Source of the DNA: Deltaproteobacteria bacterium
Lineage (GTDB): Bacteria; Desulfobacterota; DSM-4660; Desulfatiglandales; Desulfatiglandaceae
DNA: 41,412 bases
Direction: 5' to 3'
NCBI GenBank assembly: GCA_021163285.1
Contig: JAGGXA010000079.1
Span: forward strand, 1-41,412
Made by a program: the position numbers and the translations under genes. This document shows positions 1-41,412 of the stretch, one piece after another (position 1 is the first letter of the stretch; every line of letters begins with the position of its first letter). The notes below the pieces were generated by a model. That model searched no databases and was not told the DNA's origin. It saw only the letters and a list, made by a program, of their open reading frames with translations.

Positions 1-23
1 AAATATATTTGAGTTCGTATCAT
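1..23 (-). CDS. 5' end (about 7 codons, MIRTQIY...) of a gene running off the window; possible ribbon-helix-helix antitoxin
   Basis: Reverse complement reads AGAGGAGGTATAGA-ATG ATA CGA ACT CAA ATA TAT, a strong Shine-Dalgarno followed by MIRTQIY, a start typical of RHH-type antitoxins. Only 23 nt are visible. Confidence 0.3.
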
Positions 24-81
24 TCTATACCTCCTCTTTGATGTATACATTATAGTTGTACATCTTGAGGGTTTTGTCAAG

Positions 82-169
82 GCTCAACGCCACAAATCAC
101 CGGCAGTAAAAAGCAGGGCGAGGAACGAGCGGCGCTTTTTACTGCCCGAGTGCATTTGCATTGTTAGGG
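82..169 (-). other. Integron attC-like recombination site
   Basis: Minus strand: CCCTAAC-AATGCAAATGCACTCGGGCAGTAAAAAGC...GCTTTTTACTGCCGGTGATTTGTGGC-GTTGAGC. R' box GTTGAGC fits GTTRRRY; R'' box CCCTAAC fits RYYYAAC at 6/7. The arms are imperfectly complementary with an apparent extra G, plus a perfect 13-bp inner stem (102-114/134-146). The stop codon of the upstream ORF lies inside R''. Confidence 0.55.
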
Positions 170-307
170 TTTCTCATTCATTGGAATTACTATATTGACA
201 AGCTTCCAAAATAAACCATCTCGCTTAAAAACAAACCTTGCTTTTTCGCCCTTATCATTTGGAACCTAAATAGAAAACTTGCTAACAGAATCATATGAGA
301 ACATAGG
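164..307 (-). pseudogene. 3' remnant of a cassette-like ORF (MFSYDSVSKFSI*VPNDKGEKARFVFKRDGLFWKLVNIVIPMNEKP*)
   Basis: Reverse-strand reading gives a protein-like C-terminus with one in-frame TAG (probable CAG>TAG). It ends in TAA within CCCTAAC of the attC-like site and is cut on the other side by the MITE-like element at 307. Confidence 0.45.
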
Positions 308-445
308 AGGCTGTCCGAGAATAGCAATTTTTTTCAAAATCAAGGCTTGCTCAAAAAATTACCGCAGACATATAGTTGATATTTCGAGGATAATTTTTTG
401 AGCATAACGCAGAGTTTGGAAAAAAGGGTATTCCCGGACAGCCTC
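307..445. repeat. MITE-like long-hairpin element, copy A1
   Basis: Starts GAGGCTGTCCGAGAATA and ends TATTCCCGGACAGCCTC (terminal inverted repeats). Internal perfect inverted repeat GCTCAAAAAATTA...TAATTTTTTGAGC. Homologous to 22148-22308, 26335-26507 and 35833-35994. Confidence 0.75.
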
Positions 446-697
446 CCAGGTACAACTAAATTATCATACGAAATTATCATGAAAAGACGTCGGAATTCCA
501 AACAATGTCAATAATGTCCTATTTTTTAGTCTTTACACTTTAGTGTCTAAGATAATAGTATAAATATAGGTAACTGTTTCAGCGTTCAAAGTGCAAGGCG
601 TTAATAGCTGAGCGTAAAGACAGAGTTTATTTGAAAAGAACCATTTATTGCAGGTAAATCGAGTGTAAAGACAAACTTCAAAAGAAGGTATTTTAAA

Positions 698-1219
698 ATG
701 AGAAAGTTTTTATGTATAATTCCTCTTCTTTTATGTTCTTTAACCGGTTGTGTACATGTAATCTCCATGGATTTAAGGGAAAAAGTTGATAAGAATATTT
801 CCTTTAAAGAAATAATTAAAGATCCGGATGCCGTAAAAGGAAAGACTGTTCTTATAAGCGGAGTTATCCTCGGTTCCAGGAATACAAAAGAAGGCACTTT
901 AATAGAGATACTCCAAAAGCCGGCAGATCTCGAAGAAAGGCCGAAAGAAGTTTATAGATCCGACGGGAGATTTTTAGCGTTATATGATGGTTATCTTGAT
1001 ACGGAAATTTATAGTCGAGGAATGGAGACTGCAGTCGCAGGGGAAATAACAGGAAAAAGGATCCTCCCGCTTGATGAGATAGAATATTCATATCCTCTTA
1101 TTTTGATTAAAGAAATACATCTATTTAAACCGAAAAAGGAAGAAATGTCTTATAGAACTCCCTATCCCTATTGGTATTATCAACCATATTATTGCCCATA
1201 TTGGTATCTATGGTATTAA
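698..1219 (+). CDS. Slp-family outer membrane lipoprotein
   Basis: Lipobox-like LLLCSLTGC; domain pattern 'DPDAVKGKTVLISGVILGSRNTKEGTLIEILQKP' typical of the Slp family. Confidence 0.75.
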   Translation: MRKFLCIIPLLLCSLTGCVHVISMDLREKVDKNISFKEIIKDPDAVKGKTVLISGVILGSRNTKEGTLIEILQKPADLEERPKEVYRSDGRFLALYDGYLDTEIYSRGMETAVAGEITGKRILPLDEIEYSYPLILIKEIHLFKPKKEEMSYRTPYPYWYYQPYYCPYWYLWY

Positions 1220-1353
1220 AGCCAAATTGACTATTGCCTGGGAAAGTAAATATTTGTAATGAGGATTTTTGACTTCAATGTTTTCTCGGTCATTAACCCT
1301 GAACCATTTAATCTGCGAACGTTTGCAAAATGAGAAGATCCGGAGGCTGAATA

Positions 1354-2181
1354 ATGACAGATCCGTCACATATAAATTATTCCGAACTTGACCACCCTGA
1401 AATCCTTCCCTTGATATTTCATCAAAGAGTTGAGGAAATTTACGGCCCTGCAGATAAAAATCCAGCAGGTTATATGTTTATACCTGTTGGAGAAGGCCAA
1501 TCGATAGGGGCGCGTCTGCATCATTCGGGTAAAGATGCTCCAACCATACTCTTCTTTCACGGCAATGGTGAGATAGTTGCAGACTATGATGATTTGGGGC
1601 CTGTTTATGCGGGAAACGGCATAAATTTTCTGCCTGTCGATTACAGGGGCTATGGCCGGTCTACAGGGACACCGACAGTTACAGGGATGATGTGTGATTG
1701 TCATTTGATATTTCAATATATCAAAGAGTGGCTTGGTTCAAACCATTATACAGGTCCAATTATTATAATGGGACGGTCATTGGGAAGCGCCTCCGCGCTT
1801 GAGCTTGCGGCAAATTATCGGGATGATATAGATGGGCTGATTATTGAGAGCGGCTTTGCGTATGCCATTCCACTTCTTAAACTCCTTGGAATCAATATTG
1901 ATGCCTTTGGAATTACCGAAAAAACAGGTTTTCATAATCATAATATAGAGATGATTCGCAAATTTGATAAACCAACGCTCATCATACATGCTGAATATGA
2001 CCAGGTCATTTCAATAAAGGAAGGAGAGGCCCTTTTTGATGCCTGTGCTGCTGATATTAAAAAATTTTTAAAGATACCGAATGCCGATCACAATACTATT
2101 TTTGTTCATGGTTTTGAAATGTACCTCGCAGAGGTGAAGGAATTGTGCAACTGTTTACGGGTTGAACCGGATATCTTATAA
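1354..2181 (+). CDS. Alpha/beta hydrolase family protein
   Basis: ILFFHGNGE oxyanion motif, GRSLGS nucleophile elbow, C-terminal catalytic 'DHNTIF'. Confidence 0.8.
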   Translation: MTDPSHINYSELDHPEILPLIFHQRVEEIYGPADKNPAGYMFIPVGEGQSIGARLHHSGKDAPTILFFHGNGEIVADYDDLGPVYAGNGINFLPVDYRGYGRSTGTPTVTGMMCDCHLIFQYIKEWLGSNHYTGPIIIMGRSLGSASALELAANYRDDIDGLIIESGFAYAIPLLKLLGINIDAFGITEKTGFHNHNIEMIRKFDKPTLIIHAEYDQVISIKEGEALFDACAADIKKFLKIPNADHNTIFVHGFEMYLAEVKELCNCLRVEPDIL

Positions 2182-2194
2182 GGAGAAAAAAAAT

Positions 2195-5113
2195 ATGACC
2201 ATAACCCACGGCTTCCAACTGCTAAGAGAGCAAGATATAAAGGAAATTAATACCAAAGCAAATCTTTTCCGCCATACAAAGACCGGCGCCGAGCTGTTAT
2301 CTCTCAGTAATAATGACGAAAACAAGGTATTTGGAATTACCTTTCGCACGCCTCCTTCGGACTCCACGGGGGTAGCCCATATCCTGGAGCATTCCGTGCT
2401 CTGCGGATCAAGAAAATACCCGGTAAAAGAGCCGTTTGTTGAGTTGCTGAAAGGGTCTCTCAGCACCTTTTTAAATGCCTTCACATATCCGGACAAGACA
2501 TGCTATCCGGTTGCCAGCCAGAACCTTCAAGACTTTTACAATCTTATTCATGTCTATCTTGATGCCGTGTTTTATCCCCGGATTACTCCTTTTATTTTCC
2601 AGCAGGAGGGCTGGCATTTTGAACTTGAACAAAAAGATCGTCCTTTATTATACAAAGGCGTGGTCTTTAACGAGATGAAGGGCGCTTATTCCTCACCCGA
2701 TAACCTGCTTGCCGAATACTCCCTTCAATCTCTTTTCCCTGATAACACGTATGGCTTTGATTCAGGTGGAGATCCTAAAAAGATTCCGGACCTCAGCTAT
2801 GAACAATTTCGAGTTTTTCATCAAAAATATTATCACCCTTCAAATTCCCGCATCTACTTTTATGGCGATGATGACCCTGAAGAACGTCTCAGAATTATTA
2901 ACGAGTATCTAAAGGTTTTTGAACCGATCGAACTTGATTCAACAATCCGGCACCAGCCCGCATTTGACCGGCCGGTTCGCCTTACCCGTCCATTTATGGT
3001 GGGAGAAGAAAATCAAGCCAAGGCAAAGGGGATGATAACTCTAAACTGGCTGCTCCCTCTGACGACTGATATCCAGGCAAATATTTCTCTTCGCCTGCTT
3101 TCGTATATCCTTCTTGGTATGCCCGGTTCCCCTCTTCGAAAAGCGCTTATCGACTCACGCCTTGGAGAAGATATTACAGGTGAAGGTCTGGGCGCCGAGT
3201 TAAACCGGATCTATTTCTCCACCGGGCTGAAAGGCATTGAAATCGAAAATGCCGAACGTATTGAATCTCTTATTTTGGAAACACTGGAGACTCAGGTCAG
3301 GAAAGGGATTGACCCCTTAAACGTGGAGGCAGCTCTGAACATGATGGAATTCCGTTTGCGGGAAAATAACACAGGCAGTCTTCCAAGGGGCCTTGTCCTG
3401 ATGCTTCGCGCATTAACCACCTGGTTATATGACGGAGACCCGGTTGCCCTGTTAGCCTTTGAAACGCCCCTTAACGAGATAAAATCGCTTGTAAAATCAA
3501 AAAGTTCTTTTTTTGAAGATATAATAGACCGTCTGTTATTAACAAACCAGCATCGCACAACCCTGCTGCTTATCCCTGACCCGGATCTCAGAAAAAAGGA
3601 GGAAGCCGCTGAAAAAGAACGCCTTGCAGCGGCCCGTTCAGCCATGTCACCACAGCAATTAGATGAGATAATCGAAAACACGGTAGAGCTGAAGCGCCTG
3701 CAGGAGACACCGGATTCCCCGGAGGCCCTTAAAACCATACCTGTCCTCAAACTCTCCGATCTGGAAAGAAAAAACAGGTCTATCCCCTTAATATCAGAGA
3801 AAATAAAAGGAACTCCCGTCCTCTTTCACGACCTGTTTACCAATGGCATTGTTTATCTCGACCTTGGATTTAACCTGCACACCCTGCCTGAAAGATATCT
3901 TTCTTATATTCCTCTTTTTGGCCGCGCCCTTCTTGAGATCGGAACGGAAAATGAGGATTTTGTTGCCTTTACGCAGCGAATAAGCAGGAAAACCGGGGGG
4001 ATTACTTCTCAAACATCCAACTCGACCGTGGCAAATTCGACAAGGAGCGCGTCATGGCTTTTTCTTCACGGCAAGGCAATATCAGGCCGGGCGGGGGATT
4101 TATTCTCTATACTTAAAGATTCCCTCCTTACAGTTAAACTGGATAACAGGGAACGATTCCGGCAAATGGTATTAGAAGAAAAGGCCAGACAGGAACAAAA
4201 ACTGATCCCCGAAGGTCATCAGGCAGTCAATTTACGACTCAGGTCGCATTTTGGCGAGGCTTTTTGGGCGGCAGAACAGATGAGCGGTATAAGTTATCTC
4301 TTTTTTCTGAGGGAACTGGCCCGGGACATTGAAAATAAATGGCCGGAAGTCCTTTCCATACTCGAAGAAATTCGCTGCACCATTGTTAACAGTAAGGCGG
4401 CAATTATGAATATTACCCTGGACAAGGGTAATTGGCCAAGGGTGAAACCCCTGATAAATGATTTCCTGGATGCCCTGCCTCAAGGTCCTGTTTCTGAATG
4501 TGACTGGTCGAGAAATTCTTCCGCTCTGTGTGAAGGAATGACTATCCCTGCCCAGGTAAACTATGTTGGCAAGGGAACAAATATATATGAGTCAGGTTAT
4601 CAATTTCATGGGTCGGCGCTGGTAATAACCCGTTATCTGCGAAACTCCTGGTTATGGGATCAAGTCCGGGTGTTGGGTGGAGCGTATGGCGTTTTTTGCA
4701 TGCTTGGCCGTCTTTCGGGAGTCCTGACATTTGTCTCGTACCGGGACCCGAATCTTGTTAATACTATTGATGCCTTTGATAATGCGGCCGGATTTCTCCG
4801 CGACCTGGATCTTGGCAAGGAGGAGCTTACAAAGAGTATTATCGGTGCAATAGGAGATCTCGATACCTTTATGCTCCCTGATGTTAAAGGATATACATCT
4901 ATGCTCCGTTATTTATCAGGCGATACGGATGAGGATAGACAGAAGATGAGGGATGAAATACTGGAAACCGGACAGAACGATTTTACCGCTTTTGCCGAGG
5001 TGCTTGAAAAAGTAAAAGAAAAGGGTTTGGTAAAGCTTTTGGGAGCTGAAAGCGCTATTAAAAAGGTCGCAGGCAAAAGGCCGGGATGGCTTGAAATTAT
5101 CAAGGTGCTGTAA
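2195..5113 (+). CDS. Insulinase-family (M16C, presequence-protease-like) zinc metallopeptidase
   Basis: HxxEH motif in HILEHSVLCGSRKYPVKEPF; about 970 aa; RBS AAGGAG just upstream of ATG at 2195 (the ORF track starts at 2162). Confidence 0.88.
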   Translation: MTITHGFQLLREQDIKEINTKANLFRHTKTGAELLSLSNNDENKVFGITFRTPPSDSTGVAHILEHSVLCGSRKYPVKEPFVELLKGSLSTFLNAFTYPDKTCYPVASQNLQDFYNLIHVYLDAVFYPRITPFIFQQEGWHFELEQKDRPLLYKGVVFNEMKGAYSSPDNLLAEYSLQSLFPDNTYGFDSGGDPKKIPDLSYEQFRVFHQKYYHPSNSRIYFYGDDDPEERLRIINEYLKVFEPIELDSTIRHQPAFDRPVRLTRPFMVGEENQAKAKGMITLNWLLPLTTDIQANISLRLLSYILLGMPGSPLRKALIDSRLGEDITGEGLGAELNRIYFSTGLKGIEIENAERIESLILETLETQVRKGIDPLNVEAALNMMEFRLRENNTGSLPRGLVLMLRALTTWLYDGDPVALLAFETPLNEIKSLVKSKSSFFEDIIDRLLLTNQHRTTLLLIPDPDLRKKEEAAEKERLAAARSAMSPQQLDEIIENTVELKRLQETPDSPEALKTIPVLKLSDLERKNRSIPLISEKIKGTPVLFHDLFTNGIVYLDLGFNLHTLPERYLSYIPLFGRALLEIGTENEDFVAFTQRISRKTGGITSQTSNSTVANSTRSASWLFLHGKAISGRAGDLFSILKDSLLTVKLDNRERFRQMVLEEKARQEQKLIPEGHQAVNLRLRSHFGEAFWAAEQMSGISYLFFLRELARDIENKWPEVLSILEEIRCTIVNSKAAIMNITLDKGNWPRVKPLINDFLDALPQGPVSECDWSRNSSALCEGMTIPAQVNYVGKGTNIYESGYQFHGSALVITRYLRNSWLWDQVRVLGGAYGVFCMLGRLSGVLTFVSYRDPNLVNTIDAFDNAAGFLRDLDLGKEELTKSIIGAIGDLDTFMLPDVKGYTSMLRYLSGDTDEDRQKMRDEILETGQNDFTAFAEVLEKVKEKGLVKLLGAESAIKKVAGKRPGWLEIIKVL

Positions 5114-5301
5114 TCCTCTGTTTTAGTGACCTTGAACCCTGAACCGATAATTATTAACGGTTATTATAATTAGTCTCTGAACGAAAAGCCAAAATTGCCA
5201 TATTTCCGGTAGATTAAGGATGTTTTTCAAATCGAAGTTTTTAAGCCATTAATTGTTAGCAGTTAGCTTTTAAAATCAAACAGATAGTTCCCCGGACTAA
5301 T

Positions 5302-5329
5302 AGCTGACGGCTAAACGCCGACAGCTTTT
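5302..5329 (+). terminator. Possible intrinsic terminator/hairpin
   Basis: AGCTGACGGC-TAAAC-GCCGACAGCT-TTTT (A.A internal mismatch, short T-tract). Confidence 0.3.
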
Positions 5330-5421
5330 CGAAAATCTTCGTTTCTTGAATAATGTTTAACTAACCGAAATAGTATCTGTTTTTAGCTTTCGTTATGACA
5401 CTAAGTTAGGAGAAATTGATC

Positions 5422-7296
5422 ATGAAGAAATATATTATAAATTTTTTTCCTTCCAATCAATCAACGGAAGTAGAAGAGGGTATAACGATTGCCGAGGCGG
5501 CACAGCAGGCCGATGTATTTATCAACAATCTTTGCGGCGGGCAAGGTGTCTGCGGCAAATGTCGCGTTCAGGTTACAAAGGGGAAGGCTGAGGCCGAAGA
5601 AAATGCCATGGGCTTTTTTTCGGAGGATGATATTGAGAAAGGCTTTGTCCTGGCCTGCCAGACAGAGATCCATGATAATCTTGATATTCTGATACCGCCG
5701 GAATCAAGAATGGAAGATTCGCAGATCATGACTGGCGGGGCTTCTGAAACCAGGGATGAAACTGAATCCGGGCCTCTCGTAAGAAAGATTTACCTTGAGC
5801 TTGATCCCCCTACCCTTGAAGATAACATTTCAGATGTTGACCGAATATTCAGGGCATTAAGAAAACAATATGGCTGGCAGTTATTTGATATACCTCTGAC
5901 CTGCCTGCAGGAGCTGTCTGATAAACTCAGGCAAAATGACTGGAAAATAACACTAACGGTCTCAAAAGACAAAGACCGGCACAGAATCATGAAAATTGAG
6001 CCTCTCGATACAACCGGTGTCAATTACGGGGTTGCTGTTGATGTAGGAACCACAACGGTCGTTGTTCAGCTTGTGGATATGAATTCAGGAAGGATCATGG
6101 GTGTTGAAGGCACCCACAATCAACAGGCAAGTTATGGTGAAGATGTTATTTCAAGAATGATCTATGCCTGTGGAAAGGGAGGGCTTGCTCCTCTGCACAA
6201 TGCTATAATAAAAAACATTAACCAGCTTATAGAAAAGCTGGCAGATGATAATGGTATCTCCCCGGATCAGATATATGCCGTAGTTAATGCCGGCAATACA
6301 ACCATGAGCCATTTCCTTCTCGGTCTGACTCCGTGTGCTATCCGGCTTGACCCTTATGTGCCGACCATAAACGAATACCCACAAATTCCGGCTAAAAACA
6401 TAGGAATTAATATACATCCCAATGGGCTTCTCGAAACAATTCCGAGCGTTGCTTCCTATGTGGGAGGAGACATCGTTGCAGGTGTAATGGCAAGTGGTAT
6501 AGCAGACAGTGAAGCTGTAAAGGGACTTATTGATATAGGAACAAATGGTGAAATAGCTATCGGAAATAATGAATGGCTTGTCTGTTGTTCGGCTTCAGCG
6601 GGGCCTGCATTTGAAGGAGGAGGAACCAGCTGCGGCATGCGCGCGACAAAAGGGGCCATTGAAAAAATAGAAATCGCAAATGGAGTGGTGGCATATCAGA
6701 CAATAGGTGGCGCCAGACCAAGAGGGATATGCGGCTCAGCGTTGATAGACTCTATCTATGAACTGGTAAAAAATAAAATAATAGGCGCTGATGGAAAATT
6801 TCACAAAACTTTGAAAGATCCAAGGTTGACCATCCGGGATAACATACCGGCATACACCATCGCGCATGCGGATGAAACCGAAACCGGAGAAGCAATTATT
6901 ATTACTGAACCAGATATTGACAACCTTATCAAATCAAAAGGCGCTGTTTTTGCCGCCATCAAATCTCTTGTGGATTATATCGGGCTTGATTTTGATCAGA
7001 TAGACACATTTTTTGTGGCAGGAGGTTTCGGGAATTATTTAAATATTCCCAAGGCGGTTGCTATCGGCCTGCTCCCGGATATCCCGGTGGAAAAAATACA
7101 ATTCATAGGGAACAGTTCCCTTACAGGCGCGCGCATGTGCCTGCAGTCGGAAAAGGCGAGTGAAAAATGTATCAACATTGCAAGATCTATGACCAACATA
7201 GAGCTTTCCGTTTACCAGCCATTTACTGATGAATATATTGCGGCCCTTTTCCTGCCGCATACCAACAGGAAGCTTTTTCCCTCAGTAACTTACTGA
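5422..7296 (+). CDS. ASKHA-domain 2Fe-2S protein (RACo-like, DUF4445-type corrinoid-activating ATPase)
   Basis: N-terminal ferredoxin motif CGGQGVCGKCRVQV...C; ASKHA core 'VAVDVGTTTVVVQLVD...GGDIVAGVMASG...DIGTNGEIAIG'. RBS TTAGGAG before ATG at 5422. Confidence 0.88.
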   Translation: MKKYIINFFPSNQSTEVEEGITIAEAAQQADVFINNLCGGQGVCGKCRVQVTKGKAEAEENAMGFFSEDDIEKGFVLACQTEIHDNLDILIPPESRMEDSQIMTGGASETRDETESGPLVRKIYLELDPPTLEDNISDVDRIFRALRKQYGWQLFDIPLTCLQELSDKLRQNDWKITLTVSKDKDRHRIMKIEPLDTTGVNYGVAVDVGTTTVVVQLVDMNSGRIMGVEGTHNQQASYGEDVISRMIYACGKGGLAPLHNAIIKNINQLIEKLADDNGISPDQIYAVVNAGNTTMSHFLLGLTPCAIRLDPYVPTINEYPQIPAKNIGINIHPNGLLETIPSVASYVGGDIVAGVMASGIADSEAVKGLIDIGTNGEIAIGNNEWLVCCSASAGPAFEGGGTSCGMRATKGAIEKIEIANGVVAYQTIGGARPRGICGSALIDSIYELVKNKIIGADGKFHKTLKDPRLTIRDNIPAYTIAHADETETGEAIIITEPDIDNLIKSKGAVFAAIKSLVDYIGLDFDQIDTFFVAGGFGNYLNIPKAVAIGLLPDIPVEKIQFIGNSSLTGARMCLQSEKASEKCINIARSMTNIELSVYQPFTDEYIAALFLPHTNRKLFPSVTY

Positions 7297-7378
7297 CTTC
7301 TCTTGACTGTTAATCAATAGTGATTACAATAAAATCAAGATATAAAGTTAACAAATTAACCAAAAGGAGGATGAAACT

Positions 7379-7828
7379 ATGGCAACTTTATTTGATTTAA
7401 TTCCAAGGGCAGGCGATATTATGCCACGCAGAGATATCTTAGGCAGCTTATTTGAAGATTTAGACATCCCAACTCCATTTTTTAAGGAAAAAAAATGGGT
7501 GCCCCCTTTTGATGTCATTGAAAACGATAAGCAATACACGGTGACCGCTGAAATGCCGGGCATAGATGTTAAAGATCTTGATGTGACTTTTTCTGATGGT
7601 CTTTTGACGATCAAGGGAGAAAAGAAACAGGAAAAAGAAGAGGAAGGGAAGGATTATCACAGGATCGAGAGATATTATGGCTCATTTCGAAGAAGTTTCA
7701 GGATCCCTGAAAAAATTCAGGATGATAATATTGATGCTTCTTATAAAGATGGCGTTCTCAAGCTGGTACTTACAAAAGATACGCCGGGTGAACCGAAAAA
7801 AATTGAGGTTAAGCAGAAGGAGGCATAA
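7379..7828 (+). CDS. Hsp20/alpha-crystallin small heat shock protein
   Basis: Alpha-crystallin domain: 'PPFDVIENDKQYTVTAEMPGIDVKDLDVTFSDGLLTIKGEKK...YGSFRRSFRIPE...ASYKDGVLKLVLTK'. Confidence 0.93.
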   Translation: MATLFDLIPRAGDIMPRRDILGSLFEDLDIPTPFFKEKKWVPPFDVIENDKQYTVTAEMPGIDVKDLDVTFSDGLLTIKGEKKQEKEEEGKDYHRIERYYGSFRRSFRIPEKIQDDNIDASYKDGVLKLVLTKDTPGEPKKIEVKQKEA

Positions 7829-7925
7829 TCCGGTTCAGAGGAGGGCTACCCAAAAACATACCTTATCTTAATATAGATAGTACCTGAACAAAAACCGGGA
7901 TTCTTCGTTCAGGAGGCAACTATCG

Positions 7926-7967
7926 GACGCCGTAAAATCATAATAATATTTTGCGGCGTCTTTTTTT
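7926..7967 (+). terminator. Rho-independent terminator
   Basis: GACGCCGTAAAAT-CATAATAAT-ATTTTGCGGCGTC-TTTTTTT: 13-bp stem (one G.T) followed by a T-run. Confidence 0.85.
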
Positions 7968-7992
7968 ATAGCCGTTCACAGGTCGAAAAAAA

Positions 7993-8979
7993 ATGAGCAG
8001 AAAAAAAACTGGACATATTGAGAATGAGCAAAAATCCCAGCCATATTATATGGTTGATGCACATGTTGACTTACCTTATTATATGATGAATCAAGGTAGC
8101 GAGCCATCTTTCAAAGGCCTTAAAACCGGCCCTTTTACCATTGAAAAGGCCGCTTATGCCGGTATCAGGCTGTTTTGTACTGCTCTTTACTGCGAGGACA
8201 GGTTCAATGGCCATGGTTCGGCTGAACATTTCAGGGACATCTTTGGCTATACTTTAAAGGTGCTGGATAGCACAGACATAATCAAAGACAAAGATGACTT
8301 CAGCAAGCTGAGCAAACGGTCGGATAAACCCGCATCTCTTCTCCTTATTGAAAATGCCGATTTCCTTGCCGGGAACCTTTCATATATCGAAATGCTAAAG
8401 GAAAACGGAATTCGAATAGTCGGACTGACCCATGCGGGAACAAACCGTCTTGCTGATGGTAATGCTGTTTTATATCCCAATGGAATTACAGATCAGGGAA
8501 GGGATGTGATCCGTGCAATCCATGAAAACGACCTTATCATAGATGTTGCCCACCTTCATCCTGACAACTTCCGGCAGCTTCTTAAGTTATATGAAGGCCC
8601 AATGATTACCTCTCATACCGGTATAAGAACTTATTGTAATATTCCGAGAAATATTGATCTTGACCAGGCCGGGGAAATTATCGGCATGGACGGGATTATC
8701 GGAATATCCTTCAACCCCGAAATGCTTTCTCTTGATGGAAAAGCAAAAATTGAGGATATTTTTATCCATATCGATGTCCTGATCCAGGAATTTGGTGCTG
8801 ACGGAGTAGGGATAGGATCTGATTTTTGCGGCTTTAACCAGCCAACGGAAGGCATGGAAGATATCAGCAAGATTAAAAGTCTTGTGGATATTATGCTTGA
8901 ACATGGTTATGGAGAAGAGGCAGCAAGAAAAATCATGGGCCTTAACTGGTTGCGTTTGTATGAAAAGCTGTTTGAGTAA
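7993..8979 (+). CDS. Membrane dipeptidase (peptidase M19 family)
   Basis: 'DAHVDLPYYMM', 'IRIVGLTHAGTNRLADG', 'IIDVAHLHPDNF', 'GIGSDFCGF', 'IMGLNWLRLYEKLF'. Confidence 0.85.
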   Translation: MSRKKTGHIENEQKSQPYYMVDAHVDLPYYMMNQGSEPSFKGLKTGPFTIEKAAYAGIRLFCTALYCEDRFNGHGSAEHFRDIFGYTLKVLDSTDIIKDKDDFSKLSKRSDKPASLLLIENADFLAGNLSYIEMLKENGIRIVGLTHAGTNRLADGNAVLYPNGITDQGRDVIRAIHENDLIIDVAHLHPDNFRQLLKLYEGPMITSHTGIRTYCNIPRNIDLDQAGEIIGMDGIIGISFNPEMLSLDGKAKIEDIFIHIDVLIQEFGADGVGIGSDFCGFNQPTEGMEDISKIKSLVDIMLEHGYGEEAARKIMGLNWLRLYEKLFE

Positions 8980-9012
8980 CCGTCATCGCAATAATGCAGC
9001 AGCTAAAAGCGG

Positions 9013-9034
9013 CATGAACGGTTAACCGTTCATG
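9013..9034. repeat. 22-bp perfect palindrome CATGAACGGTTAACCGTTCATG
   Basis: Direct reading; contains the GAACGGTTA motif recurring in other spacers. Confidence 0.9.
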
Positions 9035-9060
9035 GTTTACAGTTATCGGTTAACGGTTGC

Positions 9061-9187
9061 TTTGGTGGATTCGTCGCTTACGCTCCTGAAACCACCTTGC
9101 GTCGGCTGCCAACTGAACTTTGCAGGGTGGATTAAGCGAAGCGAATTCACCAAAAAGCGGAAAGTGTCCCGCTTTGAGTTGGCAACC
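9061..9187. repeat. Structured intergenic repeat family C, copy 1
   Basis: Homologous to 26541-26658. Contains TGCCAACT...AGTTGGCA, GGTGGATT...AATTCACC and AAAGCGG...CCGCTTT stems. Confidence 0.8.
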
Positions 9188-9198
9188 TGGACAGGTGA

Positions 9199-10203
9199 AT
9201 GAAGGATGCCCAATTTCTCATGTTAAAAATCGGATCTTTAATTCTGAAAAACCGGCTGATCATGGCCCCCATGGCAGGCATAACTAATCTCCCTTTCAGA
9301 CTGATAGTAAAAAAATATGGCGTAGGTCTGGTTACTACCGAGATGATAAGCGCCAGGGGTTTGACCCTGGCTCAAAAAAAGACACTTGAGTATCTGAAAA
9401 GCGATCCTGGAGAAAAGCCGCTTGCAGTACAGATATTTGGTAGCGAGCCGTCGGTAATGTCCGATGCCGCTGTTATTGCTGTTGAAGCCGGGGCAAGTAT
9501 AGTAGATATAAACATGGGTTGTCCCGCGAGAAAGGTGCTTAAAATCGGCGCCGGAGGAGCGCTTCTCCAGACTCCTGAAAAAATTAAAAAGATTGTCAGC
9601 GCTGTGAAAGAGGTCTGTCATGTTCCTTTAACGGTAAAAATCAGGGCCGGATGGTCATCAGATAAGCCTGTTGCATTAGAAATAGCAAGGATAATAGAAG
9701 ATTGCGGCGCAGATGCCATCACCATTCATCCCCGTTATATTACCCAGGGCTTTTCCGGGACTGCCGACTGGAAGATTATTGCCGAAGTAAAAAGGGGGTT
9801 GAAAATTCCATGCATTGGAAGCGGGGATATCTCCACGCCGGCCCTTGCATTTGAGATGATAAGGGAAACAGCTTGTGACGGTGTGATGATAGGCCGTGGG
9901 GCGATTGGTAACCCATGGATATTCAAGCAAATCCTTGATCTTGAAAAGGGTCTGAAAATAGAACGGCCGGGCCTGGATGAGCTTAGGGACCTGATTATGG
10001 AACATTTCAGGTTTTTGTCTCTCTTAAAGGGTGAAAACAGAGCTGCCAGAATGATGAGGGGGCTGCTCATTTCGTATACAAAGGGTCTGGCCTGCAGCAG
10101 CAATTTTCGCGGAAATATTTCAAGTATCGAAGACCTTGATACCCTGATATTATACCTGGATCATTATTTTTCCCGGTTAAAAGAGACGGGGTTTTATAAT
10201 TAG
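9199..10203 (+). CDS. dusB: tRNA-dihydrouridine synthase B
   Basis: 'MAPMAGITNLPFRLIVKKYG', 'VDINMGCPARKV', 'TVKIRAGW', 'IGRGAIGNPWIF'. Confidence 0.88.
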   Translation: MKDAQFLMLKIGSLILKNRLIMAPMAGITNLPFRLIVKKYGVGLVTTEMISARGLTLAQKKTLEYLKSDPGEKPLAVQIFGSEPSVMSDAAVIAVEAGASIVDINMGCPARKVLKIGAGGALLQTPEKIKKIVSAVKEVCHVPLTVKIRAGWSSDKPVALEIARIIEDCGADAITIHPRYITQGFSGTADWKIIAEVKRGLKIPCIGSGDISTPALAFEMIRETACDGVMIGRGAIGNPWIFKQILDLEKGLKIERPGLDELRDLIMEHFRFLSLLKGENRAARMMRGLLISYTKGLACSSNFRGNISSIEDLDTLILYLDHYFSRLKETGFYN

Positions 10204-10812
10204 CTCCTGAACGAAAAACCTGAAATTTGTTTTTTCCATTTAATGTCTCCCGCCTGAATTCCCTTTCTCTGCAATGCGTTTTTTCCAACCCTTCTCTCAC
10301 ATCTCTAAACACAAGGGAGAACGGGGGACTCATCGCTGGAAGAGCGGTATCTCGTTTTGTTTTTCAAAGACAACCCAGGATAACAATCGACCCGGTAGCA
10401 GATTTTACACAACAGGCGACTGCACGCAATTTGATGCATTCTGTACCTCATATATGCGGCTGTCCGGTCACTCTCAGATGGCGAAGCGAGGACGGAGCTC
10501 CCCGATCCAGGTGAAGAACCCGGCGACGTTCAACCAAAATGCCTGATCCGGGCGCCGCCGACGTCAGTTGTGATCTTCATCCCGTAAACATGGGGCAATT
10601 ATAATCTTAGGTAGAATGATTCACGGCATGAGACTTGTCATTCAGTAGTATTGCAGATGGCGGGAACTCATGGTTTTGCATACGAGAGCGGTCCCCCGGA
10701 CGTGCTGGACAACCCCAAACAGGAGCCCAAATTTAGGCCAGGTTTGTTCGATTTAAAAGCCTTAAAGTTGCAGGAATAGTGAGCTTTTTCAAAATTTTCG
10801 TACTTTTATATC

Positions 10813-10875
10813 TGGCAAAGATGGCCTGAAGCCGTGATGCATAGTTGGGGAAGTTAATTTGTCTTCGTTCCCTTT
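10813..10875. repeat. Dispersed repeat family B, copy 1
   Basis: 'GGCAAAGATGGCCTGAAGCCGTGATGCATAGTTGGGGAAGTTAATTTGTCTTCGTTCCC' matches the reverse complement of 29232-29293. Confidence 0.75.
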
Positions 10876-10915
10876 AGCTATTACCATTGATCCTGAACCT
10901 GTTACGCAGCCTTAT

Positions 10916-13285
10916 TCAATCAAGATACACAGGTTCCCGCAAGATAAGTTCAATTGCGTTTTCAGCAACGGATGCAAGTTCAGGATGAGTATCCTTTAAA
11001 TTTATAATCTGTTTCAGATGATCCGCTGTCCTCATGATCAGGGATGCCATACCCCCCTCATCGATCTGCACAAAGTATATAAGCTTTTCCCATGACATGC
11101 CTCTTGACCACATATAAAGGGCGGCTGACGGCCAGAACATAATTGGAGGGCTTTCAAAGCCCCTCCTGTTTTTTAAGTCCTTGATCTGCTCGATACTTAT
11201 AAGGATCCGGTTGAACATAGCTTCGAGCGGTTTCAGGTCAATTTGCTCTTTTGTTCTGAGTACTACGTCTTGAGATCTGTCCCAGACAAAAGGAGCAAGG
11301 CCGGCTGCCAGGTACTGGGGAGAAACACCATTTAATGTGCCTTTCCTGATTGTTTCGGCAATAAGCAGGGGCTGATCAAGTCTCAGGTTTGTGGCCCAGT
11401 AACCATCAGCGGTTAACCTGCCCTTATCATCTGCAAAACCTGTTTCATTTAAAAAACGCATATGTCGTTTGAAATTAATCCATAATCCGCTCGTCATTTC
11501 ATCCATATGTTCGGTTGATGAACGAAATTTTTGGAGAAGCTCAAAGAGTACTCCTTTCTTTTTCCCGTGGCATAGCTTTTGATGTGCACAGCCTTTACAT
11601 GGAAAGGAGTCCAGCCTTTCTAATATCAAACCCTCTATTTTGGTGTCTCGTGCCGTTCTTTTGAGTTCTTTTTCAAGCACAGCCTTTTTATCTATATATT
11701 CAATAACCTCAAAGGGGTCTGTGGTATCACATCTGCCTTTTTGCAGGCACTGTTGTAAATCCGACAACATCTGGTCCCACTGTCTCTTAAAGGGGTTATA
11801 TGATTCTCTTTCCCTGAAAGCGGCAAATGAACGTTCAAGAAGGGTCTTGACCTCAAGAGGGCTATGAGAGAGAAGAAGATTGAGGGTCATTGAAAAATTG
11901 ATATGAATCTGGCTCAGGATCGGTTCCGGAGGGGAATCCTTCAGTTTATTGAGAAGCTGCGGATCCTGGTGAGGACCTGGAATAATCATCGCAAACCCAA
12001 TATGGTCTTTTCCCCTCCTGCCGGCCCTGCCGATCATTTGATGCAGCTCAGTTGCGGTCAGGTCAAGGAATTCCCGGCCATTAAACTTGTCGCTTTGCAC
12101 AAGGACTACACTCCTTGCCGGGAAATTTACACCGGCAGCCACGGTTGATGTAGAAAAAATGGCTTCCAGCGCCCCCATGTTCATCATTTTTTCAACGAGT
12201 ACCTTCCAGTAAGGTAATTGACCCCCATGATGAGATGCTACCCTTGATTTAATAAGGGAGTTCATCTGACGATGTCCTTTTAAATAAGGATATTCCTCTA
12301 AAAATTTTTTGATCTCCTTATCAAGAGAATCTTTTTCCCTTGCAGGTCTTTCCACCTGCGGGCAGGACAAAATAGCATGATCGCAGTCTTTTTTTGATTT
12401 GAGAAAAAAGATTGTGGGCAGGAGATCAAATTCTTTAAGGCATCTGATAACGTTCCCAAAATCGATCTTTCTTGACCATTTTCTCCTTTTTCCAGTACCG
12501 GTAGTGGAGACAAGATATTTTTTGACCTTAGGGTTAAGCCCTTTTTTGGAACCTAATGGGGCTATACGTCCATCGGGAAAGATAAAAAGCATTTCCAGGG
12601 GAACAGGACGTTTACATAAGGAGATTACCCTGTTGGGATTTCCTCGTATCTTTTGTAACCAGACACATACCTCATCAGCATTTGATATTGTAGCCGAAAG
12701 GAGTAAAAGTCTTACCCTTGACGGCAGATAGATAAGTATCTCTTCCCAGACGACACCTCTATAGGGGTCGCTTAAGTAATGGGCCTCATCAAGGATCACC
12801 AGATCGGTTTGAATACTGGCGCCCTCATACATGGCATCATAGAGCTGGTTTCTTAATATCTCTGTCGTACCCACGATCACGGAAGCGGAAGGATTTTCTT
12901 TGCGGTCTCCTGTCAGAATACCGCAGCAGGAAGGGCCGAATTCATCACAAAACCCCTGGTAAATAGAATTGGTAAGGGCCTTTAATGGTGAAGCGTACCA
13001 GACCTTTAAACCCTGTGAAAGATAGGACGCTATGGTTTTTTCAGCTATCCAGGTCTTCCCGGCTCCTGTAGGCGCACTGACAAGCAGATCATAATCCTCA
13101 ACAAGTTCCAGGGCCTCGAGTTGAAAAGGATCCGGTATTATCGGCCCTGATTCAGGAACTCCGATTTTACGGAAAACCTCTTTCAGGGCCGGGTCTAATC
13201 TCGGCTTTTCAAAACCGGTCCTGAGCCGCTGATTCCTGCCGGAATTACTGCTCTTGAATGACTTGCGCCTATAGTTGTTTTTCAA
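10916..13285 (-). CDS. Ski2/HelY-like DExH-box (RNA) helicase
   Basis: 'VSAPTGAGKTWIAEKTI' Walker A, 'DEAH', 'LLLSATISN', 'HQMIGRAGRRGKD' motif VI, Cys-rich 'FPCKGCAHQKLCH'. Confidence 0.85.
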   Translation of the reverse strand: MKNNYRRKSFKSSNSGRNQRLRTGFEKPRLDPALKEVFRKIGVPESGPIIPDPFQLEALELVEDYDLLVSAPTGAGKTWIAEKTIASYLSQGLKVWYASPLKALTNSIYQGFCDEFGPSCCGILTGDRKENPSASVIVGTTEILRNQLYDAMYEGASIQTDLVILDEAHYLSDPYRGVVWEEILIYLPSRVRLLLLSATISNADEVCVWLQKIRGNPNRVISLCKRPVPLEMLFIFPDGRIAPLGSKKGLNPKVKKYLVSTTGTGKRRKWSRKIDFGNVIRCLKEFDLLPTIFFLKSKKDCDHAILSCPQVERPAREKDSLDKEIKKFLEEYPYLKGHRQMNSLIKSRVASHHGGQLPYWKVLVEKMMNMGALEAIFSTSTVAAGVNFPARSVVLVQSDKFNGREFLDLTATELHQMIGRAGRRGKDHIGFAMIIPGPHQDPQLLNKLKDSPPEPILSQIHINFSMTLNLLLSHSPLEVKTLLERSFAAFRERESYNPFKRQWDQMLSDLQQCLQKGRCDTTDPFEVIEYIDKKAVLEKELKRTARDTKIEGLILERLDSFPCKGCAHQKLCHGKKKGVLFELLQKFRSSTEHMDEMTSGLWINFKRHMRFLNETGFADDKGRLTADGYWATNLRLDQPLLIAETIRKGTLNGVSPQYLAAGLAPFVWDRSQDVVLRTKEQIDLKPLEAMFNRILISIEQIKDLKNRRGFESPPIMFWPSAALYMWSRGMSWEKLIYFVQIDEGGMASLIMRTADHLKQIINLKDTHPELASVAENAIELILREPVYLD

Positions 13286-13295
13286 AATAAGTTCT

Positions 13296-14924
13296 TTAAC
13301 CCCTTTTTACCCGCAGTTCATCAGAGATTATATCCATATCCTTGAGATTATCCTTCATTGCCGGGAAGATGTTTAATTCATTTAACTTGTTTTTTGCGTC
13401 CTCCACCATTTTTTCACAGCCACAGAGTATCTTAAGGCCGTTACCATGCACCTTTAAGATCGCGTCTCTTGCAAAGATCCTTGCTGCGGCCTTTATAAAC
13501 GAAGGGGATCGTTTCTGGTCACCTTCATAAACAGCGGCCTTATGGCAGAGGGCATCCCCAACTTCACACCATGTCATCATATCGGCAAGCAGGAACATAA
13601 CATACTGAGACCTCGTTAACTTGTTTTTCCGTGCGCTCAATATTATGTCAGACATCGTTTTTATAGCGGGAGAGAGCAGGTTCCCGCCGCAATTCTCAGG
13701 CAAATTCTCAAGGTTCTTTGCCATATCAAGGTAAAAACCGCCTTTGGAACGGACAGTGTTGCGCAGGCGGAACATGGAGATAATGTTCCTCTGTATCTCG
13801 CTTGTGCCTTCATATATGGGAAGAATTTTTACGTCACGCTTGATCTTTTCCACCTCATATTCACGAATATAACCATATCCTCCAAACGCCTGAATAGCGT
13901 CATTTGCCATAGCATCACCCGCTTCAGTAGCAAAATACTTGGAAATCGATCCTTCCACCTGAAGGTCTTCCTCGTCCGTATCAAGCCTGTGCGCTGTCTT
14001 TTCTATATAGGCGCGCGCAGCCTCAAGCTCTACTGTATGAGGAACAATAAGCTTGTGGGTATAGCCCTGTTTTTCGGATAGCAGGGTCCCGAATTGCATC
14101 CTCTCATTTGAGTACTTTATGGTCCTTTCAAGGGCGGCACAACCACCTCCCAGGCCAAAGGTCGCAACCATAAGCCTTGTATATCCAAATACCTGATTAG
14201 CCTGTTTCAATCCCTGACCTTCGACATCTCCAATAAGGTTTTCCACAGGGACAAAAAGGTCTTCTAAGACAAGGGGACATGTATCCGACGCCCGAATCCC
14301 ATGTTTATCTTCGTGTTTACCAGGGATCAGTCCTTCCGCCCCTGCCTCAACAATAAAAAAGGATGGACCTTCCGGAGTATCAGCGAGGATAGTATAAAGG
14401 TCCGCCACCCCGGCATTTGTTATGAATTGCTTTTGCCCGTTCAGTTTATACCCTGTAATATTTCCGTCATCATCCAGTACCCGATCAGCCCTGGTCTTTA
14501 AGGACTGGACATTGGAACCTGCTTCAGGCTCAGTAACCCCATAAGCCACGATAAGCCCCTCTTCAGCGATCTTGCGTATATACTTTTCTTTCTGTTTTCT
14601 GGTGGCTCCAACCCTGATTGGATCCATGCCAAGGCATATAGCCAAAAAAGAAGTGGCCACTGCAAGGTCTATTTTTGCCATTCTTTCAGATATGATTGCG
14701 ATCTCTGATGCTCCGGCCCCAAGCCCCCCATATTCTTCCGGTATAAAGACCAGGTGAAGGGCTATTTCGGGCCCAAGCATGAAGCGGATAATATCCATGG
14801 GGAAATCCCCTTTCCGATCCATTTCCAGCCTGGTCTCAGGAGAGAGCTTCTCCTTTTCAAATTTGTCAATTGTATCAAGTACCATGGAAAAGACTTCCTG
14901 ATCCATTTTAGCGTGCTTTATCAT
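13296..14924 (-). CDS. Acyl-CoA dehydrogenase
   Basis: 'YGVTEPEAGSNVQSLKTRA', 'QFITNAGVADLY', 'DAIQAFGGYGYIREYEVEKIKRDVKILPIYEGTSEIQRNII'. GGAGG RBS precedes ATG at 14924. Confidence 0.9.
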   Translation of the reverse strand: MIKHAKMDQEVFSMVLDTIDKFEKEKLSPETRLEMDRKGDFPMDIIRFMLGPEIALHLVFIPEEYGGLGAGASEIAIISERMAKIDLAVATSFLAICLGMDPIRVGATRKQKEKYIRKIAEEGLIVAYGVTEPEAGSNVQSLKTRADRVLDDDGNITGYKLNGQKQFITNAGVADLYTILADTPEGPSFFIVEAGAEGLIPGKHEDKHGIRASDTCPLVLEDLFVPVENLIGDVEGQGLKQANQVFGYTRLMVATFGLGGGCAALERTIKYSNERMQFGTLLSEKQGYTHKLIVPHTVELEAARAYIEKTAHRLDTDEEDLQVEGSISKYFATEAGDAMANDAIQAFGGYGYIREYEVEKIKRDVKILPIYEGTSEIQRNIISMFRLRNTVRSKGGFYLDMAKNLENLPENCGGNLLSPAIKTMSDIILSARKNKLTRSQYVMFLLADMMTWCEVGDALCHKAAVYEGDQKRSPSFIKAAARIFARDAILKVHGNGLKILCGCEKMVEDAKNKLNELNIFPAMKDNLKDMDIISDELRVKRG

Positions 14925-15022
14925 CAATAAAAACCTCCAGATATTCTTAATTTTTACGTAAGCGTTCACATACTCGTTCCAATGTTCTGCATCGGCCGGC
15001 GCTGAGAACGTATGGCATCAGG

Positions 15023-15056
15023 GTATGCATTACCCTGCCGGAGCGTGGCAACAAGG
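15023..15056. repeat. Degenerate 'GGGTATGCATTCCC...GGAGYGTGGGAACRAG'-type repeat
   Basis: 'gggtatgcattaccctgccggagcgtggcaacaag' resembles 'ggtatgcatccccacgcagagagtgggaacgag' at 16861-16893. Confidence 0.5.
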
Positions 15057-15191
15057 GAAGATATTATTTTTCGGGACACGGATTTTCACAAATATACGCT
15101 GATATAATCAGGGTTATTAATCCGTGTTTATCTGCGGCTGAATAGCTGCCGATCTTGAACCTCTGAACCCTTGAACGGTTATCCAAATTCC

Positions 15192-16121
15192 TTATTTCCT
15201 GATCATATTTTTTCGGTATTGATAGTAGGCATCCCGAAGTGAAACATAGGGATCAAGGGCTGCTTTTTTTAGAGACTCGTACTCTCCTGTCTTTAGAGAA
15301 ATCCTGTTAACTGTGTTATAACCCCTTGCCGAAAGGTTATACTTATTTTGTGTCACGATGTAATTCAATGGGTCGAGATACATGTCTCCGGCGTAACCAA
15401 TCGTATCACGCAGGCTGGATGGGCCAAGGATGGGCCAGTCAATATAAATGACCGGCCCGAGCCCGAAAAATCCGAGAGTCTGTCCAAAATCCTCATCCCG
15501 GCCTTCGATATTGAACAGGATTTTTGCAGGATCAGCAGTGCCAAGCACACCCAGGGTAGTATTTATGAGAAAGCGGCAGATTTCAGTTCCAAACCCCTTT
15601 ATTTTGCCTTGCAAAAGACAGTTTATCCCGCGAATCGGCATGCGAAGATTGTAAAAAAAGTTGCGCACATTCTTTCTTAAAGGCTCAGGAACAACCTTAC
15701 TATAACCGGTAGAAACAGGTTTTAAGACCCAGAAATAGAGTTTGTCGTTGAAAGAAAAAAAAGCGCGGTTAACAGGCTCCAAGGGGTCATATATCAAATC
15801 CATTTCCCAATCGGATTCCTCGTCGTATTCCTCGTTCTCCGGCCAATCGTCTATCCCGGGCATTTCCCCCGTCAGGGAGTCTTCCATGCATAATTCTATA
15901 GGTAAAGGCTGATTTATGCCAGGGTGTTTAAAATTGGAGGCTTCTAATGGAAAATATAAAAGTTCATCAGGCATAAAAAAGATATATTCCCTCTTCACTG
16001 AAACGGAAGGCGAAGCGGCCATGGCGGTTTGGTAGGAAAGATGAAAAAAAGAGGGCAATCCTGTAAAAAACATAAAACAAAAAATGATTTGCAGTGTGTA
16101 TAATTTTTTTTTCTTAAACAA
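15192..16121 (-). CDS. mlaA: MlaA/VacJ family outer-membrane lipid asymmetry protein
   Basis: 'YDPLEPVNRAFFSFNDKLYFWVLKPVSTGYSKVVPEPLRKNVRNFFYNLRMPIRGINCLLQGK', 'DFGQTLGFFGLGPVIYIDWPILGPSSLRDTIG'. Confidence 0.9.
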   Translation of the reverse strand: MFKKKKLYTLQIIFCFMFFTGLPSFFHLSYQTAMAASPSVSVKREYIFFMPDELLYFPLEASNFKHPGINQPLPIELCMEDSLTGEMPGIDDWPENEEYDEESDWEMDLIYDPLEPVNRAFFSFNDKLYFWVLKPVSTGYSKVVPEPLRKNVRNFFYNLRMPIRGINCLLQGKIKGFGTEICRFLINTTLGVLGTADPAKILFNIEGRDEDFGQTLGFFGLGPVIYIDWPILGPSSLRDTIGYAGDMYLDPLNYIVTQNKYNLSARGYNTVNRISLKTGEYESLKKAALDPYVSLRDAYYQYRKNMIRK

Positions 16122-16150
16122 TCCGAATAATACCTCTCTTCACGACCTTT

Positions 16151-16780
16151 TTATCCCTTGGTATTATCTTTTCCGGGATGGGGTTTATTAACCTTGGCCT
16201 TCAATGTTTCAATCAAATTATCGTAAGATGACTGCATGATAATACTTTGAAACTGAGTACGGTAATTATTAACAAGACTTACGCCCTCAACAGAAACATC
16301 ATAAATCAGCCACTTGGAGTTTTTTTTGATCGCTTTGTAAAAAACGATTATATCCTTATCATTTTTACTCAGGATTTTGATCTTCAGAATTCCATATTTT
16401 CCATCAATTTTCTCTCCGATATATGCAACCTGTTGCCCGGAATAATTATCGATCCTGTCCATATATGTCTGTTCCAGTAGTTTACTAAATAGAAATATGA
16501 AATCTTTTTTTTCCTGATCATTCAGTTTGCGCCATTGTCTTGCAAGAACCCTCCGGGATACTCCTTCCCTGTCAAATAGCGTATATACCAATTTTCTTAT
16601 GAGATTTATTTTCTCTTCTTTTTTATCAGGACCTTTCATGCAGGGATCATTCAAGACAGAAATGATTTTATCCGTTGTTTGCCTGACCTGTTCAGTCAAT
16701 TCACCCGCCGGGGATGCCGAAGAAATTCCCGCAGCAATGAAAAATAAAATTGCAATACCGCTTAAATAAGCTGATTTCAT
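16151..16780 (-). CDS. mlaC: MlaC-family periplasmic phospholipid-binding protein
   Basis: Signal peptide; 'FDREGVSRRVLARQWRKLNDQEKKDFIFLFSKLLEQTYMDRI...WLIYDVSVEGVSLVNNYRTQFQSII'. Confidence 0.88.
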   Translation of the reverse strand: MKSAYLSGIAILFFIAAGISSASPAGELTEQVRQTTDKIISVLNDPCMKGPDKKEEKINLIRKLVYTLFDREGVSRRVLARQWRKLNDQEKKDFIFLFSKLLEQTYMDRIDNYSGQQVAYIGEKIDGKYGILKIKILSKNDKDIIVFYKAIKKNSKWLIYDVSVEGVSLVNNYRTQFQSIIMQSSYDNLIETLKAKVNKPHPGKDNTKG

Positions 16781-16860
16781 GGATACTCCGAATTTGAATA
16801 AACGTAACTGTTCACGGGTTATGCGCCGGTTACAGGCGCAGTGACTGTTAATGCCCGTTT

Positions 16861-16893
16861 GGTATGCATCCCCACGCAGAGAGTGGGAACGAG
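16861..16893. repeat. 'GGTATGCATCCCCACGC...GTGGGAACGAG' repeat
   Basis: Inverted CCCACGC/GTGGG core; related to 15023-15056. Confidence 0.5.
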
Positions 16894-16939
16894 AGCAAAT
16901 AATACTTTCTGTCGGTAATTGCCGTATGAGGAACTATAA

Positions 16940-16966
16940 GATTGCTTCGCTTCGTTTGCAATGACA
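16940..16966. repeat. 'GATTGCTTCGCTTCGTTTGCAATGACA' dispersed repeat
   Basis: Inverted TTGC.../...GCAA structure; matches a repeat phrase widespread in bacterial genomes. Confidence 0.5.
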
Positions 16967-16980
16967 TGCAAAGAAACGTC

Positions 16981-17036
16981 CCGTGAACGATTACAAACAA
17001 ACAATAACGCTTTGTTTTATTGTAACCGTTCACGGA
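16981..17036. repeat. Inverted pair of the CCGTGAACGGTTAC motif
   Basis: CCGTGAACGATTACAA ... TTGTAACCGTTCACGG (15/16 complementarity). Confidence 0.8.
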
Positions 17037-17093
17037 ACATTGAAAACAGAAATCAGAAACTGGAAATTCTGTACAATGTATCCGGCAATATCT

Positions 17094-17179
17094 CGTAGGG
17101 GCGAATCTTGTATTCGCCCTTTAAACGTGCGAACAAAGGGGTAAATAATCAAAGGGCGAACACAAGATTCGCCCCTACG
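17094..17179. repeat. 86-bp inverted-repeat element
   Basis: CGTAGGGGCGAATCTTGTATTCGCCCTTT ... AAAGGGCGAACACAAGATTCGCCCCTACG; arms differ at one position over about 29 bp. Confidence 0.9.
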
Positions 17180-17295
17180 CTCGCAAAAATCAATATATTA
17201 TATCAACCTTCAACCTTCTATCTGCAACCTTTGAACTTGTGAACGGTTACGTTTTATTTTGATTAATAATGTTTTTGTTCAGGCACAAAATAACC

Positions 17296-17736
17296 TTACA
17301 TTTTTCCAAAGACAAATTTCGATATCAACTGTTCCAAATCAACGGCAGGCTGTGTATCACGAATCTTTCCGCCTGATTTTATTAGCTCGTCCGCCCCTCC
17401 TGGTGAGATTTCTATGTATTTCTCGCCGATTAATCCCCTGGTCTTGATGGATGCAATTGAGTCCTCCTGCAGTTTTATATCTTTTTCCAGGTTCATAATT
17501 ATAAGGGCCTGGTAATCATCAAGAACGACACTTTTGACGCGTCCGACTTCCACCCCTGCTATGACAACCGAGGCCCCGTTCTTTAATCCGCCGCTGTTTG
17601 AAAAAACAGCCTGCACATCATAACCGCTCCCACCAAAAAACTGTATTTTTCCAAGACTGATGGACAGATAACAAAGGGAGGCGAACCCTGCTAAAATAAA
17701 CAAACCAACTGCTATCTCAAGGTTGAATTTTTTCAT
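17296..17736 (-). CDS. mlaD: MlaD-family MCE-domain protein
   Basis: 'VGLFILAGFASLCYLSISLGKIQFFGGSGYDVQAVFSNSGGLKNGASVVIAGVEVGRVKSVVL...IKTRGLIGEKYIEISPGG'. Confidence 0.9.
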   Translation of the reverse strand: MKKFNLEIAVGLFILAGFASLCYLSISLGKIQFFGGSGYDVQAVFSNSGGLKNGASVVIAGVEVGRVKSVVLDDYQALIIMNLEKDIKLQEDSIASIKTRGLIGEKYIEISPGGADELIKSGGKIRDTQPAVDLEQLISKFVFGKM

Positions 17737-17795
17737 CCTGTTTTACCTTTAAAATTGTGTCTGAACAGACTTTTAGTTCTGACACTATATGACGT

Positions 17796-18515
17796 TTATT
17801 CACCGAGGAATGCCTGAAGTATGGGTTCTTTTATTGACACCAGCTCTTCAGGCGTCCCTTCAGAGCGGATAACGCCTTCATGGAGCATTGCGACCCTGTC
17901 CACAAAAGGGAAAATTCTCGGGATTTCATGGGTCACGATAATCCCTGTAAATGAAAGTCTTTTGTGGCAGGAATCGATAAGTTTTAAAATAGCGAGACCG
18001 ATAACCGGGTCCAGCCCGGTTGTAGGCTCATCAAAGAGCATGATTTCAGGATCCATTACAAGTGCCCTTGCAAGAGCCGCCCTTTTTACCATACCCCCGC
18101 TTATCTGAGAAGGATATTTATTCCCGGAACCGGAAAGTCCCACATTTTCCAGCTCCTTAAAAACCCTTTCCCTGATCAATTTATCCCTCAAGCCTGTTTT
18201 TTCCTTTAGGGGAAAAGCAACATTTTCAAACACGGTCATTGAATCAAACAGGGCGCCACTCTGGAAGAGGAAGGCCAGCCTGTCTCTCAAGTTTGAAAGC
18301 CCTTTGCCCTTAAGAGTTCGCATATCCTTTCCATCTACCAGCACCCGTCCTTTAACCGGCTGCATCAGCCCGGCAACATGTTTCAACAGGACGCTCTTGC
18401 CGCTCCCGCTCCCCCCTATCAGAGCGACAACCTCCCCCTTTTTGATCTCCAGAGAGACCCCTTTTAAGACCTGATGCCCGTCAAATGAGACGTAAAGGTC
18501 TTCAATACTGATCAT
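17796..18515 (-). CDS. mlaF: MlaF-family ABC transporter ATP-binding protein
   Basis: 'MISIEDLYVSFDGHQVLKGVSLEI', Walker A 'GGSGSGKS', 'ISGGMVKRAALARAL', 'LFDEPTTGLDP'. Start trimmed to MISIED. Confidence 0.92.
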   Translation of the reverse strand: MISIEDLYVSFDGHQVLKGVSLEIKKGEVVALIGGSGSGKSVLLKHVAGLMQPVKGRVLVDGKDMRTLKGKGLSNLRDRLAFLFQSGALFDSMTVFENVAFPLKEKTGLRDKLIRERVFKELENVGLSGSGNKYPSQISGGMVKRAALARALVMDPEIMLFDEPTTGLDPVIGLAILKLIDSCHKRLSFTGIIVTHEIPRIFPFVDRVAMLHEGVIRSEGTPEELVSIKEPILQAFLGE

Positions 18516-18523
18516 GAGAATCC

Positions 18524-19330
18524 TTAAAAGAAGAGTGAGGTCATAACATAATCCCACATAAGAATTAAAACCGATGAAAGAACTACCGCATCAGTGGTGG
18601 CTTTGCTCACGCCCTCAGCGCCGAATCCGGTAAATATTCCGGTATAATACCCTTTATAGCAGCATACCCAGACAATCAGCGTGCCAAATGTTAAAGATTT
18701 ATAAACACTTTCCATAATATCACTCATGTCTACATAATTGGCCATCTCCCCAAAATAGATGCCCACACCTACTCCGAGCAGTTTTCCGCCAATAATGTAA
18801 CCGCTAAAGACACCTACCACATTAAAGATTGCGCATAACAGCGGCATACAGATTATTGCAGCAATGAAATTAGGGACAATAAGATAACGGTACGGGTTGA
18901 GACCCATTAGCTCCAGGGCATCAACCTGCTCACTCAAGCGCATGATCCCTATTTCCGCAGTGATCGCAGAGCCTGCCCTTCCAGTGATCATCAGAGCGGA
19001 AAGCACCGGCCCTATTTCTTTGATCAGAGACAATCCCACGGCCGGGCCTAAAAAGGCATCAGAGCCAACTCTGCTAAGGGAATAATAACCCTGATAGGCA
19101 AGCACCATGCCGGTAAAACCACCCGTAAGAACAATTACAAGAAGAGATTGAAAACCTATAAAACGGATCTGCTTAAGTACCCGAACGATCTTGATGGGGG
19201 GGATAATTGAAAAGAAAAGGGCATTAAACAAAAAAATGCCCATGACGCCCATTTTATATAAATATTTAAGCGAAAAAGCGCCTATTTTTTGTAAAAAATC
19301 CATACACATGAGTTTTTCAAATCCGAACAA
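18524..19330 (-). CDS. mlaE: MlaE-family ABC permease
   Basis: 'EIGPVLSALMITGRAGSAITAEIGIMRLSEQVDALELMGLNPYRYLIVPNFIA'. Alternative start MDFLQK at 19303. Confidence 0.92.
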   Translation of the reverse strand: MFGFEKLMCMDFLQKIGAFSLKYLYKMGVMGIFLFNALFFSIIPPIKIVRVLKQIRFIGFQSLLVIVLTGGFTGMVLAYQGYYSLSRVGSDAFLGPAVGLSLIKEIGPVLSALMITGRAGSAITAEIGIMRLSEQVDALELMGLNPYRYLIVPNFIAAIICMPLLCAIFNVVGVFSGYIIGGKLLGVGVGIYFGEMANYVDMSDIMESVYKSLTFGTLIVWVCCYKGYYTGIFTGFGAEGVSKATTDAVVLSSVLILMWDYVMTSLFF

Positions 19331-19440
19331 TTATGTCAAATGGAAATTAAAGGGCACGTGAATGAAAACCATGATCTTCCGGAATCCCGCCGGCTCGCTT
19401 GAAGACATATTGAGCTCTATGAACGATTACAGGGTAGAGA

Positions 19441-20826
19441 TCAGGCCGGAATTGAAATTTCGGCTGCCGGCTCTGAACAGGCGCAAATATCCTTTAATAA
19501 TATATTGGCAGGTGAATTTTCAAGAAGCTCACTGAATACCCTGAGGCTTTTAGAGATTATTTTCAATTCGTCTGATCGGGTATAGGGGATATTATTGCTT
19601 CCATTCCGGTCGAGCGCATCAATAACATACTTGATGGTCATGGTATTCGTATTGTGGGCAGGCTGGTATGCGACTTTCCTTTCATGGTTGGTCATGATCC
19701 CGGAAATTAACCCTGAGTCAAGAAGTTCGGATAAAATCCGTCGAACCAACCGAATCGGGATACCTAACCTTTGCGAGATTACCGATTCACTGTTTATATC
19801 TTTTTCGTCATTAAAATTTATTACCAGAAGATGGATGATTCTCAGAGCTAACAGCCTTTTCAAAGAATTGCTTATCCTCAGACAATCCGGTTCAAAATCA
19901 TAAGTGTCCACGTTTTGGTGTGCGAAAGATATTTCAGCGCCGAAAAGGAGAATCAGCCAGCTAAGCTGGAGCCATATCAGAAAGAGAGGCAAGGCTGCAA
20001 AACTTCCGTAAATAGTATTGTACCTTGCAATCCCTACCTGGAAATAGATATAACCCCACTGAAAAATCTGGTAGATCGTCCCTGCAAAGATGCCTGCAAG
20101 GATGCCGGAAAAGATATTTACCCTTGTATTTGGGAGATAAATATATATAAAGGAAAAAAGGAGCCACAGAACAAAGAAAGGCAATAGTTTTAATGCAAGA
20201 AATATTGCAGGACCGATAATATCTGATATGCCTATCTTCCCGGCTAACAGCCTGAGCTCGCTAAATACAAAAACGCTTATGGCGCTGGACAAAAGAAAAA
20301 GGAAGGGACAGATCAGTATGAGTGAAAGATAGTCGCTAATCTTTCTCCCAAAACTTCTTGCCTTTTTGACTCCCCAGATTCCATTAAAAGCGTTTTCTAT
20401 ATGGGATATAACCGTTATGACTGCCCAGAAAAGGACAATAAATCCGACTCCGGCGATAAGACCGCCTTTCGTATTCTGAATAAGCGAGTGTGCAAAACCG
20501 ATAACCTTTGACAGTACTGCCTCCTGCCCCTGAAATTTTTCATAAAGCAGCGTTTCAAGTGAGGTCTCAAAACCAAACCCCTTTGCAATCCCAAAAAACA
20601 TTGCGGCTAAAGGAACAATAGAAAGGAGAGTGTAAAGGGTAAGCGCGGACGCCCTTAACCTGCAATTATCTTCATACATTCCGCGCAGGGAAAGGATAAT
20701 GATTTTCAATTGTCTGATAAAAAAATATTGCAGCCTGGTAAGCTCACCTTTCCGAATTCTCCAGATATCATTTTTTAAGAATTCAACAGCTCTTGATATT
20801 TTCATTATTCCGAAACACTTAGCCAT
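19441..20826 (-). CDS. YihY/BrkB family membrane protein
   Basis: 'DNCRLRASALTLYTLLSIVPLAAMFFGIAKGFGFE', 'YGSFAALPLFLIWLQLSWLILLFGAEISFAHQN'; C-terminal winged-helix-like extension. Confidence 0.88.
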   Translation of the reverse strand: MAKCFGIMKISRAVEFLKNDIWRIRKGELTRLQYFFIRQLKIIILSLRGMYEDNCRLRASALTLYTLLSIVPLAAMFFGIAKGFGFETSLETLLYEKFQGQEAVLSKVIGFAHSLIQNTKGGLIAGVGFIVLFWAVITVISHIENAFNGIWGVKKARSFGRKISDYLSLILICPFLFLLSSAISVFVFSELRLLAGKIGISDIIGPAIFLALKLLPFFVLWLLFSFIYIYLPNTRVNIFSGILAGIFAGTIYQIFQWGYIYFQVGIARYNTIYGSFAALPLFLIWLQLSWLILLFGAEISFAHQNVDTYDFEPDCLRISNSLKRLLALRIIHLLVINFNDEKDINSESVISQRLGIPIRLVRRILSELLDSGLISGIMTNHERKVAYQPAHNTNTMTIKYVIDALDRNGSNNIPYTRSDELKIISKSLRVFSELLENSPANILLKDICACSEPAAEISIPA

Positions 20827-20880
20827 TTACAGGTTCACAGTTCTGGCTTGCCTTTCGCTCGCTCTTTCCAAACTCAGGAA

Positions 20881-22128
20881 TCAAAGGTTCGGATTTTCGG
20901 CAAACCCTGAACCTTTGGACCAGCAAGCGGTTACCTTTCTTGTTTCCAGTGCGATTTGTAATTCTTCATTAGTCGGAATAATCAAGACCTTGACTTCACC
21001 GGCTGATGGGCTGATTTCTCTAAGTCCCTTGCCGGGCTGATAATTTTTTGTGTTATCTATCTCAATGCCCAGCCTGATTAACCCGCTGCAGCAGCCTTTT
21101 CGGATGTCCGGGGCGTTTTCTCCGATGCCGGCAGTAAAAATCAGGGCATCCAGGTCCCCAAGAACAGCAAAATAGGCGCCGATATATTTCTTTATTCTGT
21201 AACAATAAATCTCCATAGCTGTTTTTGCCAGGTTGTCTCCCTTATTTTTCTTTTCAATTACTTCCCGCATATCGTTGGCGCCGCAAATCCCTTTAAGCCC
21301 GCTCTCTTTATTTAGCAGCCTGTCAATTTCCTTGAGAGACATTTTTAGATGATCGGCCAGAAAAAGAGGAATCGCAGGGTCCAAATCACCACAGCGGGTA
21401 CCCATTACCAGGCCTGCGAGGGGGGTCATTCCCATGCTGGTATCTATGCATTCGCCATTTTTGACTGCAGCAATACTCGCCCCGTTTCCGAGATGGATAG
21501 TTATTAAATTTAATTCCTTTAAAGGCCTGTTCAAATAGTCAGCGCATCTTTCCGCAACATAGGAGTGGGAGGTCCCGTGGAAACCGTATCTACGTATCCT
21601 TTCCTTTTTGTAGAGGTCATAAGGAAGGGCATAAAGAAATGCTTTGGGAGGAATGGTCTGATGAAAGGCTGTATCAAAAACGGCTGCATGCCGTGAATTG
21701 GGAAAGATTGACATGGCCACTTCTATCCCTGTTAAATTGGGAGAATTATGTAAAGGGGCCAGAGGGATATTCTTTTTTATTGCTTCAATTACCTTCTCTG
21801 TAATAATTGTCGGAGATATAAAAGCTTCTCCACCATGGACAATTCTGTGGCCTATAGCAGAGATTTCGGATTTATCCCGAATCGCCCCATATTCCGGGTC
21901 AACCAGCAGACCTGTAATTTGTATGAGTCCGTCCCGATGATTACAAATCCTTTCTTCTTTGATTTTAGTACGATTTTTTTTATTAGCAAGGATTTTTTTG
22001 TGCGTGAGTATGGAAGTGGTCTCGCCGATCTTTTCAGCTAAGCCGGAAACCAGTACCTGCTGTTCTTTCATGTCGAGCAATTGATATTTAATTGAAGAAC
22101 TTCCGGTATTAATGACTAATATCTTCAA
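20881..22128 (-). CDS. ackA: Acetate kinase
   Basis: 'KILVINTGSSSIKYQLLDM', 'RRYGFHGTSHSYVAERC', 'HLGNGASIAAVKNGECIDTSMGMTPLAGLVMGTRCGDLDP'. Probable TTG start at 22128; the upstream ORF extension runs into repeat A2. Confidence 0.95.
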   Translation of the reverse strand: MKILVINTGSSSIKYQLLDMKEQQVLVSGLAEKIGETTSILTHKKILANKKNRTKIKEERICNHRDGLIQITGLLVDPEYGAIRDKSEISAIGHRIVHGGEAFISPTIITEKVIEAIKKNIPLAPLHNSPNLTGIEVAMSIFPNSRHAAVFDTAFHQTIPPKAFLYALPYDLYKKERIRRYGFHGTSHSYVAERCADYLNRPLKELNLITIHLGNGASIAAVKNGECIDTSMGMTPLAGLVMGTRCGDLDPAIPLFLADHLKMSLKEIDRLLNKESGLKGICGANDMREVIEKKNKGDNLAKTAMEIYCYRIKKYIGAYFAVLGDLDALIFTAGIGENAPDIRKGCCSGLIRLGIEIDNTKNYQPGKGLREISPSAGEVKVLIIPTNEELQIALETRKVTACWSKGSGFAENPNL

Positions 22129-22147
22129 AACAGTAACCGCACATAGA

Positions 22148-22308
22148 AGGCTGTCCAAGAATGCCCTTTTTCCCGAACTCTGTGTTATGCGAAAAAAATT
22201 ATCCTCGGAGGTAAGCGATCTTGCGAGACTCCGATATTAACCATATGCCTGCGGTAATTTTTTTCGCAGGCCTTGATTTTGAAAAAAATTGCCATTCCCG
22301 GACAGCCT
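22148..22308. repeat. MITE-like long-hairpin element, copy A2 (inverted relative to A1)
   Basis: AGGCTGTCCAAGAATGCCCTTTTTCCC ... AAAAAAATTGCCATTCCCGGACAGCCT. Confidence 0.8.
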
Positions 22309-22465
22309 CTCAGGTTAAGAGGTAATAGCTCAACCTGGATTCAATAAACCGGGAATTCAACCTGACTATCGTATAAGTATATCAAAACCATGACAAAAAA
22401 ACAACTGAAAACCAAATATCACCACTGAAAATAAAATATCATAGATAGCGCCCATTCATAAATGG

Positions 22466-22567
22466 CTGTTTCGCCCGATATCTGCGTTGCTCTGAAATTT
22501 TAATCCTCAAAATACTTAATGTATTCCTGCGGTTAAAATTTTAGAGCGCCTTGGTCTCAAACGAACT
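22466..22567. repeat. Palindromic intergenic repeat
   Basis: CTCTGAAATTTTAA ... AATAC-TTAAT-GTATT ... TTAAAATTTTAGAG, with GTTTCGCCC/GGTCTCAAAC outer similarity. Confidence 0.65.
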
Positions 22568-22652
22568 ATCCTGACCTGAATCTGTGTGCCTGCCTGGGGA
22601 AGTTATTTCGTCCTCATCCCTTAGAATTCCTGAAAATCATCATCCATGGGAA

Positions 22653-24533
22653 TTATCTCCTCAGGTTTTTTCCCTTTCCCATATTATTATTCAAACTTTT
22701 AGCAGGTGAGGTGAAGTTCTTTTGAATAGCGGGTTTCGAGGATTGCATCAGTGAAGAAGGTCTGTTTGCCCCCGTTATTCCACTGCTGCCGCACACTATT
22801 GCCATCAAATCTCCCACCATGCTTTTCATCTGTTCGGCCTGGGCATTCATTTCTTCGGAAGCCGACGCAGACTCCTCTGCATTGGCGGCATTCTGCTGGG
22901 TAATCCTGTCGATTTCATTTACTGCAATATTTACCTGCTCGATCCCCTGGGCCTGCTCATTGGATGCAGCAGATATCTCACTTAATAACTCACCCACTTT
23001 TTTTGCGCTCTCCGCAACTTTTTTGAAGGCTTCGTCTGTTTTGGCTACTATTCCCGAACCTGCTTTGGTCTTATCGACAGTGCCCTCAATCATTACGGCC
23101 GTATTTTTGGCAGCCTCCGCGGAACGCATGGCAAGATTTTTCACTTCATTGGCAACAACCGCAAATCCTGCTCCTGCCTCGCCGGCCCTCGCGGCCTCAA
23201 CTGCCGCGTTCAGGGCAAGAAGATTGGTCTGGAAAGCTATCTCATCTATGTTTTTTATAATCTTGTATGTATCTTCGTTTGCCTTTGATATATCCTGCAT
23301 TGATTCAGTAAGGTCACCCATCGACTCATTTGCCTGTCCTACCACCTGATTGGCTTCTTTCATCAGGGAATCAGCCAGGCCTGCATTCTCTGCATTTTGT
23401 TTGGTCATAGAGGATATTTCCTCTAATGATGAGGAAGTTTCCTCAACGGACGCAGCTTGTTCCGATGCTCCCTCGGCCAGGGACTGGCTTGCTGAAGATA
23501 CCTGGCCTGAAGCGGAAGCAACCTGTTCAGACCCTTCCGTCAAGCCCTCAATAATACGGTTAAGGGCCTTGTTGATGCCGTTGATAACCAGGAGAGAAAG
23601 CAGTATGGCAATGATAAACGTTGCGATTACGCCTGCGATTAACATTGTTTTTGCAGAGGACATCTTTTCTTGCATCAGTCCTTTTTGCTCGTTTCGCAGC
23701 TTTTCGCCTATGGCCAGAACTTCCCTTGCCCTTTGCACCATTTCCTTGGTAACAAGCGCCTGTTTATCAGAATCCGCCACATATCTGTCAAATGCCTTAT
23801 TATATTGTTTTATGTGAACAAGAACTTTATCGAGAAGGGCTATGCTTTTGGCGCTTTGAAAAAGTGATTTTGCGCCCGTTACAAGTTTAAGCGCATGCGA
23901 TATCTCATCATGAGTCAGATCCGCATATTTTTTATCACCCCGGATAATATAGTTTTTTTCCCGGGCCCTGATTATTCCCATCATCTGAGCCAGGTTATCT
24001 GCCATTTCCAACTTCAGGATTCTCTCTTTTAATGCTTCACCTTTAACCTGATTTTCAAGCTCTTCCTCAACAAGCCTTTTCTGTTCGGCCTTAATATCCT
24101 CACAATCCGCCTGGGCAGCCCTTGCAGCCGATACCATAGACTTGTCTGCATTTAGCTTCTCGTCAAAGGCCTTTACATAGGCCTCAAATGACTGATCGTA
24201 TTTCTTTGTGACGGCAAGCGCGTTATCAATCATTTCACGGTGGCGGGCCTTTTTGAATTTTCCCTTTGTATCTTCAAGTTGTGTCTTGATGTTTTTAATC
24301 AGATCTTTTACCTTGTCAACATAGGTGTGATTTTTACGAATCATAAAGTTCTTTTCCTGTCTTCTTAATTCCAGATTATACTTGACCACCCTGTTGACAT
24401 CGTCTGCCTTGCCGACCCTGTCCACCACGCCTGAAAGGCCATTATAGCCGACAAAAGCTACGATAAACCCCAATAACATCAAGATGGCTGCAAGGCCGGC
24501 TATCTTGGTACTTAACTTCATTTTCTTAAACAT
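22653..24533 (-). CDS. Methyl-accepting chemotaxis protein with HBM-like helical sensor region
   Basis: Signalling tip '[50 protein letters not shown]'; '[19 protein letters not shown]' and '[18 protein letters not shown]' repeats. Start trimmed to [10 protein letters not shown]. Confidence 0.93.
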
Positions 24534-24640
24534 AGTATTCACCTTTTTGATTCTTGTTAATATGGGATAAATGGTTTCTGTTTTGGCCATGCGGCAGGCC
24601 AATATGCCGGTCTGTTTCTGTTGCCGGCATGAGACCGCCT

Positions 24641-24691
24641 TAAGGAACGGCGACAAATTAACTTCCCCAACTATGCACCACAGCTTCAAAC
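24641..24691. repeat. Dispersed repeat family B, copy 3 (partial)
   Basis: 'TAAGGAACGGCGACAAATTAACTTCCCCAACTATGCACCACAGCTTCAAAC' matches 29232 onward. Confidence 0.65.
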
Positions 24692-25213
24692 TTATGATAT
24701 GTTTTCAATTACTATTAATTCATCCGAACTCAATACCTTGTCTATATCGAGCAAGATCTTTACCCCTTCTTTTGTCTTGGCCATCCCCAGGATATAATCC
24801 GTTTTAAGTTTTGAACCAAAACCGGGGGTGTCCTCAATCTCTTCCTCCTTTATATTCAATACCTCCGAGACCGTATCAACAATACTTCCCATTAAAAGAT
24901 TCTCTTCCTGACCTGCAATCTCCACTACCACGATGCAGGTCCTGTCCGTATAGTCAATAGACTGCATCCCGAATTTCAATCTCAAATCTACAATTGGAAT
25001 AACTTTGCCACGGAGATTAATAACACCCTTTAAAAAAACAGGCGTCTGGGGAACAGATGTGATCGGCATCATTCCTATGATCTCTTTGATCTTTAATATA
25101 TCAACCCCGTATTCTTCATTTGCCAGAGCAAAGGCAAGGTATTTACCTCCTCTGCTTACCACGTCCTCAACTTTAACATCTATATTATCCATTGCTTCAA
25201 CTATCTCTGCCAT
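24692..25213 (-). CDS. cheW: CheW-family chemotaxis coupling protein
   Basis: '[59 protein letters not shown]'. Start trimmed to MAEIVEA (GAGGT RBS). Confidence 0.9.
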
Positions 25214-25501
25214 TCGTTTAACCTCGTTATTAAATTTTGAGCACAAGTAAAAATGTTTCATAATTGTGATTGCAACTTTCATGCCTGCAATCCTTTGTTT
25301 TTTAGTAACCGTTCCCGGGTTTTTCGAGGATCCCATAATTTACCATTACCTTCCGTTATTTCGTCCTCGTCCCTTAAATCCGTAAACGATTATATTTTCC
25401 GTCAAATAATTGTCATCAGCCCACAACTTGTCATTATGTTCATACCAACAAACTTTATTCGGTTGATTTATCATAAAAGAATGTTATTTTTTAATTAGAT
25501 A

Positions 25502-25531
25502 TTGACAGCATTGAGTGTGAGGGAGTAGAAT
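25502..25531 (+). promoter_or_regulatory. Candidate sigma70-type promoter upstream of the NifX-like gene
   Basis: TTGACA-N18-TAGAAT. Confidence 0.3.
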
Positions 25532-25698
25532 TTTTATGTATTATTTATGATTTTTTGTAATCGTTCACAAATTACGTTTTTTTAATGTTTATCTTGCGTT
25601 TGGATGAGCGCCTCCCAAGACCTTGAGGTGTCACCATTTAAAAAGAGATGTTCTTTTTTTGACGAATCCAACTCTATAACAGGAAAGGAGTTTTTAAA

Positions 25699-26325
25699 AT
25701 GAAGGCAGCAGTCAGCTCAAGCGGAAAAGACCTGGATGATCAGGTTGATCCGCGTTTTGGCAGGTGTGCTTATTTTATCATTGTTGATACCGACGATATG
25801 AGCTACGATGCTTATAAGAATGATAATAGTGCGTTAGGCGGTGGAGCAGGTATTCAATCGGCCCAGTTTGTAGCCTCTAAAGGCGCAAAGGTTGTTTTAA
25901 CGGGAAATGTTGGACCAAATGCGGTTAAAACTCTTTCTGCAGCGGGCGTCGAAGTGATTGTCGGACAAACAGGCACTGTAAAAGAAGCGATTAATGCATA
26001 CCGGAAAGGCAATTTAAATGCCGTTAGTGAGGCCAATGTTTCCGACCATCACGGAGTGGGCAGTAATACAGTTCCTGAAGAGAGCCTGTCTCAGGTCGCC
26101 GGAGGCGATTTCGGCCGCGGCATGGGACGAGGCGGCCGTTGCGGCGGAGGCATGGGAATGGGTCGCGGTAAAGGTATGGGCATGGGAGTTGCTCCTTCAA
26201 GTCAAACCGGCGCCGCTTCTTTGTCCAGAGATGAAGAATTAAGCTCATTGAAGAATCAGATTGCCGAGTTGCGCGGTCAGATTGAATCTATCGCCTCGAG
26301 CATTAACACCCTGGTGAAAAAGTAA
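25699..26325 (+). CDS. NifX/NifB-C-like (dinitrogenase iron-molybdenum cofactor family) protein with Gly/Met/Arg-rich linker and C-terminal coiled coil
   Basis: 'MKAAVSSSGKDLDDQVDPRFGRCAYFIIVDTDD...VVLTGNVGPNAVKTLSAAGVEVI', then 'GRGMGRGGRCGGGMGMGRGKGMGMG' and a helical tail. Confidence 0.85.
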   Translation: MKAAVSSSGKDLDDQVDPRFGRCAYFIIVDTDDMSYDAYKNDNSALGGGAGIQSAQFVASKGAKVVLTGNVGPNAVKTLSAAGVEVIVGQTGTVKEAINAYRKGNLNAVSEANVSDHHGVGSNTVPEESLSQVAGGDFGRGMGRGGRCGGGMGMGRGKGMGMGVAPSSQTGAASLSRDEELSSLKNQIAELRGQIESIASSINTLVKK

Positions 26326-26334
26326 TTTCCTGAA

Positions 26335-26507
26335 AGGCTGTCCGGGAATGCCCTTTCCCAACGATACATCACAGCTTCAGGCCTTCTTCGCCCGATCTGA
26401 TTCTGTGCGCCAACTTGGGGATATTATTTCGTCCTCGTCCTTTATGCCTGCGGTAAATTTTTTCACAGGCCTTGATTTTGGAAAAAATTGCTATTCCCGG
26501 ACAACCT
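26335..26507. repeat. MITE-like element, copy A3 (mosaic: centre replaced by family-B sequence)
   Basis: AGGCTGTCCGGGAATGCCCTTTCCC ... TGCCTGCGGTAAATTTTTTCACAGGCCTTGATTTTGGAAAAAATTGCTATTCCCGGACAACCT. The middle carries 'CCAACGATACATCACAGCTTCAGGCC...AACTTGGGGATATTATTTCGTCCTCGTCC'. Confidence 0.75.
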
Positions 26508-26540
26508 CCTGTCGGGGCTAACAACGTAAAGCGGAACAGT

Positions 26541-26658
26541 TATTCGTCGCTTACGCTCTTTAATCCGCCTACGTCGGATACCAACTGAATTTTGCAGGGT
26601 GGAATTAAGCGAAGCGAATCCACCAAAAAGCGGAAAGTGTCCTGCTTTAAGTTGGTAA
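26541..26658. repeat. Structured intergenic repeat family C, copy 2
   Basis: Homologous to 9061-9187, with TACCAACT...AGTTGGTA closing stem. Confidence 0.8.
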
Positions 26659-26715
26659 TCTTCTATCGGTAAATCTTAATTGTTCAGTTTGAAAAAGTTG
26701 AGAGGATGACAATTT

Positions 26716-27963
26716 ATGGCAAAAGAAAAACCTAATTCTGAAAGCCGGAAGGATGCGCATAAATTACAAGATCTGGAGATTGAGCACACATTAAAGCAGA
26801 TCAAAAATAAAATTCTTGTAATGAGTGGAAAAGGGGGTGTGGGGAAAAGCAGTGTAGCAGCTTATATCTCAGTTGTCCTGGCAAGAAAGGGTTATAAGGT
26901 GGGACTTATGGACGTTGATCTTCATGGCCCGAGCATACCTCGTTTATTAGGGTTAAAAGGTACCATTGAACCAGGGGCCATCCCCGGAAAGGCAGGGCCG
27001 GTCAGGTATATGCCGAACATGGAGGTAATTTCCATAGAATCTCTTATGGGAGAAAAAAAGGATGTGGCGACTATCTGGAGAGGTCCTCTCAAGATTGGCG
27101 TTATCAAGCAGTTTATCTCAGATATTGAATGGAGCGATCTTGATTTTTTGATCATTGACTCACCTCCGGGCACTGGTGACGAACCCTTGACAGTAGCCCA
27201 AACCATACCCGATGCCATGGCAGTGGTTGTGACTACGCCTCAAGAAATCTCGCTTGCTGATGTAAGAAAATCGATAAATTTCTGCCGTCAGGTCAATATG
27301 CACATCCTGGGCCTGGTGGAAAATATGAGTGGGCTTCAATGTCCATATTGCGGGAAACTAATTAATATCTTCAAGAAAAACGGCGGTTCAATCACTGCGC
27401 AAAAGGAGCGTTTAAAACTGCTGGGCGCCTTGCCGCTTCAACCGGAGGTGGTTAATGATGGTGACATTGGGAGCATGAAATTTCTGGATAATGATCAGTT
27501 ACCGTTTACCATGGAATTTAACAAAATGGTGGATGAGATCATAAAATCAGTTGAAAACCGGAAAAAGGTATCCTTAAAATCAAAAAAGGTCAACGCTTCA
27601 GACACTGGAAAGAAGGTCATGAAAGGCGTGAAAGTTTTTGTGATTCCTGTTTCTGACGGGAAGCTGTCAAGCCATTTCGGGCACTGCGAACAATTTGCAT
27701 TTGTTGAGACTGAAAACGGCAGGATTATGGACAAGTATGAAAAGACCCCCCCGTCCCGCGATCCCGGCGTTATTCCTGTCTGGATGTATGAGCAGGGAGC
27801 TGACGTAGTAATCGCAGGTGGGATTGGGGACCGGGCGGAGCAGCTATTAAGGGAAAAGGGGGTTGAAGTTATCTCAGGCGCTCCTATGGATGCCCCGGAA
27901 TTATTGGTAAACCAGTATCTTGCAGATACACTAATAAGCGGTAATAATATATGCGACCATTAA
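26716..27963 (+). CDS. Mrp/NBP35-family ATPase fused to C-terminal NifX-like (ORP-type) domain
   Basis: 'ILVMSGKGGVGKSSVAAYISVVLARKG' P-loop, 'CPYCG', C-terminal 'KVFVIPVSDGKLSSHFGHCEQFAFVET...ADVVIAGGIGDRAEQLLREKGVEVISG'. Confidence 0.92.
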   Translation: MAKEKPNSESRKDAHKLQDLEIEHTLKQIKNKILVMSGKGGVGKSSVAAYISVVLARKGYKVGLMDVDLHGPSIPRLLGLKGTIEPGAIPGKAGPVRYMPNMEVISIESLMGEKKDVATIWRGPLKIGVIKQFISDIEWSDLDFLIIDSPPGTGDEPLTVAQTIPDAMAVVVTTPQEISLADVRKSINFCRQVNMHILGLVENMSGLQCPYCGKLINIFKKNGGSITAQKERLKLLGALPLQPEVVNDGDIGSMKFLDNDQLPFTMEFNKMVDEIIKSVENRKKVSLKSKKVNASDTGKKVMKGVKVFVIPVSDGKLSSHFGHCEQFAFVETENGRIMDKYEKTPPSRDPGVIPVWMYEQGADVVIAGGIGDRAEQLLREKGVEVISGAPMDAPELLVNQYLADTLISGNNICDH

Positions 27964-28001
27964 AAAAATGGTAAGCGTTCATCAGAAAGGAAAAATATCC
28001 G

Positions 28002-28445
28002 ATGAGTGATGAGTTTGATCGTTTTGCTCAGGAATTACAGGAGCAGATCTTTGAAGAGACAAGGGCGGATTATGGAGATATCGCATTCGAGAGGTGGATG
28101 AATCCCTTGTATATGGGAAAGATGGATGCTCCTGACGGATATGGTTCGCTTACAGGTTCATGCGGTGACACCATACAGATTTTTTTGAAATTTGAAAATG
28201 GCAAAGTTAAAGAGGCATCTTTTCTGACGGATGGCTGTGGATCAAGCGCTGTTTGCGGTTCGTTTGCCGCTGAGATGGCAATTGGGAAGAATCCGGATGA
28301 ACTTGTTGAAGTAACAGGGGAATTGATTCTCAATATCCTTGGCGGATTTCCAAAAAAAGATGAGCATTGTGCATTTCTTGCAGGAAATGCAGTCCAGGAA
28401 GCCCTGAATGACTATATGATCAAGCAGGTAAAAGATGAAGGATAG
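28002..28445 (+). CDS. IscU/NifU-like iron-sulfur cluster scaffold
   Basis: 'GSCGDTIQIFLKFENGKVKEASFLTDGCGSSAVCGSFAAEMAIGKNPDEL...KKDEHCAFLAGNAVQEALNDY': three conserved Cys. Confidence 0.88.
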   Translation: MSDEFDRFAQELQEQIFEETRADYGDIAFERWMNPLYMGKMDAPDGYGSLTGSCGDTIQIFLKFENGKVKEASFLTDGCGSSAVCGSFAAEMAIGKNPDELVEVTGELILNILGGFPKKDEHCAFLAGNAVQEALNDYMIKQVKDEG

Positions 28446-28511
28446 CTGTTATAGGAAGATGTTGCTAAATTTCGGATGGGCTATATTTAACAAATTAAAA
28501 GGAGGAGCACG

Positions 28512-28793
28512 ATGGCAGTTAAATATCCAAAAATCGGCAATAAGGTGATGGCAAAGATTATTGAATCAAAAGGGGACTGCAGTATAGGAATGAAGCCTGG
28601 AGATGAATTTGAATTAAGTCTTCATAAGTGTGGCGAATTTTGCGGTTTTTTTTATCATAATATATATGGCTGGATAAAAACTCTGCAATTTGGCGGATCT
28701 TTCCCTCCCGGTTCGGATTCTGATATAATACAGTGGACCTGTCCCAACCCTAAAAACAGAGTCAAAGTCGAGTTGCGACGGATCAAAGAATAA
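28512..28793 (+). CDS. TIGR04076-family small Cys-containing protein
   Basis: 'VMAKIIESKGDCSIGMKPGDEFELSLHKCGEFCGFFYHNIYGWIKTLQFGGSFPPGSDSDIIQWTCPNPKNRVKVELRRI'. Confidence 0.75.
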   Translation: MAVKYPKIGNKVMAKIIESKGDCSIGMKPGDEFELSLHKCGEFCGFFYHNIYGWIKTLQFGGSFPPGSDSDIIQWTCPNPKNRVKVELRRIKE

Positions 28794-29231
28794 CTTTAAG
28801 CAAAGGTTAACTCCCCCGGGCATGACCATAGAGACCTTAGATATGCCTGGAAAATAACCCCATAGGATTCAGGAGTAAAAAGCCGGAAACTCAGAAGAAA
28901 ATATGTCTTTTGCCCCATCCGGAAAATAGCAGACGATAAAGTGAATCTATATCAGTTATCATTTTCTTCTGATTTTTGACTTTATACTTCTGAATTCTTA
29001 ATGATGGCCATCACCCTTTTCAAATCTTAACATAACCGTTCACGGTTGTCGGCTTACAGTTTACCGCAAACGGTTACTTCCGCTTAAAACGATAAGTCCT
29101 GTCCTGTGACCCGAATTTCTCGCATATAAATCATGAAAGCAGTCAAATCCGGCTTATTTATTGCATAACATCTTAACATCATTATGGTTAATATATTGGC
29201 TTCATTGAACAGAACTGTGATTTTAATCAGT

Positions 29232-29293
29232 TAGGAACGAGGAAGAATTAATTTCCCCAACCATGCATCACAGCTTCAGCCCATCTTTGCCCG
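29232..29293. repeat. Dispersed repeat family B, copy 2
   Basis: TAGGAACGAGGAAGAATTAATTTCCCCAACCATGCATCACAGCTTCAGCCCATCTTTGCCCG. Confidence 0.75.
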
Positions 29294-29320
29294 TCTTCCG
29301 CTTTGCGATAACAGGGGTTT

Positions 29321-29351
29321 GATAGGTACGGGTTTCAAACCCGTATCTACC
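29321..29351. repeat. Hairpin repeat GATAGGTACGGGTTTCAAACCCGTATCTACC
   Basis: Self-complementary TACGGGTT/AACCCGTA core with extended imperfect arms. Confidence 0.6.
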
Positions 29352-29463
29352 ATGCAACTGTTGCCACGCCTTGAAGACGAACAAAAATTCTGCGCGATAT
29401 GCATAGATTATTTCCTTCCAGTTCCCTGATTATTTGACCGTTTAACGAGGTTTGAGATAAGAG

Positions 29464-29746
29464 ATGAAATCTTTTTTGAGAATTATAGTCCTATTTATTA
29501 TTTGCCTGATCCTGGCTGGGCACACCTGTACAGGCCGGCATGGGTATTAAGGGGGCTGTGGTAAAAATATACACGGTTTATAACAGGTCTGATTATGATG
29601 CCCCATGGCAGATGATTGGCCAACAACGGCGAAGCGGTTCCGGGTGTATTATAAGCGGAAAAAGAATCTTTACAAATGCTCATGTTATTGAAGACCAGAC
29701 ATTTATCCAGATAAAAAGGGCAGGTGAGGCGAAGAAAAGCTTGCCC
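29464..29746 (+). pseudogene. Truncated, frameshifted trypsin/DegP-like (S1C) serine protease
   Basis: MKSFLRIIVLFIICLILAGHT (signal) is out of frame with PVQAGMGIKGAVVKIYTVYNRSDYDAPWQMIGQQRRSGSGCIISGKRIFTNAHVIEDQTFIQIKRAGEAKK; the reading frame ends soon after the catalytic-His motif. Confidence 0.75.
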
Positions 29747-29786
29747 TGACAGGACAAGCTTTGGGGACTTTTAAATCGGTTTTTCC

Positions 29787-31397
29787 ATGAAAAAATTGAT
29801 GACCTGGTATAAAAATATTTTTTTAAGGAGATTTAATATCAAAGGTTTTGTAATTGCAGGAACGGGCAGTGGAAGCGGGAAAACCACCGCAACGCTTGCT
29901 GTCATGGCATTTCTTGCTGAAAAGGGATACGGGATTGCCCCTTTTAAGGTGGGGCCTGATTTCATTGATCCCGGTTATCACAGGGCAGTGACGGGAAGAA
30001 TCAGCAGAAATCTTGATTCATGGATGCTGTCAAAAGCATACAATGAAAAAATTTTTTTACATGGAACAGAAAATGCCGATATTGCAGTGGTTGAAGGTGT
30101 TATGGGGCTCTTTGACGGCTTCAGCGGAACCAGAGAGGCAGGCTCTACCTCCGAGATGGCAAAATGGCTCAATCTTCCTGTAATTCTCATTGTGGACGCA
30201 AGAAGTATAGCAAGAAGCGCCGCGGCAATTGTCCAGGGGTTTGAAAATTTTGATACTGACCTGAATTTTGCAGGGGTTATTTTCAACAGAACGGGCAGTT
30301 TAAGACATTATGAGTATTTAAGAGAAGCTGTTGAAGCAACATGCAAAATGCCCTGTCTTGGTTTTCTGCCGCAAAATGATAAAATAATTTTTCCTGAAAG
30401 GCATCTTGGCCTTGTTACAACGGATGAGCATCTTGTTCCATCGGATATCATTGCAGAACTTGTTACCATGGTTGAAAAAAATACCAAAATGGAAGAGGTC
30501 GTTAAAAATCTGCCTGATATCCCAATGGAAGGGAGCACGGTCAATACGGACACGGTAAGTGAGATACCTGCAAATGAGAGTTCAGAACTTTTAATTACAG
30601 GTGCTTCAGGATTTGAATCTGAAAAAATAAGAATAGCCGTTGCACATGATAAGGCCTTCTGCTTTTACTACCAGGAAAATTTAGAAATACTTGAACAAAA
30701 CGGAGCTGAAATTGTTTTTTTCTCTCCGGTAAATGATGTAAATCTGCCCCGGAATATTGACGGTATTTACCTTGGCGGGGGATACCCTGAACTTTTTGCA
30801 GACAGGCTTTCTCAAAACAGAAGCATGTTAAAGCAAATAAAGGAAAAAAGCCTGGCAGGAATGCCCGTATACGGTGAATGCGGAGGATTTATGTATCTCT
30901 GCTCATCAATGACAGGTATGAATGAAAAAGAAAAATTTTCAATGACCGGCTGCTTCCCATTTTCAGTTTCAATTTCAAAAAAAATGAGATCCCTGGGTTA
31001 CAGGGAAATCATGCTGAAAAAGGATACTCTTGTGGGGAAAAAAGGAGATATCTTAAGGGGACATGAATTTCATTATTCATTTCTTGATGATTTATGTGAA
31101 ACTTCCTGCACAATAAAGTATAAGTTTAATGATGTGCTGCAGGTTGAATCCGGAGAAAAAAAAGAAAAATGGAATCTGCCCCATGACGGTTTTACAAAGA
31201 ATTTGTTTCCTGAAAGAATTTACTCTGTGACCAACAGAAATAAACAGAAACTTTCCCTTGATGGATTTCAGGTAAACAACACTCTGGGAAGTTATCTTCA
31301 CATTCATTTTGGCAGCGCTGAAAGACCGGGGTCCATTAATCCTGCAGGGCATGCTTTTGTAAGTTCATGTATTTCCTTTAAAAAAGGTCTTTTATGA
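29787..31397 (+). CDS. cbiA: Cobyrinate a,c-diamide synthase
   Basis: 'IAGTGSGSGKTTATLAVMAFLAEKGYGIAPFKVGPDFIDPGYH', 'VVEGVMGLFDG', 'YLGGGYPELFADRLSQN', 'YGECGGFMYL'. Confidence 0.95.
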   Translation: MKKLMTWYKNIFLRRFNIKGFVIAGTGSGSGKTTATLAVMAFLAEKGYGIAPFKVGPDFIDPGYHRAVTGRISRNLDSWMLSKAYNEKIFLHGTENADIAVVEGVMGLFDGFSGTREAGSTSEMAKWLNLPVILIVDARSIARSAAAIVQGFENFDTDLNFAGVIFNRTGSLRHYEYLREAVEATCKMPCLGFLPQNDKIIFPERHLGLVTTDEHLVPSDIIAELVTMVEKNTKMEEVVKNLPDIPMEGSTVNTDTVSEIPANESSELLITGASGFESEKIRIAVAHDKAFCFYYQENLEILEQNGAEIVFFSPVNDVNLPRNIDGIYLGGGYPELFADRLSQNRSMLKQIKEKSLAGMPVYGECGGFMYLCSSMTGMNEKEKFSMTGCFPFSVSISKKMRSLGYREIMLKKDTLVGKKGDILRGHEFHYSFLDDLCETSCTIKYKFNDVLQVESGEKKEKWNLPHDGFTKNLFPERIYSVTNRNKQKLSLDGFQVNNTLGSYLHIHFGSAERPGSINPAGHAFVSSCISFKKGLL

Positions 31398-31669
31398 TAT
31401 GGCGGCATCCCATAAAAAATTAAAATCAGGGCCGTTATTTTTGATTTTAACGGAGAGATTGTTTTTGATTCACTTTTAACCTAAAAATTTCATCCTCTGT
31501 TTTGTTTTTTTGGAGGATACGTTGTTGTATTATACAGTTACAGTCAATTTCAATGAATCTGCCGCTCACCAAAGTCAGGAAGACAAGAAAGGAAAAAATT
31601 AATTAATAATTAATTTTAAATTTTCCTTGACTTAACCTGAAAATCTTTTTATATTTATTTTAAAATTTA

Positions 31670-31850
31670 TGTGTTGTTTGAATTCAGACTGAAAAGGGAA
31701 GACGGTGCAAATCCGTCGCGGACCCGCCGCTGTAACCCCATCGTTTCTTTAATTGTAAAGGAACGAACTTCTCCGGCAATAATGCCACTGCTTTACTGAT
31801 TTGAAACGGGAAGGCGCCGGAAAAGAAGGGAAGCCAGAAGACCTGCTCAT
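31670..31850 (+). promoter_or_regulatory. Cobalamin (B12) riboswitch aptamer
   Basis: 'AAAAGGGAAGACGGTGCAAATCCGTCGCGGACCCGCCGCTGTAA', 'TGCCACTG' and 'GGGAAGGCGCC...GGGAAGCCAGAAGACCTGCTC' are canonical cobalamin-riboswitch/B12-box elements. Confidence 0.93.
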
Positions 31851-31921
31851 AATGTATGGAAGAAAATGTGCTGTCCTCGCGGAACAGAAACATGCACACT
31901 TGATGGTGGATAAAAAATGGT

Positions 31922-31967
31922 ATCCCCGGATCAAATTATTTTGTTTTGGTCCGGGGATTTTTGTTTT
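31922..31967 (+). terminator. Riboswitch-associated intrinsic terminator (expression platform)
   Basis: ATCCCCGGA-TCAAATTATTTTGTTTTGG-TCCGGGGAT-TTTTGTTTTTT. Confidence 0.85.
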
Positions 31968-32234
31968 TTGAACAGAAAAAATAGATTCTTTCCAGTTTCC
32001 TTAAGGGAGAATCAGAAGATCCGTTGTGGCTCTGGTTTGTCCGGGTTAGGTATTAACCTCTTAACTTCATGAATTGTTATTGATAAGCCGTTCAGGTTTT
32101 GCAAGTAATACAGGTTTCCTGAAGTTAAGATATTTAAGGATCGAAAAACAGATTGATTGAACGAAATTTTTGTTTGCCTGTTTGTTTAATTTATTATGTT
32201 TTCGATCATAACTCTATTAATGTGAGGTTTTATT

Positions 32235-33209
32235 ATGAAAAAGTTTAATTATTTTTGCATTGCATTTATTCTGTCACTGTCACTTGCTGCATCTTCCTTT
32301 GCCATGGGCCGGCAAAAAATTAAAAAAGCCATTGTACTTGCGGGATTCGGCACAAGTTATCCCTCTGCTTTAATTTCATTTACAGATTTGCAGAAAGAAG
32401 CGCAGAAAGCTTTTCCCGGAGTTAAAGTTAAGATCGCCTTTACATCAAATATCATCAGAAGAATCTGGCATAAAAGACAGGATGACAAACAGTTTTTAAA
32501 GGACAATAAAAATATTCCGGAGGAAATACTTTTTGTAAAAGGGCCGCTTGCAACAATTGCCGATCTCCAGGATGAGGGCTATAATACCATTATTGTACAG
32601 CCTACCCACGTATATGAGGGAGAGGAATACACAGATCTTTCTTCCTATATCAGCGGGCTTAATGCCATTAAAACCGTTAAGAAAAAATACATGCCTTTTA
32701 AGAAACTTGTGCTTGGCCGTCCCATCCTTGGCAAGAAAGGCCCGGAATACGACTATCATAAGGACATGGAGATCGGCGCAAAAGCCATGGCAGGGGATGT
32801 CGCTCTTGCAAAGAATAATAGAGCAGCTCTTGTTTACATGGGCCATGGAAATGAATTCCTGACAACCGGCGCTTATATAGAATTTCAGCAGACAATGAGA
32901 AAGATGTACCCTGACACCCCGATTTTCATTGGTACGGTGGAAGGGTATCCATCACTTGAAAATGTTGTAAACGGTCTTATGCACAGTAAAATTAAAAAAA
33001 TTGTGTTAAAGCCCCTGATGATTGTTGCAGGCGATCATGCAAACAATGATATGGCAGGCAAAGATGATGATTCATGGAAAAATGTTATAAAAGCTCATGG
33101 TATAAGGGTTATCACCGTGATTCACGGAATTGGTGAAAATCCCGAGATAGGTAAAATTCTTATCCGGCACATAAAGGATGCTGCAAAGGATAATAAGATT
33201 AAATTGTAG
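32235..33209 (+). CDS. cbiK: Sirohydrochlorin cobaltochelatase, CbiK type, with signal peptide (periplasmic)
   Basis: N-terminal signal 'MKKFNYFCIAFILSLSLAASSFA'; 'KKAIVLAGFGTSYPSALISF', 'VQPTHVYEGEEYTDL', 'YMGHGNE', 'VLKPLMIVAGDHANNDMAG'. Confidence 0.92.
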   Translation: MKKFNYFCIAFILSLSLAASSFAMGRQKIKKAIVLAGFGTSYPSALISFTDLQKEAQKAFPGVKVKIAFTSNIIRRIWHKRQDDKQFLKDNKNIPEEILFVKGPLATIADLQDEGYNTIIVQPTHVYEGEEYTDLSSYISGLNAIKTVKKKYMPFKKLVLGRPILGKKGPEYDYHKDMEIGAKAMAGDVALAKNNRAALVYMGHGNEFLTTGAYIEFQQTMRKMYPDTPIFIGTVEGYPSLENVVNGLMHSKIKKIVLKPLMIVAGDHANNDMAGKDDDSWKNVIKAHGIRVITVIHGIGENPEIGKILIRHIKDAAKDNKIKL

Positions 33210-33222
33210 ATATCCGGCTGCA

Positions 33223-33362
33223 GGCTTCACCATATCTGTCAATGGTGCGGATTGCCTGATTGCCCTGTGATTGCTTGATATTTTCTGCTTCCCTACGGAT
33301 GATATCACTCTGCAATACAGGGTAATCAGGCATTGCCTGTTAACAGTGCAGAAAGGTGAACC
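33223..33362. repeat. About 140-bp imperfect long inverted repeat downstream of cbiK
   Basis: GCCTGATTGCCCTGTGATTGC (33254-33274) versus GCAATACAGGGTAATCAGGC (33312-33331); outer GGCTTCACC/GGTGAACC. Confidence 0.7.
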
Positions 33363-33666
33363 ACCATGTTTTTTTGATTATAGAGCCGGATGAAAATTTT
33401 AATCCCCGTAAAGCTCTATGCATTTCTTAAGGTTAAAGGTTTTATGTTTTCGAACAGACAATATTGGGAACGCACAATAAATAACTTGAACAAATTAATC
33501 TTTTTTTGCCGTCTTCCTTGTTACTCGTCGATCACATAACCCGTTACGCTCGCTCTTCGCGCCTTGAATACAACAAAAAATCCTGTCAATTTTTGTTCAA
33601 CTTGTTTATCTCCCGTTCCTTGGGTATACGTATATTATTTTTTTCCGGTTTTCTAAAGGAAAAAGG

Positions 33667-33796
33667 GGGCATTCTTCATTTTGAGGTAAAAATGGTTGAC
33701 ACTTTTATTGGAACTAAAGATTGTAAATTGCAGAAAAGGCTTATAGCCTTTTAAATCAGCGGCAGGATGCCGCTGCCACTTTTCTGCCAGGTGTAA
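33667..33796. repeat. Structured direct repeat family D, copy 1
   Basis: Near-identical to 41188-41317; hairpins AAAAGGCT-TAT-AGCCTTTT and AGCGGCA-GGA-TGCCGCT. Confidence 0.9.
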
Positions 33797-33836
33797 AGTA
33801 AAAATGAAGGATGCCGGAAAAAGGGAATTTTTTATT

Positions 33837-35252
33837 ATGATAAAAAAAACTTCACTCATACTGGCCGCGATGGAGTTTGTTTTAATATTGGGTTTTGCCG
33901 TAATTGCCGGAGCCTTCACTTTTACGGATAGTTCCAATGAAAAAATTATAGGTGACAGACCATTTAAAAGGATAATTTCCCTGTACGGCGCCCATACTGA
34001 AAATCTTTTTTCCTTAGGTCTTGATAATGAAATAATTGGCGTTTCCAAAAATGAGGCCTACCCGCCCATGACCATGAAAAGACCGGTTTTTTCCTATCAT
34101 GATGATGCTGAAAAATTTATTCCGGCCCGCCCTGATCTTATTTTGATAAGACCGATGATAGCCTGTGCATATAAAGGCCTTTTAAAAGAACTGAAAAGGG
34201 CTGGTATTACTATTGTATCTCTGCAGCCGAGAACCGTGGATGAAATGTATTCATACTGGAAAGAACTTGGCATGCTCACGGGGAAGGAGAAACAGGCCGG
34301 AAAAATGATAGAGGACTTTCATAAAGAAATCGGCAAAATTAAATCGATTTTGAATAAGATTCCTTTATCAAAAAGAAAAAGAGTTTATTTTGAGGCAATA
34401 CACAGCAGAATGAAAACCTTTGCCCCATCATCCATTGCCGCATTTGCACTTAAAACCGCCGGCGGTATCAATGTAGCGGAAGATGCAAAGGCAAGAAGGG
34501 GAACCAATATTGCCGAATATGGTAAAGAGCGTATTTTATCCCATGGAAATGAAATTGATGTGTTTCTTGCCCAGCGCGGGGCAATGAACCATGTTAATAT
34601 CAGAAAAATAAGGGAGGAAGGCGGTTTTAAGGCCATTAAAGCTGTAAGAGACAGTCAGGTATTTATCATTGATGAAAAAATAGTCTCAAGACCAACAATG
34701 AGATTATTGGATGGAATATATGAAATAGGAAGGATTCTCTATCCTGCATATTTTAATGATATAAGCAGTTTTTTAAAAAAGAGAACTCTTACCAGGGCTG
34801 ATTTTGCAGAATTCTTTGTTAAAATGATGAATATTCGCCTTAAAACTCCAAACTATCTTTATGATATAAAGAAAAGGGCAAAGACAAAACATAAATACGG
34901 AGATTTCAAAGATATCGATTATTTCGGGGACAGGTACAAGTATATTGAAACAGCTGTTAACAAGGGGCTTTTCAACAATGTTAAAAAATATAAATTTTAC
35001 CCTGACCTTCCCATCACAAGGCAATCCGTTGCCTATGCAGTGTTCATGTATTTTGACCTTCCAGATTCCTTTGCATCCGTTGCAATCAAAGATGTAAAAG
35101 ATTCTTGTCCGCTGTACAGTCAGATAGAATCAATGGTTAGTTTAAAATTGATGTATTTAAATAAAGCAGGCGAATTTATGCCGGAGAATCCGGTTTCAGG
35201 AAAAGTCCTGTTTCAAATGTTAAAAAAAGCAGCAGAGTTGAACAAAAATTAA
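33837..35252 (+). CDS. BtuF/FepB-like periplasmic binding protein fused to C-terminal SLH-like repeats
   Basis: N-terminal 'FKRIISLYGAHTENLFSLGLDNEIIGVSKNEAYPP...RPDLILIRP...GITIVSLQP' (type III SBP). C-terminal 'LTRADFAEFFVKMM...FKDIDYFGDRYKYIETAVNKGLFNN...KFYPDLPITRQSVAYAVFMY...IKDV...YSQIESMVSLKLM' (SLH-like). Confidence 0.8.
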   Translation: MIKKTSLILAAMEFVLILGFAVIAGAFTFTDSSNEKIIGDRPFKRIISLYGAHTENLFSLGLDNEIIGVSKNEAYPPMTMKRPVFSYHDDAEKFIPARPDLILIRPMIACAYKGLLKELKRAGITIVSLQPRTVDEMYSYWKELGMLTGKEKQAGKMIEDFHKEIGKIKSILNKIPLSKRKRVYFEAIHSRMKTFAPSSIAAFALKTAGGINVAEDAKARRGTNIAEYGKERILSHGNEIDVFLAQRGAMNHVNIRKIREEGGFKAIKAVRDSQVFIIDEKIVSRPTMRLLDGIYEIGRILYPAYFNDISSFLKKRTLTRADFAEFFVKMMNIRLKTPNYLYDIKKRAKTKHKYGDFKDIDYFGDRYKYIETAVNKGLFNNVKKYKFYPDLPITRQSVAYAVFMYFDLPDSFASVAIKDVKDSCPLYSQIESMVSLKLMYLNKAGEFMPENPVSGKVLFQMLKKAAELNKN

Positions 35253-35759
35253 CCTGGTGACCAAAAAAATCTGATATATGTTTTCAGATAAAATCCTGAA
35301 GACTGGAAATGTGTCCTGTCAACCATCAGAATAACCATGATCAGCAACCAGAACTGTGAATTGAGCCTTCATGACTCATGCAATCTGTTATTGACCTTCC
35401 AACGAACTTAATTCACAAGTTCGTTCCTTATAGGATGCTGCGAAGCGGCATAAACCAGTTTTTTAGATGGTGATCTATATGGTATAAAAACAGAACTTGC
35501 GAAACGGATGGAGCAGAGAAAAGAAGCCGGATTAAACAAAGTTTCATGGTGAGGGAATATCGGTGTTCGGATCGCAATCAAAAATCAACATAAGATCTGA
35601 AAGAGGTGCTGAAATATCCCTGTCTTTCTGGTGTTGAGACCACCCTGTAAAAGTCTGATATTATATCTACCTTTAACCTTTAAACCCGTGAACAGTTACA
35701 AATAATCGAACACTTGAACGGTTGCTCAATTCCCAGCCACTTGTAATTTCACCTGTCTC

Positions 35760-35789
35760 TTGACAACTCTCTAAAACTATTATTATACT
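35760..35789 (+). promoter_or_regulatory. Candidate sigma70-type promoter upstream of carB
   Basis: TTGACA-N18-TATACT. Confidence 0.35.
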
Positions 35790-35832
35790 GATAAATTAGC
35801 ATTCACCGGCGTCCTGTCTACACACGTTCAGC

Positions 35833-35994
35833 AGGCTTTCCGGGAATAGCAATTTTTTTTCAAAATCAAGGCTTGCTCGAAAAATTACCGCAGACATATA
35901 GTTGATATCGGAGTCTCGCAGGCTCGATTACCTTTGAGGATAATTTTTTGAGCATAACGCAGAGTTTGGGAAAAAGGGCATTTTCGGAGAGTCT
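35833..35994. repeat. MITE-like long-hairpin element, copy A4
   Basis: AGGCTTTCCGGGAATAGCAATTTTTTTTCAAAATCAAGGCTTGCTCGAAAAATTACCGCAGACATATAGTTGATAT...GATAATTTTTTGAGCATAACGCAGAGTTTGGGAAAAAGGGCATTTTCGGAGAGTCTCC. Confidence 0.8.
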
Positions 35995-36172
35995 CCCGGG
36001 CAAGAGACACAGGGATGGTTTTAATCACTCATCCTGGTCACGCGCGCCGGGCGCGCCGGAGAACGCTTACATGCCTGTAGTCCCCCGTAAGGTCGTACCC
36101 CTCGCGAGCCCTTACCATATTAACCCTGAACCATTCAACCCCTGAATGGTTATGTAATTTTTATAAGGAAAC

Positions 36173-39100
36173 ATGCCAAGACGTTCAGATATACACAAGA
36201 TACTTATTATTGGCTCCGGCCCTATTGTGATAGGCCAGGCATGCGAGTTTGATTATTCAGGAACCCAGGCTTGCAAGGCCTTGATTGAGGAGGGCTATGA
36301 GGTCATTCTCATAAACAGCAATCCTGCAACAATTATGACGGATCCCGACACGGCAAATCGCACTTATATTGAACCTGTAACCCCGGAAATATTAACAAAG
36401 ATTGTTAAGAGGGAACGACCTGATGCTGTTTTACCGACCATGGGCGGTCAAACTGCTTTAAACACCGCGGTCAATGTGGCTAAAACAGGCCTGTTTGACA
36501 AACTTGGCGTTGAGATGATCGGAGCTTCTATAGATGTTATCCAAAAAGCTGAAGACAGAGCCATGTTTAAAGATGCCATGAACAGGATCAACCTCAATGT
36601 ACCCAAAAGCGGTATTGCAAGGAACATGTCCCAGGCAAGAGAAACGGCGGAAAACATCGGTTATCCCCTGATTATCAGAGCAAGTTTTACTTTGGGAGGA
36701 GCAGGCAGCGGTGTGGCTTATAACCGTGAAGAAATGGAGGATATTGCAAGCTCCGGCCTTGATGCCAGTATGATTTCCGAGATTATCATGGAGGAATCAC
36801 TGATTGGATGGAAAGAATATGAACTGGAGGTTATGAGAGATTTTGCCGATAACGTGGTGATTATATGCTCCATAGAAAACTTTGATCCCATGGGTGTCCA
36901 TACCGGCGAAAGCATTACCGTCGCTCCTGCGCAGACTCTTTCCGACCGTGAATACCAGACAATGAGAGACGCGGCAATAGCTATTATCAGAGAAATCGGG
37001 GTAGAAACCGGCGGCTCCAATATCCAGTTTGCCATTCATCCTGATACCGGTGATATGGCAATTATTGAGATGAATCCGAGGGTGTCGAGAAGTTCGGCGC
37101 TGGCTTCCAAGGCGACCGGTTTTCCGATTGCCAAAATAGCCGCCAAGCTTGCCTTAGGGTACACGCTGGATGAGATTAAGAACGATATAACCCGTGAGAC
37201 ATATGCCTCTTTTGAGCCTGCAATTGATTACTGCGTGGTTAAAGTGCCCCGCTGGACCTTTGAAAAATTTCCAGGCACTGTTGACAGTTTGACTACATCC
37301 ATGAAATCGGTTGGCGAAACCATGGCCATCGGCAGGACCTTCAAGGAGGCCCTTCAAAAGGCCGTCAGGTCGCTTGAGATCGGACGTTTTGGCCTTGGGT
37401 CAATAGCCAACAATGGAACCGGTGTCCATCCCTCCCTCCATGAGATAGAAGAAAAACTCATCAATCCAAATTCAAACAGACTCTATTATATTTATGAAGC
37501 ATTGAAACAGGGTATGTGTGTGGAAAGGATCTATGAGTTAAGCCACATTGACAGATGGTTTCTCTTTCATATCCGGCAGATTCATGAACTTGAAAAAAGG
37601 CTGAGGGAACTGGTTCTTAAGAATGGCGTAAATGGTCTTGACGCTGACTTATTGAGGAAAGCCAAAGAATATGGTTTTTCAGATCAGCAGCTTGCCGTAT
37701 TTTTTAAGACAAAAGAGCAAGATATCAGGGATGTACGGCAGGCAAACAAAATTGAGCCGGTTTATAAGCTGGTAGATACCTGTGCCGCTGAGTTTGAGGC
37801 ATATACGCCATATTATTACTCGACGTATGAGCAGGAAAACGAGATGCGTGTCTCAAACAACAAGAAGGTGATGATCCTGGGGGGCGGACCAAACCGGATT
37901 GGCCAGGGTATAGAGTTTGATTATTGTTGTGTACACGCATCGTTCGCGTTAAAAGAGATGGGCATTGAGAGCATAATGGTCAACAGCAATCCTGAAACGG
38001 TCAGCACCGACTATGATATCTCTGATAAACTGTATTTTGAACCCTTAACGAGAGAGGATGTTCTAAATATTGTTGACCAGGAAAAACCGGAAGGGATTAT
38101 CGTCCAGTTTGGAGGACAGACTCCCCTTAATATATCCAGTGCCCTTGCCGAGGCGGGTGTAAAGATTTTAGGCACCAGTCCTGACAGTATAGACAGGGCA
38201 GAGGACAGGGAACGATTTCAGGGCCTTTTAAAAAAAATTGGCGTACTTCAGCCGAAAAATGGTATTGCAAAGAACCATGATGAAGCGATACGTGTTGCCG
38301 ATAAGATTGGATATCCCGTTGTGGTAAGGCCTTCTTTTGTCCTCGGTGGGCGGGCAATGGAGATCGTATATGATCAAAGCGGCCTGGAATTTTACATTAG
38401 GGAGGCGGTAGAAGTCTCACCCGGTAAACCAATATTAATCGATAAATTTCTTGAGCATGCTATTGAGATCGATGTGGATGCCATTTCGGACGGCAGGGAT
38501 ACCATAATCGGGGGCATTATGGAGCATATTGAAGAGGCAGGTATTCACAGCGGGGACAGCGCCTGCGTATTGCCGCCGATATCGTTAAGTCCAAAACTCA
38601 TTGAAGAAATCAAGGCGCATACCAGAGCGCTTGCCCGTGAATTAAATGTTGTTGGATTGATGAATATCCAGTATGCCGTCAGAAACAGAGTTCTGTATGT
38701 GCTTGAAGTCAACCCAAGGGCATCGAGGACCATCCCTTTTGTGAGCAAGGCAACTTCCGTCCCTCTCGCCAAGCTGGCTACCAAGGTCATTATGGGAATG
38801 AGTCTGAAGGAGCTTGGTTTCACAAAAGAAGTTGTTCCGGCTTATGTCTCCTGCAAGGAATCGGTCTTTCCCTTTGCGCGGTTTCCCGGAGTCGATACAA
38901 TCCTGGGACCGGAAATGAAATCCACAGGTGAGGTGATGGGCATTGACAGCGATTTTGGTCTCGCTTTTGCCAAGTCACAAATTGCGGCAGGCCAGAGTCT
39001 GCCTTTTTCCGGCGCTGTCTTTGTCAGTGTCAAAGATGAAGACAAGATGCCGTTGTTAGAGACCATCTTCAACCTGTATGATATTGGTTTCAGGATTCTG

Positions 39101-39406
39101 GCTACGAGAGGAACCTCCGATTACCTCCTGGAGCATGGCATTTCAAATATAGCAGTTAACAAAGTAAGAGAGGGAAGGCCCCATATCGTGGATATGATTA
39201 AGAATGGTGAGGTTGACATGGTCATCAACACAACTGATAATAAAAAGGCCGTTTCTGAGTCTATCTCTATCAGGCGGACTGCGCTGACTTTTAATATACC
39301 CTATACAACCACGCTTGCAGGGGCTAAAGCTACGGTCCAGGCTATAAAATCAATGATCAAAGGAACACTCGAAGTAAAAACAATTCAGGAGTACCATACA
39401 AGCTAA
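36173..39406 (+). CDS. carB: Carbamoyl-phosphate synthase large subunit
   Basis: Full-length 1077 aa; '[29 protein letters not shown]', '[30 protein letters not shown]', second ATP-grasp half and MGS-like C-terminus. Confidence 0.97.
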
Positions 39407-39524
39407 CCGTTCACGGGTTCAAAGGTTCTTACCCAACTTATTGAGCAGATATGTCTAAGGGTTCGCGCAAGAATAACTTTACAGAATTGACGAGAGCCCT
39501 AAGGTTCATAGAGACAGGTAAAAC

Positions 39525-40961
39525 ATGAAATCTGAAATTAATGAAGTTAATAATAATATAGATAAGTTTTTTTTGTCTCCCAGGCCAAGGGAAGAATGCG
39601 GTATTTTTGCGGTTTACGGCCATAAAGACGCAGCCAAACTGACCTATTTCGGTCTTTATGCCCTGCAGCATCGAGGTCAGGAAAGCGCCGGGATTGCCTC
39701 CTCTGACGGCAAATATCTCTTTGAGCACAAAAACATGGGGCTTGTTCCGGATATCTTTAACGAACAGAGCTTAAGCCGGCTCAAAGGACACCTGGCATTA
39801 GGCCACGTAAGGTATTCCACTACAGGTTCTTCTCTTCTTATTAATGCTCAGCCATTTATGATTCACTATTCCGGAAAAACTTTCGCGATTGCCCATAACG
39901 GCAATCTGGTGAATGCCCGCAATATCCGTGCAGAGCTGGAAAGCAAGGGGTCAATCTTCCAGACCAGCATGGATAGCGAGGTTGTCCTGCATTTAACTGC
40001 CAAGTATTACAAGCTGGGGCTGGAGCAGGCAACTGTTGAAACTATGGCCAGGATAAAAGGGGCGTATTCTATGGCTGTTATGACTGAGGACAGTCTTATA
40101 GCATTCAGGGATCCAAACGGGTTCAGGCCCCTGTGTCTCGGAAAATTAAACAATAGTTATATAATTGCATCGGAGACATGTGCCCTTGACCTCGTGGAAG
40201 CGGAGTACGTAAGGGAGATAGAACCGGGCGAAATAGTAGTTATAAACAAAAACGGTCTTAAAAGCATACCACCAAAAAATAAATCGATCAGGAGCCACTG
40301 TATCTTTGAATTGATATATTTCGCCAGACCAGACAGCAACGTGTTTGGTCAGAATGTATATCTTTTTCGAAAAAAGCAGGGAAAACTCATGGCGAGGGAA
40401 TTTCCCTTAGACGTGGATTTTGTAATGCCGTTTCCGGATTCAGGCAATTATGCGGCTATCGGGTATGCCCAGGAGTCATGCAAGCCCCTGGAGATGGGTA
40501 TGATCAGGAATCATTACGTGGGAAGGACATTTATCCAGCCATCTCAGAGTATGCGTGATTTTGGGGTAAAGGTCAAACTTAACCCGGTCAAAGAATTATT
40601 GAAGGATAAACGGGTATTAATTATTGAGGATTCTATTATCCGTGGTACCACAGCGAAGACCAGGATCAAGACTTTGAAGAAATTAGGCGCTCGTGAGATA
40701 CATATGCTGGTAAGCTGTCCACCCCATCGTTTTCCATGTCATTACGGAATTGATTTTTCAAGCAGGGGTGAACTGATTGCCGCTAATAAGACTGTGGCCG
40801 AGATCAGAGATTTTATTGGTCTTGACAGCCTCAACTATTTAAGCATTGACACTCTGGTAAAGGCCACGGACATCCCTGAAAAAGACTTGTGTCTTGGCTG
40901 TTTTGACGGGTACTATCCGGTTCCCATTGACAAGGAATTCTCAAAATACTGTCTTGAATGA
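39525..40961 (+). CDS. purF: Amidophosphoribosyltransferase
   Basis: 'ECGIFAVYGHKDAAKLTYFGLYALQHRGQESAGI', 'GHVRYSTTGSS', 'RVLIIEDSIIRGTTAKTRI' PRPP motif. Confidence 0.95.
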   Translation: MKSEINEVNNNIDKFFLSPRPREECGIFAVYGHKDAAKLTYFGLYALQHRGQESAGIASSDGKYLFEHKNMGLVPDIFNEQSLSRLKGHLALGHVRYSTTGSSLLINAQPFMIHYSGKTFAIAHNGNLVNARNIRAELESKGSIFQTSMDSEVVLHLTAKYYKLGLEQATVETMARIKGAYSMAVMTEDSLIAFRDPNGFRPLCLGKLNNSYIIASETCALDLVEAEYVREIEPGEIVVINKNGLKSIPPKNKSIRSHCIFELIYFARPDSNVFGQNVYLFRKKQGKLMAREFPLDVDFVMPFPDSGNYAAIGYAQESCKPLEMGMIRNHYVGRTFIQPSQSMRDFGVKVKLNPVKELLKDKRVLIIEDSIIRGTTAKTRIKTLKKLGAREIHMLVSCPPHRFPCHYGIDFSSRGELIAANKTVAEIRDFIGLDSLNYLSIDTLVKATDIPEKDLCLGCFDGYYPVPIDKEFSKYCLE

Positions 40962-41187
40962 AAAGATTGTAATTATCGGTTTCTTTGAATGATTTTATTC
41001 AGGAAATAGAATAACTGTTCAGTTGTTCAGGTAAAAGGCTGAAAACTGAAGGGGAGGATAGTTATCTGCAACTGCTCACGTAGTCAGGCTGAAGCTGTTT
41101 AGACTGAAAGCTGAAGGTGTCAGAAAAACACGATTGCCGTGTTTCAGGAAAAATATCTGATTCCTGCACCAAACATGGGTTCAAAAT

Positions 41188-41317
41188 GGGCATCCTTCAT
41201 TTTGAGGTAAAAGTAGTTGACACTTTTATTGGAACTAAAAATTGTAAATTGCAGAAGAGGCTTATAGCCTCTTAAATCAGCGGCAGGATGCCGCTGCCCT
41301 TTTTCTGCAAAATGTAA
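41188..41317. repeat. Structured direct repeat family D, copy 2
   Basis: Near-identical to 33667-33796; hairpins AAGAGGCT-TAT-AGCCTCTT and AGCGGCA-GGA-TGCCGCT. Confidence 0.9.
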
Positions 41318-41412
41318 CCTAAATCCTGCAAGCGTCGAGTTTGCCAAAGACCTACCTGCTGCAGGCAGGTGCAAGGCGGCAAGGGCGCAGACGTACTATG
41401 ATACTTCAAGTC

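Follow-up and report, generated by a model that had tools for sequence, protein, structure and literature searches.

The window, by which we mean the whole 41,412-nt stretch of DNA analyzed here, carries a gene for a solute-binding protein (SBP) with an SLH-fold tail, preceded on the same strand by a cobalamin riboswitch and cbiK. The riboswitch, an adenosylcobalamin (AdoCbl) aptamer at 31654–31864 (+), matches Rfam family RF00174 with 92.3 bits against a gathering threshold of 31.5, and a 402-nt region covering most of it is 86% conserved in L053, an independent draft metagenome-assembled genome (MAG) and the closest relative. Downstream lies cbiK (32235–33209, +; PF06180, E = 2.2e-74), encoding a class II cobaltochelatase of the CbiK-P type, the N-terminal signal peptide of which was called by inspection of the translation. 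The gap of 627 nt between cbiK and the SBP gene begins with a strong hairpin just 3′ of cbiK (33215–33345, +; z-score −6.6) that is 89% identical in L053 and has no match in Rfam; it may act like a terminator or in regulation. Also between the two genes is a copy of a dispersed repeat of approximately 150 nt (33660–33822). Most of the other contigs examined in this genome (L035, L037, L051, L165, L166) have copies of it that are 87–93% identical, L053 has none, and a further copy lies in the window at 41188–41323. A second dispersed repeat of approximately 160 nt lies downstream of the SBP gene (35830–36000), with a copy at 22148–22308 and others on L165, L035, and L166 (78–93%).

Architecture of the fusion protein

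The fusion is encoded by an open reading frame at 33804–35252 (+; 482 aa). Translation more likely begins at the internal ATG at 33837, since this coincides with the N-termini of orthologues in the alignment. Its first residues form a predicted type I signal peptide (33837–33917, +) with no Cys lipobox, judged by eye from the translation and the orthologue N-termini, without a predictor; the earlier note on this DNA had likewise seen no lipobox. The adjoining domain (33972–34676, +; residues 57–291) matches Peripla_BP_2 (PF01497; E = 4.5e-15, 56.1 bits against a cut-off of 27.5), which bears out the type III solute-binding domain that the note had assigned to the N-terminal half. The full-length AlphaFold2 model (mean pLDDT 80.9) has the two-lobed, helical-backbone SBP fold, its top Foldseek matches in the PDB being iron, heme, and B12 SBPs (probability 1.00). 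The class III fold is shared with BtuF of E. coli and V. cholerae (1N2Z, 5YSC), but the protein scores far below the cut-off of the BtuF equivalog model (NCBIfam NF002894; 35 bits vs. 234) and is not BtuF by that measure; it also has a distinct set of conserved His, Tyr, and Met residues. H64, H200, Y61, R116, M203, and others are kept in at least 77 of 80–81 SBP orthologues, while the His/Tyr/Arg/Met set is missing from the two other BtuF-like SBPs of the same genome, which suggests a ligand of the protein's own, perhaps a cobalt-tetrapyrrole.

The tail (34752–35249, +) consists of three SLH-like units, as seen from PF00395, fold comparison, and alignment. Its best unit (34905–35033, +; residues 368–410) matches PF00395 (E = 1.1e-8; 35.4 bits, above the 20.8 cut-off), so that a failure of HMMs to detect SLH, which the note had named as refuting its view, did not occur. 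The tail was also modelled separately with AlphaFold2 (mean pLDDT 82.4), and the top 15 PDB matches of this model in Foldseek consisted only of SLH domains, from SpaA and Sap (best E = 2.3e-5, probability 1.00; TM 0.56–0.68), as expected of an SLH-trimer fold. Chance resemblance is ruled out by these matches together with the finding that all 20 sequences in the C-terminal domain alignment match PF00395. The tail starts just after the motif LYPxxF, where tail-free orthologues end, which rules out the ordinary SBP extension that the note had held up as the contrary outcome. An assembly chimera was also rejected, given that L053 independently carries the same fusion at 82% identity with the same riboswitch and cbiK upstream.

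Unit 1 of the tail is shortened (FNDI...LTRAD), unit 2 reads FKDI...GLFNN...ITRQS, and unit 3 reads IKDV...VSGK. The linker between units 1 and 2 is well conserved in the family (LKTPDYRxDIxKRxxxxHxYGDFKDV). The SLH trimers of SpaA (6CWC series) and Sap (3PYW, 6BT4) share the overall fold and the FxDV and TRA(E/D) motifs with the tail, but the latter differs in its shortened unit 1, the replacement of Arg by Gly in unit 3, and the lack of Trp13 and Gly29.

Operon context and the location of btuCD

In most relatives the usual gene order is cbiK-btuC-btuD-SBP-cbiL, and in some a porin gene precedes the operon (in L038 of the LbtU family, by NCBIfam) and cobalamin genes follow it. Loci that encode the SLH tail carry cobalamin riboswitches, directly upstream of the fusion gene in L069 and upstream of the operon in several others. 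In Desulfovibrio, a B12-element was reported over cbiK-cbiL and btuCDF (Rodionov et al., PMC545781), and in the norcobamide cluster of Sulfurospirillum multivorans CbiK, BtuC, BtuD, and BtuF are encoded side by side as SMUL_1551–1554 (PMC7755780), with BtuF detected in the proteome (PMC4585668). The Desulfovibrio CbiK-P/BtuCDF/CbiL locus thus has the same set of a cobalamin riboswitch, CbiK, BtuCD-type permease and ATPase, and SBP, but no SLH tail has been described for it, and in the window SBP and CbiK are split from btuCD. The S. multivorans system has the same four-gene order, while its SBP is a protein of 302 aa without a tail. We found that both the Sulfurospirillum norcobamide cluster and Ilyobacter have the cbiK-btuC-btuD-SBP quartet, and by inspection the CbiK of both has a signal-peptide-like N-terminus and appears to be exported. 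Sulfurospirillum sp. 'SP' has a homologue on a plasmid, with 46.5% identity across the SBP domain, and its CbiK starts with such a sequence. Should the CbiK that accompanies BtuCDF in the Sulfurospirillum norcobamide cluster (L170:6262–7164) be the sole cobaltochelatase there, de novo cobamide synthesis would insert cobalt outside the cytoplasm. Searches of the open-licence literature turned up no report of a comparable SBP-SLH fusion. The protein is a variant of a known importer system, and one that is undescribed as far as the searchable literature shows.

The window holds no BtuCD permease or ATPase, as the earlier note had stated. The note had overlooked the riboswitch at 31654–31864 and the presence of btuCD elsewhere in the genome. 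The orthologous btuC-btuD pair sits on contig C73 (L035), where btuC is preceded by its own cobalamin riboswitch (L035:4302–4488, minus strand; RF00174) and btuD is followed by a degenerate SBP-SLH copy and then by cbiL. This copy (L035:1180–1994), between intact btuD and cbiL, has an internal deletion of approximately 227 residues and a frameshift; the genome is a draft MAG in which C73 and the window lie on different contigs, and part of the damage to this copy could be an assembly error. Four FecCD-family matches occur in the genome, with only the C73 BtuC belonging to this operon type. The genome also encodes a cytosolic-looking CbiK on contig C2, and a 117-aa CbiK fragment (G000 contig C252:3596–3883; L160, L166) is a third cbiK-like sequence. 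A comparable separation is seen in the independent genome L067, in which btuCD has no SBP within approximately 1.5 kb and cbiK-SBP-SLH is on another contig. The draft genome of L053, whose cbiK-SBP-SLH layout matches that of the window, yielded no close BtuC. The cbiK gene adjoins the SBP gene even where btuCD lies elsewhere (window, L053, L066, and L067).

The features of the importer system are distributed over two loci in this organism: exported cbiK next to the fusion gene and btuCD on C73, with an RF00174 riboswitch before cbiK in the window and before btuC on C73. Given that btuCD on C73 stands beside a degenerate SBP-SLH copy, the window protein probably serves the C73 BtuCD in trans. 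The link that the earlier note had drawn to periplasmic CbiK and to tetrapyrrole or cobalt handling holds up, but the apparent detachment from BtuCD does not, in view of the orthologous btuCD on C73 and the contiguous operon in relatives.

Distribution and evolution of the tail

We scanned 84,980 genomes of named species, which yielded 318 relatives, and kept the best 80 of these. This survey, along the lines that the earlier note had proposed, found the tail in 22 of the best 80 of the 318 named SBP orthologues. All 22 carriers are MAGs or drafts labelled Desulfobacteraceae, Desulfobacterales, Syntrophobacteraceae, or unplaced deltaproteobacteria. A profile of the tail matched 7/85 genomes of the order (E 1e-8), the class-level search covering the same 85 genomes, and 9/395 genomes of the phylum (E 1e-6), with one of these nine matches weak. 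The fusion is real, recurrent, and conserved.

In a tree of the SBP domain only, tail state changes approximately six times in the best tree and at least three times on well-supported branches. A single clade of tail-bearing SBPs was rejected on the SBP tree (AU test, p = 2e-6). The tails are homologous, so that they were probably either gained once and lost several times or exchanged. Some close relatives, such as L075 and L077, have lost the tail cleanly, and the importer can therefore do without it. A comparison of the window with L053 gives dN/dS values of 0.10 in the SBP domain and 0.19 in the tail, the latter value indicating that the tail is maintained by purifying selection. TPR lipoproteins of relatives (L141:583–1800 and L146:580–1803) have a weak C-terminal SLH-like domain and are a possible source of the tail.

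Possible roles of the tail

Wall anchoring through SLH units, as the earlier note had suggested, would in its classical form have the tail bind a pyruvylated, peptidoglycan-linked polymer, as in the S-layer proteins of Gram-positive bacteria. The SLH fold is genuine, by both PF00395 and Foldseek, and the TRA(D/E)-like Arg43 is retained in units 1 (17/19) and 2 (18/20). However, the predicted wall-polymer site combines Gly29, Trp13, and Arg43, contributed in that order by three successive SLH units (Blackler et al., PMC6081394), and no groove of the tail has this pattern across 20 homologues. In units 2 and 3 both Gly29 and Trp13 are found in 0/20 homologues, in unit 1 the corresponding segment is missing, and in unit 3 Arg43 is found in 0/20, with Gly in every homologue. 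Judging from this alignment, the residues by which SLH domains hold the usual wall polymer are gone from the tail. Moreover, PF04230, the CsaB-type pyruvyl-transferase family, had no match in the 97%-complete genome, while 8/14 controls were positive, and at E 0.001 it had none in 12/15 genomes with the tail. The SLH search recognized no second SLH gene in the genome, the window gene being its only match. Because no groove fits, PF04230 is absent, and there is no other SLH gene, canonical SLH-pyruvyl anchoring is unlikely; of the earlier suggestion, the SLH unit itself stands and the classical form of anchoring does not.

Instead, the tail could bind a protein of the same system, such as exported CbiK or BtuCD, and so allow local handover of a metalated tetrapyrrole. 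The adjacency to cbiK where btuCD is distant speaks for such docking, as does the conserved, family-specific linker, which would be unexpected in a generic wall binder. On the other hand, most orthologous loci pair CbiK and BtuCD with tail-free SBPs and, to our knowledge, known SLH domains bind wall polymers rather than proteins; we regard docking as possible but tentative. The lack of an adjacent permease in the window and in L053, and of a close BtuC in the L053 draft, would also fit a protein that scavenges or stores cobalt or tetrapyrrole in the periplasm on its own, with no transporter role. That role is quite improbable given the btuCD linkage in most orthologues and the orthologous btuCD on C73. 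A vestigial tail without function, in the course of a loss already seen in the C73 copy and in L075 and L077, is very improbable. The repeated changes of tail state, and losses within tail-bearing clades, are what would be expected of it, but the tail dN/dS is not, nor is its retention with fixed motifs by 22 orthologues (among the best 80 of 318) across several families.

We consider it most probable, at roughly 0.6, that the window protein is the substrate-binding subunit of a B12-repressed importer of cobalt-tetrapyrrole or corrinoid, and that its SLH-like domain, specific to the lineage, serves in retention or docking. It would be the periplasmic SBP of the CbiK-P/BtuCD importer of sulfate-reducing and related bacteria, made when cobalamin is scarce. 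The SBP would take up a cobalt-tetrapyrrole or corrinoid, possibly cobalt-sirohydrochlorin from exported CbiK, and would hand it in trans to the C73 BtuCD, since the C73 operon's own SBP-SLH copy is broken. The tail would be a lineage-specific addition that probably keeps an otherwise soluble SBP attached to the sacculus or a partner protein, using a ligand other than pyruvylated polymer. The host's group is diderm, and any tether provided by the tail would therefore act within the periplasm. The outer-membrane tethers OmpM and SlpA also place an SLH domain in a diderm periplasm (PMC10628300, PMC9388160), but the domain content of the window protein includes neither the outer-membrane beta-barrel that OmpM-type proteins join to SLH nor a stalk, and its partner domain is a soluble SBP.

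The importer system is already known, while its substrate is an assumption rather than a demonstration in the surveyed literature. A more specific and rather doubtful extension is a repurposed SLH tail that docks the SBP on exported CbiK or the sacculus, giving a localized periplasmic line with cobalt inserted into a tetrapyrrole outside the cytoplasm and the product passed to BtuCD for corrin synthesis. If true, this would be a function of the SLH fold beyond gripping pyruvylated wall polymers, and would give a reason for exported cobaltochelatases. With its wall-polymer residues gone, and with its SBP partnered by an exported cobaltochelatase, the conserved tail offers a handle on why some bacteria export CbiK and on what the SLH-like domains of diderms without pyruvylated polymers bind.
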